Assembly: GCF_032050975.1 (NCBI RefSeq)
Contig: NZ_CP116967.1
Coordinates: 2,849,001-2,913,000 of the forward strand
Direction: 5' to 3'
Length of the DNA stretch: 64,000 nucleotides
Source of the DNA: Candidatus Nitrospira allomarina
GTDB taxonomy: Bacteria; Nitrospirota; Nitrospiria; Nitrospirales; UBA8639
The notes beneath the pieces are model-generated. The model was not told the DNA's origin. It made no database searches and saw nothing but the letters and a program-made list of their open reading frames with translations. The translations under genes were made by a program, and so were the position numbers. Every line of letters begins with the position of its first letter. Position 1 is the first letter of the stretch. This document shows, piece by piece, positions 1 to 64,000 of this stretch.

Positions 1-2
1 TA

Positions 3-128
3 GCACAACATCTTCTCGGGTACGACCCACAAGTGAGTCTTCAGGAGGGGTTACTGCACACATGGAATTGGTATCTGGAGCATCATGATGAATACCTTCA
101 AAGGCAAAACTATTTCGCCGCCTCCTAA
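3..128 (+). CDS. C-terminal end of an NAD-dependent sugar epimerase/dehydratase (partial)
   Basis: The frame open from the window edge to the TAA at 126-128 encodes about 41 residues. It contains the pattern LLGYDPQVSLQEGL followed by WNWYLEH, the usual C-terminal end of extended short-chain dehydrogenases acting on NDP-sugars (a GY.P...LEEGL..T..WY signature). The catalytic part lies outside the window. Its last 44 bases overlap the start of the RmlC-like gene in another frame, which suggests translational coupling in a sugar-nucleotide operon. Substrate cannot be told from this piece. Confidence 0.7.
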   Translation, partial: AQHLLGYDPQVSLQEGLLHTWNWYLEHHDEYLQRQNYFAAS

Positions 129-645
129 TCTACAGATCTCTTCCTGCCGCTTGGAAGGAGTGAGGTTAGTGACTCCACCGACAATTTTTGAAGATTTTCG
201 GGGAATCTATGTTGAAACGTTTAACGAGGACCTGTACCGGCAAGCTGGAATTGATATGCCATTTGTGCAGGATGATATCTCCGTGTCTGGCAGGCATGTG
301 TTGCGAGGCATTCATGGAGACCAAGAGACCTGGAAGCTGGTGTCATGCTTATGGGGGAAGTTTTATTTGGTCGTCGTCAATTGGGATCCCGCCTCTCCAC
401 AATATCAACAGTGGGAATCGTTTACGCTATCAGATCGCAATCGATACCAAGTCTTGATCCCACCCAAGTTTGGAAACGCCCATCTGGTGCTGTCTGAGCA
501 AGCAATTTTTCACTATAAGCAAACGACCAATTACAACCGGGAAGGGCAATTTACCGTACCGTGGAATGACCCCAATTTGGGAATCTGGTGGCCGGTCAAA
601 CAGCCGATTGTTTCCCAACGGGATGAAGGAGTGAGTCATGTTTAA
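85..645 (+). CDS. RmlC-like dTDP-4-dehydrorhamnose 3,5-epimerase family protein
   Basis: This 186-residue single-domain cupin matches the RmlC family, which epimerises C3 and C5 of a 4-keto-6-deoxy NDP-sugar in the cytoplasm. Visible family motifs are VLRGIHGD (H77, the expected catalytic base), Y144 and Y150 in FHYKQTTNY, and the terminal WNDPNLGIWWP block with Asp162. RmlC proper usually reads LRGLHxQ; the Asp after GIHG hints at a side branch acting on a different deoxysugar. The start has a GGAG 5 bases upstream, lies inside the end of the preceding SDR gene, and the gene overlaps the next SDR by 8 bases. It probably supplies an activated deoxysugar to the neighbouring glycosyltransferases. 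Confidence 0.8.
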   Translation: MMNTFKGKTISPPPNLQISSCRLEGVRLVTPPTIFEDFRGIYVETFNEDLYRQAGIDMPFVQDDISVSGRHVLRGIHGDQETWKLVSCLWGKFYLVVVNWDPASPQYQQWESFTLSDRNRYQVLIPPKFGNAHLVLSEQAIFHYKQTTNYNREGQFTVPWNDPNLGIWWPVKQPIVSQRDEGVSHV

Positions 646-1651
646 GGGTAGCAAAGTATTAGTGACAGGGGCGGGAGGATTTCTGGGAACCAATATGGCT
701 AAGCGTTTAGTGGAAGAGGGGAGCTATGTACGCGGGACATTGCATACCCGTGGTCCGCAATTCGAACACCAGAAACTGGAATATGTCAAAGCCGATTTGA
801 CGAACATGGAAGAGTGTCGACGGGTCGTAGAGGGCATGGATTATGTTTTCATGTGTGCAGCGAATACCTCAGGAGCGGCGGTCATGGCTACCCAGCCATT
901 AGCACACGTGACGCCGAATGTGGTGATGAACGCCCAGATGCTGGAAGCTTCCTACCAGGCAAAGGTAAAGAAGTTTCTCTTTATTAGCAGTAGTGCCGCC
1001 TATCCACCCAGTGGGGAGCGGCCGATCTCCGAGGAGGAAATGTTTGCGGGGGATCCATATGAGGCGTATTTCAGTGTGGGGTGGATGAAACGCTACGGGG
1101 AGGTGCTGTGCCGTATTTATTCCGAAAAAATTAAGGATCCGATGAAAACAGTTGTAGTAAGGCCATCTAATGTCTATGGGCCATATGATAAATTTGATTT
1201 TGAACGTTCCCATGTGACAGCGGCGCTTATACGTAAAGTTGTCGAACGGCAGAATCCTCTTGAGGTGTGGGGAACGGGTGAAGATGTTAGGGATTTAATT
1301 TATGTTGAAGATTTCGTTGATGCCGTGATGCTGGCCATGGCCACGTTAGATCAGTTCGAGCCCGTAAATATTGGATATGGGAATGGGCGTCGTGTGCGGG
1401 ATGTCCTAACGACTCTTCTAGAAGTTGACCAATTCCAGAACGCAAATGTGGTCATTAACCCAACCAAACCTTCTATGATTCCTATTCGGCTGGTTGATGT
1501 GGAGAAGGCAACCGTCCAGTTAGGGTTTTCGGCAAAGACCAATCTTCAAGTTGGGTTAAAGAAAACTTTACGCTGGTATCGGGACCACAATCAGACTCAG
1601 GGGAGGGTGGAGCCGGTTCAGTTCAGCGCAACCCATGTTCGAGCCTCCTAA
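638..1651 (+). CDS. NAD-dependent epimerase/dehydratase (extended SDR) with unusual active site
   Basis: This 337-residue extended SDR probably acts as an epimerase or reductase on an NDP-sugar. The Rossmann motif TGAGGFLG is at residues 10-17, and the substrate-binding region has RPSNVYGPYD and GEDVRDLIYVEDFVDA. In the catalytic YxxxK motif, Lys151 and the Glu four residues later are present, but the Tyr position is Val147 (VGWMK). Tyr141 and Tyr144 are nearby and might substitute. The gene overlaps its upstream neighbour by 8 bases and is followed at once by the giant glycosyltransferase, so all belong to one transcription unit. The exact substrate is unknown. Confidence 0.82.
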   Translation: MFKGSKVLVTGAGGFLGTNMAKRLVEEGSYVRGTLHTRGPQFEHQKLEYVKADLTNMEECRRVVEGMDYVFMCAANTSGAAVMATQPLAHVTPNVVMNAQMLEASYQAKVKKFLFISSSAAYPPSGERPISEEEMFAGDPYEAYFSVGWMKRYGEVLCRIYSEKIKDPMKTVVVRPSNVYGPYDKFDFERSHVTAALIRKVVERQNPLEVWGTGEDVRDLIYVEDFVDAVMLAMATLDQFEPVNIGYGNGRRVRDVLTTLLEVDQFQNANVVINPTKPSMIPIRLVDVEKATVQLGFSAKTNLQVGLKKTLRWYRDHNQTQGRVEPVQFSATHVRAS

Positions 1652-1676
1652 TGATTTGGATGAATCTGAAGGGCCT

Positions 1677-4600
1677 ATGAAACGTATCTTTCCAGAAAGT
1701 GAAATGGCCCATCGCTGGTTGGATGGATTGAAAGGTTTGGAAGTCGGTCCCTCCTCTCACAACCCGTTTGGCCTGGATACTAGAAATGTGGGTCTGAAAG
1801 ATGAAATCTATCATCGGGAACAAGTCACCCTGGTCGGGGAAGCGGCGCCTCTACACATTCTAGCCGAGGCGGATGCGATTCCTGTCCCTAGTGAGTCTGA
1901 AGATTTTGTGTTGTCCTCCCACGTGATTGAACACTGTCCAAATTATTTTAAGACGGTTTTGGAATGGTATCGCATCATTAAGCCAGGCGGATTGTTATAT
2001 CTCATTGTCCCACATCCGGATGCAGCTCCTGGAGATAGAGGGAAGCCGCTGACGGAATGGGAACACCTGGTGCAAGATTATGTCTTGAATGCCTCGGAAG
2101 AAACCGAGTTGGAGGCTGGACGATTCCTTCACTGCCATTATCATATTTTTTCCATAGCGACCATGAAGGAGTATTTCGCCCGATTTTTTGGGAAAAGGCT
2201 TCTTTTGGTTGATAGTCAGGATGCGGATGACAAGATCGGAAATGGATTTGTATTGGTCTACCGAAAACCTGACTCATTGATCAATGCGTATCCCTGGTCA
2301 CTCGATTATCAGGGGAAAAGGGTGTGTATCCCTAAACCTGGAGATTTCTATTCGCTGAAGGAATTTGCTTATGATTTTTCCATTCTTCGATCAAACGTGG
2401 AGGCACTTGTGATTCCGCAATCAGACCATCTTCGCTCCTTTCAAGATTCCCCCCTCTTGCAATCCAAAATGGGTACTCCCCGGATCTCTGTTATCGTGGC
2501 AGCCTATAATGCCGAACGGTTCATGCGAGGGGCCTTAGAAGATCTTGAAGCGCAAACTATTGCGGAACAGATTGAAATAATTATCGTGGAAACAGGGTCC
2601 CAAACGGAAGAATTCAAAATTATTACTGAGTTTCAGGCTCGATACGGCAACATCATCTATGTTCGGACTAGTGAAAGGGAAACTCCCGCTGCGGCCTGTA
2701 ACCGAGGGATTCGGATGGCCCGCGGAAAGTACATTACACTGGCTCCTACCGATGATCGGCGTCGGAAAGATGCTTTGGATGTTTTGGCATCAGAGTTAGA
2801 GGGCCATCAAGATGTCGCCCTGGTCTATGGAGATGTCTTTGTCTCGAATTTCGAAAACCAAACTTTCACGACCCATATTCGTTGTGGCTATCATATTCGT
2901 CCTGAATTTTCTCAAGAAATCATGCTGTCAGGGTGTCATATGGGTCCGCAAGCCATGTGGCGGAAATCCGTCCATGATGAAGTCGGATATTTTGATGAAA
3001 ATTTGCCCTCGGCCGCTGATTATGAATTTTGGTGCAGGATTGCTGAACGATATCCCATGAAACATATACCATCGTTTCTCGGGGTGTATTACGAGAACCC
3101 TGACGGAATTATTAATTCCAACCTCGAACGTGCTCGCCGGGAAACTCTGGACGTTCAACATGCCTACCGGAACAAATTTCCTGCCCCCAAGGGACAGTAC
3201 ATAAATAACTTTCAGTTTCAAGGCACAATCCAGACGAAAAAATATGTCAATATTGGCATGGTGACCTTTAATCGGCTGGAATTTACGAAGGCAGCTATCG
3301 CTGCGCTTTTCCAGCACACCTGTTTCCCCCATGTCATCACGGTTGTGGATAACGGAAGTACAGATGGCACGCCAGAGTATTTGCAAGCGCTTCATCAGCA
3401 GGGATTTATTACCAATCTGATTTTGTTGCCGGCCAATGTTGGAATTGCCAAGGCTTCGAATTTGGCATGGAGTCAGGAGCCTGATGCAGAGTATTACCTC
3501 AAGCTGGACAATGACATTGTTATCCAAAAGCCTGGCTGGTTATCCAGAATGGTTGAGGTCATCGACAGTATTCCGGAATTGGGCGCTATTGCCTATAACT
3601 TTGAACGACAGAGCTATCCTGTCCGCGAGATTCGGGGATTGGCTGTTCGGCCGAAAATTGGAAATTTAAACGGGGCTTGTACTCTCATTCCCAAAAGAAC
3701 TTATCAAACATTGGGATTCTGGTGCGAGGATTACGGGTTGTATGGGGAAGAGGATGCGGATTATGGGCTGAGAATCCAGTTGCATGGTTTGCAAAATGCC
3801 TATATGGAGGATGAAAAAGTGGGATTGCATCTACCTGCCGGAAGGGCAGCCCACATCGACGCACAGACGTTTAAGGCCACTGATGGAATTGAAGAAGAGA
3901 CCCATGCTGAGTACCGGGCATTCAAAGATGAATGGCGGCGAAGAAATGTTCAGGACATCGCGAAAAAAAATTGGAAGGATTATCAAACAGGTGTGAAATC
4001 GCTGTTTTGTTCCTCTCCCTTTGTTAAAGAATTTCAAAAGAAAAAGGAATCCATTCATCCCCCTGATGTGTCATCTTTCAGAGATATACAGACTGTGCAA
4101 GAGTCAAAAGTGATCTCCTTGAAAAATTTGAAACAAACCTCTCGAAACGAGGTTCGTCAGGTCTCCGTGATTGGTACAGATCATATTTGTGGTCAGATTC
4201 GGCTTCTTCAGCCACTCTTGGCTGGTGAGGGAATCTGGGAAAAAGGGGCAGTCGTCTGCGATGCCAATATTATTCTCGGTGACATAATCCCCCCTATGGG
4301 GGTTGGCCATGTATGGGTATTCCAGCGCACTTGTTTGTTGGATGCGGCTGACCTGGCTAAGGTCCGATCCCAGGGCACACGTCTTATACATGATTGTGAT
4401 GACTTATTGTGGAAGATTCCCACTGATAATCCCAATCTTCAATTTCTACCTCCTGAGAAAATTGAGAAGATGTTTCGGCTCATGGCCATGACAGATTGCG
4501 TGACGGTCTCTACTGAACCCATTCAGGCTGATCTGAGAAAACGGGGGATTCATTCGACGGTTCTTCCTAATTGCTTAGTGCGACGGGAATGGGAAGGGTT

Positions 4601-6872
4601 CACACCGACACGTCGAGTCGGTTCCCGCCCTCGAATTGGATGGGCAGGACAAACGAATGTGCATAAAGGTGATACGGCGATTTTGGAAACGATTATTGAG
4701 GCATTGAAAGATGAAGTCGAATGGGTATTTCTTGGAGATGCACCACGAATGGCTGGTAGTTCAGGTGTGATCAGTGAAACGCTCTCGATGGTGGACCTGG
4801 CTCAGTATCCGAAAAAATTGGCCAGTCTCAATCTTGATCTGGCGCTGGCCCCATTGGTTCCCAATGAATTTAATGAAGCCAAGAGTGATATCAGGATTTT
4901 GCAGTATGGGATATTGGGGTATCCGGTTATTGGAACCGATATTTTTCCACATCAACAGGCCCCGATTCTTCGATTGCCGCATGAACCCCGAGTTTGGATT
5001 AAAGCGATTCGCGAACGAATTCATGATTTGGGTGCCTTAGAAAGTGAAGGAGATCATCTCCGAGCCTGGGTATTAAAGCATCGTCTTATGGAACATGTGC
5101 TTCCTCAGTATGAACAGGCCTGGTTGGGCCGTGACGTAAAATCCTCAACCAGGGGGCCTCAGTCGAAAATTCAGAGCCCACCAGCGCCGGCTTATTCCCC
5201 GAGCAACCAGGGCAGGTATCCCTTTGATTTTTCAATCATTATTCCTGTTTGGAATAAAGTGGAATTGACACAGCAGTGTTTGACCCATTTGGCGGAGGTC
5301 ACGGATAGCTGTTCGTATGAAGTGATTGTGGTGGACAATGCGTCTACTGATGGGACCAAAGAATTCCTGTCCACTCTGGGTGGTGATATCCAGGTTATTT
5401 CCAATCCCGAAAACTATGGTTTTGCCAAGGGTTGTAACCAAGGGGCGGCGGCAGCAAAAGGACGTTTCCTTGTTTTTTTGAATAACGACACGATACCGAA
5501 AGCGGGATGGTTGCGGGCTTTAATGGAGGAGGTTCAGCAGCATTCTGATGTGGCCATTGTTGGAAGTAAGTTGCTCTATCCCGATGATACGATTCAACAT
5601 GCCGGAGTGGTGTTTTCGAAAAATTGCTTAACGCCTTATCATTTATTCCGTGGAGCGTCTGGCGATTTACCCGCAACCAATGTTCGCCAGGAATTTCAGG
5701 TGGTCACCGCCGCATGTATGCTCATCCGCCGTGAGGAATTTGATGCGGTTGGCGGTTTTGATGAGATCTATCGGAATGGGTTTGAGGATGTGGATCTGTG
5801 CCTCAAAGTGGGCAAACGGGGAAAGAAAGTCATCTATCAACCGAAAAGCGTGCTCTATCATTTAGAGCATCAAACTCCGGGAAGGAAGGACCCTGAGGCT
5901 GAACGACACAACGGCAAAGTTCTGATGGACCGATGGGCTACCTCTATTGTGGTCGATGAGGATCTGTATACGGTTCCTGCAGGATATGCCAACCGGTATT
6001 ATTTTCGCGACGGATGGCTTCGGCAGTCCCTCGAACCTTTTCAGAGCGACGTGGAACGTTCACAGTGGAAACGAGTGCAGAGAGTGCAAGAGCTCTTATT
6101 AAGGCAACGAAGTGACACATCCAAGACTTTGAATGGTCCGAAGGACGCTGAATTGCATGGTCTTCTTTCCGAGGATCGAGAGTGGCCGGAAGATGTTGAG
6201 GTGCTCAGATGGGCGGCGAAACTTTGCCAATCCTTTCAGCTTTTGAATGGGGAGCGGTCATTCTGGAAGCGGACACTGAGTCTTGGGGAAAATCGAGAGG
6301 CACGGGAACGGTTGGCAACACTCGCTCTCACGATGAAAGATCTCGGGGAGGGGACTCAACATATACAGGCGCTCCTTCAATCGGATCCCAACGATGGATC
6401 TGGTCATTGGTTGCAGGGAATTTTGATGATGCAATCCCAACAATGCGCCGAAGCGGCCAGGGCATTTCGTGAAGCTCTTCATTGTGGCGCAGATTCTCGA
6501 AAAGCCGGGCTTGGACTGGGAATGGCGTGTATGGGAATGGGAAATCATGAGGAAGCCTGGAGGGTGTTCGATCAGATAATGATTGAGCATCCCGACGATT
6601 CCGACGCGATGAACGGCTTGATTCAGGCTGGCACGGCTCTTGAGCAGTGGGAAGACTTAAGGCAACGACTGTCACGGTATGTTGAGCGAAATCCTGCAGA
6701 TTGCGATAGGCGGTTCGCGCTGGCGGGAATTGAATTTCGTGCGGGACGACTGGATTCCGCCAAGCGCCAGTTTGAAATGTTGAGTCTCTTGAAGCCCGAC
6801 TTTGAGGGGTTACACGATTTAGGGGTACTTCTTCAGACGACGCTTCTTGACCGTCATGCGCTGGCCACTTAA
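1677..6872 (+). CDS. Giant multi-domain glycosyltransferase: methyltransferase, three GT2, one GT-B, TPRs
   Basis: One unbroken frame encodes about 1731 residues from the ATG at 1677, which has GAAGGG a few bases upstream. An alternative ATG at 1635 lacks a ribosome site and overlaps the previous gene. Numbering from 1635, domains in order are: a class I SAM methyltransferase-like region (about 30-215; VLSSHVIEHCPNYF, IIKPGGLLYLIVP); a GT2 domain (about 280-520; SVIVAAYNAE); a second GT2 (about 538-785; VDNGSTDGT, LKLDNDI); a GT-B fold domain like GT4 (about 842-1158; SDIRILQYGILGYPVIGTD); a third GT2 (about 1196-1442; VDNASTDGT, FLNNDT, GFEDVDLC); and TPR-like repeats (about 1520-1742). It likely builds a multi-sugar, perhaps methylated, glycan. 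The TPR tail and the flagellin gene downstream suggest protein glycosylation, but a surface polysaccharide role is possible. Confidence 0.85.
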   Translation: MKRIFPESEMAHRWLDGLKGLEVGPSSHNPFGLDTRNVGLKDEIYHREQVTLVGEAAPLHILAEADAIPVPSESEDFVLSSHVIEHCPNYFKTVLEWYRIIKPGGLLYLIVPHPDAAPGDRGKPLTEWEHLVQDYVLNASEETELEAGRFLHCHYHIFSIATMKEYFARFFGKRLLLVDSQDADDKIGNGFVLVYRKPDSLINAYPWSLDYQGKRVCIPKPGDFYSLKEFAYDFSILRSNVEALVIPQSDHLRSFQDSPLLQSKMGTPRISVIVAAYNAERFMRGALEDLEAQTIAEQIEIIIVETGSQTEEFKIITEFQARYGNIIYVRTSERETPAAACNRGIRMARGKYITLAPTDDRRRKDALDVLASELEGHQDVALVYGDVFVSNFENQTFTTHIRCGYHIRPEFSQEIMLSGCHMGPQAMWRKSVHDEVGYFDENLPSAADYEFWCRIAERYPMKHIPSFLGVYYENPDGIINSNLERARRETLDVQHAYRNKFPAPKGQYINNFQFQGTIQTKKYVNIGMVTFNRLEFTKAAIAALFQHTCFPHVITVVDNGSTDGTPEYLQALHQQGFITNLILLPANVGIAKASNLAWSQEPDAEYYLKLDNDIVIQKPGWLSRMVEVIDSIPELGAIAYNFERQSYPVREIRGLAVRPKIGNLNGACTLIPKRTYQTLGFWCEDYGLYGEEDADYGLRIQLHGLQNAYMEDEKVGLHLPAGRAAHIDAQTFKATDGIEEETHAEYRAFKDEWRRRNVQDIAKKNWKDYQTGVKSLFCSSPFVKEFQKKKESIHPPDVSSFRDIQTVQESKVISLKNLKQTSRNEVRQVSVIGTDHICGQIRLLQPLLAGEGIWEKGAVVCDANIILGDIIPPMGVGHVWVFQRTCLLDAADLAKVRSQGTRLIHDCDDLLWKIPTDNPNLQFLPPEKIEKMFRLMAMTDCVTVSTEPIQADLRKRGIHSTVLPNCLVRREWEGFTPTRRVGSRPRIGWAGQTNVHKGDTAILETIIEALKDEVEWVFLGDAPRMAGSSGVISETLSMVDLAQYPKKLASLNLDLALAPLVPNEFNEAKSDIRILQYGILGYPVIGTDIFPHQQAPILRLPHEPRVWIKAIRERIHDLGALESEGDHLRAWVLKHRLMEHVLPQYEQAWLGRDVKSSTRGPQSKIQSPPAPAYSPSNQGRYPFDFSIIIPVWNKVELTQQCLTHLAEVTDSCSYEVIVVDNASTDGTKEFLSTLGGDIQVISNPENYGFAKGCNQGAAAAKGRFLVFLNNDTIPKAGWLRALMEEVQQHSDVAIVGSKLLYPDDTIQHAGVVFSKNCLTPYHLFRGASGDLPATNVRQEFQVVTAACMLIRREEFDAVGGFDEIYRNGFEDVDLCLKVGKRGKKVIYQPKSVLYHLEHQTPGRKDPEAERHNGKVLMDRWATSIVVDEDLYTVPAGYANRYYFRDGWLRQSLEPFQSDVERSQWKRVQRVQELLLRQRSDTSKTLNGPKDAELHGLLSEDREWPEDVEVLRWAAKLCQSFQLLNGERSFWKRTLSLGENREARERLATLALTMKDLGEGTQHIQALLQSDPNDGSGHWLQGILMMQSQQCAEAARAFREALHCGADSRKAGLGLGMACMGMGNHEEAWRVFDQIMIEHPDDSDAMNGLIQAGTALEQWEDLRQRLSRYVERNPADCDRRFALAGIEFRAGRLDSAKRQFEMLSLLKPDFEGLHDLGVLLQTTLLDRHALAT

Positions 6873-6905
6873 ACAGAGGAACTTCTTGCCTAGTCAAGTT
6901 AGCCT

Positions 6906-8141
6906 ATGTCCCGAGCCCTCTTAATTCAATTAGCTCGGCTGGGTGATCTGGTCCAATCTCTTCCTGTTCTGACCTCCCTGCATTCTGCTCATCCTGAACG
7001 AGCACTTGACCTTCTTTGCCCTTCTCCATTGGTGACGCTTGGCGAACTATTCCCCTGTGTGGACAGGGTTTTCCCTTGGAATGGGGAACAATGGCATGAA
7101 TTGGCCACGAGGAAGATGATGGATTGTGACCAAGTGCTTATCCAAGCCAAACAGAATTTGTCCCAGTGCGGCTTCCCCACGTATTCGCTGGCCTATAATT
7201 TGAATAATCATCCTCGAGGGATTCTTACTGCTCATGTCTTAGGTGATCTGGTTGTTGGTCCAGGTGAACACGGGCCATTGAATCCGACGCTTCCGGCATG
7301 GGCGGGATATTTACGTCAGATCGCTCAAAAGCGAGGGAGCAACCGGGTGCATTTAGCAGATGCTTTTTGCGGGTTGTGTCAGGTTCTCCCACCATTGAAC
7401 GTTCCACACTTGAAGGCCCCGGAGGTGGCATTGCCCTTTGAGCTGGAACTGCCGGTGAATGGTGAGTCTTCTATTCTCATCGGAATTGTTCTTGGTGCGG
7501 GAGATGCCGACCGGCGAGTTCCCCTTTCTGTGTGGCAAGACCTGATTGCCGCATGCGCTGAGCACATTCCTCAGTGCTATCTGCTTTTGGTCGGTGGTGC
7601 GGGAGAACGGGAAGCGGCATTGGCCTTAGAGCATCGCCTTCCCGCTAAATATCTCAATCGGGTGGTGAATGGGTGTGGTCGGACTTCGTTGCCCCAGCTT
7701 GTGGCTCTTCTTAATCGGTGTCAGTGGGTGGTCGGATCGGATACGGGACCATTGCATCTCGGAACGATGTGTGGGGCTCGGGCGATCGGCTGGTATTTCT
7801 CCCAGGCCAGAGTCCATGAAACGGGCCCCTATGGGGTTGGTCATTATGTGTGGCAACGCGCGGGAGCGCAACTTCGGGAGAGTCCGAATGTCCGTGACGT
7901 AAGTCCTGCAGGATCATCCTCGGCCTATTGGCCTGTGATGGAAACCGTCAATTTAATTCGGGAAGACACGGTGAATACAACAACAGATGAGTGGGATCTC
8001 TGGACCAGCAATAGAGATGAGTGGGGGGCGTTTTATACCAGGGATGGCATACCTGACGAAGCTGTTCTCCGGCGAAAGGACACCTGGGATGTGCTGTCTC
8101 AGCTGGCGAATCAAGGTATTCGGATGGAAGTCTCGAAGTAG
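6906..8141 (+). CDS. GT9 (heptosyltransferase-like) glycosyltransferase with C-terminal tail
   Basis: This 411-residue GT9 protein has the N-terminal LARLGDLVQSLPVL loop and the GSDTGPLHLGTMCG nucleotide-sugar binding block typical of ADP-heptose transferases. After the catalytic domain (about 1-330) comes a tail of roughly 75 residues rich in Trp, Asp and Glu (DEWDLWTSNRDEWGAFYT) that LPS heptosyltransferases lack. A tail of similar flavour is found on the GT9 protein encoded at 10060. Its position between the giant glycosyltransferase and the CgeB-like enzyme argues for a flagellin or surface glycan rather than LPS core, which has its own WaaF and WaaC in the window. The donor sugar is not certain. 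Confidence 0.78.
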   Translation: MSRALLIQLARLGDLVQSLPVLTSLHSAHPERALDLLCPSPLVTLGELFPCVDRVFPWNGEQWHELATRKMMDCDQVLIQAKQNLSQCGFPTYSLAYNLNNHPRGILTAHVLGDLVVGPGEHGPLNPTLPAWAGYLRQIAQKRGSNRVHLADAFCGLCQVLPPLNVPHLKAPEVALPFELELPVNGESSILIGIVLGAGDADRRVPLSVWQDLIAACAEHIPQCYLLLVGGAGEREAALALEHRLPAKYLNRVVNGCGRTSLPQLVALLNRCQWVVGSDTGPLHLGTMCGARAIGWYFSQARVHETGPYGVGHYVWQRAGAQLRESPNVRDVSPAGSSSAYWPVMETVNLIREDTVNTTTDEWDLWTSNRDEWGAFYTRDGIPDEAVLRRKDTWDVLSQLANQGIRMEVSK

Positions 8142-8201
8142 TCGGGAATGCTCCGGTAGCTTAAATCTGTGTTTTTAGGGCAATCAACCAGGAACAGATA
8201 A

Positions 8202-10019
8202 ATGGACGTGTTGAAACAGAATATCGGTATTCTACGCGATCAGGATCCGATTCTTGCCGCTCAGATCCTTCAGGTACCAGGAGGAACCCTGTCGATCCAA
8301 CCAGCTAAATCCGGAATGCCCACCGCGCTTGTCAACTCCCGATATCTCCATAGTGCGTATGATCCGGTTCGCGAGGCGGAGCGCTGGGCTGAAGAACGCG
8401 TGAAAGACTGTCAAGCAGGGGAAACTATTGTCCTCCTTGGCGTGGGACTGCTCTACCATGTGGAAGCCTTGCGTCAGATGTTGCCCCGTGACCAGGTCAT
8501 AATGGTCGCCGTGCCGGATCTTTCTGAATTTGCGGATTGTGTCTCGGTCCGGGCGCTGGAAGGGTGGGGTGAATGGGTGATGTGGCTGACGGGTTCCACG
8601 GCTGATATGGCTGTCCAAGTGACAGAGAAAGCCAAGCGGGTGCGCGTTCTGAGCTACGAACCTGCCGCCACGGTTCATCGTGAGACCTATGAACACTTTC
8701 GTCTGCAGCTTCGTGAGCACCTCGCTCAACAATTAAGCGGGGCGCTTCACATCATGGTGGTCGGACCTATTTATGGCGGGTCGTTGCCGATCGCCCGATA
8801 TGTGGTAAACGCATTGGAAGGCCTTGGACATCGTGTAAGTTGGGTGGATCATAGTCCTCATTACGCGGGATATCAAAATTTGGAAACGATCCGTGATCAC
8901 CGGTTGCGGCTCACAGTTCAACAACGGATGAGTGAAACGCTGGCGGTGATAAGCCTTGCTCATGTGGCAGAAGATCCCCCGGATTTAGTGTTAGCCCTGT
9001 CCCAGGCCCCATTGACCATGGCCGTTTTAGAGCAAATGCGTCGAAAGAAGGTGCTAACGGCCATGTGGTTTGTGGAAAATTTTCGGCATTTAACCTATTG
9101 GCAGCAGATGGTGACGGGGTATGACTTTTGGTTTGTGATGCAACAAGCGGCCTGTTTGGACGCTTTCAGAAAAGCCGGCGCCAAACATGTCTCGTATCTT
9201 CCCTTAGCTGCTGATCCGGCCATACATCAGCCCATGACTTTGACTAAGGAGGAACAACAGGAGTTTGGCTCCGACGTCTCGTTTTTAGGAGCAGGGTATA
9301 GAAACCGGCGACATATCCTCCCATCCCTGGTCGGCCAAGAGTGGACATTTAAATTGTGGGGGAATGAATGGGACAACCCGGGGGTGTTAACGCGGGTTCT
9401 TCAAAGAGGAGGGGCGCGTATTGATACCTCCACCAGTGTGAAAATTTTCAATGCCACCTCGGTCAATATTAATTTGCATTCGTATACGGGAGACGGATTC
9501 GATCCCGAGGGAGATGGGGTGAATCCCAGGACATTCGAATTAGCCAGTTGCGGGGTATTTCAAGTGGTCGATAATCGCACCTTGCTTCCGGCCCTCTTTG
9601 ATGAATCGATGATGGCGGTAATTAACAATCCGGATCAGCTCCTCCCAACCGTCCAAACCTATCTCCACGAACCAGCCAGGCGAGCGGCCATGGCTGAATT
9701 GTCCCGGAAGCGGGTATTAGAGGCGCATACGTACGGACATCGGATGAAGACCTTCTTAGGCGCCGTGGGTATGGCGAGCCCTGACCGGTTAGGAGCTATC
9801 CTTCAGGGAGACCGGCATGCTGAATCCTTAGTGGCGCGAAGTGGGAAGACTCCGGAATTAATTCCAATGTTGAAGCAATTTCCTCGAACCGATCGTGTGG
9901 AGTTGGTGGATGTGGCGAAAAACATTCGGAAGAAAGGGCCTGAAGCCCGGTTGAACCGTGAGGAACTACTGATTCTGATGATGGATGAATACCGCCAGGA
10001 AAAACGTGACTTTCTTTGA
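8202..10019 (+). CDS. CgeB-family glycosyltransferase
   Basis: This 605-residue protein has an N-terminal region (about 1-180) that contains ETIVLLGVGLLYHVEAL, reminiscent of the Maf/DUF115-like proteins used in flagellin glycosylation. It is followed by a CgeB-type glycosyltransferase: a DUF3880-like half (about 185-350; GPIYGGSLPIARYVVNALEG, AMWFVENFRH) and a GT-B C-terminal half (about 370-530; VSFLGAGYRNRR, GVNPRTFELASCGVFQVVDN). About 75 residues of unassigned tail end the protein. It lies in the same orientation between two GT9 genes and upstream of flagellin. Role inferred: transfer of a sugar onto a protein-linked or surface glycan in the cytoplasm. Confidence 0.75.
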   Translation: MDVLKQNIGILRDQDPILAAQILQVPGGTLSIQPAKSGMPTALVNSRYLHSAYDPVREAERWAEERVKDCQAGETIVLLGVGLLYHVEALRQMLPRDQVIMVAVPDLSEFADCVSVRALEGWGEWVMWLTGSTADMAVQVTEKAKRVRVLSYEPAATVHRETYEHFRLQLREHLAQQLSGALHIMVVGPIYGGSLPIARYVVNALEGLGHRVSWVDHSPHYAGYQNLETIRDHRLRLTVQQRMSETLAVISLAHVAEDPPDLVLALSQAPLTMAVLEQMRRKKVLTAMWFVENFRHLTYWQQMVTGYDFWFVMQQAACLDAFRKAGAKHVSYLPLAADPAIHQPMTLTKEEQQEFGSDVSFLGAGYRNRRHILPSLVGQEWTFKLWGNEWDNPGVLTRVLQRGGARIDTSTSVKIFNATSVNINLHSYTGDGFDPEGDGVNPRTFELASCGVFQVVDNRTLLPALFDESMMAVINNPDQLLPTVQTYLHEPARRAAMAELSRKRVLEAHTYGHRMKTFLGAVGMASPDRLGAILQGDRHAESLVARSGKTPELIPMLKQFPRTDRVELVDVAKNIRKKGPEARLNREELLILMMDEYRQEKRDFL

Positions 10020-10059
10020 GTCCTTGTTGGGAAGAATTTTTACTACTGGCAATTCTTGT

Positions 10060-11715
10060 ATGAATAAACAAGTCCTCATCATCAATATTACCCGGATGGG
10101 AGATTTGATTCAGATGGTTCCTCTGCTTGCGCGGTTGGAGGAAGAATGGCCTGGTGTGGCCATTGATCTAATTGTTGATAAAGAGTTTGCCCATGTGGCC
10201 AGCCTAATTCCTGGCATTCGACAGGTGTTGATGTTTGACTTTCAGCTGCTGATGGATGAAAGCCGGGTGCGAGCCCGCGATGTGGTAGCTCTTTACCAAG
10301 ATCTTGCTCGTTGGGCACAGCCATTGCTCCAGGTTGGATACGATCGTGTGGTGAACCTCACATTTAATCGACGCAGTGCCTTTCTGGTTAAATATGTTGG
10401 ATGTGCAGATGAGCGAGGAATGACCACGGCTCAGGATGGAAGTTTTATCGTGAAAAATCCTTGGATGAAATATTTCGTGGATTTTCATGTGTATCGGCAA
10501 TTGAATCGCTTCAATATTGTTGATCTGTTTTCGCTTGGTGGAAGTGGGCCTGGAGCCTTTCATCCCATTCGCTTGCAAGTCCCGCCTCCGATACGGGAAT
10601 GGGCGCGGATCTATTTACGGCAAGCAGGAAACCCCAATGAATGGATTGGCATCCAAGTCGGTGCAAGTGATCCGATGAAGGCCTGGCGACCGGAATATTT
10701 TGGCCAAGCGATGGCACACCTCAGTCAGCAACGACAAGTGGGGTTTGTCCTGATTGGCACGAAGAAAGAAGAAGCAGATGTTCAGGAGGCAATTCGGTGT
10801 TACCGCCAGGCGGGAGGCCAGGGAATCCTCTGCGAAGCGGTTGGGCAAACCACCGTTCCACAACTGATCGGATTGCTTGAACACTGTCAGTTGATGGTCA
10901 CTAATGATACGGGACCCATGCACATGGCGGTGGGCGTGAATACTCCAGTCCTCAATGTGTCGGTGGGTCATGTAGATTTTTGGGAAACAGGGCCATTTGG
11001 GCCAGGAAACTGGGTGATTCAGCCGGATATCATTTGTGGGCCTTGTGGATTCGATAAGATCTGCCCGCATCACGCCTGTAAAGACCATATTATTCCTCGG
11101 GAGGTTGCTGAGCTCTGTTTGCATCTTTTAGGTGTTCGTCCCTTTCCCAAATTGTCCTCCCAAATTCGTGTTTATGAGGGCGGTGTCAATGAGGATCACT
11201 TAGGAACATTTATATTACGAGCGGGGACTGAAGACTCGAGAGTCGCCTGGTATGCAGAGTTTTGGCGTCAATATTGGTATGAATCTTTTACGGGTATCTC
11301 AAGCCGGGTTTCTAATTCCAACGGATCTCCACCTGATTTGCAGGAATGTGAGGAACTCTGGTGTTTCTTGGCTCCCCAGCTTAATCAGTTGTGTAGGCAA
11401 GCGGACATGGTCTTGGACCTCTGTCGACAAAGGCCTATTCCCGTTGATCTATTGAAGGAGGCGCAACGTCAATTATCAGTCGATACTTTGGCCATGCAGC
11501 AGGTGGCCCAATCCTCATTAGCCTTTGGTCCTTTAGCGATGGCCTTCTTCCGAGAGACATTTAGTTTGGAGGCTGCGACTCTCGCCGACATGGCCGAGGA
11601 AAATGCTCTGGCGTACCATGCGTTCCGAACCCGCGCGGGTGAAAATTTGACACAATTGGCCGAGAGGATTACTCATGATCCAAGGAGGATTCGATATGCG
11701 TGTGAAATTGGATGA
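10060..11715 (+). CDS. GT9 (heptosyltransferase-like) glycosyltransferase with long C-terminal extension
   Basis: The frame is open from 9985, but homology starts at the ATG at 10060 (MNKQVLIINITRMGDLIQMVP), giving 551 residues. The first 350 are a GT9 enzyme with the TRMGDLIQ loop and TNDTGPMHMAVGV donor-binding block. A Cys-rich stretch CGPCGFDKICPHHAC, also found in WaaF/WaaC-type proteins, follows. The last 180 residues are a helical extension with no family I recognise, starting with a Trp/Tyr-rich segment (WYAEFWRQYWYESF). It ends inside the start of the small gene at 11696, so the two are coupled. Likely part of the flagellin glycosylation set. Confidence 0.78.
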   Translation: MNKQVLIINITRMGDLIQMVPLLARLEEEWPGVAIDLIVDKEFAHVASLIPGIRQVLMFDFQLLMDESRVRARDVVALYQDLARWAQPLLQVGYDRVVNLTFNRRSAFLVKYVGCADERGMTTAQDGSFIVKNPWMKYFVDFHVYRQLNRFNIVDLFSLGGSGPGAFHPIRLQVPPPIREWARIYLRQAGNPNEWIGIQVGASDPMKAWRPEYFGQAMAHLSQQRQVGFVLIGTKKEEADVQEAIRCYRQAGGQGILCEAVGQTTVPQLIGLLEHCQLMVTNDTGPMHMAVGVNTPVLNVSVGHVDFWETGPFGPGNWVIQPDIICGPCGFDKICPHHACKDHIIPREVAELCLHLLGVRPFPKLSSQIRVYEGGVNEDHLGTFILRAGTEDSRVAWYAEFWRQYWYESFTGISSRVSNSNGSPPDLQECEELWCFLAPQLNQLCRQADMVLDLCRQRPIPVDLLKEAQRQLSVDTLAMQQVAQSSLAFGPLAMAFFRETFSLEAATLADMAEENALAYHAFRTRAGENLTQLAERITHDPRRIRYACEIG

Positions 11716-12244
11716 AGACATTTGGGAGGTGAGTGATAGTGCTCAGTTAGGCCAAGTTCTAGCTGATTTGAGTGATCGGGCACAGGCTAAAGGGTGTTTG
11801 GTGACAGAATTGTTGGTTGGCAATCGAAAAATGACTGATCGGGAGTTGGTGTCTCCCACCCTGGCCAAAGTGGTCAGCACTTTTGGTTCCATCGCAGCGG
11901 TGAGTAAACGTTTGGAAAACATTGTGGAATATTCTCAAAAAACTGGAGATAAATTCGGACAACAGGTCCGTCTTCAAGGCCAAAGTTTTGTCATTAAATT
12001 TCGTCAAGGACATGGAAGTTTTCGGCAGTTAGACCAATGGTTTGGACAAATGGCGGATTACCTTGAGTGGCTGCAGGTTCATGAGTCTGTAGGCCTCAAG
12101 AAGCCTGAAGTTCTTGAAGAGTTGGCCTGTTGGGTCAATGAACTCATGAAGGCCCGAGAAATTGAAGATGTCGTTCGAATTGCAGACATGTTGGAATATG
12201 AAGTGCTCCCTCGTCTAGCTTTAAGCATTGCGCCCACAAGGTGA
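11696..12244 (+). CDS. Conserved hypothetical protein preceding flagellin
   Basis: The ATG at 11696 has a consensus AAGGAGG at 11682-11688, so this start is preferred over the upstream ATG at 11675. The product has 182 residues, is soluble, acidic and mostly helical, with no signal peptide, membrane segment or motif I recognise. It overlaps the end of the GT9 gene by 20 bases and is the last gene before the flagellin promoter, so it is probably translated together with the glycosyltransferases. A helper or regulatory role in flagellin modification is possible, but nothing in the sequence proves it. Confidence 0.65.
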   Translation: MRVKLDEDIWEVSDSAQLGQVLADLSDRAQAKGCLVTELLVGNRKMTDRELVSPTLAKVVSTFGSIAAVSKRLENIVEYSQKTGDKFGQQVRLQGQSFVIKFRQGHGSFRQLDQWFGQMADYLEWLQVHESVGLKKPEVLEELACWVNELMKAREIEDVVRIADMLEYEVLPRLALSIAPTR

Positions 12245-12334
12245 ACGCGGGTGTCTTTCCGACCCAAAGCGGCTGGTCTGGCAGGTAAACAGGGGTTCAT
12301 TGAGGAAAAATTATGGATGACGGGAAACCACCTC

Positions 12335-12361
12335 TCAAGTTTTTTTCTTGATGGTCGATAC
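12335..12361 (+). promoter_or_regulatory. Sigma-28 (FliA) type promoter of flagellin
   Basis: TCAAGTTT at 12335-12342, an 11-base spacer and GTCGATAC at 12354-12361 match the enteric sigma-28 consensus TAAAGTTT-N11-GCCGATAA at 7 of 8 and 6 of 8 positions with exact spacing. Transcription would start near 12368 and leave a leader of about 115 bases before the flagellin ATG. Confidence 0.75.
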
Positions 12362-12438
12362 ATACGAGTGAAGTTAAAATTGGTTCAATTCACAAACCCT
12401 AAGGAGGCCTATCGGCTCACCTGATTTACTTTCACCCC

Positions 12439-12456
12439 CAAAGGACGGATCCTTTG
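12439..12456 (+). promoter_or_regulatory. Hairpin in the flagellin leader, possible CsrA-type site
   Basis: CAAAGGA and TCCTTTG form a perfect 7-bp stem with loop CGGA, 14 bases before the AAGGAGG ribosome site of flagellin. A GGA in a hairpin loop together with a GGA inside the ribosome site is the arrangement bound by CsrA on flagellin mRNAs in other bacteria. Binding here is inference only. Confidence 0.4.
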
Positions 12457-12481
12457 AGGCCCAGCCATCAAGGAGGAATGT

Positions 12482-13309
12482 ATGGCACTTGTCGTTAACA
12501 ACAACATTGCGTCAATCAACGCCCAACGAAATTTGGGCGTGAACAGTGCTCAATTGGAAGGGTCTGTCTCCCGTCTGTCTTCGGGTTTGCGGATTACCCG
12601 GGCGGCGGACGATGCGGCAGGATTAGGAATTTCGGAAACTTTACGTGCGCAAATTCGTAGTATTAATCAAGCGGTGAGAAATTCTAATGACGGCATTAGT
12701 TTGCTGGCGATTGCAGACGGTGGTGCGGAAGGTATCGGTAATTTGTTGGGTCGGCTTCGGGAACTCGCCGAGCAGTCGGCCAGTGGAATTCTTGGCTCCA
12801 ATGAGCGGTCCTTCCTGGATCAGGAATTTGTCGCCCTCCGTTCCGAAATTGATCGAATTTCTTCTGTGACCGAGTTTAATGGAGTGAAATTATTAAGTGG
12901 AACGGATAACAATTCCTTGAGCATTCAAATCGGTTTCCGAAGCTCAGCGAATGATACGCTGTCCATCGCCCTCAATGATTTGACTACTAGTGCAATAGGT
13001 CTGACCTCGGTCAATGTGTCGACTTCTGGTAATGCCTTAAGCGCTCTTTCCAATATTGATAGTGCGATTAGTGCCGTCGCGACTGCTCGAGCGAATATCG
13101 GGTCCTTACAAAACCGGATTGATGCTGCAGTCGGAAATCTGCAGGTGGCTGGTGAGAATATCACCGCCGCTGAATCACGGATTCGTGATGCTGACATCGC
13201 CTTCGAAACAGCAAAGTTCGTCCGGAATCAAATTTTGGTTCAGGCGGGCACCTCAATTTTGGCTCAAGCCAATACGTTGCCTCAGCAAGCCCTTGCCTTG
13301 CTGCAGTAA
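12482..13309 (+). CDS. fliC: Flagellin
   Basis: The 275-residue flagellin polymerises into the flagellar filament after export. The N-terminal D0/D1 region (VNNNIASINAQRNL, SRLSSGLRITRAADDAAGL) and the C-terminal D1/D0 region (RIRDADIAFETAKF, TSILAQANTLPQQALALL) are complete. The variable middle is short (about residues 140-190), so outer domains D2/D3 are nearly absent. The Ser/Thr-rich central loop offers possible O-glycosylation sites, consistent with the glycosyltransferases upstream. The AAGGAGG site lies just before the ATG. The gene is monocistronic in appearance, with a sigma-28 promoter before it and a strong terminator after it. Confidence 0.97.
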   Translation: MALVVNNNIASINAQRNLGVNSAQLEGSVSRLSSGLRITRAADDAAGLGISETLRAQIRSINQAVRNSNDGISLLAIADGGAEGIGNLLGRLRELAEQSASGILGSNERSFLDQEFVALRSEIDRISSVTEFNGVKLLSGTDNNSLSIQIGFRSSANDTLSIALNDLTTSAIGLTSVNVSTSGNALSALSNIDSAISAVATARANIGSLQNRIDAAVGNLQVAGENITAAESRIRDADIAFETAKFVRNQILVQAGTSILAQANTLPQQALALLQ

Positions 13310-13317
13310 TCAGTCAT

Positions 13318-13353
13318 AAGGAGAAACCGGGGCTAAGTCCCGGTTTCTCCTTT
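13318..13353 (+). terminator. Rho-independent terminator of flagellin
   Basis: A perfect 14-bp stem (AAGGAGAAACCGGG paired with CCCGGTTTCTCCTT) with loop GCTAAGT runs into TTT, 9 bases after the flagellin stop codon. It should separate flagellin from flaG. Confidence 0.88.
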
Positions 13354-13376
13354 AAGAAAGTTGGGGTTAACCCATT

Positions 13377-13775
13377 ATGATTTCAACACTTTCTGACAGC
13401 GCCTCTTTCATAAATATCTCAGTTGGAAATGAGATTCGCGTACGGGATGGACAAAAGCCCTTACCGGGGGATGCTCAGCGCCCATTCGAAAAAAAAGCAC
13501 CAGTTTTTCCCACTGACTCTACTGAAAGTTACACGGTCAACACCCCATTAACAACTGCGCAGGTACAAGCGACCGTGACTCGACTCCAAGAATTATTGAA
13601 GCATGTCGATCCCCGTATTGAAATATCTTTAGAAAAGGATATTAATCAGGTTGTTTTTCGGGTCGTGGATCAAGAGTCCGGTGATCTTATCCGACAAATA
13701 CCCTCAGAGAACATGATAGAACTTGAACGATTTATTACTGGACAGATCGGACTGTTTGTGGAAGAGGACATCTAA
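13377..13775 (+). CDS. flaG: FlaG family protein
   Basis: This 132-residue protein has the FlaG domain in its C-terminal half (about 55-132), with LEKDINQVVFRVVDQESGDLIRQIP, the hallmark of the family (split here only by eye). FlaG affects filament length and is usually encoded between flagellin and FliD, exactly as here. The N-terminal half is low-complexity and Pro/Ser-rich. It follows the flagellin terminator, so it needs its own promoter or read-through; I see no clear sigma-28 site in the 23-base gap. Confidence 0.85.
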   Translation: MISTLSDSASFINISVGNEIRVRDGQKPLPGDAQRPFEKKAPVFPTDSTESYTVNTPLTTAQVQATVTRLQELLKHVDPRIEISLEKDINQVVFRVVDQESGDLIRQIPSENMIELERFITGQIGLFVEEDI

Positions 13776-13896
13776 ATCACAGTTCGATCCATTGGTTCTA
13801 TTCATAAGGCGCAAGTCCAGACACATGAGAGACCGGGTTGGCCGCATGTCGATTTGGTGCCTCTTCACGGGATATCAAAAAATAAAGGCGTAGGAC

Positions 13897-15312
13897 ATGG
13901 CTATTAGTTTTGGTGGACTCGGTAATGGTGTCGATTTTGGGCCAATAGTTGACGCTCTAGTCCAAGCAAAACGGCTACCGATTGATGGGCTGACCACGCG
14001 TAAACTCGATGCACAAAAAAAACAAACCGAATTGGGCTTGCTGGGGGCAAAACTGGTAAGTTTTCAAGGTCTGGCCAGCAGCCTTCGCACTCGGGTGAGT
14101 TTTAATAAAAACCAAGTCAATGTCGCTTCTGCCAGTGCGCAGACTCCCTTGTCTGCGAGTGTGTCTTCGGCGGCGGCCCCAGGCACCTATCAGGTGACGG
14201 TGAATCAGCTTGCGTCCGCCCATCAAATTATATCTAAGGCCTCCACAGCGGTTTCCTCAACCGATACCGATATTGTCAGTGGAGCATCGGGGACTTTTCA
14301 ATTTCAGGTGGGGAGTGGTGCGGTTCAAACGATAAATCTAAACGCGGACAGCACATTGGAAGATTTGCGTGCCGCGATTAACGATTTGGGTGCGGGAGTG
14401 AGTGGCTCAATTTTAAATACGGGTAGCGAGGGAACCCCCCAATTTCGTCTTGTCTTATCTGCGAATGAAACAGGAGTGGATCATACCATCACGATTGTTG
14501 CTGATGACACAACATTGAATACCGTTGCCACAGGAGTAGATACGTTTCAGTCTGCCCAAGATTCTGAAGTGGTTTTGGGAACGACGGATGTCGGAGCTGG
14601 TACCACGGCGATTACCATCAATCGATCAACGAATACCCTGTCAGATGTGATTGACGGCCTGACTCTTAATCTCCAAGCCATTGATACCACTAATCCTGTC
14701 TCCATCTCAGTGACCCAGGATAACGCAGCGGTTAAAGAAGCGATTTCCGAATTTGTAGCGGGGTATAATGATATTGTCTCCTTCGTGAATGAACGAACTT
14801 TCTATAATACAGAAACAAAAGAACGAGGAATTTTCGTTGGAGAGAGTTTGGCTCGTAATATTCTTGATAGAGTCAGGGAGTCGGTCTTTTCCCAAATCAG
14901 TGGTCTGACGACCTATACGGGAGTTTCCCGAATTGGATTCGAAACCCAAGCAACAGATGGGACAATCAAGCTCAACGAAGCAACGTTAGATTCGGCGTTG
15001 AGCACCAACTTTTCGGCGGTCCGGGACTTGTTTGTTAAGAACGTCACCACAGGGACAAATGGAATCGCTGAAGTCGTGGTCAATGCCATTGACGGGTTAG
15101 ATGACATCGCGACAGGCTCTCTGACCATTCGGCAAAAGGCGTTGACAAAACAAGTAAATGATTTTACCAATCAAATATCTTTTAAAGAAGAAGCTTTGGC
15201 TCGATTTGAAGAACAACAACGTTTGAAATTTGCCAATTTAGATGGATTATTGGCCAGATTGCAAGGGCAGTTGAACCAGTTGCAAAATGCCTTTCCATCG
15301 ATTAATCGCTAA
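13897..15312 (+). CDS. fliD: Flagellar hook-associated protein 2 (filament cap)
   Basis: This 471-residue FliD forms the cap under which flagellin subunits insert at the filament tip. The N-terminal FliD domain begins with SFGGLGNGVDFGPIVDALV, and a central FliD-C region ends in coiled-coil helices (about 415-471; LARFEEQQRLKFANLDGLL). The length is normal for the family. It is followed 15 bases later by fliS, the usual order fliD-fliS-fliT. Confidence 0.95.
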   Translation: MAISFGGLGNGVDFGPIVDALVQAKRLPIDGLTTRKLDAQKKQTELGLLGAKLVSFQGLASSLRTRVSFNKNQVNVASASAQTPLSASVSSAAAPGTYQVTVNQLASAHQIISKASTAVSSTDTDIVSGASGTFQFQVGSGAVQTINLNADSTLEDLRAAINDLGAGVSGSILNTGSEGTPQFRLVLSANETGVDHTITIVADDTTLNTVATGVDTFQSAQDSEVVLGTTDVGAGTTAITINRSTNTLSDVIDGLTLNLQAIDTTNPVSISVTQDNAAVKEAISEFVAGYNDIVSFVNERTFYNTETKERGIFVGESLARNILDRVRESVFSQISGLTTYTGVSRIGFETQATDGTIKLNEATLDSALSTNFSAVRDLFVKNVTTGTNGIAEVVVNAIDGLDDIATGSLTIRQKALTKQVNDFTNQISFKEEALARFEEQQRLKFANLDGLLARLQGQLNQLQNAFPSINR

Positions 15313-15327
15313 AGAGAGGATGCTTGT

Positions 15328-15720
15328 ATGATGGTTGGTGCTCAGTCGTATGCAAACACGCAAATCCAAACTGCGTCTTCTGTTCAAGTGATTGTGTTGT
15401 TATATGATGGGGCTATTTCTTCTATGAAACTCGCGCAAGAGGGGATGTCCACGTTAAATTATCAGGATAAGGCTCGTTTTCTCGATCGTGCCCTTCGAGT
15501 GATTGGGGAATTATCGGCCTCCCTCAATATGGAGGAAGGCGGCGGGATCGCGCAAGATTTACGTCGTATGTATGAATACATTCAATTTGAGTTGACTCAA
15601 GCCAATCTGAAAAATGAACCCCGCCGCTTAGAAGGCCCAATCCGGTGTCTGTCTCTTATCCGAGAGGCCTGGCTTGATTTGGCTGTTCAAGGTACTAAGC
15701 CTCAGGTGGTCGGGATATAA
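15328..15720 (+). CDS. fliS: Flagellin export chaperone FliS
   Basis: The 130-residue helical FliS keeps flagellin unfolded in the cytoplasm before export. The N-terminal YANTQIQTASSVQVIVLLYDGAI pattern (two shorter blocks, YANTQIQT and LLYDGAI) is diagnostic, as is the region around DRALRVIGELSASL. AGAGAGGA precedes the start; a second ATG follows directly. The next gene starts 14 bases after its stop. Confidence 0.95.
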   Translation: MMVGAQSYANTQIQTASSVQVIVLLYDGAISSMKLAQEGMSTLNYQDKARFLDRALRVIGELSASLNMEEGGGIAQDLRRMYEYIQFELTQANLKNEPRRLEGPIRCLSLIREAWLDLAVQGTKPQVVGI

Positions 15721-15733
15721 CCACCGGTGCCGC

Positions 15734-16045
15734 ATGTCTGATGCCGACTGTTTGTTAGAACAGCTTACCCAAGATGCCATAGAGGCAGCTCGACTTGGTC
15801 AATGGGATCAAGTCATTGCTCTCTATGATCAGCGCATGTCGCAGGGACCACCACAATCTCTTTCTTTGAAGGCCATTCAGTCCCTTGTGGAATCTGATCA
15901 ATGGCTCATTGCCAGAGTTAAAGAAGTGCAAGGGGCAATCAACCAACAACTGAATGATATTCAAGATCAACGACGGAAATTAGGGGTTCTTAAGCGACAG
16001 TGGAGAGACCCGACAACCCCGGCTCGACATCTTCTGACCATCTGA
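15734..16045 (+). CDS. FliT-like flagellar chaperone (probable)
   Basis: The frame opens at 15674, but that part overlaps fliS; the ATG at 15734 (MSDADCLLEQL) gives 103 residues. The protein is all-helical with a WDQVIALYDQR segment and a later helix IARVKEVQGAINQQLNDI, the layout of FliT-type proteins, which are short, poorly conserved and encoded after fliS. FliT binds FliD and, in enterics, restrains FlhDC. Identity rests mainly on position and size. Confidence 0.55.
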   Translation: MSDADCLLEQLTQDAIEAARLGQWDQVIALYDQRMSQGPPQSLSLKAIQSLVESDQWLIARVKEVQGAINQQLNDIQDQRRKLGVLKRQWRDPTTPARHLLTI

Positions 16046-16364
16046 CTGTGGAAGGGCATGTTGAAAGGTTTGTCATGCGCTGCACCATGGGAATCTCGCC
16101 ACAGAACAACCTCCAAATCTTTTCCTGACATGATGGAATTTCCCTGTCACAATTTTGACGAAGAGAGTCAAGGTACTCCTAATCGATAAAGAAAGAATTC
16201 CCCATGTTTCCTTCTGCCCTACATTTCTCTGGAAAAACCGCCGAAAAGAAAGATGCGCTGTCCAGGTATGACAATTGCGAGATTGCATTCCATAGGGATG
16301 AGATATCCATTTTTAGAGGATGCCACGGCTGGTTGTTTAGCCCTCTATTTAAGGGGACGACAGG
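16046..16364. other. Intergenic stretch, nothing recognised
   Basis: About 320 bases between the FliT-like gene and the DHp-like stub. Only short frames on both strands are open. An ATCGATAA at about 16179 resembles a sigma-28 -10 box, but no -35 box stands 11 bases upstream. No repeat, RNA or terminator was recognised. Confidence 0.4.
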
Positions 16365-16613
16365 ATGACTCAACAATTAGCATCATCTGAAAAATCTTTG
16401 TCAGTATTGACAGAAAATTCTGTACAAAACGGGAAATTATTACATTCGCTCTCCAATAAATTGTTGCCTATTGTGGTGTTTTCCCAGTTAGCACTACGTC
16501 GGTGCGAAGATGAACAGCTGAAGCGACAATTGGAAAAAATTCATGGGGCTGCCGAACAAGCCAGGGATATTCTTTTGGAAATTCGCAGCCTTCAAGCCGC
16601 GAGGAATCCCTAA
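16365..16613 (+). CDS. Orphan DHp-like small protein (histidine kinase H-box without kinase domain)
   Basis: The 82-residue protein contains HSLSNKLLPIVVFSQLALRR at about residues 27-46 and then a second helix rich in Leu, Ala and Arg (LEKIHGAAEQARDIL). This looks like the dimerisation and phosphoacceptor (DHp) helical hairpin of hybrid histidine kinases, whose H-box often reads H(D/E)FNN.L.PI.G...L. No ATPase domain or sensor follows; the frame ends with a normal stop. GGGGACGACAGG precedes the ATG. It lies between flagellar chaperones and a PilZ-like gene, so a role in a phosphorelay for motility is conceivable. Confidence 0.6.
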   Translation: MTQQLASSEKSLSVLTENSVQNGKLLHSLSNKLLPIVVFSQLALRRCEDEQLKRQLEKIHGAAEQARDILLEIRSLQAARNP

Positions 16614-16699
16614 TATGAAAGCTGTGTTTTAAGACTCCTTAGTGTTGGTATTCCTTTTGATTATGTGTGATGACAGGGCGATTCTTATAAAGGTGGCTT

Positions 16700-17305
16700 A
16701 TGGATATCGTGGCTTCTGAGGATCGACGTCAAGATTGCCGTGTAGATGTGCCTGTGTGTCTGTGGGTTGAGATTCCTCTAGCCTTTTCTTATGAAATGAT
16801 TGATCTTGATGGGGCAGAATTCAGCCAGTGGCAATGGGATGAGCTAGCGGTCTCCCCGGATTTAGTGAAAGCGATGGTGGATGAGAAGGACCTTACCATC
16901 CGTGATCCTTTACTCTTACAGATGGTCACGCGTATTGACTGGATGTTGACATCCATTCTCCGGACATTGGGAAAAGATAAAAATCTCAAGGGGGCCATTC
17001 CAGAATTAACGACAGTGAGCCTATGCGGTTCCGGAATTAAGTTTTATTCTGAAGACTCATATCCCCTTGATTCTTTTCTCGTTCTACGCCTCATTTTGCG
17101 GCCATTTATACCGATTCAGGCCGTTGGGAAAATTGTTAGGGTAGATGCTAAATCAAAAGGCAAGGAACAAGGATTTGAGATCGCGGTGGAATTCACCAAA
17201 ATTTCTTCTGATGATCGCGAAGCGATTATTCGACACACACTTCGGTCTCAAGCCACCATTCAACGGCTTCGCCTCAAGCAACCTGTCGATTCCGTCCTTG
17301 ACTAG
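16700..17305 (+). CDS. PilZ-like domain protein
   Basis: This 201-residue cytoplasmic protein starts with a basic RRQDCR motif (residues 9-14) that fits the RxxxR c-di-GMP contact of PilZ domains. Its second half has TVSLCGSGIKF, close to the D/NxSxxG motif but with Thr at the first position, followed by PLDSFLVLRLIL and GFEIAVEF strands. The middle is helical (about 40-105). This split arrangement resembles flagellar brake-type proteins. Weakly conserved motif residues make c-di-GMP binding uncertain. AAAGGTGG precedes the ATG. It overlaps the next gene by 8 bases. Confidence 0.55.
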   Translation: MDIVASEDRRQDCRVDVPVCLWVEIPLAFSYEMIDLDGAEFSQWQWDELAVSPDLVKAMVDEKDLTIRDPLLLQMVTRIDWMLTSILRTLGKDKNLKGAIPELTTVSLCGSGIKFYSEDSYPLDSFLVLRLILRPFIPIQAVGKIVRVDAKSKGKEQGFEIAVEFTKISSDDREAIIRHTLRSQATIQRLRLKQPVDSVLD

Positions 17306-18983
17306 GGCTCCAGTAATTTTCTGGTGTCTGGTGTCCTGTCTCGGGCTAATGGCAGGATGTCAGAGGCCCCCTGAGGTTCCCGTTTCTCCGACTTCATCGT
17401 TTTCATCCCCCATTCCCAATATACAACCGCCTGTTCTCAATCAACGGCATAGCGTTGCTATCCTTCCTTTGGAAAATATGAGCCCGTATTCCCACCTAAA
17501 CTGGCTGGGCCGCGGACTTCAGGAAATGCTTGTCAGTGATTTGGCGCAATGGCCCCAACTTGAGGTGGTATCGCGAGATGCATTGGGTTCGGTATTACGG
17601 GAGCAATGGCTTCAACAAAGAGGATTTTCTTCAAGTGAGAATCCTGTCGGTCTTGGACGATTAAAAGGAGTACGGTATCTCATTCAAGGGAGAATTTATT
17701 TTCAGGAGAACACTCTCTCCGTGGATCTGCAGATTGTCGACGTAGAAACCGGGGTGGTCGTAGGCTCGGTCCACGCTCAGGGGGTAGAATCGGATATTCC
17801 TGGATTGGAGCAAGACCTTGTGACTCACCTCATTGGTGTGTTTGATCCTTCTTTTGATGGAGTTAACCGATTAATGATTGATAAAAGTTCGGAAGACCTG
17901 AAGCCGCCCCTTAGGGGGGATTCGGGAGTTGGCACGAAAGGGCGACAGGTGATTTTTCCCGAACCAAATTCTTCATCTATGGTATCTCATATTGATGCAT
18001 TCCTATCATTGGAAAAGCTCACGTATCAGCGCAGGGAAGCGTATCAGTTAGCAGAAACGATTTGGGATGAGGGATATGTTATTGAAATGGGGCAACCCCT
18101 GTATCAGGATTGGCGCTTTTCGATTGCTCCCAAGAGGTCTGTTCCGGTCATGGCTATTCCTTTTTCATTGTTTTTCTCTCCACATCGGATTTCCGGCATA
18201 TTCGACCAAGCGCAAAAGTCAGGAACCGATTTGGGGGGGAATGTAGATTCTGATGGATTTAAAACGACCCTAGATGAGAGTTCAGGAGCCCGGTCATTAT
18301 TTATGGAATATTTTCAAAAGCCCCGGCGCGTTTTTATCCGTGCTCTTAACGAAAAGCAGGATGTGCTGGCGATTTATTCCGATTGGGGCTGGCGGACCGA
18401 ACATAAATTTTCAATGCGAGGGAATCAAGGGGTATCCGTACCTATGTGGCCGAACCCGTTTGTCACCGGGCTCGTCAAATTCCCGGTTGATTGGGTTGAG
18501 CGGGAAAGGCAATTTGTGGCCTTTGATAGCGTGGTAGTTCCTGTGCCGGACGAGCACGTTCTTGTTGTGCTGGAGCCCATTGGAGAGCACAAAGCAGAGA
18601 ACACCCCGATTTTGCCACTGGTTGATAGGGAAGACATGCTTCTTCAGGGATTAGAAACTCTTATCAAATCCAACTGGGCTCCTGCGGTAACGGAAGGGCT
18701 GCCAATGCGAGGATATCTCCCAGGTAATAAACGGACGGCAGTGGGTGTTGTCCATGTGCAAGCAGGGAAAATTGGTGACATCAAGTTTCAACATTGGCCG
18801 GATGATCCCTTTTTTCTTGAAAGCTTACAGGACCTTCAAATAAAGTTATTGGGGGCTTGCCTGGAGTGTCAGGATTCCGGTCAGGTTGTCCCCCATCTCC
18901 CCGATCCGGTTAAAACATTTCGCTTACAACTCACCCTGGTGAAAGACATTTCCGCCCTCCATCTTGGCAGTCGCTCTCACTGA
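17298..18983 (+). CDS. CsgG/FlgO-like outer-membrane lipoprotein
   Basis: The frame is open from 17145 but overlaps the PilZ-like gene. A TTG at 17298 gives an ideal lipoprotein signal (TRAPVIFW, hydrophobic core, lipobox LMAGC), making a product of about 562 residues. Residues about 45-190 resemble the CsgG/FlgO/HfaB family (VAILPLENMSPYSHLNWLGRG, ELVSDLAQW-like block, GVRYLIQGRIYF), proteins found at the outer membrane and in the flagellar H-ring region. The C-terminal 370 residues are not recognised. The start choice and TTG use are inferred; the 8-base overlap points to coupled translation with the PilZ-like gene. Confidence 0.65.
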   Translation: MTRAPVIFWCLVSCLGLMAGCQRPPEVPVSPTSSFSSPIPNIQPPVLNQRHSVAILPLENMSPYSHLNWLGRGLQEMLVSDLAQWPQLEVVSRDALGSVLREQWLQQRGFSSSENPVGLGRLKGVRYLIQGRIYFQENTLSVDLQIVDVETGVVVGSVHAQGVESDIPGLEQDLVTHLIGVFDPSFDGVNRLMIDKSSEDLKPPLRGDSGVGTKGRQVIFPEPNSSSMVSHIDAFLSLEKLTYQRREAYQLAETIWDEGYVIEMGQPLYQDWRFSIAPKRSVPVMAIPFSLFFSPHRISGIFDQAQKSGTDLGGNVDSDGFKTTLDESSGARSLFMEYFQKPRRVFIRALNEKQDVLAIYSDWGWRTEHKFSMRGNQGVSVPMWPNPFVTGLVKFPVDWVERERQFVAFDSVVVPVPDEHVLVVLEPIGEHKAENTPILPLVDREDMLLQGLETLIKSNWAPAVTEGLPMRGYLPGNKRTAVGVVHVQAGKIGDIKFQHWPDDPFFLESLQDLQIKLLGACLECQDSGQVVPHLPDPVKTFRLQLTLVKDISALHLGSRSH

Positions 18984-19047
18984 CCCGGCCCGCGATTTTC
19001 TCATTTTAATCGATCTATATGTGGGGCAACTGCCCTGTTATAGGCAC

Positions 19048-20463
19048 TTAAACCGGTTGAATTAAAGTTGGCCAGTGCCGTCGTAGGGTTTCCTCGGCCG
19101 CTTTGGCTAGGATCTTATCAATGGAATGATCCTGGCTGAATACTCGCAGAGTGATCATTCGGGCTGGAAGATACTGAAGGTATTTTTGAAGGCTGTCTGT
19201 TTCGACCGTGCCTTTGGCCGGGTTCCAGACAAATATTTGAAAGTTTCCCATGTTGAGCAAATTAATAGGGCGAGGGTCCTTATGAGCAAAATCTACCCGA
19301 ATATCTTGTTGACGATATTGAGTAGGTAACAATCGACGCATCCGGCTCAGAAAGACCTGAGGTTGAAAGGATGATGATGCCGGCTGAATGATGGGGAGCA
19401 GAGTGCTGAATGCCGTTTTCCACTTCACGTGTCTTCCGATAATTTGACTCCACTCCATCCCCAGTTGTCGTTTGTGTATGGAACGAGCGTGCTTCCATGA
19501 ACGTACCGTTTCGATGACGTGCCAATCGGTTAAATGTAGATAATGAGGTAAGGATTGGAGAGGGTTTTGTTTGCACAGGATCTCCATGGTGGGTTGGAAA
19601 ATTTCCTGAAGATGTATGTCGATCGCCCGTGTGGTGCGATGGTAGTAGACATTGGCATAGAGGTAAAGCCTGGCGTGTAAAAACATTTGTAACGCCGGCA
19701 GCCCTGATTGGTGGATCGTGAGTCCCTGTGAGGAAAAGAAGGTGTAATGAAGGAGTCGTTCAATATCTACAGGGCCAATGGCTACTCCGCACATGTAGGA
19801 ATCTCTGAGGACGTAGTCGCAATTGTCCGGGGTATAAATTCCGCCAAGAAGAGGTTGTAAGGCGACGACCCATGGCGGGAGATGCTTCGTCGGTTTATGA
19901 GGATCCTTCAGAATAAGGAAGGCGATATGTTCTGGATCCAATTGTTCTCCTGGAGCAAATGGCCCGGACGGACTCCGACAAATCTTTTTGATAATCGGCC
20001 CCAGGTGGTCACGAATGATGTGTTGGCCGACCACCTCATGCGTGAGGTTAAATTGATGCAGGAAATGATGGTCAAAAAAATGGCAGAACGGCCCATGTCC
20101 GATATCATGGAGCAGGGCCGTTATACGAATAAATTCTTCCAAAAAATGACACGAAGGTACCTCGGAGACGGTTTGGCAAAGTGACGGGTAGAGGCGAGTC
20201 ATAAATCGACCAGCCAGATGCATGGTCCCAAGGGAATGCTGGAAGCGGGTGTGCTCAGCGCCCGGATAGACCCAATGCGCACTCTGAAGTTGAAGAATAT
20301 ACCGAAGCCGTTGAACCCAGGGAGAATCAATCAAATCCTTTTCGGTCTGTTCTGTAGGATGAGGTTCTTGATAGGGAACGGTGATGGAAATATAGCCGTG
20401 AATAGGATCGGCTAGAAGCGAGACCCCATCAAACGGGGATGAGAGTGGTTCGGACACGGGCAT
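19048..20463 (-). CDS. HD-domain phosphohydrolase (dNTPase/SAMHD1-like)
   Basis: This 471-residue protein carries the HD superfamily metal site in the order used by dNTP triphosphohydrolase-like proteins: TRFQHSLGT (H76), LLHDIGHGPFCH (H119, D120), and a later Asp in the DNCDYVLRDSY segment. The N-terminus reads DPIHGYISI, typical of the SAMHD1/YdhJ-like branch, which hydrolyses dNTPs or related nucleotides. It is convergent with the lipoprotein gene, 64 bases apart. The exact substrate is unknown. Confidence 0.82.
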   Translation of the reverse strand: MPVSEPLSSPFDGVSLLADPIHGYISITVPYQEPHPTEQTEKDLIDSPWVQRLRYILQLQSAHWVYPGAEHTRFQHSLGTMHLAGRFMTRLYPSLCQTVSEVPSCHFLEEFIRITALLHDIGHGPFCHFFDHHFLHQFNLTHEVVGQHIIRDHLGPIIKKICRSPSGPFAPGEQLDPEHIAFLILKDPHKPTKHLPPWVVALQPLLGGIYTPDNCDYVLRDSYMCGVAIGPVDIERLLHYTFFSSQGLTIHQSGLPALQMFLHARLYLYANVYYHRTTRAIDIHLQEIFQPTMEILCKQNPLQSLPHYLHLTDWHVIETVRSWKHARSIHKRQLGMEWSQIIGRHVKWKTAFSTLLPIIQPASSSFQPQVFLSRMRRLLPTQYRQQDIRVDFAHKDPRPINLLNMGNFQIFVWNPAKGTVETDSLQKYLQYLPARMITLRVFSQDHSIDKILAKAAEETLRRHWPTLIQPV

Positions 20464-20587
20464 GGGCTAAGCGGCTGTTCCTGAACTCAAGCTATCCCCT
20501 GTTGAGGGGTGCGGGGTTATCGGAAAATGCATGGCATAACAAGTATTCACGGTTAGATTGTGTTGATGTGACATGGTTGTTTTTGTT

Positions 20588-21037
20588 CTAGGAATTCTTG
20601 AGCCCTCGGTATCGGGTGATGACCCATCGCATGACGGGGTAGGCGATCAACGATCCGACAATCGACAGGGCACAAGCTCCAACGAGAAAAGGAATGAGAT
20701 AGGGGGAAAGCATGTCAAAAATATTGTCCACCCTCATCTGATCCCACTCGATCGTGGCTGAGGAGGATGCGCCTATCAATAGCATTCCGGTATAGAGACT
20801 GGCAGCGAGGATTGGAATAAGTGTCCAGGGATTGTTGATCAATGACCCCAGAAAGAGCGCTAAAAAATTCAGCCGGAAGGCCCAAGCGCAGAATACCACG
20901 CTGGCGGTGTGGAACAAATAATGTGGTGCGAAGGCGATAAACACACCTAGAGCAAATGCCAAGGCTGTGCGGTGAGGAGTTTCCCGAAGATGTAAGACCT
21001 GAGTCAATTGTTGGCGGACAGACTCAAGCGTTACCAT
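20588..21037 (-). CDS. DUF2062 membrane protein
   Basis: The 149-residue inner-membrane protein has about three hydrophobic segments (about 28-50, 55-85, 118-140). It shows the DUF2062 pattern: ETPHRTALAFALGVFIAFAP near the start, then LGSLINNPWTLIPI. DUF2062 proteins are small and of unknown function. The gene ends in the same direction as thiL and follows it by about 20 bases, so the two are probably co-transcribed after lon. Confidence 0.8.
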   Translation of the reverse strand: MVTLESVRQQLTQVLHLRETPHRTALAFALGVFIAFAPHYLFHTASVVFCAWAFRLNFLALFLGSLINNPWTLIPILAASLYTGMLLIGASSSATIEWDQMRVDNIFDMLSPYLIPFLVGACALSIVGSLIAYPVMRWVITRYRGLKNS

Positions 21038-21058
21038 GGACAGGTTCCTAGCATTCTC

Positions 21059-22102
21059 TTACTTCGAAAAATGCACATAACTTTGAGATACCAATTTTTG
21101 GGTTCTGCCGTCCTGATGCGCTATTTGAACTCCTGAACCACGAGAGGTAATGACACCAATGGCAGTGGCACGAATTCGTAGTTGTTTGACGGCCAATTCC
21201 AGGCGATGTTGTTTCTTGGGAGACACGGTAAACAGTAATTCATATTCTTCTCCTCCATGGAGAGCCCAGGGTAGAGGATCTTTCCTCGTCTTTAACGCAT
21301 ATGCGATGAGATGAGGTGACATGGGAAGGCTGGCCTCCTGAATGAGTGCACCCACACGGCTTTGTTGGCACAAATGTTGGATATCTCCTGAGAGGCCATC
21401 AGATAGGTCCAAGGCGGCCGAGGCCAAACGGCGGGAAGACAGTAATCGTCCTAAGGCAATACGAGGAGTGGGCTGGAGATGGCGACCAACTAAAAACTTC
21501 ATGGGTTGTTGCAATTTTGAACTCTTTCCGCGTGAAGGGTGATGGGTCAGATAGTCCAATCCTGCAGCTGAGTTCCCTAACGATCCACTGACATAGATGA
21601 TATCTCCCTCCTGAGCCCCACCCCGCGTTAACGCCTGACCGGGTTTTACCTGTCCGAGTATGGTGATTGCCAGAAACAAAGAGGCATGTGATGCCGAAGT
21701 ATCCCCACCCACAAGTTGAACCCCATGGGCTTTGCAGGGAACGGAAAGTCCACGATAGAGGTCCTTCCAGTCTCCATATCTCACATGAGAGGGAAGGGCA
21801 ACGGCTACCAGGATATATGTGGGAATGGCTCCCATTGCGGCCATGTCGCTGAGATTGGCTACGGCTGCCTTGTAGCCAAGGTCAAAAAATGAAGAGGTCT
21901 TTTTGGAGAAATGAATGTTTTCAACGAGGAGGTCGGTGGATATGACGAGGTGGGCTGATGAGGGGTGGGCCAGAACCGCTGCATCGTCTCCCATGCCAAT
22001 GAGGGTATGAGGACCGGGTGGGGAAAAACCACGAATCAGGGCGCGGATAAGTTGGAATTCCCCTATTGTTGACACGGGCGCCTGGCGGCGGGAAGGGGAC
22101 AT
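21059..22102 (-). CDS. thiL: Thiamine-monophosphate kinase
   Basis: ThiL phosphorylates thiamine monophosphate to thiamine diphosphate with ATP. The 347-residue product from the ATG at 22102 shows STIGEFQLI at the start, GMGDDAAVL (Mg-binding), STDLLVENIHF, VGGDTSAS, and the late LDLSDGLSGD and LHGGEEYELLF motifs, all canonical. The frame extends upstream into lon (to 22201), but that part is not ThiL-like. The gap to the lon stop is 10 bases, so the two form an operon. Confidence 0.93.
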   Translation of the reverse strand: MSPSRRQAPVSTIGEFQLIRALIRGFSPPGPHTLIGMGDDAAVLAHPSSAHLVISTDLLVENIHFSKKTSSFFDLGYKAAVANLSDMAAMGAIPTYILVAVALPSHVRYGDWKDLYRGLSVPCKAHGVQLVGGDTSASHASLFLAITILGQVKPGQALTRGGAQEGDIIYVSGSLGNSAAGLDYLTHHPSRGKSSKLQQPMKFLVGRHLQPTPRIALGRLLSSRRLASAALDLSDGLSGDIQHLCQQSRVGALIQEASLPMSPHLIAYALKTRKDPLPWALHGGEEYELLFTVSPKKQHRLELAVKQLRIRATAIGVITSRGSGVQIAHQDGRTQKLVSQSYVHFSK

Positions 22103-22112
22103 GATAAAAAAG

Positions 22113-24596
22113 TCAGCGTGTCTTGGTGATGGATTGTCGTAAAGGGCGACGGTTGACCGGGGAGGCAACTTTTTTTCGACGGCCGGATGAACTATGTCCA
22201 TGAGTCGTTGACGGGTTCAAATCATGTCGATTTTTGGTGCGAAGGGCGACTTTGAGAACTTCCGACATATTTTCCACATAAATAAACTCAAGGCCTCGTA
22301 GTAGATGTTTGGGAATGTCATCGAGGTCTTTCTGGTTTCTTTTAGGCATAACAATGGTTTTGATATGGGCCCGTTTAGCGGCTAGAACTTTTTCTTTTAA
22401 TCCGCCAATGGCCAGTATTCTGCCGCGAAGCGTGACCTCCCCTGTCATCGCCAAGTCCCGTTTGACGGGTTTACTGCTGAGACAGGATGCAAGGGCTGTC
22501 GCCATCGTTATGCCTGCCGACGGTCCGTCTTTGGGGATGGCCCCGGCCGGCACGTGAACGTGAATGTCCTGTTTAGCGAAAATGTCAGGATTGATTCCCA
22601 ATGACTTGGCCTGGGAGCGAATATATGTCAGTGCCGCATGAGCAGATTCTTTCATGACGTCGCCAAGATGCCCTGTTAAGGTCAAGAGGCCTTTTCCTTT
22701 GATAACCGAAGCCTCGATGTACAAGACATCTCCACCGGTTTCTGTCCATGCGAGTCCAGTTGAGACGCCGACTTCATCTTTTTCCTGTTCCTGATCCGGT
22801 ACGTATTTAGGAACACCGAGGTAGTGATGGAGGTTTCGGGGAGTGACCTGATAGCGTTTGATCTTTCCTTCGGCAATGCGTTTCGCCACTTTTCGCATGA
22901 CATTGGCCAACTCACGCTCCAGATTGCGGACCCCGGCCTCCTTGGTATATTGAGAAATGATGCGCGCCAGGCACGAATCGGTGATGAGTAAGTGCTCTTG
23001 TGTGATTCCGTGTTCCTCCAACTGACGCGGGATCAGATACCGTTGAGCAATGCCAAGCTTTTCTTCCTCCGAATATCCTGGTATTTCAATGATCTCCATT
23101 CGGTCCCGTAGTGCAGAGAGAATGGGATCCGTCAAATTTGCGGTCGTAATGAACATGACTTTGCTCAGATCAACGGGGACTCCGAGATAGTGATCGACAA
23201 AGGCATGGTTTTGTTCCGGATCGAGCACCTCCAGCAAGGCAGCCGAGGGATCCCCGCGAAAATCGGTTCCAATCTTATCAACTTCATCTAGCATGAACAC
23301 GGGGTTATTCGTCCCTGCCTGTTTGATCCCTTGGACAATCCTTCCTGGCAATGCTCCAACATAGGTTCGGCGATGTCCTCGAATTTCGGCTTCGTCTCGT
23401 GTTCCACCTAAACTCATGCGAACGAATTCCCGTCCCATGGCACGGGCAATCGACTTACCTAAAGAAGTTTTGCCAACTCCAGGAGGGCCCACAAAACACA
23501 AGATGGGTCCTTTCATTTTGTCTTTGAGTTTGCGCACGGCGAGATATTCCAGAATTCGTTCCTTGACCCGTTCAAGATCGTAGTGATCCTCCTGCAGCAC
23601 CTGGTTTGCCTGGGGGAGGTCGAGGTTATCCTCAGAATGACGGTTCCAAGGTAATTCAACTATCCATTCCAAGTACGTTCGGATCGTCCCGGCCTCGGCC
23701 GTATCCTGGTGTGTTTTTTCCAGACGTTTCAGTTGTTTCTCCGCCTCTTTCAGGACCTTGTCCGGCATGCTGGCTTCTTGTATTTTTCGACGAAATTCGG
23801 CCACTTCTTCAGATCGGTCATCGAGTTCTCCCAACTCTTTCTGGATCGCTTTGAGTTGTTCGCGAAGGAAGTATTCCCGCTGCGTCTTATCCATTTCCCC
23901 CTTGGCTTCAGCTTGGATTTTCTGTTGCATGGACAAGACGTCCTGCTCATTACTCAGGATTTCATTCACTCGCCTCAGGCGGAGAAGAGGATCGTCAATT
24001 TCGAGGACTCCCTGAGTGATCTCGATATTGAGCCCAAGATTGGAAGAGATAATGTCTGCCAGACGTCCAGGATCGTCAAGATTTTCAATGACGGTGAGCA
24101 CATCCGGCATTAACACTTTTCCTAATCCGACAATTTTTTCCAAGGACTCTCGGGTGGAGCGAACGATGGCTTCTTTCTCCAAGGAAGGTAGCGCTGTGGA
24201 TGATTCCGTCAATGTTTTGATGCGGGCGGAGAAAAATGGATTGGTTTGGGTAAATTCTTGAACCCGGGCTTTTGTGAGGCCCTGCACGAGTATTTTGATA
24301 CGGGCATCCGGAAGTTTCAGCATGCGCATGATGACCCCGACCGTGCCTAATTGATAGAGGTCTTGGGTCTCTGGCACTTCCACGTCTTGATTTTTTTGAG
24401 TGGTTAAAAAGATTAAACGATCGGAGGAGAGAGCGGCTTCAATGGCTTTAATGGACATGTCGCGCCCAACAAACAGGGGGAGCACCATATAGGGAAAGAC
24501 GACAATGTCCCGTACTGGTAGGAGGGGTAATTCCTCGGGGATCTGTTCAATAGACGGTGCGGGTATCTCCGGATAGTCTTCAGTCATCAGTTTCAT
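22113..24596 (-). CDS. lon: ATP-dependent protease La (Lon)
   Basis: Lon degrades misfolded and regulatory proteins in the cytoplasm. The 827-residue chain has the N-terminal substrate-binding domain ([19 protein letters not shown]), a coiled-coil region, an AAA+ module with Walker A GPPGVGKT at 370-377 and Walker B MLDEVDK, and the C-terminal protease with Ser693 in PKDGPSAG and the partner Lys736 in GGLKEK. Length and all key residues are normal. A possible start nine bases later (MTEDYPEI) cannot be excluded. It heads an operon with thiL and the DUF2062 gene. Confidence 0.97.
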
Positions 24597-24847
24597 TTCT
24601 AACGATGAACGAATGGGTTCATCAAGGAATTGGTCAAAATGGTGGACAGTGTTTCTTTCAATCTCTTCATCGGAAAAGGAGACTTGACCAGACAGAGCAG
24701 AGATATCTTCGGACCCATTGTGAACGTTACGATGGTCCCGGCTGGCACAGCCAATGCCGAAGATTGCTTGGGGTTAGGAATGGGTCTCTGAATGAAATTC
24801 CATTATTCGTTGTTTAAGAAAACCTACATGATTTTCATTGATTTTGA

Positions 24848-24877
24848 TACTAGGAGAAGGTGAAAAATGTTGTCAAG
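24848..24877 (-). promoter_or_regulatory. Possible sigma-70 promoter for lon
   Basis: On the minus strand, TTGACA (24877-24872) is followed after 18 bases by TAGTAT (24853-24848). The -35 is perfect and the -10 matches 4 of 6. It would give lon a leader of about 245 bases. I saw no CIRCE or sigma-32 consensus. Confidence 0.4.
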
Positions 24878-24937
24878 GTTTATGCGTGCTCCCTTCTTGG
24901 GGTGTTTCTGAGAATAGCACATGCCTAAGATGTTGCC

Positions 24938-24966
24938 TTTACAAGGAATCCTATCAAGAATATAAT
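24938..24966 (+). promoter_or_regulatory. Sigma-70 promoter at the head of the bamA-LPS operon
   Basis: TTTACA (24938-24943), a 17-base spacer and a perfect TATAAT (24961-24966). Transcription would begin near 24973, about 220 bases before the bamA ATG. The rest of the 600-base gap between the divergent lon and bamA genes holds no recognised gene. Confidence 0.65.
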
Positions 24967-25193
24967 CTGGCACCTTGATCCCAACATGATGATTGTCTCC
25001 TCATTTCTCTGGCTTCCCCCCATTACCACCAGCATCTCTAAGGTTTAACTGTTGGGGACCAAATTGAAGGGGCAATTCTGCTGTCCCGCTGACCATACAA
25101 ATTTTTTGTGATACACCCTTCTGGTTTCTTCCATCGCTTTAGAGATGCCCAATGGATCTAGTGTTGCCTGGGTCACTGGGTCTTGGGCACAAG

Positions 25194-27488
25194 ATGAGGC
25201 GTTCCGGGATTTCTCTCTTTCCTTTTGTCAGCCTTTTTCTCCTTGTTGGCCTTCTTGTGGTAGGAACACTTTCGTTTGAGAGGCCGGTGTTGGCCCAATC
25301 TTCCCAGTCCCATATCGAGGTCATTGAAATTGAAGGAAACCAGCATATTGAAGACCTGGCAATTTTAGGAAAATTATCCATCAAACCAGGTGATGTATTT
25401 ACCCAAGAGTCCATTCGGGAACAAATTCAGCTTATTTATGGGATGGGGTTTTTTGAGGAAGTCGAAGTCTCAACCGAAGTCAGGGCCAATGGAGTCCTGG
25501 TGGTCTTTCGTGTGAAGGAAAAGCCGTTTACGATCGAAGTGGTGTTTGATGGGAATGAAGAGTTGTCAGACGATAAACTGAACGAAAAAAATACCGTAAA
25601 AAATCAGGTGTTTTTGGATAAAGAACAGGTAAAGATTTCTGTAGAAAATTTTCGATCGTTGTATCACGACAAGGGCTTTTACCATGCTCAAATTATTCCT
25701 ATCACGGATATGATCGAGAACAATCAAGTACGATTGACCTTTTATATCGAAGAGGGGAGTCAGGCCCATATTCGCACAATCGTATTTGAAGGCCGTAATG
25801 TCATCCAGAAGAAGGAATTGACGTCCTTTATGGCCAACCGGGAATATTCCTGGCCCTGGTCAATTTTTTCGGATGCCGGCATCCTTCATCGGGATGAGCT
25901 GCCGAATGATGTCGAACGGATTAAAGAAGTGTATCTCAATAAAGGCTATTTAGATGTCCAGGTGGGGATGCCTCGCATGGAGTTGGATGAGAAGAAAGAA
26001 TGGTTTACTTTGGTCTTCCCGATTGTCGAAGGAGAGCCCTATGTGGTGAGTCAAATCGAGTATACCGGAAATACGCTCTTTTCTGATGCAGAATTGCGGG
26101 AAGGATTGATTATTGAGCCTGGTGAAGTGTTTCAGCGTGCAAAAATCCGTGATGAGATTACCCGGTTGACGGATTTATACGGCAGTCGTGGTTATGCGTT
26201 TGCCGAGGCCAATCCTTCGGTAGAGCCTGATCCCCCCACTCGGAGCACTCGAATTGGTTTTTCCATTGAAGAAGGAGAAATGGTCAGAATTCAAGATATC
26301 CGCATCACCGGGAATAATAAAACGCGGGACAATGTGATCCGGCGTGAATTGCGGGTGGATGAACGGGATATGATCGATTCCCCGGCAATAAAACGAAGTT
26401 TCGAACGTCTGAATAATTTAAATTTTTTTGAAACTGTGGAAATTCTTCCCAAACAAATTGCTCCAGGAGAAGTCGATTTAGAGGTTAAAGTCAAGGAAAA
26501 ACCTACCGGCTCCTTCAGCATTGGCGGAGGGTTCAGTACCTTGGACCAATTCACATTGATTGCGGATATTACCGAGGGAAATTTATTCGGGCGTGGGTAT
26601 TTAGCCAGGATTCGAGGGCAGGTAGGAGGACGGCGTACTCTGGGAACTATAACCTTTCGAAATCCGGCTATTTTTGATACCTTAACCTCCGGCCAGGCAG
26701 ATTTGTTCAGCTCGCGAACCAATTTTCTGACGTACCTTGAAAAGAAGCAAGGGGCCAATCTGACGTTTGGTCGGGGTTTTTCTGAATACCTGACGGGTAC
26801 CTTTACCCTGGTAGCTGAGAAGATCAAGATTGATGATGTGGAATCGGATGCCAACGATCTCATTAAAGACCAGGAAGGCACGCAGTCCACGACCGGGTTC
26901 CGTGCCTCTTTATTCAGGGATTCGCGTGATTATTATTTAGACCCCCGGCGTGGCACTCGAATCGGTGTCATCGCGAGTTTTGGAACGGATGCCCTTGGGG
27001 GGACAAATAATTTTTATAGTGCATCGTTTGATGCCATGAAATTTACCCCCTTGCCATTTTGGGATTTTCGTCATTCTATTCGGGGACGGATTGGATACGG
27101 AGACGGATTTAATGGTTCGGATTTCCCCATTCCGGAGTTTTTCTATGTGGGAGGCATCAACACCGTGCGGGGATTTAAATATGGTCGTGCCGGGCCGGTG
27201 ACCGATAGTAACGATCCTGAGGGTGGCAATAAACAAATCATTATCAATAATGATTTGATCTTTCCGGTGTTGCCAGATGCCAAGTTGAACGGCGTCATTT
27301 TCTTCGATTATGGAAGAGGATTTTCACAAGGAGATAAATTGGATTTTGATCTTCGAATGGCTGCAGGTATGGAGGTGAGGTGGATTTCCCCATTTGGTCC
27401 TCTTCGGGCGGCGTATGGCCGACCGATCGATGGCCCAAAGGATGACAGAAAGTGGGTATTCGAGTTTTCCGTGGGATCGGTCTTTTAG
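25194..27488 (+). CDS. bamA: Outer membrane protein assembly factor BamA
   Basis: BamA inserts beta-barrel proteins into the outer membrane. From the ATG at 25194 the product has 764 residues, with a signal peptide (RRSGISLFPF, hydrophobic core, cleavage near VLA-QS), five POTRA repeats over about residues 35-410, and a C-terminal 16-strand Omp85 barrel with the conserved VRGF motif (INTVRGFKYGRAG) and a terminal Phe (VGSVF). The frame is open from an ATG at 25152, but that adds 14 residues before the signal sequence. It is the first gene of the envelope operon. Confidence 0.94.
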   Translation: MRRSGISLFPFVSLFLLVGLLVVGTLSFERPVLAQSSQSHIEVIEIEGNQHIEDLAILGKLSIKPGDVFTQESIREQIQLIYGMGFFEEVEVSTEVRANGVLVVFRVKEKPFTIEVVFDGNEELSDDKLNEKNTVKNQVFLDKEQVKISVENFRSLYHDKGFYHAQIIPITDMIENNQVRLTFYIEEGSQAHIRTIVFEGRNVIQKKELTSFMANREYSWPWSIFSDAGILHRDELPNDVERIKEVYLNKGYLDVQVGMPRMELDEKKEWFTLVFPIVEGEPYVVSQIEYTGNTLFSDAELREGLIIEPGEVFQRAKIRDEITRLTDLYGSRGYAFAEANPSVEPDPPTRSTRIGFSIEEGEMVRIQDIRITGNNKTRDNVIRRELRVDERDMIDSPAIKRSFERLNNLNFFETVEILPKQIAPGEVDLEVKVKEKPTGSFSIGGGFSTLDQFTLIADITEGNLFGRGYLARIRGQVGGRRTLGTITFRNPAIFDTLTSGQADLFSSRTNFLTYLEKKQGANLTFGRGFSEYLTGTFTLVAEKIKIDDVESDANDLIKDQEGTQSTTGFRASLFRDSRDYYLDPRRGTRIGVIASFGTDALGGTNNFYSASFDAMKFTPLPFWDFRHSIRGRIGYGDGFNGSDFPIPEFFYVGGINTVRGFKYGRAGPVTDSNDPEGGNKQIIINNDLIFPVLPDAKLNGVIFFDYGRGFSQGDKLDFDLRMAAGMEVRWISPFGPLRAAYGRPIDGPKDDRKWVFEFSVGSVF

Positions 27489-27541
27489 ATAAGTTTGCAC
27501 CAAGACCACGTGGGATGGCGAGGGGGAGGAGAGAACATATA

Positions 27542-28114
27542 ATGAGGAAGACAGGAGTTGGGGGTATCGGAGGGTGGATGACTTTGGGAAGTCTGGTCCT
27601 GAGTTTTGCCTGGGGTTGCACGGCTATAGCGCCCAACAATCCATCGGATCTCCCGGTCGGCGTTGTTGATCCTCAGCGGATATTGGCTGAAACGGTCAAG
27701 GGGAAACGGCTGTCGGATGCGCTGAATGCCTTCATGAAGGATCGGCAGACACTTGTGGAATTAGAGCAAAAGGAATTGCGTAAGTTGGAAAGTGAATTGA
27801 TGGCCCAAAGTACGGTGTTAAGTCAGGAGGCCAGAGATCGGAAGGAAGAACAGTTCAGGGAAAAAATGGCCGGGTATCAGCAAAAGGTAGCCGATTTAAA
27901 CAGAGAAGTCCAAGAAAAACAACGCGAATTGCAAAACGAATTTCGTCTCCAGGTGCAAAAGGTGGTAACGGAAGTTGCCGGTCAGCGTGGCCTGGGCTTG
28001 GTCTTAGAATATGGTGTGAATTCAGGCACGTTGTTTTATCAACCCGGCCTGGATATTTCTACTGAGGTTATTCAGGCGCTGGATCGGGAGAGCGGAGAGA
28101 TTCGCATACCCTAG
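27542..28114 (+). CDS. OmpH/Skp-like periplasmic chaperone, predicted lipoprotein
   Basis: The 190-residue product from the ATG at 27542 (ribosome site GGGGGAGGAGAG) has a lipobox LSFAWGC, then VGVVDPQRILAET and a long coiled coil (about 60-150; ELEQKELRKLESEL), and ends with the strand region GLGLVLEYGVNSG. This is the OmpH/Skp fold, which holds unfolded outer-membrane proteins in the periplasm. Skp is normally soluble; the lipobox suggests membrane anchoring here. It follows bamA, the usual order. Confidence 0.83.
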   Translation: MRKTGVGGIGGWMTLGSLVLSFAWGCTAIAPNNPSDLPVGVVDPQRILAETVKGKRLSDALNAFMKDRQTLVELEQKELRKLESELMAQSTVLSQEARDRKEEQFREKMAGYQQKVADLNREVQEKQRELQNEFRLQVQKVVTEVAGQRGLGLVLEYGVNSGTLFYQPGLDISTEVIQALDRESGEIRIP

Positions 28115-28181
28115 TCAAAGGGTGGCTCATGGTCATAAGGGACCAATAGTGCCAGAGTAACATTGAGAGAAAGGGGTCAGT

Positions 28182-28637
28182 ATGGCTGAGAGCGAGTTAG
28201 ATATTCTCCAGATTCAGGCATTACTCCCACACAGGTATCCCTTCTTGTTAGTGGATCGGATCCTTGAATTCCAAGATGGGACGCGGATTGTGGGCATTAA
28301 AAACGTCACGGCCAACGAACAGTTTTTTCAAGGGCATTTCCCAGGGTACCCCATTATGCCTGGTGTGTTACTTCTAGAAGTGATGGCACAGGTTGGCGGG
28401 GTATTGGCCAGAAAAACGGCGATGGGGACGGGGCGCCCCACCGTTTTTCTCACCGGAATTGAAAAAGCCAAGTTTCGTCGACCGGTCGTTCCCGGCGATC
28501 AATTGCGGGTTGAGGTGGAGGTGATCCGGAGAAAAGATCCTTTTTGGAAGATGGCCGGGAAAATCTTGGTCGAGTCCTCCTTAGTCTGCGAAGCCGAAAT
28601 GACCGCCATGGTCAAAGTCGAAGAAAGTGAGGCCTAG
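28182..28637 (+). CDS. fabZ: 3-hydroxyacyl-[acyl-carrier-protein] dehydratase FabZ
   Basis: FabZ dehydrates 3-hydroxyacyl-ACP in fatty acid synthesis and competes with lipid A synthesis for the same precursor. The 151-residue hotdog protein has LLPHRYPFLLVDRI at the start, the catalytic His in GHFPGYPIMPGVLLLE and the conserved Glu in LLEVMAQ. AGAAAGGGG precedes the ATG. It sits immediately before lpxA as in most bacteria. Confidence 0.97.
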   Translation: MAESELDILQIQALLPHRYPFLLVDRILEFQDGTRIVGIKNVTANEQFFQGHFPGYPIMPGVLLLEVMAQVGGVLARKTAMGTGRPTVFLTGIEKAKFRRPVVPGDQLRVEVEVIRRKDPFWKMAGKILVESSLVCEAEMTAMVKVEESEA

Positions 28638-28708
28638 CTACAGGCAACAGGATTGTTGCGCGAAGTCTGGCTTTGAATTCATGTTCAACGCAATAAAGTG
28701 AGAATTTG

Positions 28709-29518
28709 ATGAATATTCATCCCACAGCAATTGTCCATCCCAAAGCTACAATAGGTGAAGATGTCGTCATCGGGCCTTATTGTGTCGTGGGGGAACATGT
28801 CACGATTGGAGATCAAACCGAATTAGTGGCACATGTGTGTATAGAGGGGCATACGGACATTGGCCGGTGCTGCCGGTTTTTCCCATTTGTGTCTATTGGA
28901 ACCCCTCCGCAGCATTTGCAATATAAAGATGAGCCCACCAGAGTCTGTCTCGGGGATCATAATATTGTTCGTGAGAATGTGACGATTAATCGAGGGACAG
29001 CTTTTGGAAGCGGAGTGACCAGAATCGGGCACCATAATTTTTTCATGGCCTATACCCATGTGGCCCATGATTGCGAGCTGGGTAATTATATTGTGATGGC
29101 CAATGCGGCAAACTTAGCCGGCCATGTCTCAGTGGGAAATTCTGTCGTGATCGGAGGCTTAGTCGGGGTGCACCAATATGTACGGATTGGTGAATATGCG
29201 ATGGTGGGAGGGTGTTCCGCCTTAGGACGGGATGTCCCGCCGTTTGTGCGTGCGGCAGGAGGTTATCGTGCACAAATGTTTGGGCTGAATACGATTGCCT
29301 TGCGACGCCATGGGTTTTCCGGGGCACGTATGAATACCTTAAAGGCCGCATTTGAACTCTTATTCCGACAGGGACATCGCCTGCAAGAAGCCATTAAACT
29401 TGCTCGTAACGAGTACGGGGAAAGCACAGACGTCATGACGTTACTCACCTTTTTGGAAAGTACCAGTCGCGGGATCTGCCAGGTCTCCTCACGGGAGTTG
29501 GATGATGAAGAGGAGTAA
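28709..29518 (+). CDS. lpxA: UDP-N-acetylglucosamine acyltransferase LpxA
   Basis: LpxA adds a 3-hydroxyacyl chain to UDP-GlcNAc (or a 3-amino analogue), the first step of lipid A. The 269-residue left-handed beta-helix starts at ATG 28709 (IHPTAIVHPKATIGEDVVIGP in hexapeptide rhythm). It shows YTHVAHDCELGN with the catalytic His, and a C-terminal helical domain. Length is close to the usual 262. A TTG three bases upstream is less likely as the start. Confidence 0.96.
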   Translation: MNIHPTAIVHPKATIGEDVVIGPYCVVGEHVTIGDQTELVAHVCIEGHTDIGRCCRFFPFVSIGTPPQHLQYKDEPTRVCLGDHNIVRENVTINRGTAFGSGVTRIGHHNFFMAYTHVAHDCELGNYIVMANAANLAGHVSVGNSVVIGGLVGVHQYVRIGEYAMVGGCSALGRDVPPFVRAAGGYRAQMFGLNTIALRRHGFSGARMNTLKAAFELLFRQGHRLQEAIKLARNEYGESTDVMTLLTFLESTSRGICQVSSRELDDEEE

Positions 29519-29545
29519 GGCTGGGGCTGACCTGGTGCGAAGGGT

Positions 29546-30415
29546 ATGATTTCTCCTGAGCAAGGTGAGCGGATTGGACTGATTGCGGGGAACGGGCGCT
29601 TTCCGATTATTTTTGCCGATAATGTCCGGCGGTTAGGGTTTTCGGTTTCCGCCATCGCGCATGTGGGTGAGACTCTTCCGGAACTTGAATCCCATGTGGA
29701 TCGCATTCATTGGCTCAAGGTCGGGCAGTTTAGTAAGGCCCTGGCGGCATTAAAGGGTGATGGCATCCGCCAGGCCGTCATGTTGGGTGGCATCCACAAA
29801 ACGCATGTTTTTACGGCACTTCGGCCGGACCTCCGGGCTTTGGCCATTTTTAGCCGTTTGAAACATTGGAAGGACGATGCGATCCTCAGGGCGGTGGCTG
29901 GAGAATTGGAGCGGGAAGGAATTGAGATTCGGGAGTCTACGTTTGGCCTGGAAGGCATTCTGGCGAAAGAGGGCAATCTTGCCCACAGGAAACCAACGAG
30001 CAAAGAGTGGGAGGATATTCAATTTGGTTGGGATACCCTGGAAACCTTGGGAAAGTTAGATATTGGGCAATGTGTCCTGGTAAAAAATCGTGTGATTGTC
30101 GCCGTTGAAGCTGTTGAGGGAACGGATGGGACCATTACTCGTGGAGGGACACTTGGTGGCAAGGGAACCGTGGTGGTCAAACGCACGAAACCGCACCAGG
30201 ATCTTCGGTTTGATTTGCCGGCTGTTGGTCCTCAAACCATTCAGTCCATGGTCGCGGTAAAGGCTTCAGTTCTCGCGATTGAAGCCGGGCGCACCGTCGT
30301 TCTTGATCGGGAAGAGATGAGTGCGAATGCCAGATCAGCGAATATCGCGATTGTGGGAATTGCTCCGACTGGCCCTTTGCAGCATGCCGCGTCTTCCGAT
30401 GCTCCACCACGGTAG
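29546..30415 (+). CDS. lpxI: UDP-2,3-diacylglucosamine pyrophosphatase LpxI
   Basis: LpxI hydrolyses UDP-2,3-diacylglucosamine to lipid X and UMP, replacing LpxH. The 289-residue protein begins ERIGLIAGNGRFPIIFADN and has the LGGIHKTHVF block in the N-terminal domain, then the C-terminal DUF1009 domain with GTDGTITRGG, FDLPAVGPQTI and the closing AIVGIAPTG. It lies between lpxA and a Gfo/Idh gene, an arrangement known from other LpxI-using bacteria. Confidence 0.94.
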   Translation: MISPEQGERIGLIAGNGRFPIIFADNVRRLGFSVSAIAHVGETLPELESHVDRIHWLKVGQFSKALAALKGDGIRQAVMLGGIHKTHVFTALRPDLRALAIFSRLKHWKDDAILRAVAGELEREGIEIRESTFGLEGILAKEGNLAHRKPTSKEWEDIQFGWDTLETLGKLDIGQCVLVKNRVIVAVEAVEGTDGTITRGGTLGGKGTVVVKRTKPHQDLRFDLPAVGPQTIQSMVAVKASVLAIEAGRTVVLDREEMSANARSANIAIVGIAPTGPLQHAASSDAPPR

Positions 30416-30502
30416 GGGGACGGGTTCCCCATCGTGGTGTTTCGTGTGGTGTAACTGGAACCGCAGTTTCTGTTCTCCTTTTCAGCGACGACCGATCCCT
30501 AC

Positions 30503-31459
30503 ATGACACAATCCTTACGAGTTGGGGTGATTGGTGTTGGTCATTTGGGCCGACATCATGCTCGCATCTATGGAACCCTGCCTTCTGTGACCTTGGTTGG
30601 GGTCGCTGATACCGATACCTCACGCGGGCATCTGGTGGCGGATGAATGTGGAGTGTCGTATTTCCAGGATTTGGACGAGCTGCTGTCATTGGTCGATGCG
30701 GTGAGTGTGGCGGTCCCCACCTCGGCACATGGGGTGGTGGTCACGACCTGTTTGCAACGCGGGTGCCATGTTCTGGTCGAAAAGCCAATTGCCAGCCATG
30801 TGTGGGAAGGTGAGCAGTTAGTCGACCTGGCGAAAGCCCGGGGGACCATACTGCAGGTTGGCCATATTGAACGATTTAATCCGATCGTGGAAGTGATGCG
30901 TCCTCTCGTGAGTCAGCCCGGCTTTATTGAATGTCATCGTTTAAGTCCTTTTCAGCCTCGAGGAACCGATGTCGATGTGGTACGGGATCTCATGATACAT
31001 GATTTGGATCTGTTGTTATCCTTAGGGTTGGGTCCTATCCTGCAGGTGGAGGCGAGAGGCATGCCGGTGTTTACCGATCTGCCCGATATTGCCAATGTGC
31101 GAATTCTCTTTGAAAGCGGGTGTCTGGCGAATTTGACTGCCAGCCGCATCTCGACTGGACGACTGCGAAAGATCAGAGTATATCAACGGGATCGCTATCT
31201 CTCGGTTGATTTTGGTGGAAAAGAGGCGGTGATGAACACCAGGAGAAGTTTGGAAGGTGGAACGTTTGAAGTTGAAACGCAACATATCAAGGGTGATGAA
31301 GGCGATGCCCTGACTCGTGAATTGGGTTGCTTCATTCAATCGATTCTGGGAAATCCTTCCGCCCGAGGTGTCTCAGGAGAAGAAGGTGTGGAAGCTCTGC
31401 GAGTCGCAACCCAAGTGGTCTCGCTCATTCAACAACATGCCGGGCACTCGCCACGGTAA
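30503..31459 (+). CDS. Gfo/Idh/MocA family oxidoreductase (GnnA-like?)
   Basis: This 318-residue protein has an N-terminal NAD(P) Rossmann fold (VGVIGVGHLGRHHARIY) and the EKPIA motif of Gfo/Idh/MocA sugar dehydrogenases (VEKPIASH), then IHDLDLLLSLG with a likely catalytic His. It is embedded between lpxI and lpxB. In some bacteria a related enzyme, GnnA, oxidises UDP-GlcNAc so that GnnB can make the 3-amino sugar used by LpxA. No GnnB aminotransferase is next to it here, so the reaction is uncertain. Confidence 0.85.
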   Translation: MTQSLRVGVIGVGHLGRHHARIYGTLPSVTLVGVADTDTSRGHLVADECGVSYFQDLDELLSLVDAVSVAVPTSAHGVVVTTCLQRGCHVLVEKPIASHVWEGEQLVDLAKARGTILQVGHIERFNPIVEVMRPLVSQPGFIECHRLSPFQPRGTDVDVVRDLMIHDLDLLLSLGLGPILQVEARGMPVFTDLPDIANVRILFESGCLANLTASRISTGRLRKIRVYQRDRYLSVDFGGKEAVMNTRRSLEGGTFEVETQHIKGDEGDALTRELGCFIQSILGNPSARGVSGEEGVEALRVATQVVSLIQQHAGHSPR

Positions 31460-31507
31460 TCCGCGTCAGGGCGGGCTATTTGCCATGAGCGGTCGGTTAG
31501 AGTCCCG

Positions 31508-32639
31508 ATGCCAAAAATCTTTTTAGTGACCGGTGAAACCTCCGGCGATATTCACGGAGCGCACTTAGCGCTGGCACTACGGGAACTGAATCCCGGTGTG
31601 GAATTAATCGGTGTGGGTGGCAGTCGGATGTTGGCAGCCGGAGTCTCGCTTCTTCCGCATGTCAAACGGGTAGACGCCATGGGCGTTCCGGGAATCCGGC
31701 AGCTCATACAGGGGTGGAAGACCCTACGAACGCTAACCAGTTACCTCCAGCGTGAACGGTTTGATGTCATTATCCTCATCGACAGTCCGGGATTGAATCT
31801 TCGCCTGGCCAAGGCCATTGCCCCACGGTCATGCAAAATTATCTATTACATTGCCCCTCAGGTGTGGGCATGGGGAAGCCGTCGTTTAACACTTATTCGA
31901 AGAGTTATCAGCCATGTGTTAGCGATTCTTCCCTTCGAAGAGGCCTATTTCCAAAAAGCCGGCATTCCCTGCACGTATGTTGGCCATCCATTATTGGATG
32001 AGCTCAAGCCTGCCTATGATATGGTGCATGAGCGTCAGGAATTAGGGTTGAACAGAGAGGATCTGGTGATCGGTCTGCTGCCTGGGAGTCGTGCCCGGGA
32101 AGTCCGGGAGGTGTTGCCGGCCTTCCTGCGTTCGGTTGAACAGATTCGTATTCCCTACCCTCGAGTTCAAGTCCTTCTTGCCCAAGCGCATTCACTGTCC
32201 GATTCGATGGTGAATGAACTCCTTGGACCTTTTAGCCAACAGGTCAAGGTAGTCAAAGGTCTGTCCAATGAGGTAATGGCGGCTTCAAATCTTTTACTGG
32301 TGACCTCTGGGACGGCGACGTTGCAAGCGGCACTGATTGGAACACCGATGGTTGTGGTCTATCGAACATCTCCCTTGACCTATCATATTGCCAAACGTCT
32401 GGTTAAAATTCCTTATATTAGTCTCGTGAATATTTTAGCCGGTCAAGAAATTGTTCCGGAACTGATTCAGGATCGTATGACCCCGGATTATATCGCCCAT
32501 GAAGCCTTAGGCATCTTGCAAGACGTTCGTCGCCAACAGGACATGACCCAGGCTTTCCACACCATTCGGACGGCTCTGGGGGGGGGCGGGAGCGTCGAAA
32601 CGGGCTGCAGCCTGTATCCTTGCCGAGGCGACCGTATGA
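31508..32639 (+). CDS. lpxB: Lipid-A-disaccharide synthase LpxB, frameshifted near its 3' end
   Basis: LpxB (GT19) joins lipid X and UDP-diacylglucosamine at the inner membrane. Family motifs include FLVTGETSGDIHGAHLA, YYIAPQVWAWG, LLPGSRAREV and TSGTATLQAAL. At residue 358 the frame meets a run of nine Gs (32578-32586). Read as written, it continues into msbA to give a 960-residue fusion. With eight Gs it ends GASKRAAACILAEATV and stops at TGA 32637-32639, overlapping the msbA ATG as ATGA, which is the normal LpxB ending and operon layout. I therefore annotate a separate lpxB broken by one extra G. Whether this is an error or true slippage cannot be told from sequence alone. Confidence 0.9.
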
Positions 32640-34390
32640 AGACCTTCTGGCGAATTGTGTCGTATCTGAGGGAGTACCGCCTGCGGTTGCTTGGTGCGTT
32701 TGTCTGTTCTGCCGGGGTGGCAGGATTATCAGCGGTCTATGCGTGGCTTGTTCAACCGGTTCTGGATGGAATTTTTATTGAGCGCAATCAGGAGATGTTG
32801 CTCATCCTTCCGTTGGCTGTCCTGGGTGTTGCGATTTTAAAAGCCTCCTTTGCCTATGGACAGGGGTATCTCATGAGTTATGTGGGCCACTGGCTGGTGT
32901 CCGATATTCGCCAGCAATTGTTTATTCATATCGTGCGCCTGCCTATTCGTTTTCACGATGCGAATACGTCAGGACGGTTGATGGCCAGGGTGATTAGCGA
33001 TGTCAACGAAATGGCGAATGCCATTCCCAGTGTGTTGAAGGATATTTTTCAACAGGGGCTGACGTTTGTGGCGATGCTGTCCGTGGTCTTTTATCAAAAT
33101 TGGAAACTCGCGACGATTGTGTTGGTGGTATTACCCTTCTCCTCCTTGGTGTTGGTACGGGTCGGCCGACGGATTCGTAAACTTTCAAAACGTGGCCAGG
33201 AATCCATTGGGAGAATGGCTTCCGTCTTAAAGGAAGCGTTTTCCGGGATCAAGATCGTGAAGGCCTACGGTCAGGAAGAGAAGGAGGCTGACCGATTCTC
33301 GTTGACGAATCAAGCCTTTCGGACAGCAAAAGTGAAGTCCTCTCAAACCTCAGCGATGGCCTCTCCACTTCTTGAAGTCATTGGGGTCTGCGGTGTGGCC
33401 TTTATTATCTGGTATGGGGGAGGATTAGTCATTGCCGGAGAGATGAAGCCGGGAGAGTTCTTTTCCTTTCTGGCTGCCATGTTCATGGCGTATGCCCCCC
33501 TCCGGAAAATGTCCGGAGCCAATGAGTCGGTTCAGCGTGCGCTTGCGGGGGCTCAGCGGGTGTTTCAAGTTCTCGACCTGGAAAGTGAATTAGCGAAAGA
33601 CGAAGGCAAGAAAATTCTTCCACCAATGGCGAAAAATTTGGAATTTTCCGGTGTCACCTTCAGGTATGAGGGCTCTGACGAGGCGGCCTTGCACGGGATC
33701 AATTTCACGATCAACGCCGGGGAGGTGGTGGCCTTCGTCGGGGCCAGTGGTAGTGGAAAGACCACTCTCGTGAGTCTGGTCCCACGGTTTTATCGTCCGA
33801 CAGAAGGCACCGTGAAGATTGATGGTGAGGATATTCGCCTGGTTGATCGATCATCTCTGAGACGGCAGATTGGCATCGTGTCTCAAGAAACCGTGTTATT
33901 TGATGATACGATCAGGAATAATATCGCCTATGGCCGTCTGGATGCGAGTGAAGAGGCTGTCATTGAGGCGGCTCGCGCCGCCTTTGCCTGGGAATTTATT
34001 GAGCGGCTCCCTCATGGACTGGATACGCTGGTTGGTGAAAATGGACTACGATTATCGGGTGGACAACGTCAACGACTCGCAATTGCCAGGGCAATTCTGC
34101 GGGATCCCCCGATTCTGATTCTGGACGAGGCGACGTCCGCTCTGGATTCGGAATCTGAGAAGCTGGTGCAGAAAGCTCTGGCAAACCTGGTAAAAGCCCG
34201 AACGACCTTGATCATCGCCCACCGGTTGTCCACGGTCCAACATGCCGATCGTATCGTGGTGATGAATCGCGGAAAAATTGAAGAGATCGGTACTCATGCC
34301 ACTTTGCTTCAACAGGGAGGCCTTTATACTCGGTTGTATCAAACGCAATTTTTACTGACTCAACCCGAACCGTTACCGACGACCTCCTAA
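32636..34390 (+). CDS. msbA: Lipid A export ABC transporter MsbA
   Basis: MsbA flips core-lipid A across the inner membrane. The 584-residue half-transporter starts at the ATG at 32636 (KTFWRIVSYLREYRL). It has six transmembrane helices in an ABC exporter domain (about 15-310) and a nucleotide-binding domain with Walker A GASGSGKTT near residue 370, signature LSGGQRQRLAIARA and Walker B ILILDEATSALD. Size matches MsbA of other bacteria. Translation is likely coupled to lpxB by the ATGA overlap. Confidence 0.93.
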   Translation: MKTFWRIVSYLREYRLRLLGAFVCSAGVAGLSAVYAWLVQPVLDGIFIERNQEMLLILPLAVLGVAILKASFAYGQGYLMSYVGHWLVSDIRQQLFIHIVRLPIRFHDANTSGRLMARVISDVNEMANAIPSVLKDIFQQGLTFVAMLSVVFYQNWKLATIVLVVLPFSSLVLVRVGRRIRKLSKRGQESIGRMASVLKEAFSGIKIVKAYGQEEKEADRFSLTNQAFRTAKVKSSQTSAMASPLLEVIGVCGVAFIIWYGGGLVIAGEMKPGEFFSFLAAMFMAYAPLRKMSGANESVQRALAGAQRVFQVLDLESELAKDEGKKILPPMAKNLEFSGVTFRYEGSDEAALHGINFTINAGEVVAFVGASGSGKTTLVSLVPRFYRPTEGTVKIDGEDIRLVDRSSLRRQIGIVSQETVLFDDTIRNNIAYGRLDASEEAVIEAARAAFAWEFIERLPHGLDTLVGENGLRLSGGQRQRLAIARAILRDPPILILDEATSALDSESEKLVQKALANLVKARTTLIIAHRLSTVQHADRIVVMNRGKIEEIGTHATLLQQGGLYTRLYQTQFLLTQPEPLPTTS

Positions 34391-34410
34391 ATTGAAAAAC
34401 GCCGTTCCTT

Positions 34411-35135
34411 ATGTTGAATTGGATTAAACTGTCCGTCGCTCCGCCATTGGCCGCTCACATGATTCGCCTTTTGGGGCGTACCATGCGTCTATCTACCGTC
34501 GGTGGGGAAACCGTGGACGAGTTGTATCGCCAAGGGCGACAGATCATTATTGCCTTTTGGCATGGCCGTCAGTTGATGATGCCGTTGGCCTACCGTGGGC
34601 AACAGGCCGCAATTTTGATTAGCCAACATCGGGATGGTGAAATTATCGCGCGAATCATGGGATATTTTGGATTTCAGTCCATTCGCGGGTCGAGCACACG
34701 CGGGGGACTTCGAGCGACCAGGCAATTGTTGAAGGCCGGGCGGAATGGCGGAGATCTGGTTGTGACGCCCGATGGTCCGAAGGGGCCAGCCTGCACGGTA
34801 CAATCGGGAGTGATTTATCTGGCAAAAATGACGGGATTGCCCATAATCCCTTTAACTTTTGCCTGCTCAAAAAAAAAGTCTTTACGAGTTGGGATCGCTT
34901 CCAGATTCCCTATCCCGGTGGGATAGGGTTGTTTGTATGGGGCCCACCCATCTGGGTAAGCCGGGATCTTTCCAACGAGCAGCTGTCCGGTCCCGGGTTG
35001 GAGCTGGAAGGTTCGTTGAACCGGCTTACGGCTCAAGCGGAATTGGCTGTTCAGGATTCCGACCCGGTTGAATCATTTCTCCGCCGAATGTCTTCCCAGA
35101 ATCTGATCGATATGAATGAGACCTTCGATCGGTGA
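34411..35135 (+). CDS. Lysophospholipid acyltransferase family protein (DUF374), frameshifted
   Basis: The first frame (34411-34926) gives 171 residues with the DUF374 features AFWHGRQLMMPL, SQHRDGEIIARIM, GSSTRGGLRA and TPDGPKGPACTV, then stops early. After the run of nine As at 34869-34877 the natural continuation lies in the frame one base back: SWDRFQIPYPGGIGLFVWG, ending at 35135. Adding one A restores a protein of about 241 residues that ends just before waaA. DUF374 proteins sit between lpxB/msbA and waaA in many genomes and probably acylate lipid A or a precursor at the inner membrane. Error or slippage is the cause of the break. Confidence 0.82.
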
Positions 35136-35142
35136 CCGACTC

Positions 35143-36501
35143 ATGTATTATGTAATGTATAATGTCCTGCTGGTTCTGGCCTTTCCCGTGATCATCGGAC
35201 TCCTGCTGACAAAAAAACGCAGTCAACGCGGCCTGTGGTGCCGGCTTGGGGCGGTTCCTGTCGAATTGCGGAATCTGCAAAAACCGGTCATCTGGATTCA
35301 TGCCGTCTCCTTAGGCGAGGTGGCCACGATCGTTCCGCTGCTCCACGCGATGAAGGCGCGGTATCCTCAATGGCCGTTGGTCGTGTCCACGGTGACGGAG
35401 ACCGGTCGGGAAGTCGTGATCAAGCGTTTGGAGGGTGTGGCTGTCCATTGTTATGCTCCCGTTGATTTTTGGTGGGCGGTTGACCGGTATATCCGGATAC
35501 TTCAGCCCCGGCTCTTTATTTTGGTCGAATCAGAATTCTGGCCCAATCTGCTGAAAAACCTTGAAGGGCATCGAGTGCCGATCTGTCTTGTCAACGGGAG
35601 AATCTCTTCACGATCCTTTGCCAGATATCGCTGGGTTAGAGGAATGATGAAGCAGGTGTTGAGCTGTCTCGATCTGGCCTTAATGCAATCGGAACACGAT
35701 GCCGAACGCATCGGACATTTGGGCGTCAAGCCAAATGCCATTCATGTCACCGGCAATATGAAGTTTGATCAAGGGCTTGACCAAGCACAGGCTGCCGATG
35801 GAAATGTTTCGTTCAGGGCACTCTTCGGGTGCCAAGCCGCTGAGCGGCTGGTTGTGGCTGGGAGTACGCACCCTCAGGAAGAAGAGTGTTTGTTGGATGC
35901 CTACCGGCAGGTGATTGCCCGACACCCTCAGGCGGTACTGGTGATGGCTCCACGCCATATCGAGCGTGTGGCTAAGCTCGAACAGGTCATTCAACAGTAT
36001 GGATTTGCTTGTGTCCGTCGCAGCCGGTTGGAGCAGAATGTCGGAGATCAGGCTTTTCAGAAGGGTCCTCGCGTCATCGTGCTAGACACCAGAGGGGAGT
36101 TGGCCTTGGTCTACCGGGAGGCCTGGGTTACTTTTGTGGGAGGGACACTGGTTCCGGTTGGCGGACATAATCTGTTGGAACCTGCACAATGGGGTCGCCC
36201 CGTTCTATTTGGTCCCCATGTCGATCATTGCCGTGACATTGCCGGACGGCTTCTGGGAGCAGGGGGAGGCATACAAATTCAGAATCAGGAGGATTTGGCC
36301 TCTCAATTGGTTCGTCTGATCGCCCATCCTTCGGCAGCCGAGGAGATGGGCCAAAGGGCGTTGGAAATGGTCCGGACCCATCGGGGCGTCGTCACCAGGA
36401 ATCTTCAATGGATTGATCAATTGTTGAACAAAGACAATTCGACCTTTTTCTCTTTGTCGGCGAAGGGGTCTTCACGAACATCTCAAGAAGTGCTCCGATA
36501 A
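35143..36501 (+). CDS. waaA: 3-deoxy-D-manno-octulosonic acid transferase WaaA (KdtA)
   Basis: WaaA (GT30) adds Kdo to lipid IVA at the inner membrane. The product from ATG 35143 (about 452 residues) starts with the N-terminal membrane anchor MYNVLLVLAFPVIIGLL, then WIHAVSLGEV with its conserved Glu, LVESEFWPNLL, VAGSTHPQEEE and the donor site GGTLVPVGGHNLLEPA. An in-frame ATG at 35116 would overlap the acyltransferase end. The C-terminus is about 20 residues longer than usual. Confidence 0.94.
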   Translation: MYYVMYNVLLVLAFPVIIGLLLTKKRSQRGLWCRLGAVPVELRNLQKPVIWIHAVSLGEVATIVPLLHAMKARYPQWPLVVSTVTETGREVVIKRLEGVAVHCYAPVDFWWAVDRYIRILQPRLFILVESEFWPNLLKNLEGHRVPICLVNGRISSRSFARYRWVRGMMKQVLSCLDLALMQSEHDAERIGHLGVKPNAIHVTGNMKFDQGLDQAQAADGNVSFRALFGCQAAERLVVAGSTHPQEEECLLDAYRQVIARHPQAVLVMAPRHIERVAKLEQVIQQYGFACVRRSRLEQNVGDQAFQKGPRVIVLDTRGELALVYREAWVTFVGGTLVPVGGHNLLEPAQWGRPVLFGPHVDHCRDIAGRLLGAGGGIQIQNQEDLASQLVRLIAHPSAAEEMGQRALEMVRTHRGVVTRNLQWIDQLLNKDNSTFFSLSAKGSSRTSQEVLR

Positions 36502-36547
36502 GCCTCTGTTAGAGCCCTAAATAAGGAGAGAATATGATATCCGCCAT

Positions 36548-37657
36548 GTGTCCTTCGTGAACACGACGTCTCCTTCGCTTGGTGTGAACCCGGAACGGCT
36601 CTGGCGTTGGTTGGACCGGCGTTGCCCATGGATTCTCCGGGGGTGTGCCGTTCCCTATGGTGCAGTCGGTCATTTACGGAGGACGGCCTATCAACGCGGC
36701 TGGTTTCCTCAACATCGATTGCCAAAACCGGTGATCAGTGTGGGCAATATGACCGTGGGGGGAACCGGGAAGACTCCATTGGTGATGTGGTTGGCCGCCA
36801 GACTTCATGAACGGGGCAAGCGGGTTGCAATTTTAAGCCGAGGGTATGGAAGAGAACGTTCGGTAGAGAATAGGTTGGTCTCTGATGGTGTCTCGCTGAA
36901 AGGAGATTGGCGATCGGTAGGGGATGAGGCCATGCTGATGGCGCGCAAATGCCCTTGGGCGATTGTGGCTGTGGGGACCGATCGGTATCGTCTGGGACAG
37001 TGGGTCTTAGAGCAGGCCTCATGCGATTGCTTTCTTCTTGATGATGGCTTCCAGCATCTATCTCTCTATCGCGATCTGGACGTGCTCGTATTTGATGCGA
37101 CCGATGTTGAGGGCTTAAGGGGGGTTGTGCCCGCCGGTCGAATGCGGGAACCCCTGTCCGCAGCAAAGTGGGCCACGACGTTCGTTTTCAGTCGAACGGA
37201 ACAAGTTACATCGGTTGCATCACTTCAGAATCGAATCGAACAGAGCCTGGGAATGCCCATTGTCCCCATACGTCTGGAAACCAAACCCGGAATGTTCACG
37301 CATATTGCCACAGGGAAATCTCAACCGGCCGGGGCCTTTAAGGGGACAGCCTGTTTGCTCTTTAGCGGGATAGGCAATCCCGCCTCCTTTCGATCGAGTG
37401 TGGTCTCCTGTGGGTTGACGGTGGACGAGGAGATTCGGTACCCCGATCATTTTTCCTATTCAGAGAAAGATGTTGAAGCTATTCGTTTAAAGATGCGACG
37501 GGTAGGGCTTGCTCTCGTGATCACAACAGAAAAAGATGCTGTGAAAATTAAACAGCACCTGAAATGTGATGACCCTCTATGGGCGCTGGATGGGCAAGTC
37601 CGGATAGCTCAAGGGGAAGACCGGTTACGTGAACAGCTCCATACCATCTGTCCATAG
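36548..37657 (+). CDS. lpxK: Tetraacyldisaccharide 4'-kinase LpxK
   Basis: LpxK phosphorylates the 4'-position of the lipid A disaccharide. The 369-residue protein has the P-loop GNMTVGGTGKTPLV, ILSRGYGR, GDEAMLMA and DDGFQHLSLYRDLD motifs. The start is unclear: the only in-frame codon upstream of the conserved part is GTG 36548, or GTG 36584 just before NPERLW. The good ribosome site AAGGAGAG at 36523-36530 fits ATG 36534 instead, which opens an 8-codon frame that ends at TGA 36558-36560 inside lpxK. A coupled leader peptide or another small indel could explain this. Confidence 0.9.
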   Translation: MSFVNTTSPSLGVNPERLWRWLDRRCPWILRGCAVPYGAVGHLRRTAYQRGWFPQHRLPKPVISVGNMTVGGTGKTPLVMWLAARLHERGKRVAILSRGYGRERSVENRLVSDGVSLKGDWRSVGDEAMLMARKCPWAIVAVGTDRYRLGQWVLEQASCDCFLLDDGFQHLSLYRDLDVLVFDATDVEGLRGVVPAGRMREPLSAAKWATTFVFSRTEQVTSVASLQNRIEQSLGMPIVPIRLETKPGMFTHIATGKSQPAGAFKGTACLLFSGIGNPASFRSSVVSCGLTVDEEIRYPDHFSYSEKDVEAIRLKMRRVGLALVITTEKDAVKIKQHLKCDDPLWALDGQVRIAQGEDRLREQLHTICP

Positions 37658-37724
37658 GACTCAGATAGGGTTGGTCAGATAGGGTTTAGCAATCGGTTCA
37701 TGTGAAAGGCCATATCGTTTTTCG

Positions 37725-38813
37725 ATGAACATTCTCGTCCGTGTTCCCAACTGGATCGGAGATGCCGTGATGTGCTTGCCGGCTCTCATGGATTTACGAA
37801 ATCATGATCCGCATGCCAAGATCACGGTGTTGGCCAGGCCGATCATCGGAGAGTTGTTGGAAGGACATCCGGGCGTGGATGAGGTCATGATGTATGTCTA
37901 TCAAGGGGAACATCAGGGCCTTCTCGGCCTCTGGCACCTCATTCAACTTGTGAAAAGGAAAAATTTTGATCGTGCGGTATTATTCCAGAATGCCTTTGAA
38001 GCGGCCCTCATTGCCTGGGTGGCCGGCATCCCCTCCCGCATCGGGTATGCGACAGACGGACGGCGTTGGCTTCTGTCCCAGCCTGTGCCCAGACCGGATC
38101 GGGCTACCCTGCATCATACGAAATATTATCAGGAACTCGTGAAGGCCATCACCCACTCTCCCGGGAAAAACGACGGGTCCCCTCAACTTTTTATTTCTTC
38201 TGAGGTGAGGCATGCCTGTGCCAGACAGTTTCCTGAGATCTTTCTTCCATCAGACGGTCTGGTCATTGGGATTAATCCCGGTTCGGTGTATGGATCGGCC
38301 AAGCGATGGATACCGGAACGTTTCGCGGAGGTGGGTGATCGGCTGGTTGAGCAGCTGACAAAAGAATTTCCGGGAGCTCCGTTTGTTCGCTGCGTCCTGA
38401 TTGGAGGCAAGGGAGAGGAAGCCCTTGCGCAGGATATTGCCAGACGGATGCGGTATGAGCCGATTGTCCTGTCAGGAAGAACCACCATACGGGAATTAAT
38501 GGGAGTGTTGACACGCTGCTCCGTCTTGGTTACCAACGACACGGGACCCATGCATGTGGCCCAGGCTCTTGGGGTACCGGTCGCGGCGATTTTTGGTTCA
38601 ACGGATCCCTCCACGACAAGTCCTCATGGGCAATTCAGTGGCGTGGTGACGGCATCGGTTCGATGTGCACCCTGTTTATTACGCGCCTGCCCGATTGATC
38701 ATCGTTGCATGACCCAAGTGTCCGTTGAGCAGGTTGTGGAGGTCGCGCTGTCTCAAATCAGGATGCCATCGGGCTATGGGAACGAGGGTCGGATCAGAGG
38801 GCATGTTGGATGA
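37725..38813 (+). CDS. waaF: ADP-heptose:LPS heptosyltransferase II
   Basis: WaaF (GT9) adds the second heptose of the inner core. The 362-residue protein starts ILVRVPNWIGDAVMCLPAL, the WaaF signature, and has GINPGSVYGSAKRW, TNDTGPMHVAQALGVPV and a C-terminal Cys cluster (CAPCLLRACPIDHRC). It overlaps gmhB by 4 bases (ATGA), so heptose transfer and heptose synthesis are translated together. Confidence 0.94.
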   Translation: MNILVRVPNWIGDAVMCLPALMDLRNHDPHAKITVLARPIIGELLEGHPGVDEVMMYVYQGEHQGLLGLWHLIQLVKRKNFDRAVLFQNAFEAALIAWVAGIPSRIGYATDGRRWLLSQPVPRPDRATLHHTKYYQELVKAITHSPGKNDGSPQLFISSEVRHACARQFPEIFLPSDGLVIGINPGSVYGSAKRWIPERFAEVGDRLVEQLTKEFPGAPFVRCVLIGGKGEEALAQDIARRMRYEPIVLSGRTTIRELMGVLTRCSVLVTNDTGPMHVAQALGVPVAAIFGSTDPSTTSPHGQFSGVVTASVRCAPCLLRACPIDHRCMTQVSVEQVVEVALSQIRMPSGYGNEGRIRGHVG

Positions 38814-39412
38814 GAAATGATTCTGCGGCACGGGGTACGGCCGTGTTTTTGGATCGGGATGGCACCTTGAACCACGATACGGGGTATGTCACTTCTCCCC
38901 AACAATTGGTTTTGTTTTCCGGAGTCCCTGAAGCCATCGCCCGATTAAACCACTTAGGGGTTATGGTGCTTCTGGTCACCAATCAATCGGCTATTGGTCG
39001 GGGAATGATGACCATCGAGGGGTTGGAATCGATCCATGAGAGGCTGGCCGAGTTGATTCGTCCCTATGGAGCCAGGATTGATGGTATTTTCTTCTGTCCT
39101 CATCATCCTCAAGACGGATGTGGATGTCGAAAGCCCAAAGCGGGTTTAATTCAAGAAGCGATCACTCGATTTGCTCTCGATGTATCGCAGTGTTATCTGG
39201 TCGGGGACAAACGCAGTGATTTGGAGGCGGCCTACGCCGCCTCGGTACCCGGTGTCCTGGTCATGACGAGTTCGTATAGTGCGGATGTGGTGAGGGCGAG
39301 AGAGGCGGGACAGGTGCCGATTGCGTATGTCGCGGACAGCTTTGTTCATGCCGTGGACTGGATAGAACAGCAGATCATGAACCGAGACAACCGAATCAGG
39401 CAAAACCGATGA
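38810..39412 (+). CDS. gmhB: D-glycero-D-manno-heptose 1,7-bisphosphate 7-phosphatase
   Basis: GmhB removes the 7-phosphate in ADP-heptose synthesis. The 200-residue HAD phosphatase has FLDRDGTLN (nucleophile Asp15, general acid Asp17), LLVTNQSAIGRG, the zinc-binding CPHHPQDGCGC loop diagnostic of the histidinol/heptose phosphatase group, and VGDKRSDLEAA. It lies between waaF and waaC, supplying donor to both. Confidence 0.93.
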   Translation: MRNDSAARGTAVFLDRDGTLNHDTGYVTSPQQLVLFSGVPEAIARLNHLGVMVLLVTNQSAIGRGMMTIEGLESIHERLAELIRPYGARIDGIFFCPHHPQDGCGCRKPKAGLIQEAITRFALDVSQCYLVGDKRSDLEAAYAASVPGVLVMTSSYSADVVRAREAGQVPIAYVADSFVHAVDWIEQQIMNRDNRIRQNR

Positions 39413-39487
39413 AGCCGCTAATCCATTCATGCGCGTTATCGGGATCTTGTATGTGGCCGATGGGCTAAATGTTTCTCGCGTGTACGT

Positions 39488-40588
39488 ATGAACATCACTC
39501 CTCAACGCATCCTGGTCATCAAATTAAGTTCGCTGGGCGATATTGTTCATGCCCTTCCAGCAGTAGCTGCGTTGCGTCAGCGGTTCCCGCAAGCCCGACT
39601 GACCTGGATGGTTAAAGAGATCTGGGCCCCGATTCTGGAAGGGAACCCCGATATTGATGACATTTTGTCTGTGAATGTGTCTTGGCAGAATTGGCCGCAT
39701 ATCATTCGTACACTCCGAAGAGGGCAGTTCGATCTGGTTGTGGATTTTCAAGGGCTGTTTCGTTCAGGAATCTTCGGCATGATGACTGGGGCTCGAACCC
39801 GCGTGGGTTTTGCGCGAGCCCGGGAAGGGGCGACCTGGTTGTATACACACCAGGTGCCTTTGCCCGAGACGAAACCTTCCTCCTGGCGTTTGCTGGAGGT
39901 CCATGCCGTTGATCGGAATGTCGCGATCACCACATTTCTGGGCGCACGCTCATCGACTCCGGTGTTCCATCTGCCTCAATCCTCTACCGATCGTCTCACA
40001 ATCGAAACGATGCTTCAGGATGCACACGTCCGGGACCATGAACATTTGATTGCTTTGGCACCTTGGACACGGGCTGCCATGAAGTCCTGGCCGTTTCAAC
40101 GGTTTGTGGATCTGGCCATCGAACTGGTGCAGTGGCCCGATGTTCGTGTTGTACTTTTGGGTGGGGCTTCAGATATCTCTGCTGCCGGGGCATTTGACCG
40201 TCTCGTGCCTCAGGGGCTGATCAATCTGGTCGGACGACTGTCTCTTCCTCAATTACCCTCACTCTTGCGAAGAATGCACCTGCTCATTGGAAACGATTCG
40301 GCGCTCATTCACCTTGCAGCGGGAGTGGGCATTCCGGTGGTCGCGATCTTTGGCCCTACGCATCCCAAAGCCACAGGTCCCTATCCCTTTGGAAAGCATG
40401 TTATCGTACGCATGGAATTGCCCTGCAGTCCCTGTGGAGCACGAACATGCAAAAATCCCAACTATCTGGAATGCATGGAATCGATCTCGCTCGAGAATCT
40501 CATTCGTGAGATCAAAGGAATCGTCGGAGGCCTCTCTCTTCGAAAAAACGATCGTGTGCCGGCAACACAATTCTCGGCGAAACCGTAA
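39488..40588 (+). CDS. waaC: ADP-heptose:LPS heptosyltransferase I
   Basis: WaaC (GT9) adds the first heptose to Kdo. The 366-residue protein begins RILVIKLSSLGDIVHALPAV, the WaaC form of the motif, and has LAPWTRAAMKSWP, GNDSALIHLAAGVG and a Cys-rich end (CSPCGARTCKNPNYLEC). It continues the waaF-gmhB group after a 75-base gap. Confidence 0.93.
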   Translation: MNITPQRILVIKLSSLGDIVHALPAVAALRQRFPQARLTWMVKEIWAPILEGNPDIDDILSVNVSWQNWPHIIRTLRRGQFDLVVDFQGLFRSGIFGMMTGARTRVGFARAREGATWLYTHQVPLPETKPSSWRLLEVHAVDRNVAITTFLGARSSTPVFHLPQSSTDRLTIETMLQDAHVRDHEHLIALAPWTRAAMKSWPFQRFVDLAIELVQWPDVRVVLLGGASDISAAGAFDRLVPQGLINLVGRLSLPQLPSLLRRMHLLIGNDSALIHLAAGVGIPVVAIFGPTHPKATGPYPFGKHVIVRMELPCSPCGARTCKNPNYLECMESISLENLIREIKGIVGGLSLRKNDRVPATQFSAKP

Positions 40589-40618
40589 ATCTGTGAGAAG
40601 GTCGAAGGAAGCAACCGC

Positions 40619-41386
40619 ATGACGGAACAACGCACGAGAGAAAAAGTTTCCGCTGTGGTGATTGCCTATAATGATGCGCCGAACATGCGGAAATGTTTAG
40701 AGAGTCTTCATTGGGTGGATGAACTGGTGGTGATCGATTCTCACAGCACGGATGGGACGACGGAAATTTGCCGTGAATTTACCTCCAAGATTTTCCATTA
40801 TCCCTTCCAGGGGTTTGGGGTGCTTCGGAATCACGCCCTGACCCATGCCACGCATGATTGGGTACTGAGCCTGGATACGGACGAACGGGTGACGCCAACG
40901 GTGCAGGAAGAAATCGAACGGTTGCTCCTTGAGGGGCCTTCGGCACGGGCGTATAAGATTCCCAGAAGGAATTTTTTCCTTGGGCGGTGGATCAAACATT
41001 GTGGATGGTACCCTGATTACCGGCAACCACAGTTTTTTCATAAGGGACACATGCGCTATCGAGAGGAGCTGGTCCATGAGGGCTATGAGCTGAAAGGAAA
41101 ACTTGGATATCTTCATGCCAGTCTGGAGCAGATTCCCTTTCGGGATATCGATCACTACTTTCGCAAAATGGATCGGTATTCCAGCTTGCGGGCGGAGGAT
41201 ATGCATCGTGCAGGCCGGACATTCCGCCCCCATCAGTTGGTGCTTCGTCCCTTATTTACCTTTCTGAAAATGTATGTGTTTCGGGGAGGGATGTTGGACC
41301 GGAAACCGGGACTGATTTTATCTATGTTGTATGCCTATTACACCTTTGTGAAATACGCCAAGTTGTGGGAAATGCAAAAAAGTTGA
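40619..41386 (+). CDS. GT2 glycosyltransferase of the WaaE/KdtX type
   Basis: The 255-residue GT2 enzyme has VSAVVIAYNDAPNMRKCLESL, IDSHSTDGTTEI and LSLDTDERV (metal-binding DxD-like), then YPDYRQPQFFHKG and KLGYLHASL, the layout of WaaE/KdtX enzymes that put glucose on LPS heptose I. The C-terminus has a membrane-associating stretch (LILSMLYAYYTFVKYAKLW). A relative is encoded at 43591. Sugar and acceptor are inferred from family and place. Confidence 0.88.
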   Translation: MTEQRTREKVSAVVIAYNDAPNMRKCLESLHWVDELVVIDSHSTDGTTEICREFTSKIFHYPFQGFGVLRNHALTHATHDWVLSLDTDERVTPTVQEEIERLLLEGPSARAYKIPRRNFFLGRWIKHCGWYPDYRQPQFFHKGHMRYREELVHEGYELKGKLGYLHASLEQIPFRDIDHYFRKMDRYSSLRAEDMHRAGRTFRPHQLVLRPLFTFLKMYVFRGGMLDRKPGLILSMLYAYYTFVKYAKLWEMQKS

Positions 41387-41390
41387 TCTT

Positions 41391-42587
41391 ATGGACCTTC
41401 TCTGCGATCCCCTTGATCCCCCATTGGCGATGCCGATGGTAAGCCCAACTCTCTCTCGTTATCAGAGACCCATGCGCATTCTTCACACGGAATCTTCTTC
41501 AGGGATGGGAGGGCAGGAATACCGCGTGTTGGAGGAAGCGCAAGGCATGGAGAAGCGTGGTCATACGGTCATCGTCGCTGCCCCTCATGGGAGTCAATTG
41601 GCCGCCCTGGCAAAACAGCGAGGGCTCCAGGTCAAAACAACCACGTCCGGCAAGCGAGGGTGGATCACGTTAATCCCTTCCTATTTGCGAATCTTGAAAC
41701 ACTATGAAATTGATGTGGTCAATACGCACGGGTCTCTTGATAGTTGGACGGCGTCGATTGCCGGACGGATTTCGTCCCGACGGCCCATCATTGTCCGGAC
41801 CCGCCATAAAAGCACGCCAGTCTCACGGACGTGGCGGCATCGACTCCTCTATGGAAAATTGCCGCATGTCGTCACCACCACGGGTGAGGCGGTCAGACAG
41901 GGATTGATGACAGGAAACCGGCTGAGCCCTTCCCGGGTCATTTCGATTCCCACGGGAGTTGATTTGGACCGGTTCCATCCTCAACACCCGGATGTGTCCT
42001 TACGAAAGAGTTTGGGGCTTGGAAGCCAAGGTCCGCTGATCGGAGCCGTCACCTTTCTGCGCCCGGAAAAGGGCATGGCCGTCTTGGTCGAGGCGGTCCG
42101 GTGGCTCACGCCACGTTTTCCTAGCATCGAGTGCCTCATCATCGGAGATGGCGGAGAACAGCCGGCACTGTTGAGTCGCATTCGAGAGCTTGGCTTGGAG
42201 CACTGTGTGCATCTCATCGGGTTTCGGCAGGATGTGCCGGCTATGCTGGCGATACTGGATGTGGTGGTCATTCCTTCTTTTGAAGAAGGTATTCCCCAAT
42301 CTCTCACTCAAGCCTTAGCTATGGAACGTCCTGTGGTCGCTTCTGCGGTGGGAGGGGTGCCCGAAGTGGTGCAGGATGGCCTGAACGGTCTGTTGGTCCC
42401 TCCACGAGACCCCGAGATCTTAGCCGAGAAAATTTCCTGTCTTCTGTCTGATCCCATTGCCGCGACCCGAATGGGGAAGATCGGGCGACAAGTTATTCAC
42501 GAACGATTTTCCATGGAACACATGCTGACTCAAACGGAGTTGGTGTATCGGCAATTGATGCAATCATACGCCCCCGTTGGTGTGTAG
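41391..42587 (+). CDS. GT4 glycosyltransferase (LPS core)
   Basis: This 398-residue GT-B enzyme has a glycine-rich N-terminal loop in TESSSGMGGQEYRVLEEA, the donor-site residues FLRPEKGMAVLVEA, and the EX7E element in FEEGIPQSLTQALAMERPVVAS. The 27 residues before MRILHTE look unlike the family, so translation may start at 41472. It stands 4 bases after the previous glycosyltransferase and belongs to the core oligosaccharide group. Linkage not predictable. Confidence 0.87.
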   Translation: MDLLCDPLDPPLAMPMVSPTLSRYQRPMRILHTESSSGMGGQEYRVLEEAQGMEKRGHTVIVAAPHGSQLAALAKQRGLQVKTTTSGKRGWITLIPSYLRILKHYEIDVVNTHGSLDSWTASIAGRISSRRPIIVRTRHKSTPVSRTWRHRLLYGKLPHVVTTTGEAVRQGLMTGNRLSPSRVISIPTGVDLDRFHPQHPDVSLRKSLGLGSQGPLIGAVTFLRPEKGMAVLVEAVRWLTPRFPSIECLIIGDGGEQPALLSRIRELGLEHCVHLIGFRQDVPAMLAILDVVVIPSFEEGIPQSLTQALAMERPVVASAVGGVPEVVQDGLNGLLVPPRDPEILAEKISCLLSDPIAATRMGKIGRQVIHERFSMEHMLTQTELVYRQLMQSYAPVGV

Positions 42588-42653
42588 AGGTCTTGAACGG
42601 GCGGGGAGAGCGTCGGCGACGTAGCCGGCTTGAGCTACAAAGGATTCGAGGAC

Positions 42654-43424
42654 ATGGTTTGTTTGACAGGGGATGTCCACCAACGCTCGTATCGGGGAAC
42701 CGATACGCCATTTTCCTCTCAAACAGAAGTCGCCTTAGCCGCGAAATATTGTGATATTGCCGGGAAGTACGGAGTGAAAGTTTCGCTGTTTTTTACGGGG
42801 AAAGCCTGTGAGGAAGAACCGGACACGGTGAAAATCCTTTCGGGTCTGCGGCATTGTGAAATTGGTGGTCATACCTTTGCGGCTTTTCGAGATCCGTTAT
42901 CTCGACTATTCAAGAAAGTGTATGGAACGCCATGGGGAACCACTGCGCACCAACTTCGCGATATTCAGCGGACCATTGGTAGCATTCAACAGGTGACGGG
43001 CCATCGAATTCAGACCTGGCGAAATCATAGTTATATACGAACCGCTGATACGGATCGCTTATTAGAATCCTGTGGAATCCATGTGGTGTCCGATGAGGTC
43101 TCCGATTTGAAAATCTCTCCCGAATGGGTGCGTCCCGGTTATCGTTCGGTTCCGATGAATGTTCTTCCGGATCACGAACATGTCTTACATGGAAAATATC
43201 AACATGGGAAAACCAAACCGGAGCGTCTTGCCCACCGAATGCCTATCACGGAATGGGCCGACCGGGTGAAGGCGAGTATACGGAGGATATGCGAGCAAGG
43301 AGGAACCGCCACAGTCCTTGCCCATCCGATGTGCATGGACGTGGCCGATGGCATGGTGGTGTTTGAGGACCTCTGTCAATATTTCCAACCGTATGGGACG
43401 GTTTGGCTCTCAGAAGTCCAGTGA
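42654..43424 (+). CDS. Polysaccharide deacetylase-like protein (NodB fold)
   Basis: From ATG 42654, with GAGG upstream, the 256-residue protein starts VCLTGDVHQRSYRGTD, then YGVKVSLFFTGKAC and EIGGHTF, and ends with TVLAHPMCMD. This is the NodB/YdjC-like fold in which an Asp and His residues bind a metal and remove an acetyl group; the second His of the usual H-xxx-H pair is not evident. A family resemblance to deacetylases in LPS loci is clear, activity is not. The frame is also open upstream from a TTG at 42630. Confidence 0.68.
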   Translation: MVCLTGDVHQRSYRGTDTPFSSQTEVALAAKYCDIAGKYGVKVSLFFTGKACEEEPDTVKILSGLRHCEIGGHTFAAFRDPLSRLFKKVYGTPWGTTAHQLRDIQRTIGSIQQVTGHRIQTWRNHSYIRTADTDRLLESCGIHVVSDEVSDLKISPEWVRPGYRSVPMNVLPDHEHVLHGKYQHGKTKPERLAHRMPITEWADRVKASIRRICEQGGTATVLAHPMCMDVADGMVVFEDLCQYFQPYGTVWLSEVQ

Positions 43425-43590
43425 AGGACATGTGAATGGAAACTGAGACATGCCGGTTGAGGACCGGTGGAGTGAAATGCCTGATGCGCAGGGATCGACC
43501 AATTGACGATGATACAAGGCCCGAAACTCCATGCGGGCATAGACGGTTCTTTTTACCCCTGGTGGTTAGTGATAACGGATCATTTATCTT

Positions 43591-44412
43591 ATGAAAAACC
43601 AGAATAGTCCGGCCCAAAAGAATGTCACGTCGGTCACGCGGGAAACGGTCTCTTGTGCCGTGGTGGCATTCAACGAAGAGAAAAACCTTCAGCCGTGTTT
43701 GGAAAGTGCAAGGTGGATGGATGAAATCGTCGTGGTGGATTCATTCAGTACGGATCGCACCATGGAGATTGCCAGAACGTTTACGGACAAGATTTTTCAA
43801 CGCCCCTGGCGAGGGTTTGGGGATCAGAAAAATTATGCGATGGATCAAGCGACCACGGATTGGGTGTTTATTTTGGATTCCGACGAGCGAATTCCTGCCG
43901 AACTTCAGGCTGAGATAGAAGCCGTGCTGTCTGCCGGTTCGAAGGATGGGCCTGTGGCCTATTATGTCCCCCGTCATAATTATTATTTTGGCTCTTTGGT
44001 GTTGAACGCCGGGTGTTATCCCGATTATCAATTGCGTCTGTTCCGCCGGGGAATCGGTCATTTGGATGATGCCGAGCCCCACAATAAATTCATCTTTTCA
44101 GGAGAATCTGCGTTTCTCTCGTGTCCATTGGTGCATCTCACCAGGCCCACGCTTCACAATTATTTTGAAAAATTTCCGAACTTTACGACCTTGGCTGCCC
44201 AAGACCGGGCCAGAACCAAACGCCATGTGCGTGGCACAGACCTCCTGTTTCGTCCGATCTTTACGTTTTCGAAATACTATTTCGCCCGAAAGGCTTATCG
44301 TGATGGCATGGCGGGGTTTTTAGTCAGCGCTCTATCCAGTATGTATACCTTTGTGAAATATGCCAAGCTCTGGCATATGAGACAACTCGAAGCCCAGGGA
44401 TATTCTCAGTAA
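43591..44412 (+). CDS. GT2 glycosyltransferase of the WaaE/KdtX type
   Basis: The 273-residue GT2 enzyme has VSCAVVAFNEEKNLQPCLES, VDSFSTDRTMEI, GFGDQKNYAMDQAT and ILDSDERIP, then NAGCYPDYQLRLFRRG. It parallels the protein encoded at 40619, including the membrane-associated tail (FLVSALSSMYTFVKYAKLW), and probably arose by duplication. It likely adds a core hexose. The 166 bases before it hold no recognised feature. Confidence 0.87.
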   Translation: MKNQNSPAQKNVTSVTRETVSCAVVAFNEEKNLQPCLESARWMDEIVVVDSFSTDRTMEIARTFTDKIFQRPWRGFGDQKNYAMDQATTDWVFILDSDERIPAELQAEIEAVLSAGSKDGPVAYYVPRHNYYFGSLVLNAGCYPDYQLRLFRRGIGHLDDAEPHNKFIFSGESAFLSCPLVHLTRPTLHNYFEKFPNFTTLAAQDRARTKRHVRGTDLLFRPIFTFSKYYFARKAYRDGMAGFLVSALSSMYTFVKYAKLWHMRQLEAQGYSQ

Positions 44413-44444
44413 TTAAAATCGCGAGGGGTGACCCGCCCTCCAGA

Positions 44445-45605
44445 ATGACAGTCCATGACGATAAGACATTGTCCGATGACTCACAACAGTTCAAACATCT
44501 GATGCGCGTCGGGTTTGATGCCGGCCCCATGCGTTCCGCCTATAGCGGGATTGGACAGTATGTCCGGTGTCTCTTTCCTGCCATGTTTTCCTTTTCCCAG
44601 GATATTGAATGGGAGGCCTATGCTTCATTGGGTGGTTCTTCCCAACCCCTTCCGCTTCAATTCCCGTCGCATGTCTCCGTGAAATGCTCCAAGTCCTCGT
44701 GGGGATTTGGCCGAATGGAGAACGATCAACCCCCGCTCGATATCTTTCATGGGACCAACTTCAAGGCTCCAGATTATGGCCAACGTCACACCATACTCAC
44801 GATTCATGATGTCTGGCTGGCACGTCATCCGGAATATTCGAAGAAACTCCTTGGCCAAGCGCTTTCCTCCTGGAAGTTAGGTTTGCGCGCCAGGCAGGTC
44901 TCTCGCGTGGTGGCGGTCTCCAAATTTTCTTCCCGGGAAATTCAAGAGGTGCTTCATCTCCCGTCCGACCGTATTACGGTGATCCACCACGGGCCGTCTC
45001 CCGCCATGTTTCCTGATCGGGATGATCAGAAGTTTCAGGAGGTCCGGACTCGATTGCACATTCCTGCCCGTCCCTTTGTGCTATTTGTGGGAGGAGCTGA
45101 GCCCCGGAAAAATCATACCGCAGTGTTTAAGGCATTTGCCCGATCACCACGACTTGCCTCATCCTTCTCTCTTGTGGCCATCGGTGAGGTAGAATCACGG
45201 GGCGCCAACCTGATGGTGACGGCCAGGGATTTGGGGATCGGTGATTACGTATGTTGCCCTGGTTATGTGTCCAGCGAAGATTTACGGCTGCTGTATTCCC
45301 ATGCGGAGGTTTTTGTGTTTCCGTCCTTGTATGAGGGGTTCGGCATTCCACTTCTTGATGCCATGGCGTGTGGTGCCCCGATTATTACCGGGACGGGGAG
45401 TGCTCTGCCGGAAGTGGCAGGGGATGCTGCTCTCTATGTCGATCCTCAGGATCCGGAACAATTGGGGATGGAAATAGAACGGCTGGTGAGTGATCGCGAA
45501 TTACAAACGCAATTACGCAACAAGGGGTTCGAGCGGGTCAAGCACTTTACGTGGGAGCGGGCGGCACAGGAAACGCTGAATCTCTATAGGAACGTGCATG
45601 GCTAA
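44445..45605 (+). CDS. GT4 glycosyltransferase
   Basis: This 386-residue GT-B enzyme has SAYSGIGQYVRCLFPAMF near the N-terminus, a mannosyltransferase-like middle (FVLFVGGAEPRKNHTAVFKAF) and the EX7E-type site FPSLYEGFGIPLLDAMACGAPII. Translation may start at ATG 44502 (MRVGFDAGP), as the first 19 residues are not family-like. It overlaps the next membrane protein gene by 8 bases. Confidence 0.87.
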   Translation: MTVHDDKTLSDDSQQFKHLMRVGFDAGPMRSAYSGIGQYVRCLFPAMFSFSQDIEWEAYASLGGSSQPLPLQFPSHVSVKCSKSSWGFGRMENDQPPLDIFHGTNFKAPDYGQRHTILTIHDVWLARHPEYSKKLLGQALSSWKLGLRARQVSRVVAVSKFSSREIQEVLHLPSDRITVIHHGPSPAMFPDRDDQKFQEVRTRLHIPARPFVLFVGGAEPRKNHTAVFKAFARSPRLASSFSLVAIGEVESRGANLMVTARDLGIGDYVCCPGYVSSEDLRLLYSHAEVFVFPSLYEGFGIPLLDAMACGAPIITGTGSALPEVAGDAALYVDPQDPEQLGMEIERLVSDRELQTQLRNKGFERVKHFTWERAAQETLNLYRNVHG

Positions 45606-45951
45606 CCAAAGGTGCTTGATGAAAATGGCAATGGCTGGGATAACGTCCTGGCCGACGTGGATGGTATTGCTAGCGGCAAGTGTCACGGTTGGGCTTCCTC
45701 GCGTTCCGTATTATCAGCAGGGACTCCCGTATATCTACGACCTCGGGGGAATGGCCTTGGTGATTTGGTTTATTGGGCTCGGGTTTCTCATTCTTGGACT
45801 CTATTTCGTCGTTATGGGAATTGTGAGTGCCGGTTGGTTCCTGAGCAGGAGGCTCTCTGCCGTACTCTTTGGAGGCATGTCGTTGATTCTTGCCGGCGGC
45901 TGTCACTGGTTCTATCTGCTGTTGTTGGAGATGTCAGTCAGAGTGACATGA
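45598..45951 (+). CDS. Small membrane protein of unknown function
   Basis: The 117-residue protein has three or four hydrophobic segments (about 15-32, 48-75, 84-112) and no family I recognise. It overlaps the GT4 gene by 8 bases upstream and the following membrane protein by 4 bases (ATGA), so it is translated as part of the core-glycan operon. A role in core or O-chain assembly or transport is possible from context only. Confidence 0.7.
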   Translation: MANQRCLMKMAMAGITSWPTWMVLLAASVTVGLPRVPYYQQGLPYIYDLGGMALVIWFIGLGFLILGLYFVVMGIVSAGWFLSRRLSAVLFGGMSLILAGGCHWFYLLLLEMSVRVT

Positions 45952-46679
45952 GACCGGGATTTCCTCAAATGCCCTCGAACAAGCCTTCACTCCTCGGGGA
46001 TACACGGCAAGGACAGGTCCGGCTGTGTTGGAGGAACCTTGGGGAGGCGCTCTTTTTTTGTTTAACAATGACGCTCCTGGCAAAATGGTCGACCAATTTG
46101 CCGGCGTGGGGGGACGTCATTGCCTCAGAAAACGGGCCGGTTGAGATGATGAGTGCGGGCATATGGTTTGTTGCCATGGTGTGGTGCCTGACTGCGGGCC
46201 TCAGTCATTCCCACCATCGCATTGAGTGGTTGGGACTCACGGCTCTCTGCCTTCTCTTTGGGCTGCGGGAGTTAGATGCGCATGTCTGGGCGACCGGATG
46301 GAACTTTGATAAGTTGGCAAATTATTGGAACTCGAGCTTTCCGCTTTGGGAACGACTGTTGGTAATTGGGGGTATGATTATTCCCGTCATGGCTATTGGA
46401 ATAGTTCTCTGTTTTCGAATCTGGTCACGACTGGCGGCAGCCTGGAAAAGTCGTGCTCCCTGGATTGGCCAATTGACCCTGGGAGGCTTGCTGCTGAGTT
46501 TCTGTGTGGTGGTGGATAAAGTGCATGGGTATTATCTTCCCATTCTTGGGTTGGAAGATGCACAGCTATTCTTCATGGGGCTGGAAGAATTTGGAGAATA
46601 TGTGCTGGGAATCTATACCGTGTCGGTCTTATGGCCTTACTGGCAAGCCACCCTTCCGTTCCATCAGACGGATTCATGA
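45948..46679 (+). CDS. Polytopic membrane protein of unknown function
   Basis: The ATG at 45948 overlaps the preceding stop codon (ATGA). The frame also runs open upstream to 45612, but that part is the shadow of the preceding gene. The 243-residue product has five or six hydrophobic segments and an acidic FGLRELDAHVWATGWNFDK stretch. It resembles no family I can name with certainty. Operon position suggests LPS or surface glycan work together with its 117-residue partner. Confidence 0.75.
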   Translation: MRPGFPQMPSNKPSLLGDTRQGQVRLCWRNLGEALFFCLTMTLLAKWSTNLPAWGDVIASENGPVEMMSAGIWFVAMVWCLTAGLSHSHHRIEWLGLTALCLLFGLRELDAHVWATGWNFDKLANYWNSSFPLWERLLVIGGMIIPVMAIGIVLCFRIWSRLAAAWKSRAPWIGQLTLGGLLLSFCVVVDKVHGYYLPILGLEDAQLFFMGLEEFGEYVLGIYTVSVLWPYWQATLPFHQTDS

Positions 46680-46760
46680 AAAGAAGCCCCTTCGGAGTGT
46701 AACCCGAACCGTTCCCCTGTAGAATTATTCTTTCAGGATCATCTCGAAGTCACGATTCAC

Positions 46761-47759
46761 GTGAAGCGTCTTTTACTTATTAAACTTCGGTATATCGGGG
46801 ATGTCGTGTTATCCACCCCTCTTCTTCCCGTTCTGCACAAGCGATTTCCCGGTGCATCACTCACCTTTCTGGTAAATCCTGGAACGGAGAGTGTGTTATT
46901 CGGGAATCCCTATCTGGAGACAATCATGGTGTTACCTCGTGAAGGATGGGGCCAACAATTTGAGTGTTACCAATCGCTGCGTCAGGCCCGATTCGATGGG
47001 GTCGTGGATTTAACGGACGGGGATCGCTCCGCCTTTCTGACCTATTGGACGGGTGCCGGTGTCAGGCTGGGCTTTAATCGGGAGAATCGGTGGCGTGGAA
47101 AGCTGTATACGCATGTGTTGCCATCAGCCTATGGTTCCATGCACATGGTGGATTATCATGCCCAGGCCTTGTCAGCCTTAGGGATCAGTGATCCCGTGGG
47201 CAATCCGGAATGGTATCTGCGACCTGAAGACCATGAGCAAGGGGATCACCTGTTGGCCTCGCTCAAGATCGGGCAGGCCCCATTGGTGCTTCTTCATCCT
47301 CCAGCGCGATATGCCAAAAAAGCCTGGCCTCTTGAGCGATTTGCCGCCCTGGCCGATTGGCTGGCCGATCAGGGAGCGGTCGTGGCCTTAATCGGACACC
47401 AGTCAGAGATGCTGATAGGACAACAGATTGTCAATCTGAGCAGGTCCAAACCGCGTAATGTGATGGGGCAGACCGGTTTGCGTCAACTGGCGGCAATAAT
47501 GAAGCGAAGCGCCTTATTTATCGGGAACGATGGGGGCCCGATGCATATGGCGGCAGCCGTCGGTTGTCCTGTTCTGGGGTTATTCGGTCCCTCTGATCCT
47601 CATGTGTGGGGTCCGAGGGGAGGAAATGTTTCCGTGATTTATAAAGGCCTGGACTGCGAAAAATGCTTTCATGACGCGTGTTCCCGGGGGGAAGAAGGGT
47701 GTATGCGGCAAATATCAGTTGAGGAAGTCTGCCGGATTGCAGGCCTGTACCTGGAATGA
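46761..47759 (+). CDS. GT9 heptosyltransferase, WaaQ-like
   Basis: The 332-residue GT9 enzyme starts at a GTG (KRLLLIKLRYIGDVVLSTPLLP), with LRYIGDVVLSTP being the form usual for WaaQ-type heptosyltransferase III. The donor site is GNDGGPMHMAAAVGCPVLG, and a Cys motif CEKCFHDACSRGEEGC closes the domain. It would add a third heptose or related sugar to the core. It ends the envelope gene array; a hairpin with six Ts follows at 48086. Confidence 0.88.
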   Translation: MKRLLLIKLRYIGDVVLSTPLLPVLHKRFPGASLTFLVNPGTESVLFGNPYLETIMVLPREGWGQQFECYQSLRQARFDGVVDLTDGDRSAFLTYWTGAGVRLGFNRENRWRGKLYTHVLPSAYGSMHMVDYHAQALSALGISDPVGNPEWYLRPEDHEQGDHLLASLKIGQAPLVLLHPPARYAKKAWPLERFAALADWLADQGAVVALIGHQSEMLIGQQIVNLSRSKPRNVMGQTGLRQLAAIMKRSALFIGNDGGPMHMAAAVGCPVLGLFGPSDPHVWGPRGGNVSVIYKGLDCEKCFHDACSRGEEGCMRQISVEEVCRIAGLYLE

Positions 47760-47875
47760 GTGTTCGTGATCACCCAGGAACTCAATACATTTGTGACGGG
47801 AGGTGGTGAATTCAATTATGTTGCCTTTTCATCGGTATATGAGTGACAGAGCCTAACCTGAAGACAATGAGGGAG

Positions 47876-47921
47876 TGTTCAAAAAGGACTGTCCGGCAAC
47901 GCCGCTGGCAGTGTTGTTCAA
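47876..47921 (+). repeat. Short internally deleted copy of the dispersed repeat
   Basis: GTTCAAAAAGGACTGTCCGG followed closely by CGCCGCTGGCAGTGTTGTTC corresponds to the left and right ends of the longer element at 48000-48110 joined without its middle. The ends are imperfect inverted repeats of each other. Inference from comparison within the window. Confidence 0.5.
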
Positions 47922-47924
47922 TAT

Positions 47925-48110
47925 GGGAGTCTTGAATAATAATAATTTCCAAGGGCATATTGACCCCCAGGCACGTTGCCTATTAGAGGCTCGGGGCGGT
48001 TCAAAAAAGTTCGTCCAGCAAGGCCGCAGTCATTTTTGCGCGCAGAGCGTACTGCCAGTACGTGAGCACGGAAACATGGCGAGAACGCCGCTGGCGGCTT
48101 TTTTCAACAG
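47925..48110 (+). repeat. Dispersed intergenic repeat, copy A
   Basis: This 186-base stretch is recognisably similar, in inverted orientation, to 53985-54220. Shared blocks include GGTCAATAT-like and CCTTGGAAAT-like segments (as complement), GGGCGGTT followed by an A-run, GTCCAG, TTTTGCGC.CAGAGCG and AACGCCGCTGGCG. The right part contains the palindrome GTACT-GCC-AGTAC (48049-48061) and ends CTTTTTTCAAC, an imperfect inverted match to GTTCAAAAAAG at 47999. It has no coding potential and looks like a MITE-like or REP-like element; similar intergenic elements are, to my memory, common in Nitrospira genomes. Confidence 0.68.
48086..48104 (+). terminator. Terminator-like hairpin in the repeat end
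   Basis: CGCC-GCT-GGCG followed by GC and six Ts, 330 bases after the last envelope gene. The stem is only 4-5 bp, so strength is uncertain. The same hairpin sequence recurs in copy B. Confidence 0.4.
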
Positions 48111-48123
48111 CCCCAATATGCCC

Positions 48124-49185
48124 TTACGGGAAGGCGGGTAGGGGTGCATAGACGAGGGGATGGCCAACCAATTCCTCCAGCCATTGTTCCGTGGCCTGAT
48201 GAGGAAGAGGTCGTTGGTTGAGGCGAATCTCCAGACGAAAGTCACCATTCGTGCCCACCAGACCCACTATGGCCGCGACGTCTTCCCCTTCAGGAAGGAG
48301 ATAGTCGGTCTGAAATTCTGCCAGGCTGCCATACACCCGCCCTTGCGGCTCTAAGAGCTGAAGCAACTCAGGCATATCGGACAGCGTGCAGTGAATAGAA
48401 CAGCGATACATGAACCGGGGATTGGGAGTGATTCCAGTAAAATCCAAGAGGGCGGATTCGGGAAACCCTGTGAGATACACACGCAAATTCGCAGGTTTTC
48501 CCTGGTAGGTCGCAGCCAATTGACTGGCCGACACCAAAAACTCAAAGGGATCCGGCGAGTTGAGTTCGAATTGGCAGGGTCCGAACGCATCCGGCCATGA
48601 GCAAAAGAGCGGAGTATCGGTTCGGTCTGTCTGCAGCAGCACTCGTGCGCCTTTTTGCGTCACCTCAATCGGAAGATCCAGGACCTGAATGGCGGTCCGA
48701 AAGGCATTTTCCCGGTCGGTGAGCCAAAACCGGTCCCGCCGTTTGGCAAGGGTTTCCCCTGGTGTCATGACTTCGGTGGTATGAACCCTGACCCGAATGA
48801 ATCCATGGGTATGTCGGAATCCGAGCCACAGCCAGGCCTCCGGCAGGAGTGTCGTCAGCGGCTGGGTCATGCGCCAGGGATGCGCGATCGAACAGTACGT
48901 GTTTACCGATTGATGCGTTTGAAAGATGGAGTGATAGTGGCCTGCCAATAGAAAAAAGTCGCCCTGCCAGTTGTCGAGGAGATGTAATAGGGTGACATCC
49001 TCAGTGGGCCATGGCGCGAGAGTCTGGATGCGCTGTGGATGGTCCACTTCCCATTCTTCGATATAGCCGATCATTTCCTTGTCCGCGTGGATTGAGGTCA
49101 CGCCTAACTGCCTCAATTTGCCCGCCACCGATAAAATGTCCTCGAAGGAGAGCGTCGCTTGGGTTTCCCAACGATGTTCACGCAT
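48124..49185 (-). CDS. Hypothetical protein, 353 residues
   Basis: One clean frame with no signal peptide or membrane span. The protein is rich in Trp, His and Pro, and I do not recognise a domain. The C-terminal half (about 200-345) shows alternating strands (ARVLLQTDRTDTPLFCSWP, YGSLAEFQTDYLLPEG). It ends 14 bases from the dispersed repeat and begins about 130 bases from tRNA-Ser, alone on its strand, so no operon context helps. Codon use looks like that of the surrounding chromosome. Confidence 0.7.
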   Translation of the reverse strand: MREHRWETQATLSFEDILSVAGKLRQLGVTSIHADKEMIGYIEEWEVDHPQRIQTLAPWPTEDVTLLHLLDNWQGDFFLLAGHYHSIFQTHQSVNTYCSIAHPWRMTQPLTTLLPEAWLWLGFRHTHGFIRVRVHTTEVMTPGETLAKRRDRFWLTDRENAFRTAIQVLDLPIEVTQKGARVLLQTDRTDTPLFCSWPDAFGPCQFELNSPDPFEFLVSASQLAATYQGKPANLRVYLTGFPESALLDFTGITPNPRFMYRCSIHCTLSDMPELLQLLEPQGRVYGSLAEFQTDYLLPEGEDVAAIVGLVGTNGDFRLEIRLNQRPLPHQATEQWLEELVGHPLVYAPLPAFP

Positions 49186-49318
49186 AGGTTATATTTAGCA
49201 AAGCGAAATGCGGGGCAGGTGGATCATTTGGTTCCAACGATATCGGGTAGCGGTGGCCGGAGGAAGGGGGGTGAAGGTTAAGGACCGAAGGCAAATCAGA
49301 AAAATTGGACGAAAAATA

Positions 49319-49409
49319 TGGCGGAGAGGGCGGGATTTGAACCCGCGGTAGGCTTTTGACCTACGACGGTTTAGCAAACCGTTGCCTTCGGCCACTCGGC
49401 CACCTCTCC
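49319..49409 (-). tRNA. tRNA-Ser(GCU), CCA encoded
   Basis: On the minus strand, acceptor GGAGAGG (49409-49403) pairs with CCTCTCC (49329-49323), followed by G and an encoded CCA. There is a D-loop GGCCGAGTGG, an anticodon stem-loop with GCT at 49375-49373 in GTTTGCTAAAC, a long variable arm typical of tRNA-Ser, and a T-loop GGTTCAAATCC. It reads AGC/AGU codons. Confidence 0.96.
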
Positions 49410-49843
49410 GCGCAAGTGTATGTCAATTGATTGTGACTACTTATAGAGTAACAGCATGGGTAACTTCAAGAGCAGATTGCGGCCGGATTGCGGATGAATC
49501 GCATGTTGGAAAATCCAATCCCCAAATTATGCGCCAATGATCCCCCTCACATACATATCCCTATCCATCAGAATGGTGATCCTACCATGCCCCAACGGTT
49601 CTTGGATATATTCTTAACAAGCTTTTTGTGGGATATTATGAGGTGCAAAGAAATGCCCACAGGCCAAGGTTATCCCAAAAAAAAATCTGCGGGCTATGGA
49701 ATGTGTTGGGCACCTATTGATTCCAATGGGACTGCCGGTGTTGGAATTTCCTTTGGTCCTTCTTTTGGAGCCGGTATCTCGGGAGGGATGGAGGGATGCA
49801 TGCTACACCAAGATCTTAGGCTGTTCCAACACTCCATCCAAAT
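49410..49843. other. Unassigned AT-richer stretch, possible gene remnant
   Basis: Two overlapping frames are open (49488-49856 and 49696-49890), with a nine-A run at about 49678-49686 between them. One carries a Gly-rich piece (GISFGPSFGAGISGG), the other a Cys-rich end (CSNTPSKCGKC). Neither resembles a protein family I know and neither has a convincing ribosome site. It may be the decayed 3' part of a gene. Confidence 0.3.
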
Positions 49844-50122
49844 GTGGAAAATGTAGAGAACATAACGGAACGGCCCTTACCGTTGGATAACAAAATAAAG
49901 ACTTATAGTTATACCCTCGTGATTGTGGGATGGGGATTATTTTCCCTCGGAGTGTTTCTTTCTTTTTATTTCCCAAACGAGAATTCCACAAAAATTTATT
50001 GGCCTTATTGGATAACTTACGGAGGATGGGCACTAGCTATCCTGGGGATCATTTTGCATACCTATCGATTTTTTAAGTGGCTAAAGGGGAAAAGAAAATC
50101 AGATTCTTTCCTACGCAAATGA
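49844..50122 (+). CDS. Small two-helix membrane protein
   Basis: The 92-residue product (GTG start) has two clear hydrophobic helices (about 24-45 and 56-76) and a basic C-terminus (KWLKGKRKSD). No family recognised. The exact start is unclear; a TTG at about 49880 before DNKIKTYSY is an alternative. Base composition is AT-richer than the LPS region, pointing to foreign origin along with the next gene. Confidence 0.5.
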   Translation: MENVENITERPLPLDNKIKTYSYTLVIVGWGLFSLGVFLSFYFPNENSTKIYWPYWITYGGWALAILGIILHTYRFFKWLKGKRKSDSFLRK

Positions 50123-50258
50123 TTTCAATAAAGTATTCGATCTTGAATTTTCGGAAAAACTGAATGGATTTTATCCTGACATATCGCATATTCCTGTTGC
50201 GATTCCCGGGCTCTACCCATTCCCTCCCCCATTATTCCATAGGATTGAAAGGTAATTT

Positions 50259-50893
50259 ATGCCACCACTTAAGAAGGTGAATATATCTTTTAAAAAAATT
50301 ACAAGATATTTAAACGCTCTGCCAGACTTTACCAAAGAATAGAAATTCTGTCGCAAGTGAAAAATGGTGAATATTTGGATCCAGACGATTGGAAGGAAAG
50401 TGAAAAGTTTTTGCCTTTTGTATCCAGGAAGTATTGGAATGCTTTTCAAAGCCTATGTTTTGATGGGGCCACTCTTATCGTTAAACTTAGTGGATTACAT
50501 TATGATCCATTTTTGGCAAAAGAATTGTTGTTTTCTAAGACTGGTCGTTCCAACATAATAGTACATTATCATCATTGGGAGCTTAAGGATCACAGTGAAG
50601 AAGATTCTTTTTGCCTCCTAGAGTGTAACAATACACTTTTTAAAACCCTTTTCCATCGATTCTGGTTTTCCCCTGGCTGCGAAATAAGATTTCAAGGCAT
50701 AGTTTTGAAATCCACGAGGTCCGCCGATTTTTTTCGTTGGTTCTTGCGGCATGAAAGCCCAAATAAAAATAAGGCATTGCTGGATAGGGCAGAGTTGGTT
50801 TTTGATAACCTTCACAATGGATTTCACTTTAAAGTTGAATCTGCCAAAAAAGGCATTGATTTAAGAAAACTTTTTAAAGAATTAGTTGCATGA
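50259..50893 (+). CDS. Hypothetical protein, frameshifted at an A7 run
   Basis: The longest simple frame is 50357-50893 (178 residues, GTG), but that frame stays open back to 50294 with protein-like sequence (FKRSARLYQRIEILSQ). An ATG at 50259 with GAAAGGT upstream opens MPPLKKVNISFKK in the neighbouring frame and reaches a run of seven As (50292-50298). One more A joins the two into about 211 residues. I do not recognise the protein; it is Phe- and Lys-rich, soluble, and AT-rich in codon choice, so probably acquired. Confidence 0.55.
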
Positions 50894-51531
50894 ATTAACT
50901 TATGAGCGGATCGGGTTAGAAAAAGGAGATGCGTAGTCAAATAAAGTTTTGGAGAAGCAGTCAGGAACCTTGAATTTAGATTCTTGAGCGGGGTCTCGGC
51001 CCGGCGACCGAGGTTTTGACTGCTGCGTCTCGAAGAGCGCGACCTTTGTTGTGGAGGCAAAAGGACCCAAAACCACTGGCCCCCGGCGTGATCTGCAAGA
51101 TGCCTGCGCTGCTCGCCGAATCCAGCGGGGGGCAAACTCGCCTGGCTCAAACAGTGCCCGCCTTGTTTCTGATTTCGTCTCCGCGTCTCGGCCACGCCGA
51201 AATGGCAGACCCACTTGTTTTCTTGGTCCAGCATGCGGGCGGAGCGACCGAGATTCTGGTGAATCAGCAAGAGCCCAGTGCGGGATAGTTAGAGTTAGGG
51301 GATTTGCCATGAATCCGTGGCAAAATTCTCGGGTAGCCATGGCAGGGGAGGGGAAAGGTTTGCCATTCAGTCGGTACCAACTTTAGGAATAGCCCAAAGC
51401 ATTCAGTAGGTTCATGTAGATCATTGAGTCAGCCATCAGGAAATTGACAAATGCGATCTGCCTGTTTAGCCTTTCGGTGGTGCTACCAGGAGCTAATCTG
51501 CACGGGGAACCGGGATGAGAGGAGAACATAC
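50894..51531. other. GC-rich non-coding patch with spurious frames on both strands
   Basis: From about 50990 to 51290 the composition jumps to GC-rich, with long overlapping frames on both strands that are Arg/Pro/Gly-rich and match no family. GCGACCGAG recurs at about 51004 and 51214. This is the look of a GC-rich intergenic repeat that is often mis-called as a protein. The remaining 240 bases before the antitoxin hold nothing recognised. Confidence 0.4.
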
Positions 51532-51753
51532 ATGCGAATCCAAGACATTCCAGAAATTGACCGATTAAGCACGCCAGAAAAAATTCTGCTCGTCGAGGAG
51601 CTCTGGGATCATATAGCGTCCGATCCATCCGCCGTTCCAATTCCCCAAAGTCATGCCAACGAACTCGAGAGACGACTTCACCGTCAAGAGACCCAACCCG
51701 GCCCCCTGCTCTCTTTGGAAGAATTACAAAGCAGAATCGATCGTCGTAAATGA
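51532..51753 (+). CDS. Antitoxin of a RelE/ParE-type module (addiction module component family)
   Basis: From ATG 51532 with AGAGGAGA upstream, the 73-residue protein reads LSTPEKILLVEELWDHIASDPSAV and then LERRLHRQ and a C-terminal SLEELQSRIDRR, typical of the small putative addiction module antitoxins (the TIGR02574 kind). It would bind and neutralise the toxin encoded next and repress the operon. It overlaps the toxin start by 4 bases (ATGA). Confidence 0.85.
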   Translation: MRIQDIPEIDRLSTPEKILLVEELWDHIASDPSAVPIPQSHANELERRLHRQETQPGPLLSLEELQSRIDRRK

Positions 51754-52059
51754 CCTATACGCTTCGGTTCCTGCCGGAAGTGGAGGACGATGCCGTTGCC
51801 GCATACATTTGGTATGAGCAGAAGGCGCCAGGTTTGGGTGCGGAGTTTTTGCGTACCTTTTATGGGGATGCCGGGAAATTATCAGAAAATCCATTATTGT
51901 ATCCGATCCTACATCTCAAATTTCGCCGTCGGTTGCTTCGGCGATTTCCGTATGCCATTTACTTCGGTACAGAAGAACGCGAAATTGTGGTATTCGGTTT
52001 TTTTTCATTGCGCCCGCGATCCTCGGGGCATCCAATCCATTCTCCAGCACCGGCGGTAG
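51750..52059 (+). CDS. RelE/ParE-type toxin, frameshifted at a T8 run
   Basis: The first frame (51750-52073) gives YTLRFLPEVEDDAVAAYIWYEQK, AEFLRTFYGDAGKL and FPYAIYFGTEEREIVVFGF, a ParE/RelE toxin, but the end is atypical. After the run of eight Ts (51998-52005) the expected ending FHCARDPRGIQSILQHRR is present in another frame, stopping at 52059. Removing one T restores a normal toxin of about 102 residues. As written, the toxin has a wrong C-terminus and may be inactive. Such toxins cut mRNA or poison gyrase; which one cannot be told. Confidence 0.8.
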
Positions 52060-52169
52060 TCGAAAGGGTGTAGCTCTTCATTTCCATCCTGCGTGTCTTC
52101 CGCCTCTCGGCCACAATAGATCTATCAGTGGGACGATTCCAAGACCCCCTGGACGGAGAAGGGGTGCCA

Positions 52170-52331
52170 ATGAATCAAACGCAAAACGGCGGGCAGTGGA
52201 ATCTCCTCGGCACCTTTACCTTGAATCCCGCGTCAAACCCCATGGTCGAGCTGTCTGATCAGGCCAACGGCCGGTTGGTGGCCGATGTGGGGCGGGTAGT
52301 CCGAATTCTCATCCAGGCTTCTCGTAGTTGA
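52170..52331 (+). pseudogene. Lone fragment of a golvesin/xanthan-lyase CBD-like domain
   Basis: The 53 residues from ATG 52170 contain NGGQWNLLGTFTLNP, VELSDQANGRLVADVGRVV, the core of a beta-sandwich domain found in large secreted proteins (pattern GG.W..LG.F......V.LS..A.G.V.AD.VR). Only the end of one domain is present, with no signal peptide, so it is probably the remnant of a larger surface protein. The frame is open from 52128. GGAGAAGGGG precedes the ATG. Confidence 0.45.
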
Positions 52332-52455
52332 ATCGAAAGCACCTATCTCACCGACGTATTCTCTCCTTTTTGTTTTCCGGCAACTGAAGGTGGTGAAGCT
52401 TAGGAACTTATGGTTTTTGCGAGAGTGGAGCTGACTAGCTTCACACAGGGGGCTT

Positions 52456-52785
52456 TTATGTGGAAGCTAATTTCGCCAGTTCGGTATCGACGAATGCGAG
52501 GATTTTTTCGGCATCCTCGACCAGGCCGTCTGTGATGTTGAGACCGAGAGCGAGATCTTCTTCATCCAAGGTATCGGCCAATCCGTTATTTTGTAATAAG
52601 CTGACATCCCAAAATAGTATCCCCGCAGTGGCCTGTTTTCCGTCGATGGTGGCGGCCACGTTAATATTATCGCCATGCTCAGTCGGGGTACTGATAAAGG
52701 TCGGTTCGGCACCTACTTGCTTCGCTCGTCGAATAAGGTCCATGAAGGTTTTTAATCGTTGTAGACTGGCAGGGTCTGTCCCCAT
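52456..52785 (-). CDS. Hypothetical protein, 109 residues
   Basis: The preferred start is ATG 52785, preceded by GAGGGGATATATATTG; the frame extends to 52866. The acidic soluble protein has a helical start (LQRLKTFMDLIRRAKQVG), a strand region and an acidic helix at the end (EDAEKILAFVDTELAKL). No family recognised. It follows the 71-residue gene and the DsbA-like gene on the same strand and may share a transcript. Confidence 0.55.
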   Translation of the reverse strand: MGTDPASLQRLKTFMDLIRRAKQVGAEPTFISTPTEHGDNINVAATIDGKQATAGILFWDVSLLQNNGLADTLDEEDLALGLNITDGLVEDAEKILAFVDTELAKLAST

Positions 52786-52920
52786 CAATATATATCCCCT
52801 CTCGTATGAAGGTTCAACTGGTCCACCTCCAATTTTAGATTTACCAATTCGACGGAAGGCCCGCAAGGAATCAATCGAAGGTGTAGTTCCAAGGCGTAGA
52901 TCCTATGAGCCGATTCGAAA

Positions 52921-53136
52921 TTACGCGGTTCCGTGTTGGCCCGAGGTCGAAGGATCTTGCTCGTTTCGTTTCCGGGCTCGGGTGGCAATGTTTTCCATGA
53001 GCCCAGTCAGTTTTTGATATTGCGGGTGATCGGGAGAGAGCGGTTTGCCATCTTCATCGCACATCAGTTCCTGCATCCCTTCGAGCATTGCGGCCATTTC
53101 AGGGAAAAGTTCGTCATCCGATTTTTTTCGTCCCAT
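52921..53136 (-). CDS. Small acidic hypothetical protein
   Basis: The 71-residue soluble protein is Met-, Glu- and Asp-rich (DDELFPEMAAMLEGMQEL) and begins GRKKSDDE. AAGGAAGGACACC precedes the ATG. No domain recognised. It lies 54 bases downstream of the DsbA-like gene in the same direction. Confidence 0.5.
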   Translation of the reverse strand: MGRKKSDDELFPEMAAMLEGMQELMCDEDGKPLSPDHPQYQKLTGLMENIATRARKRNEQDPSTSGQHGTA

Positions 53137-53190
53137 GGTGTCCTTCCTTTGCTATCGTTTCGAAACAAATTGATAAGTTCATCGTTTACT

Positions 53191-53826
53191 TTAAGATTTG
53201 CTGTCCTGGTTGAGAATGCTTTCGATCACCGTTTTGAGGTTTTCGGCGGTTAAGTTCGCCACGCGAATGTTTCCATCCAAGAGCACGGTTGGCGTATGGG
53301 TGACCTTGATTCGTTCCCCCCACGTCCGGCCTTTCGCGAGTGTTTTGAAAGGCTTCCCACTGGCGAGTCCTGTTTCAAATTCCGTCGGATCGAGCCCGAT
53401 CTCTTTCAGAAGGAGGGAACGCATGGTCTTATCGAAGACCTGAATATCTTTTTCGTGAATGGACTGAAAGAGGAGTTGTTTCATTTCCGGCCCTTTGCCC
53501 ATGGTGACGGCCTGATTGTACATTTCAAAGGCGGTCGGAAGTTTGCCGGGTATGACGGGAAATCCCACCATTCTAATCTCTAACTTGTCGCCAAATTCCT
53601 TTTTCAGTTTCGTTCCGACAACCCGTTCGAACATGTGGCAATGTGAGCAGTAAAAGTCAGCGAATTCAAACAGAATGACCTTGCCGGCTTCATGTTGAGA
53701 AGGCTCCCCCTCCATCAGTTCGTATTCGCCCTGTATCTTGCTCAAGGCCACATTGGCCCATCCGAGCAGGCTGATCAGGAGTATTCCTCCAATAATGCGG
53801 GATTTTTGCGTCTGTCCTGATTTCAT
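53191..53826 (-). CDS. DsbA-like thiol:disulfide oxidoreductase
   Basis: The 211-residue protein has an N-terminal signal or anchor (residues 10-28), a thioredoxin-type active site C60-S-H-C63 in FADFYCSHCHMF, and a cis-Pro (Pro179) in THTPTVLLDG, with the DsbA helical insertion between. It would form or shuffle disulfides in exported proteins. The CxHC form agrees with the DsbA/DsbC-like group (E. coli DsbA is CPHC). GAAAGGATC precedes the ATG. Substrates are unknown. Confidence 0.85.
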   Translation of the reverse strand: MKSGQTQKSRIIGGILLISLLGWANVALSKIQGEYELMEGEPSQHEAGKVILFEFADFYCSHCHMFERVVGTKLKKEFGDKLEIRMVGFPVIPGKLPTAFEMYNQAVTMGKGPEMKQLLFQSIHEKDIQVFDKTMRSLLLKEIGLDPTEFETGLASGKPFKTLAKGRTWGERIKVTHTPTVLLDGNIRVANLTAENLKTVIESILNQDSKS

Positions 53827-53984
53827 GCTTGATCCTTTCTTGATTTCGATCCTATTTTTGGACTTTTTCTCTCGAATCCTCGGAGCCTGTTAGGGTAACA
53901 TGCTCCGTTCTTGGAGGCACGCTCACGTTAGCCCATCATATCAGACTGAACCTAGGGTCCTTCAAGGTTTCCGGAAAAGGAGCT

Positions 53985-54220
53985 GATGAAGAAAGGCGCC
54001 AGCGGCGTTTTTGTCATTTCCGTCCTCACATATTGAAAGGTCGCTCTGTGCGCAAAACAACGGTTGTGACCTTCGGGACACGGCAGGCAATTTGCGGCCT
54101 CCCCTTCGACACGACTCAGGGCTGGACTGGACAAAATTTTTTCAACCGCCCAGAGACCTCTGATATGCAATGTGCCTGTTGGTCAATATCTCCTTGGAAA
54201 TAAGGAGTATTCATCACTCC
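53985..54220 (-). repeat. Dispersed intergenic repeat, copy B (inverted relative to copy A)
   Basis: Read on the minus strand this 236-base stretch lines up with 47925-48110: both share a CTCC-containing start, GGTCAATAT- and CCTTGGAAAT-type blocks (as complement), GGGCGGTT plus A-run, GTCCAG, TTTTGCGC.CAGAGCG and AACGCCGCTGGCG near the end. Copy B carries roughly 45 extra bases in the middle and lacks the GTACT palindrome. It occupies most of the 520-base gap between the DsbA-like gene and the cupin. Confidence 0.62.
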
Positions 54221-54348
54221 TGGAAAGTGAAATCGCCTCGGGGAGGTCCGGGATGTTGAGGGATTATTCCGGGTAGGAGAATTTTTTGGGATGATGGAGA
54301 GAATGGTGGAGGCGGTATCGGCATTGTTCAATTGAGGAGGACAATAAA

Positions 54349-54669
54349 GTGAATGTGGTGAATGTCAAAGACTATGGCCAGTTTTCGAAGGAAAAGATGA
54401 AGAAGCAGAATGTGTTTCAATCACCGAGATTTTTTTGTGATGTGTATGGTTTTGAGCCCGGGCAGGAGCAAAAAGGCCATGTGCATGCCGACCAGGACAA
54501 AGTCTATTTGGTCTTAGAAGGGGAAGGCACGTTTCGGGTCGGAAGTGAAAGCCGGGTTCTGGGGGAAGGGCAGGGGACGATGGCTCCCGCTGGTGAGGAG
54601 CATGGGGTGGTGAACCATACGACGAACCGGCTTCGCGTACTGGTGTTTATGGCTCCCAATCCCGGCTAG
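54349..54669 (+). CDS. Single-domain cupin protein
   Basis: This 106-residue cupin has GHVHADQDKVYLVLEGEGTFRVG (cupin motif 1 with two His and a Glu-type position) and APAGEEHGVVNHT (motif 2 with His), so a metal site is likely. GTG start with GAGGAGGA upstream. Small cupins of this type include sugar isomerases and dioxygenase-like or binding proteins; the function cannot be chosen. It stands alone, after repeat copy B. Confidence 0.82.
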   Translation: MNVVNVKDYGQFSKEKMKKQNVFQSPRFFCDVYGFEPGQEQKGHVHADQDKVYLVLEGEGTFRVGSESRVLGEGQGTMAPAGEEHGVVNHTTNRLRVLVFMAPNPG

Positions 54670-55027
54670 AGACTGAAATCTTGGGTTTGGTAGTGCTGTG
54701 GGGAATTGATGGTGTTGATCGGAGCTTCCGGGTATCTTTTTATCACGTCCAGCATAATCTTTCGGGTATTTGATCAGGCTTTCCGCTATGAGGGATTTGG
54801 CCAATGCCCATTTACGTGAGCCGGATGCCTTCACCCGCTATCGCAATGAGTACGGCATCAAGGCGTGGTCGTGACATTTGAAGAGCCAGGACCTTAGCAG
54901 GCACCTATCATTCAGTTGGTTCAAGTCTGTGTATTGATCGATGTTCAGTGTCCGATGTAGGGTATGATGGCTTCACCGTTCTTAACATACCCATCACAGA
55001 TTCAATTGATGCTGGAGGCAAACGATC
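54670..55027. other. Intergenic stretch with one tiny frame
   Basis: About 360 bases. A 28-codon frame at 54788-54874 (REPDAFTRYRNEYGIKAW) reads like the end of a protein but has no upstream continuation or match I know. Otherwise no RNA, repeat or promoter recognised. Confidence 0.3.
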
Positions 55028-55222
55028 ATGAATTGGAGTAATGCCACAACTCAGGTGACGGTTATCATCTGTTCTGTTTTTTTGATGGGAGCGATGATGA
55101 TGGGGTGTTCTTCCGCACCCGACCCTCAATTCGACCCGTCAAAAAAGGACATTCAGCAGGATTCCGATCGGTTCTTCAAAAAAATGGGCCAGGAAGAAGG
55201 CCAACAAGCTCCAGCCCGTTAA
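55028..55222 (+). CDS. Small lipoprotein
   Basis: The 64-residue protein has a signal peptide with lipobox MMMGC (Cys27) and a short charged mature part (SSAPDPQFDPSKKDIQQD). A GGAGG lies upstream of the ATG. No family; typical of tiny outer-membrane lipoproteins. It is convergent with the DUF4340 gene. Confidence 0.7.
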   Translation: MNWSNATTQVTVIICSVFLMGAMMMGCSSAPDPQFDPSKKDIQQDSDRFFKKMGQEEGQQAPAR

Positions 55223-55346
55223 GAGTTAGCTTGGGGAAGTCTGGGGTTCGTGATGATTGTGACTATCTGTTGCTCTTGAACCTGCGCAAATGGTGCAAGA
55301 ATGCCATTTAAGGCCTGAAGCGGCGATGAAGGAGTGAGCAGGAAGT

Positions 55347-56720
55347 CTATTCGGTTGAGCCCGCCTGCCGTATCAGTTGGGTTTTGGAGGGAATTTGATC
55401 AAGAATCGTCGATCGGACCTGGTATAACCCTGGCAGGCTTGATCCCTTTGCGAAGACCAGGCCTCGTTCTCTCTTTCCCAACATTAATTGTCCGATTTCC
55501 TGTCCCTTGCGGTTCATGCCAGAAATCGTGGCGTTGGGTGAGGCCATCCCATGATCTGTTGAGGCGGAAGAGGAATCAGGGTGGAATATTTCTGCTGGAA
55601 CGTCCACGATCCGGCTGACAAACAGTTTCACAACTTCCTGGTTTACCTCTGCTGAGGGATTGTCCTCCAGGATCCACTCATCATGTTGGTTAATGAGAAT
55701 ATAATGATCCCGGGGGGTGTGGACTGTCAGCATCGCGATATCGGCGATTTCCATACCAAAAAGACGTTTGTCCTGAAAATGAAACATGCCTTGCGTGATG
55801 GGTTTTAGAATGCCCGGTGGGATCTCATAGAGCGGGCCGGAGGCCGACGTAATGGCATAGGCCTTTTCTGGATCAGCAAATTGATAGAGTTCCAGCTGGT
55901 GCGTACGTGCGCCTTCTACGATCTGTATCTCAGCCTGAATGCGCGCCGGTTGGCCCAGAATCCGTTTCTTTTCTTCCTCGGTGTCAATGAAGCCGGTGGC
56001 GGCCAGGCCTCCTAAATCCATGAGGAGTGTGCCCACGGCGGTTTTGTCTGCCGGTCCCTTCACCGGACTTTGGAACATCCAATTCGGCGTCAAACTATGG
56101 GCTCCTGCCACTCGTGTCATGATCATGGTAGTTGGTCCGAGCTGAATGTGAAGTTCCAGGACTCGATCCCGTTCGAAAAACAAAAGGTCTTTAAGCCGAA
56201 AGCTTGTGAGGGATTTTTGGGCGAAAGTCATCACATCTAGTGTTGTCAGCACGACCTGATTGTCAGGTTTCGTTTGGACGTACAAGGACGGAGCAAAGGG
56301 TCCGGCATCCCCTAAAGCCATTTCCTGCGTCTCGGTCGGAGTGGTCAGGGTGAGGGTTAGATAAGGGGGCTCTAATCCGTATTCCGACAAATTGCTTGGA
56401 CCATCCTCGATATGCCGCTTGATTTTTCCAATCGTCAAGGCTCGCAGAATCCGCCGAATTTCACGCGAGTCCGCGGGGGATCGCATGGGTTCGGTCATCA
56501 TCCATCGCCATTGATCATCACGTTCGAGGTGGATGGTCTCCGTGGGGGTGGCCCAGGTGATCTGCGTGATAGCCCGGTCATCGAACGGCAGGATCTGTCG
56601 TTCCTGGGTCTCCTGTTTTTCCAGTTGGCGGGATTGTGGAATATCAACGAGGAGGATATAGCCTCCCAAGCCTAGAACGACCAGAGCCAGGATGAGCGTT
56701 ACGCGAACGGGATTTATCAT
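55347..56720 (-). CDS. DUF4340 membrane-anchored periplasmic protein of a Gld-type ABC system
   Basis: The 457-residue protein has one N-terminal transmembrane helix (about 6-25) and a large extracytoplasmic part with repeated DUF4340 motifs (ITQITWATPTETIHLER, LTLTLTTPTETQEMALGD). It is the last of four genes that encode an ABC transporter of the GldA/GldF/GldG kind; DUF4340 proteins are regular partners of GldG-like proteins. Function in bacteria without gliding is unproven, perhaps export or envelope maintenance. Confidence 0.85.
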   Translation of the reverse strand: MINPVRVTLILALVVLGLGGYILLVDIPQSRQLEKQETQERQILPFDDRAITQITWATPTETIHLERDDQWRWMMTEPMRSPADSREIRRILRALTIGKIKRHIEDGPSNLSEYGLEPPYLTLTLTTPTETQEMALGDAGPFAPSLYVQTKPDNQVVLTTLDVMTFAQKSLTSFRLKDLLFFERDRVLELHIQLGPTTMIMTRVAGAHSLTPNWMFQSPVKGPADKTAVGTLLMDLGGLAATGFIDTEEEKKRILGQPARIQAEIQIVEGARTHQLELYQFADPEKAYAITSASGPLYEIPPGILKPITQGMFHFQDKRLFGMEIADIAMLTVHTPRDHYILINQHDEWILEDNPSAEVNQEVVKLFVSRIVDVPAEIFHPDSSSASTDHGMASPNATISGMNRKGQEIGQLMLGKRERGLVFAKGSSLPGLYQVRSTILDQIPSKTQLIRQAGSTE

Positions 56721-56721
56721 G

Positions 56722-58245
56722 TTACAAACTTCGCCGCCTTTTCCAAACAGATAGACCGATAAATAAGGTGAGGAGTGGAATGAACAGGACCTGAAAAAAT
56801 ACGAGCGCTTGTTCCTGTGAAGGATTCGGTATGAATGGATGAAAGGCCGGATCTTTTGGTGTCAGAGAAACTAAGGCGTCCTCCTGCGCAAGCCAGGCAA
56901 TGGCTTTCAAGAAAAAATCCGTGTTCCCCGGATACGTCAGATACCCATTGGTCGCAAAGGCGGCATTCCCCACGATGAGGACGGCAGAATGTGCGGTTGG
57001 GGACTGGTCGACCGGTTTGCGGATTAAGAGGCCCGCGACGGTAAAGGGGCCTTTGAGATCTTCCCCCGCCGTGAATTCCGGTTGAGGACTGTTTAGGTCC
57101 GTTTCTTCCCAACTTTCCGGAGATGTTTGGGCTAAGGCGACATACTCCCAGGTCTTTCCTTGTGCCGGGTCGAAGGTCACCGAGCGGGACACGGGAAACA
57201 GGATAGGAGTGGTGAAGTCTTCGGTGATGTCATGTGTGGTGAAGGTTCGAACGAGCAAGGCGGTGGGACTGCCACGTCCCAAGCGGTCTTGTTCATCAGC
57301 CAGGATGCCGGTTCCCAATTGAATGCCCCACGCCGTAAAGAGGGGATCCAGGGAAGTGCCGCTGCCTGGATCATCCATCACCAGTACCCGTCCTCCTTTT
57401 TCCAAAAATTGACTTATCCATTGTTGATCATCAGAGGATACGGCTTCTGTGGAGGAGGCCACGATGAGGACTGCCGCGTCGTGTGAAGCTGTGTCCTGCC
57501 AATTCACTGTCTCCACCTCATAACCTTGCTTGGTCAGGGCATCGCCGGCCCGGGATAATCCTGACGATTCGGTATCAGAGAGACTTTTTTCGCCATGGCC
57601 CGTGACAAAGGCAATGCGCTTTTTCTTGTCCTGTGTGACGCGGAGTAACGCATTGGTCATGTCGGCTTCAGAAGACCGTTGGAGATAGACCTTTTGGGGA
57701 CCACTTTCCACGACGACGGTGTCGATTCGAGTCACTTGATATTCTTTTGCCTTGTCTGGTTGGCGTTCGGGATCGATAAATGTCAGTGTGATGAGAGGAC
57801 TCTCCTTCGCATAAGTCGTCAAGAGGTCCTGGTATCCGCCATAACCTGGACTCCCTTCATGAGTGAAAGCCGTCATTTTCACTTCTCTTGGAAGAGTTCG
57901 AAGGACTTGATAGGTCTGTCGGCTTAAGGTGAAATTTTGCGTCTCGGAGAAGTCCCATTGCGGCGCATGCTTGGCTGCGAGGAAATTGAGTAAGGCCACA
58001 ACGACGCCGGCAAGCAGCACCGAAAACAGGCTGTGTGCGCCGAGTCGGGTAGACCGGGTTCGAGCCAACGCGGTGAGGCTCCGAAAATGGTAGGCAAAAT
58101 AGCCCAGGAGGCAGACTGTTCCCACGCCGAGGAGGATTGAGGAGAGGCTCCCTGCAGCAGGATAGACCAAGGGAAGTCCCAATCCTATCAGGGCTATTAT
58201 CGTTCCGGCTATTCCAAGAATTGAAGACACACGCGTTACTTCCAT
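56722..58245 (-). CDS. GldG-like ABC transporter auxiliary/permease protein
   Basis: From ATG 58245 the 507-residue protein starts with two transmembrane helices and an FxF-like loop, followed by a long extracytoplasmic GldG domain (LSRQTYQVLRTLPREVKMTAF, RIAFVTGHGEKSLSD, LIVASSTEAVSSDDQQWISQFLEKGGRVLVMDD), and ends with a C-terminal transmembrane helix (FFQVLFIPLLTLFIGLSVW). It overlaps the permease gene by 10 bases and the DUF4340 gene begins one base after its stop, so all are co-translated. Confidence 0.86.
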   Translation of the reverse strand: MEVTRVSSILGIAGTIIALIGLGLPLVYPAAGSLSSILLGVGTVCLLGYFAYHFRSLTALARTRSTRLGAHSLFSVLLAGVVVALLNFLAAKHAPQWDFSETQNFTLSRQTYQVLRTLPREVKMTAFTHEGSPGYGGYQDLLTTYAKESPLITLTFIDPERQPDKAKEYQVTRIDTVVVESGPQKVYLQRSSEADMTNALLRVTQDKKKRIAFVTGHGEKSLSDTESSGLSRAGDALTKQGYEVETVNWQDTASHDAAVLIVASSTEAVSSDDQQWISQFLEKGGRVLVMDDPGSGTSLDPLFTAWGIQLGTGILADEQDRLGRGSPTALLVRTFTTHDITEDFTTPILFPVSRSVTFDPAQGKTWEYVALAQTSPESWEETDLNSPQPEFTAGEDLKGPFTVAGLLIRKPVDQSPTAHSAVLIVGNAAFATNGYLTYPGNTDFFLKAIAWLAQEDALVSLTPKDPAFHPFIPNPSQEQALVFFQVLFIPLLTLFIGLSVWKRRRSL

Positions 58246-59006
58246 CGGTAGGCGTCGACGGCTTGGTGAGCGGCAAACCACATAAAAGCTATGCCGGAGA
58301 CGTAATAAAGAATATCTTTGAGGTTGAAAAGCCCACGAATCAATCGTTCATAATGTTCGCTAAAAGAAAGATAGGACAGAATATGTCCGATTGTGGTGTC
58401 CCCAACAATGCCCCCTAACGCCCCAAGCATCCAGAGACCTAAGATGCAGCCAAAGCTTAAAAACGCCGCAATAATTTGATTTTCGGTCAATGCCGAGGCA
58501 AACAGACCAATGGATATCAGAAGGGCTCCCTGGAGAAACAGCGCAACATACCCAAGATAAATCGGTCGCCAATCAAAGGTTGCATAAGCGGAAAGCGTGA
58601 TCGGGATGAGGCTTGTCAGTGATAACAGTCCGCTATAGACGATTATCACGCTCATGAATTTTCCAGACACAATTTCATTGACGCCAATGGGAGACGTGAG
58701 AAGAAGTTCGAAGGTTCGAAGTTTGCGTTCTTCGGCGAAGAGACGCATGGTGAGTAATGGGAGAATAATCATGAGGATGAGGTTGATGCTTCGAAAGAGG
58801 GGTCTGAACAGCATATCATTGAGATTAAGTTGTGCGTAGGTGTTTTGTACTTGCATCAGGCGGATAGCCTGGTTACTCGCATTGGCGGCCGCGGAATAGG
58901 CCAACAGCCCCACGATAGCCAAAAAGATGGCCGCAATGACATAGACCACGGGAGACACAAACGCACTTCGTAATTCTTTGGCAACAATCGTGTGAACGGG
59001 GGTCAT
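58236..59006 (-). CDS. ABC-2 type permease, GldF-like
   Basis: The 256-residue inner-membrane protein has six hydrophobic segments and the ABC-2 pattern TIVAKELRSAFVSPVVYVIA at the start and LTMRLFAEERKLRTFELLLTSP in the middle. It forms the membrane part of the transporter whose ATPase is encoded directly upstream. Confidence 0.88.
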   Translation of the reverse strand: MTPVHTIVAKELRSAFVSPVVYVIAAIFLAIVGLLAYSAAANASNQAIRLMQVQNTYAQLNLNDMLFRPLFRSINLILMIILPLLTMRLFAEERKLRTFELLLTSPIGVNEIVSGKFMSVIIVYSGLLSLTSLIPITLSAYATFDWRPIYLGYVALFLQGALLISIGLFASALTENQIIAAFLSFGCILGLWMLGALGGIVGDTTIGHILSYLSFSEHYERLIRGLFNLKDILYYVSGIAFMWFAAHQAVDAYRWK

Positions 59007-59032
59007 AATGAGAGTAATCCGGGTAAAGGCGG

Positions 59033-59998
59033 TTAGTGTGGCCCACCAGGGGTGGTACTGTTGGGTCCGCCGGGAGTGTTGGTTTGTGTGAGCACCTTAA
59101 ACGCATCCTCAAGAGTGAGTGGTTGGGTTTTTAATTCCAGAAGGCCCACATTTCTGGAGACGACTAATTGGGTCAATTCCTCCCGGATATCCCGCCCCAT
59201 CTGCGTGTCCAGAAGATAGGTGTGAGCCGTTGCTCCTTGAGAGACCCGGATGACTCCAGGAATTTGGTGTAGCGCCTCCAACAGGTCCGGATCCGATTGC
59301 TTCACCGTTAGACTGAGCGTTTCCGATTCACGGAGTTTGGCCCCTAACTGTTCCGGGGTGTCTACCGCAACAATTCGGCCACGGTGAATGATAATGACGC
59401 GCTGGCAAATAGCGGTTGCCTCGGCCAATAGATGTGTACTGAGAATGATGGTGTGGGAGCCCGCCAGGCTTTTAATGAGTTCCCGGATCTCAATAATTTG
59501 ATTCGGGTCTAGACCGGTCGTTGGTTCGTCCAAAATCAAAACGGGAGGATTGTGCAAAAGGGCTTGTGCCAACCCAACGCGTTGTCGATATCCACGGGAT
59601 AGATGTCCGATGACTCGGCCCCGAACATCGGCCAGGCCCGTTTGGGTAATGATGGTCTCCATTCTTTCGGCCAGTTGGTCCTCGGAAAGTCGTTTAATTC
59701 TCCCCACAAAGGTCAAATATTCAGTGACGGTCAGTTCCAGATACAGAGGGGGAGTTTCGGGGAGATACCCGATATGTTTTTTGACCTCCCAGGGTGTTTC
59801 CAGGCAATCAAACCCTGCAATGCGGACGGTCCCCAAAGTTGGGGGCATGAACCCCGTCAGAATACGCATAGTGGTGGTTTTTCCTGCGCCATTTGGCCCG
59901 AGGAACGCCACGATTTCCCCCTTGTTAATGGAGAAAGAGACGTCATCCAACGCGGTTGCGTTCCCGTAGCGTTTGGTCACATGTTGAACGTCAATCAT
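59033..59998 (-). CDS. ABC transporter ATP-binding protein, GldA-like
   Basis: The 321-residue ATPase has Walker A GPNGAGKTT, the signature LSRGYRQRVGLAQALLHNPP, Walker B LILDEPTTGLD and the switch His in STHLLAEA. A C-terminal domain of about 90 residues ends in a Gly/Pro/Thr tail. It energises the permease pair. First gene of the four-gene minus-strand operon; 27 bases separate it from the permease gene. Confidence 0.9.
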   Translation of the reverse strand: MIDVQHVTKRYGNATALDDVSFSINKGEIVAFLGPNGAGKTTTMRILTGFMPPTLGTVRIAGFDCLETPWEVKKHIGYLPETPPLYLELTVTEYLTFVGRIKRLSEDQLAERMETIITQTGLADVRGRVIGHLSRGYRQRVGLAQALLHNPPVLILDEPTTGLDPNQIIEIRELIKSLAGSHTIILSTHLLAEATAICQRVIIIHRGRIVAVDTPEQLGAKLRESETLSLTVKQSDPDLLEALHQIPGVIRVSQGATAHTYLLDTQMGRDIREELTQLVVSRNVGLLELKTQPLTLEDAFKVLTQTNTPGGPNSTTPGGPH

Positions 59999-60132
59999 AC
60001 GGATGCCCAGCGAGTTGTGTCGTGAAATGGTGAGAAAAGTGACTTTAAATGCAATAGCTCGACAGGAGTCCGATCATACCTATGTGAAAAAAAATCCGTC
60101 AAGTTTAAACATGGGCGCAGTGCCGATTGAGA

Positions 60133-60160
60133 TTGACTCTTTTAATGAAAGTTGTATGAT
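60133..60160 (+). promoter_or_regulatory. Sigma-70 promoter for pal
   Basis: TTGACT (60133-60138), a 16-base spacer and TATGAT (60155-60160) lie in an AT-rich stretch. Transcription from about 60167 gives a 75-base leader to the TTG start of pal. Confidence 0.6.
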
Positions 60161-60241
60161 AGCTACTATTATAGGGATTTATGAGTTATGCGAGTAAGGG
60201 ACCTTCTACCCTGCCTTGGGAGAGTGGAGTAACGGCCACCA

Positions 60242-60853
60242 TTGAGGAAGTTGTTTCAGGGAAAACTTGCGATTCTTGGGCTGTTGGTTGCTTTTTTGAG
60301 CGGGTGTAGTTCCTGGCATCATGTGTCCATCTTCAGCCATGGTGCCGAGCCAGTCGAGGAGTCTCCGGATTCTCCTCCTCCTTCGGTGGCGAATGCCCCT
60401 GCCGTCTCTGTGCCCGATCCGGAACCCTCCCTTCCCATCGTTTCCCAACCTCAAATATCAGAAATACCGCCGGCAATAAGTGACATCAGTTCGCAAACTG
60501 CCAATCATTCCCTTCTTCCCTCGACGTTGGAAGATGTTTTTTTTGATTACGACCAATATTATATCCGGAGTGAGGCTGTTCCTATCCTGATGCAGAACGC
60601 TGAAGTACTCCTGAATCGGCACGCTACTCGTACTGTCCTGATTGAAGGGCATTGTGATGAGCGAGGAACCGAAGAATATAATCTTATTTTGGGTGAGCGT
60701 CGCGCGATGGCGGTGAAGAATTACCTGGTGGATTTAGGGGTGAGCGCTTCATCTATTCGAACTCTAAGCTTGGGGAAAAATGAACCGTTTTGTCTTCAAC
60801 CCACTCGTGAATGTTTTCAAAAGAATAGACGGGCCCACTTTGTGTTGAAATAA
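60242..60853 (+). CDS. pal: Peptidoglycan-associated lipoprotein Pal
   Basis: Pal binds peptidoglycan and the Tol system at the outer membrane. The 203-residue protein (TTG start, KLFQGKLAILG signal, lipobox LSGC with Cys22) has a Pro-rich linker and an OmpA-like domain (about 97-203) with VFFDYDQYYIRSEA, IEGHCDERGTEEYNLILGERRA (split around the diaminopimelate-binding Asp/Arg) and SLGKNEPF. No tolB is next to it here. A Cys pair near the C-terminus (CLQPTREC) is unusual. Confidence 0.92.
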   Translation: MRKLFQGKLAILGLLVAFLSGCSSWHHVSIFSHGAEPVEESPDSPPPSVANAPAVSVPDPEPSLPIVSQPQISEIPPAISDISSQTANHSLLPSTLEDVFFDYDQYYIRSEAVPILMQNAEVLLNRHATRTVLIEGHCDERGTEEYNLILGERRAMAVKNYLVDLGVSASSIRTLSLGKNEPFCLQPTRECFQKNRRAHFVLK

Positions 60854-61040
60854 TTCTGTAAAATTTCCAACTATTTATGTGTTCGGAGTACGTCTTTAGA
60901 ACTCATATGAATCTGGTCCATGATGGCCGTCCCTCCTTTTAGGTTATTGAAGGGGTCAAAACCGCGGGATATTTTGGGAGAAAATTTGCAAGTCTCTCAA
61001 CAATATTTTCGCTCTTTTCCTCAAGATGAGGAGGATGTCT

Positions 61041-61412
61041 ATGCGGTTTTGGTCCATCATAATCTGGTTCTTCCTACTACTTCCCTCTTCCGCTTTCTCG
61101 GAAGTATGGGATTTTTCATGTACCGAGGCTGTCTCTCTTTTGAAGGCTGCCCAGGAACAGGTCGTCCGGAAGCATGACCAATTGCAAGAAGCTAAGTTTA
61201 GTCTCCGGCATGCTCCTAAGGAATTTGATGGATGCAGGCGGAGCCGTCGTGGATTTCAAGGGGGAAAGATTCATTGCGTGACCCATCAATCCCCCCAAGG
61301 AAATCTATTGAGAGATATCCTTGTTGCGCAACGAAGCCTTGATGTCTCCATCCAGGATTTCAAAAAACACCAGAAAGGTCTGGTCCTTTCCTGCTCGGAG
61401 TCTTCTCCCTAA
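61041..61412 (+). CDS. Secreted hypothetical protein
   Basis: From ATG 61041, with GAGGAGG about 7 bases upstream, the 123-residue product has a signal peptide (FWSIIIWFFLLLPSSAFS) and a mature part with four or five Cys and a helical segment (CTEAVSLLKAAQEQVVRKHDQLQEA). No family recognised. A terminator-like hairpin follows at 61483. The gene may be co-transcribed with pal, 190 bases upstream. Confidence 0.62.
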   Translation: MRFWSIIIWFFLLLPSSAFSEVWDFSCTEAVSLLKAAQEQVVRKHDQLQEAKFSLRHAPKEFDGCRRSRRGFQGGKIHCVTHQSPQGNLLRDILVAQRSLDVSIQDFKKHQKGLVLSCSESSP

Positions 61413-61482
61413 TCCGATATTCTTTTTTCTTACCTCAAATTTCATCCCGCGCGGGTACGCCCTCCCAGGGTGGCGCTTCGTC

Positions 61483-61506
61483 GATCCTGGTGCCCAGGGT
61501 TTTTTT
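61483..61506 (+). terminator. Rho-independent terminator-like hairpin
   Basis: GATCCTGG-TGC-CCAGGGT (with wobble pairs) is followed by seven Ts. It lies 70 bases after the secreted-protein gene. The rest of the gap to 61765 holds only short frames and nothing I recognise. Confidence 0.55.
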
Positions 61507-61765
61507 CAATGAAAAACAGGACAGCCAAGGCATTTATCCCGGGCGGTGGGTCGCTTTGATTATCGTTTCGCGCACCCATCTCGTGGAGAGATCATAGTTG
61601 TTTTAGTCCTCATGCTCGAAGCGAATGATGCTGGATTTGGGCCGATCCACCTTATGGCAACCAAGAAGAAAATAATGGAAAAATTCGTATAATCGTCGAT
61701 CTGTGCCACGAAAAGAAAAGGCGGAGCCTTCCCTATCATCAACATTGATAGCAGGAAAGGAACAT

Positions 61766-62560
61766 ATGGTGCTCGGTCTTAAAAAGATTTTGGCCTCATT
61801 GTTTTCTCCTCTCTCTCTGTGTGTAGAGGTGATGGCGTGCGGGCTTGTCTTTTTGTATTTTTCCCGCAAGCCATACCTTGGGAAAGTCCTGGTTTCCCTG
61901 GGATTCATTCTGCTTGTCATCAGCGGTTATGAAGGAATCTCAGGGCGTATCATACGTACGTTGGAATCACAATATCCTCCTATTAATCTTTCCCAGGTTC
62001 TGACTTCCGGGGATATCGCAAATACCCAAGAATCCCTGAAATGGATTGTAGTCCTGGCCAGCGGTACTGCCGGAGATGCCACGTTGCCTTATCAGCTTCG
62101 AGTGTCTCATCACTCCCGTGTTCGATTAATGGAGGGTATCCGGCTTCATCGCATGCTGCCCGGAAGTAAAATCATTCTGACAGGGGGCACGGGGTTTGAG
62201 GGTTCTCCTGAAGCGACCACCATGAGTCGAGTCGCCGAGGAATTAGGCGTCAATCGGGCAGATATGGTTCTGGAGGTTGAATCCCGTGATACCAAGGATC
62301 ATCCTCTGTATGTTCGGGATATCGTCCATGATGAGCCTTTTATCTTGGTGACAAGTGCTTTCCACATGCCACGTGCGGTCAAATTATTTGAGAAACAGGG
62401 TCTATATCCAATTCCGGCCTCCACAGGACAATGGGTTCCTCCTATGCAGTTTTGGTCTTTAGTGAACTTTTTCCCGAGTTCCTCCGGAGTGCGTCTTGCC
62501 GAATTGGCCTATCATGAATATATGGGTTTATTGGAGGCCTGGGTTCAAGATCAGATTTAA
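61766..62560 (+). CDS. YdcF/ElyC/SanA-type membrane protein (DUF218)
   Basis: From ATG 61766, with AAAGGAAC upstream, the 264-residue protein has two N-terminal transmembrane helices (about 8-50) and a DUF218 domain with VVLASGTAGDA, LMEGIRLHRMLPGSKIILTGG and VTSAFHMPRAVKLFEKQGLYP. ElyC relatives act in the envelope, on peptidoglycan or lipid carrier metabolism. The frame is open from 61703, but only this start has a ribosome site. Confidence 0.85.
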   Translation: MVLGLKKILASLFSPLSLCVEVMACGLVFLYFSRKPYLGKVLVSLGFILLVISGYEGISGRIIRTLESQYPPINLSQVLTSGDIANTQESLKWIVVLASGTAGDATLPYQLRVSHHSRVRLMEGIRLHRMLPGSKIILTGGTGFEGSPEATTMSRVAEELGVNRADMVLEVESRDTKDHPLYVRDIVHDEPFILVTSAFHMPRAVKLFEKQGLYPIPASTGQWVPPMQFWSLVNFFPSSSGVRLAELAYHEYMGLLEAWVQDQI

Positions 62561-62754
62561 TGAAGCAGGGGGAGGCCCTGAATCTTGACCTTTTAAGGGG
62601 AATAAAATCAATTGAGAGGGTTAATGTCCCTGCGCTGGTTATGGAGAACGAATGGCCTAATTTCTTAGCGCAGGCTATCCGATAGAGATACAAGCGATGT
62701 CGTCTATTGTTTGATTCACAATATGGCTGGGACTTTTGGGAGATTAGCAAAGTA

Positions 62755-63078
62755 ATGAATTGGCAAAGATGGGCGGGAGGAGCCCTCATTATGTTTCTCA
62801 GTGTCTTTTTTCTGGAGGGGTGTAGTATATGGGAATCGTATTATCATCCGAACCACGGTTCCACTCGTGCGGATCGTATTTGCCATCCCTATGGAGACTG
62901 CCTACAGGGGGAGTGGGTTTCCACTGATGGAGAAGGTGCGGATCCCATTGAAACGCATTCAACCTGTGTTGCGCTGGTTTCTGCGGAACAGGGGAGTGAT
63001 TGGAAGAGAGATTCGGTTACCCAGGGGTTGGAAATAGGTGAGTGTATGGAACAACACGGGTTTACTCTCAAGCCGTGA
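62755..63078 (+). CDS. Small lipoprotein with a Cys-rich mature part
   Basis: From ATG 62755 the 107-residue protein has a signal peptide and lipobox FLEGC (Cys23), followed by a mature part with several Cys (ICHPYGDC, STCVAL, GECMEQHG) that could form disulfides. No family recognised. The frame is open from 62707 without a better start. The gap from the YdcF-like gene (62561-62754) holds nothing recognised. Confidence 0.62.
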   Translation: MNWQRWAGGALIMFLSVFFLEGCSIWESYYHPNHGSTRADRICHPYGDCLQGEWVSTDGEGADPIETHSTCVALVSAEQGSDWKRDSVTQGLEIGECMEQHGFTLKP

Positions 63079-63204
63079 TAGAACGAGAAAGCTTTATGAA
63101 GTCATTTTCAGCAAATGACTTCCCATTACCCATCTGCACACCACTCTCCTGGCTTCTCCACGTTGAATGAGGCTCAAGAAATTGGGGAATCAGCCTATAC
63201 ACGC

Positions 63205-63756
63205 TTAACTCTCCTGGCCATTTGTATCCGTTGCGGTTATGCAAATTGTGGCCTGAATGGTTTCCTCCGGTTTAAGGCTGAACGAAACTTTCTCTCGAAT
63301 GGTTCCCCCTCCTCCGGGATTGGTCGCCCTGATCTCTTTATATTTGAGTAATCCTTTTCCTATATCTTGGTAAATGGTAGTCTTGGCAAGATTTGTTAAG
63401 GCCTGGCCGTTGGCTTTTGTTGTGGGTTCAATATACGAAATGCTGACAACAGGGTTTGATGGCGTAACGGTGATTTGGGCAGATGTGAGACAGTTCGAGA
63501 CATCTCTTCTTTCAAAAGACGAAACCTGCGGAGATAGGGATTGAGACTCATCTGAGGAAACGGCTGCGTTAATTGGCTCTGAGGCTGTATCGGCTTGTGG
63601 TACGTTTTCGCTGGGGGATGGAAGGTCTGAGGGAAGGCAAGAGGGGCGTAGCCAACATAATGCCGTGTCCAGTCTTTGCTGGGATTGGGGGGATGAACAG
63701 GAAAGAAGACTGGAACAAAGAGCCAAAATATTGAGGAATCGAAAATAAGAACTCAC
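63205..63756 (-). CDS. Hypothetical lipoprotein with a beta-rich C-terminal domain
   Basis: A GTG at 63756, with AAGG about 8 bases upstream, gives a signal with lipobox LLSC; the frame is also open to a TTG at 63786. The mature protein has a Ser/Pro-rich linker (about 25-85) and a C-terminal strand-rich part (SAQITVTPSNPVVSISYIEP, ETIQATICITATD) resembling Ig- or fibronectin-like folds. A Gly run occurs in NPGGGGTIRE. Function unknown. The open frame at 63115-63351 on the other strand is a shadow. Confidence 0.6.
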   Translation of the reverse strand: MSSYFRFLNILALCSSLLSCSSPQSQQRLDTALCWLRPSCLPSDLPSPSENVPQADTASEPINAAVSSDESQSLSPQVSSFERRDVSNCLTSAQITVTPSNPVVSISYIEPTTKANGQALTNLAKTTIYQDIGKGLLKYKEIRATNPGGGGTIREKVSFSLKPEETIQATICITATDTNGQES

Positions 63757-64000
63757 AAGTAAACCTTGTTTAAGCGGGTTTTGCAAAAATACAAACGGAA
63801 AATGGATTGTTAAATTTGGCTGCCTACGAATTTTATCCCTCCTGTGGTCTTAACGGAAGACCTGCCTTAAACTTAAGCGTATATTGAAGATTGCCCTAAG
63901 AATGGTGAAATAGAAAGGTAGAATTGAACAGGTGAGAAAAAACCACGGAATCGCTTCTTTATCCAAATCCAAAGGGGAAAAAACAGTACGTCCTCTCAAA
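63757..64000. other. Terminal stretch, no gene recognised
   Basis: AT-rich sequence upstream of the minus-strand lipoprotein gene. It may hold that gene's promoter, but no box pair was convincing. The next gene lies outside the window. Confidence 0.3.

Follow-up and report, generated by a model that had tools for sequence, protein, structure and literature searches.

The window, the whole stretch of 64,000 nucleotides from Candidatus Nitrospira allomarina that was analysed, carries two repeat copies in opposite orientation on either side of a 6-kb patch. Between the copies lie a tRNA-Ser gene, a DsbA-like gene, a conserved 353-aa ORF, a PF09720 antitoxin domain next to a further ORF, and AT-rich ORFs that match no Pfam family. 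An earlier, sequence-only reading had reported the repeats, their inverted arrangement, a short deleted copy and blocks containing CGCCGCTGGCG, and all of these are present in the sequence. The positions of the features are collected in Table 1.

Table 1. Repeat copies, target-site duplications and neighbouring features, in window coordinates
Feature	Position	Strand	Remarks
Older B-type copy remnant	47799..47919	+	Left arm kept, core palindrome deleted; right tip 48120-48123
Target-site duplication AATAT, left of copy 1	47920..47924	.	Read from sequence
A-type MITE copy 1, 190 bp	47925..48114	+	Left arm 47925-47993, core palindrome 47994-48114
Target-site duplication AATAT, right of copy 1	48115..48119	.	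Identical 5 bp, exact
353-aa ORF, genus-conserved	48124-49185	-	No Pfam match; stop codon overlaps the older MITE's right duplication
tRNA-Ser	49319-49409
Target-site duplication GGAAA, left of copy 2	53973..53977	.	Read from sequence
A-type MITE copy 2, 244 bp, decayed	53978..54221	-	With an internal insert and a single mutated base at either tip
Target-site duplication GGAAA, right of copy 2	54222..54226	.	Exact; terminal bases of copy 2 mutated

Repeat copies at the window locus

The ends had been given as imperfect inverted repeats of the GTTCAAAAA type. This was half right, as GTTCAAAAA is an inner copy of the end with one base changed, but the outer ends are different: GGGAGTsTTGAATAA on the left and GGGGCTGTTGAAAAA on the right. 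The core of copy 1 scores 131 bits against model R1, and copy 2 is 79% identical to copy 1 over about 80 bp. The short deleted piece proved to be the left part of an older B-type element, flanked by TGACG (47794-47798) and TTACG (48124-48128) with one mismatch. Copy 1 is nested inside this older element, the core of which is deleted.

Comparison with relatives showed that the copy 2 site is filled in G010, G014, G004 and G018 and empty in G003, G017 and, less cleanly, G016. At the empty site the target GGAAA is present singly in G003 and with one change in G017. At site 1, G010 and G018 have an intact B-type element at the orthologous position, G014 has the same core deletion and the same nested arrangement, and G009 is without any element.

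Two inverted copies enclosing a tRNA gene, toxin-antitoxin-like genes and orphan ORFs could suggest that they bound a composite mobile unit and that the 6-kb patch travelled with it. However, the duplications differ (AATAT versus GGAAA), the orthologous site of copy 2 is empty in relatives that keep the neighbours in place, and synteny with G010, G014 and G017 holds on both flanks and through much of the interior. We consider such a unit extremely improbable, and a composite transposon at this locus is refuted by the duplications and the synteny. As their duplications are not the same, copy 1 and copy 2 come from separate insertion events. The collinear DNA covers 47.0-49.63 kb and 52.3-54.67 kb of the window (84-91% identity in the main blocks), and only about 2.7 kb, at about 49.63-52.3 kb and adjoining tRNA-Ser, is variable. 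The earlier proposal that the copies mark or mediate rearrangements around the patch is thus not borne out: with conserved surroundings in all three relatives and independent insertion, they neither bound nor explain it. The variable segment (49630-52300) itself holds the PF09720 domain, its adjacent ORF and AT-rich ORFs.

Distribution and structure of the element

A genome-wide search found further copies in the same genome and in relatives, with similarity far beyond chance. Using a covariance model of the core we counted 34 copies at E<=0.01 in the Ca. N. allomarina genome, a single contig of 4,553,057 bases. BLAST with window positions 47960-48125 gave 45 matches to this genome, some of them two pieces of one copy, with 30 below E 1e-3. 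This whole-genome work consisted of searches and selected stretches. The covariance model returned 102 core copies in G010, 57 in G014, 12 each in G023 and G031, four in G029, and 96 and 45 in two genomes from another family of the order. Altogether the element was found in 50 of 59 relatives tested; it is a short, gene-less MITE that has spread through its own nitrite-oxidiser-type genome and most of the relatives tested in the order. Copies measure 190-244 bp and the ORFs that cross them are short.

The element comprises a left arm and a 121-bp imperfect palindrome, with ends GGGnnTGTTGAAwAA on both sides. In the common long form of 191 bp, the outer left end GGGAGTGTTGAATAA is followed by a left arm of about 70 bp and the 121-bp core, which opens with the inner end copy (GGnnGGTTCAAAAA) and has ...CTTTTTTCAACAGnCCC at its close. 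This inner copy is a version of the right end with a single conserved base changed (GTTC instead of GTTG in the true end). Because it starts the 5' arm, the fold of the core reaches the right tip but leaves the true left end outside, about 70 bp away. Either core arm can hold, at fixed positions, a palindromic module of 24 bp (CCCTGAG...CGAAGGG type) that produces 24-bp length steps, giving classes of 191, 215 and 239 (L061, L064, L066 and other G010 copies).

The core forms a single long imperfect hairpin. In 16 copies picked for diversity, from which the structure was also derived, 96% of cells are paired, both-side changes occur in 17 of 43 pairs versus 7.4 after shuffling, and displacing the partner by 1-3 bases reduces pairing to 36-42%. 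When 74 ungapped copies were counted separately, using the structure predicted for that set, 96.2% were paired versus 89.6% after shuffling. Complementarity of the two arms has thus been kept during evolution of the family.

Such a hairpin raises the question of whether the host retains the core for its own use, either to terminate transcription in both directions or as an mRNA-stability hairpin, with mobility secondary. It is strong and flanked by A/T runs on both sides, its arms show the compensatory changes described above, and only 16 of 112 copies fall within ORFs, where crude ORF calls place 74% of random positions. Moreover, copy 1, with a fold z of -4.8, sits between convergent genes. 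Copy 2, in contrast, has divergent genes on its two sides, and in the Ca. N. allomarina genome its fold has decayed to a z of about -0.5, compared with -1.5 to -4.0 in its other orthologues and a mean of -4.0 for random copies. The site 1 core has been deleted or rearranged in G000, G014, G017 and G004. The decay of copy 2 and the repeated loss of the site 1 core speak against conservation of a host function at either site. Furthermore, convergent pairs account for just 26% of copies versus 20% of random intergenic positions, and a terminator pattern scan of the region revealed no excess (9 found, 9.6 expected). The terminator function suggested by the sequence-only reading is possible on sequence grounds; retention of the core chiefly for a host role appears unlikely.

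Mobility and candidate helper insertion sequences

An exact 5-bp duplication flanks 93 of the 190 distinct core-bearing copies with both ends, whereas shuffling gives an expectation of 1.1 and a maximum of 6 (500 shuffles); duplications of 4, 6 or 7 bp are rare. The 5-bp duplications are AT-rich. Together with the terminal inverted repeats, the empty site and a cognate insertion sequence (IS), they uphold the earlier reading of a non-autonomous MITE, for which both the ends and the target duplications are now defined.

The cognate IS is about 1.23 kb long and has the same ends, 5-bp duplications and an IS5/IS1182-like DDE transposase. Three congeners have it intact; in Ca. N. allomarina it has decayed. 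L246 (G002; 1228 bp) has two perfect ends, the duplication TATAG and a 315-aa transposase. L246 and its relative L240 (G013; 1224 bp) have identical 15-bp ends. Both were reached through PF13751 matches in the genus, and L327, L331 and L332 are also cognate elements with matching ends and duplication. IS copies in another family of the order are flanked by the exact duplications CTTAT, CTTCA and ATGTC. The transposase contains the domains DUF772 and DDE_Tnp_1, and helpers of this 5-bp type score below the NCBIfam cut-offs, with 116-134 bits for IS5_4 (cut-off 140) and 144-149 bits for IS1182 (cut-off 270). The putative helper is related to both IS5 and IS1182, lies between their NCBIfam models and is formally unassigned. 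Past the 15-bp repeat, the right ends of MITE and IS agree at 15 of 23 positions for L246 (reached by chance in 0 of 20,000 shuffles) and 14 of 23 for L240 (5e-5); this sub-terminal match is not shared by every cognate IS copy.

From these sequence comparisons, it is very probable that the repeats are a MITE family moved by an IS5/IS1182-type DDE transposase of a related IS, and we infer mobilisation in trans by the L246-type IS family. The transposase would recognise the ends GGGnnTGTTGAAwAA and move the MITE, which would be joined to staggered cuts so as to leave the AT-rich 5-bp duplication; copies settle mainly in intergenic DNA.

In the Ca. N. allomarina genome a protein search found a single decayed transposase fragment (C1:2836083-2836415), and domain searches with DDE_Tnp_1_6 and DDE_Tnp_1 gave no matches there. 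Similar decayed fragments are present in G004 and G017. As the helper survives only as a decayed fragment, the copies in this genome are probably inactive as long as they have no helper from elsewhere. An intact cognate transposase was not found in G010, the copy-richest congener counted and one with many perfect duplications, and therefore a helper since lost, or a different one, must have served there. A 1.43-kb end pair in G010 was considered as an autonomous element and rejected, as it holds an IS110-type gene (assigned by reading the protein rather than by a family search) inside a hybrid MITE, and the other G010 ends that were examined did not lead to an autonomous copy. The right flank of this hybrid MITE with its IS110-like gene (L051, G010:C1:1893521-1894951) matches the L004 site of the Ca. 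N. allomarina genome and the left flank does not, which suggests recombination there.

A second set of ends was found in G053 and G049, from another family of the order. Here the same core is bounded by CAGGnTGCGGAAAAA and a 4-bp duplication, mostly YTAR, which is present in 17 of 21 copies versus 5.4 expected (maximum 12 in 1000 shuffles); the expectation is this high because the target itself is conserved. L384 (G053), of 1316 bp, has the same perfect ends, CAGGCTGCGGAAAAA, with the duplication TTAG, and its transposase passes the NCBIfam IS5_4 model at 278.9 bits against a cut-off of 140. A stop interrupts the reading frame close to its beginning, and L384 may therefore be inactive. The 4-bp-type and 5-bp-type transposases are 28% identical. 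As judged by ends and duplications, a single core bears two transposition signatures, and there is a resident IS to match each of them. The ends may have been exchanged, or they may have diverged together.

Relation to known repeats

MITEs derived from IS5 and IS1182 are known, for example in Methanosarcina (PMC3852290). The Nitrospirales family resembles them in being short, gene-less and multi-copy, with ends that resemble a full-length IS, with target duplications and with presumed mobilisation in trans. It differs in having a long conserved palindromic core common to an order, and in that this core occurs with two end sets and two duplication lengths.

Dispersed intergenic palindromes are also typical of REPINs (PMC3116915) and REPs, the latter being 20-40 bp palindromic repeats with a GTAG or CGTC tag at one end (PMC3733652). 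The high copy number, intergenic location and palindromic core of our element would suit REP/REPIN-type repeats moved by a RAYT (HUH) transposase, and the sequence-only reading had called it REP-like. That label, which goes with the absence of a target duplication, does not fit a long unit of 190-240 bp with defined terminal inverted repeats and 5-bp target duplications, for which a matching DDE insertion sequence exists, and we give a RAYT-driven origin almost no credence.

The core also recalls ERIC (RU-1) of the Enterobacterales, an intergenic, MITE-like imperfect palindrome of about 120-130 bp (PMC2759123, PMC10969869). In length, location and MITE-like character the 121-bp core is similar, whereas ERIC duplicates TA (PMC2759123) and the Nitrospirales MITE 5 bp or, in another family, the 4-bp YTAR. 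The reverse complement of the published ERIC consensus (PMC2759123) is colinear with the core at CAGCAAGGCsGCA, GGAGCkTAC, AGTAmGTGA and AACGCmGCTG. This similarity is above 1000 dinucleotide shuffles, and the local alignment was reached by 0 of 2000 hairpin-preserving shuffles for two core subfamilies. A sequence profile gave 8.8 bits versus a control maximum of 3.4 (0 of 400 hairpin-preserving shuffles). Among real ERIC copies, one of seven clearly passes the profile test and most single copies are not above controls. When the core model was run over eight ERIC loci, the four best matches were ERIC elements, all in the orientation expected (best E 0.012). The similarity is weak, not proven and, because it was noticed after the fact, a lead only.

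A possible but unlikely reading is that the core represents an ancient palindromic module which shares descent with ERIC and rides on IS5-type ends supplied by each lineage. Such a module would have been combined with GGGnnTGTTGAA and 5-bp duplications in one family, with CAGGnTGCGGAAAAA and 4-bp YTAR in another, and with TA in ERIC. We know of no established helper for ERIC; common descent, if true, would point to a class of candidate transposases, and the resemblance, if it holds, offers a way to ask about ERIC origin. For the Nitrospirales, a dominant repeat class (up to about 100 copies per genome) is explained in terms of its ends, duplication lengths and candidate helpers, and naming these should aid annotation and assembly. 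A single structured core on two transposition systems is unusual and testable.

No matching family was found in Rfam and no matching element in plasmid and phage collections, and our literature search found no earlier description of a Nitrospirales MITE family. Almost all of the matches listed in a public genome scan were labelled Nitrospirae, Nitrospirota or Nitrospirales. Core copies also occur on contigs labelled Chromatiales and Nitrospinota (L161 and L116), which may be misbinned contigs or reflect transfer.
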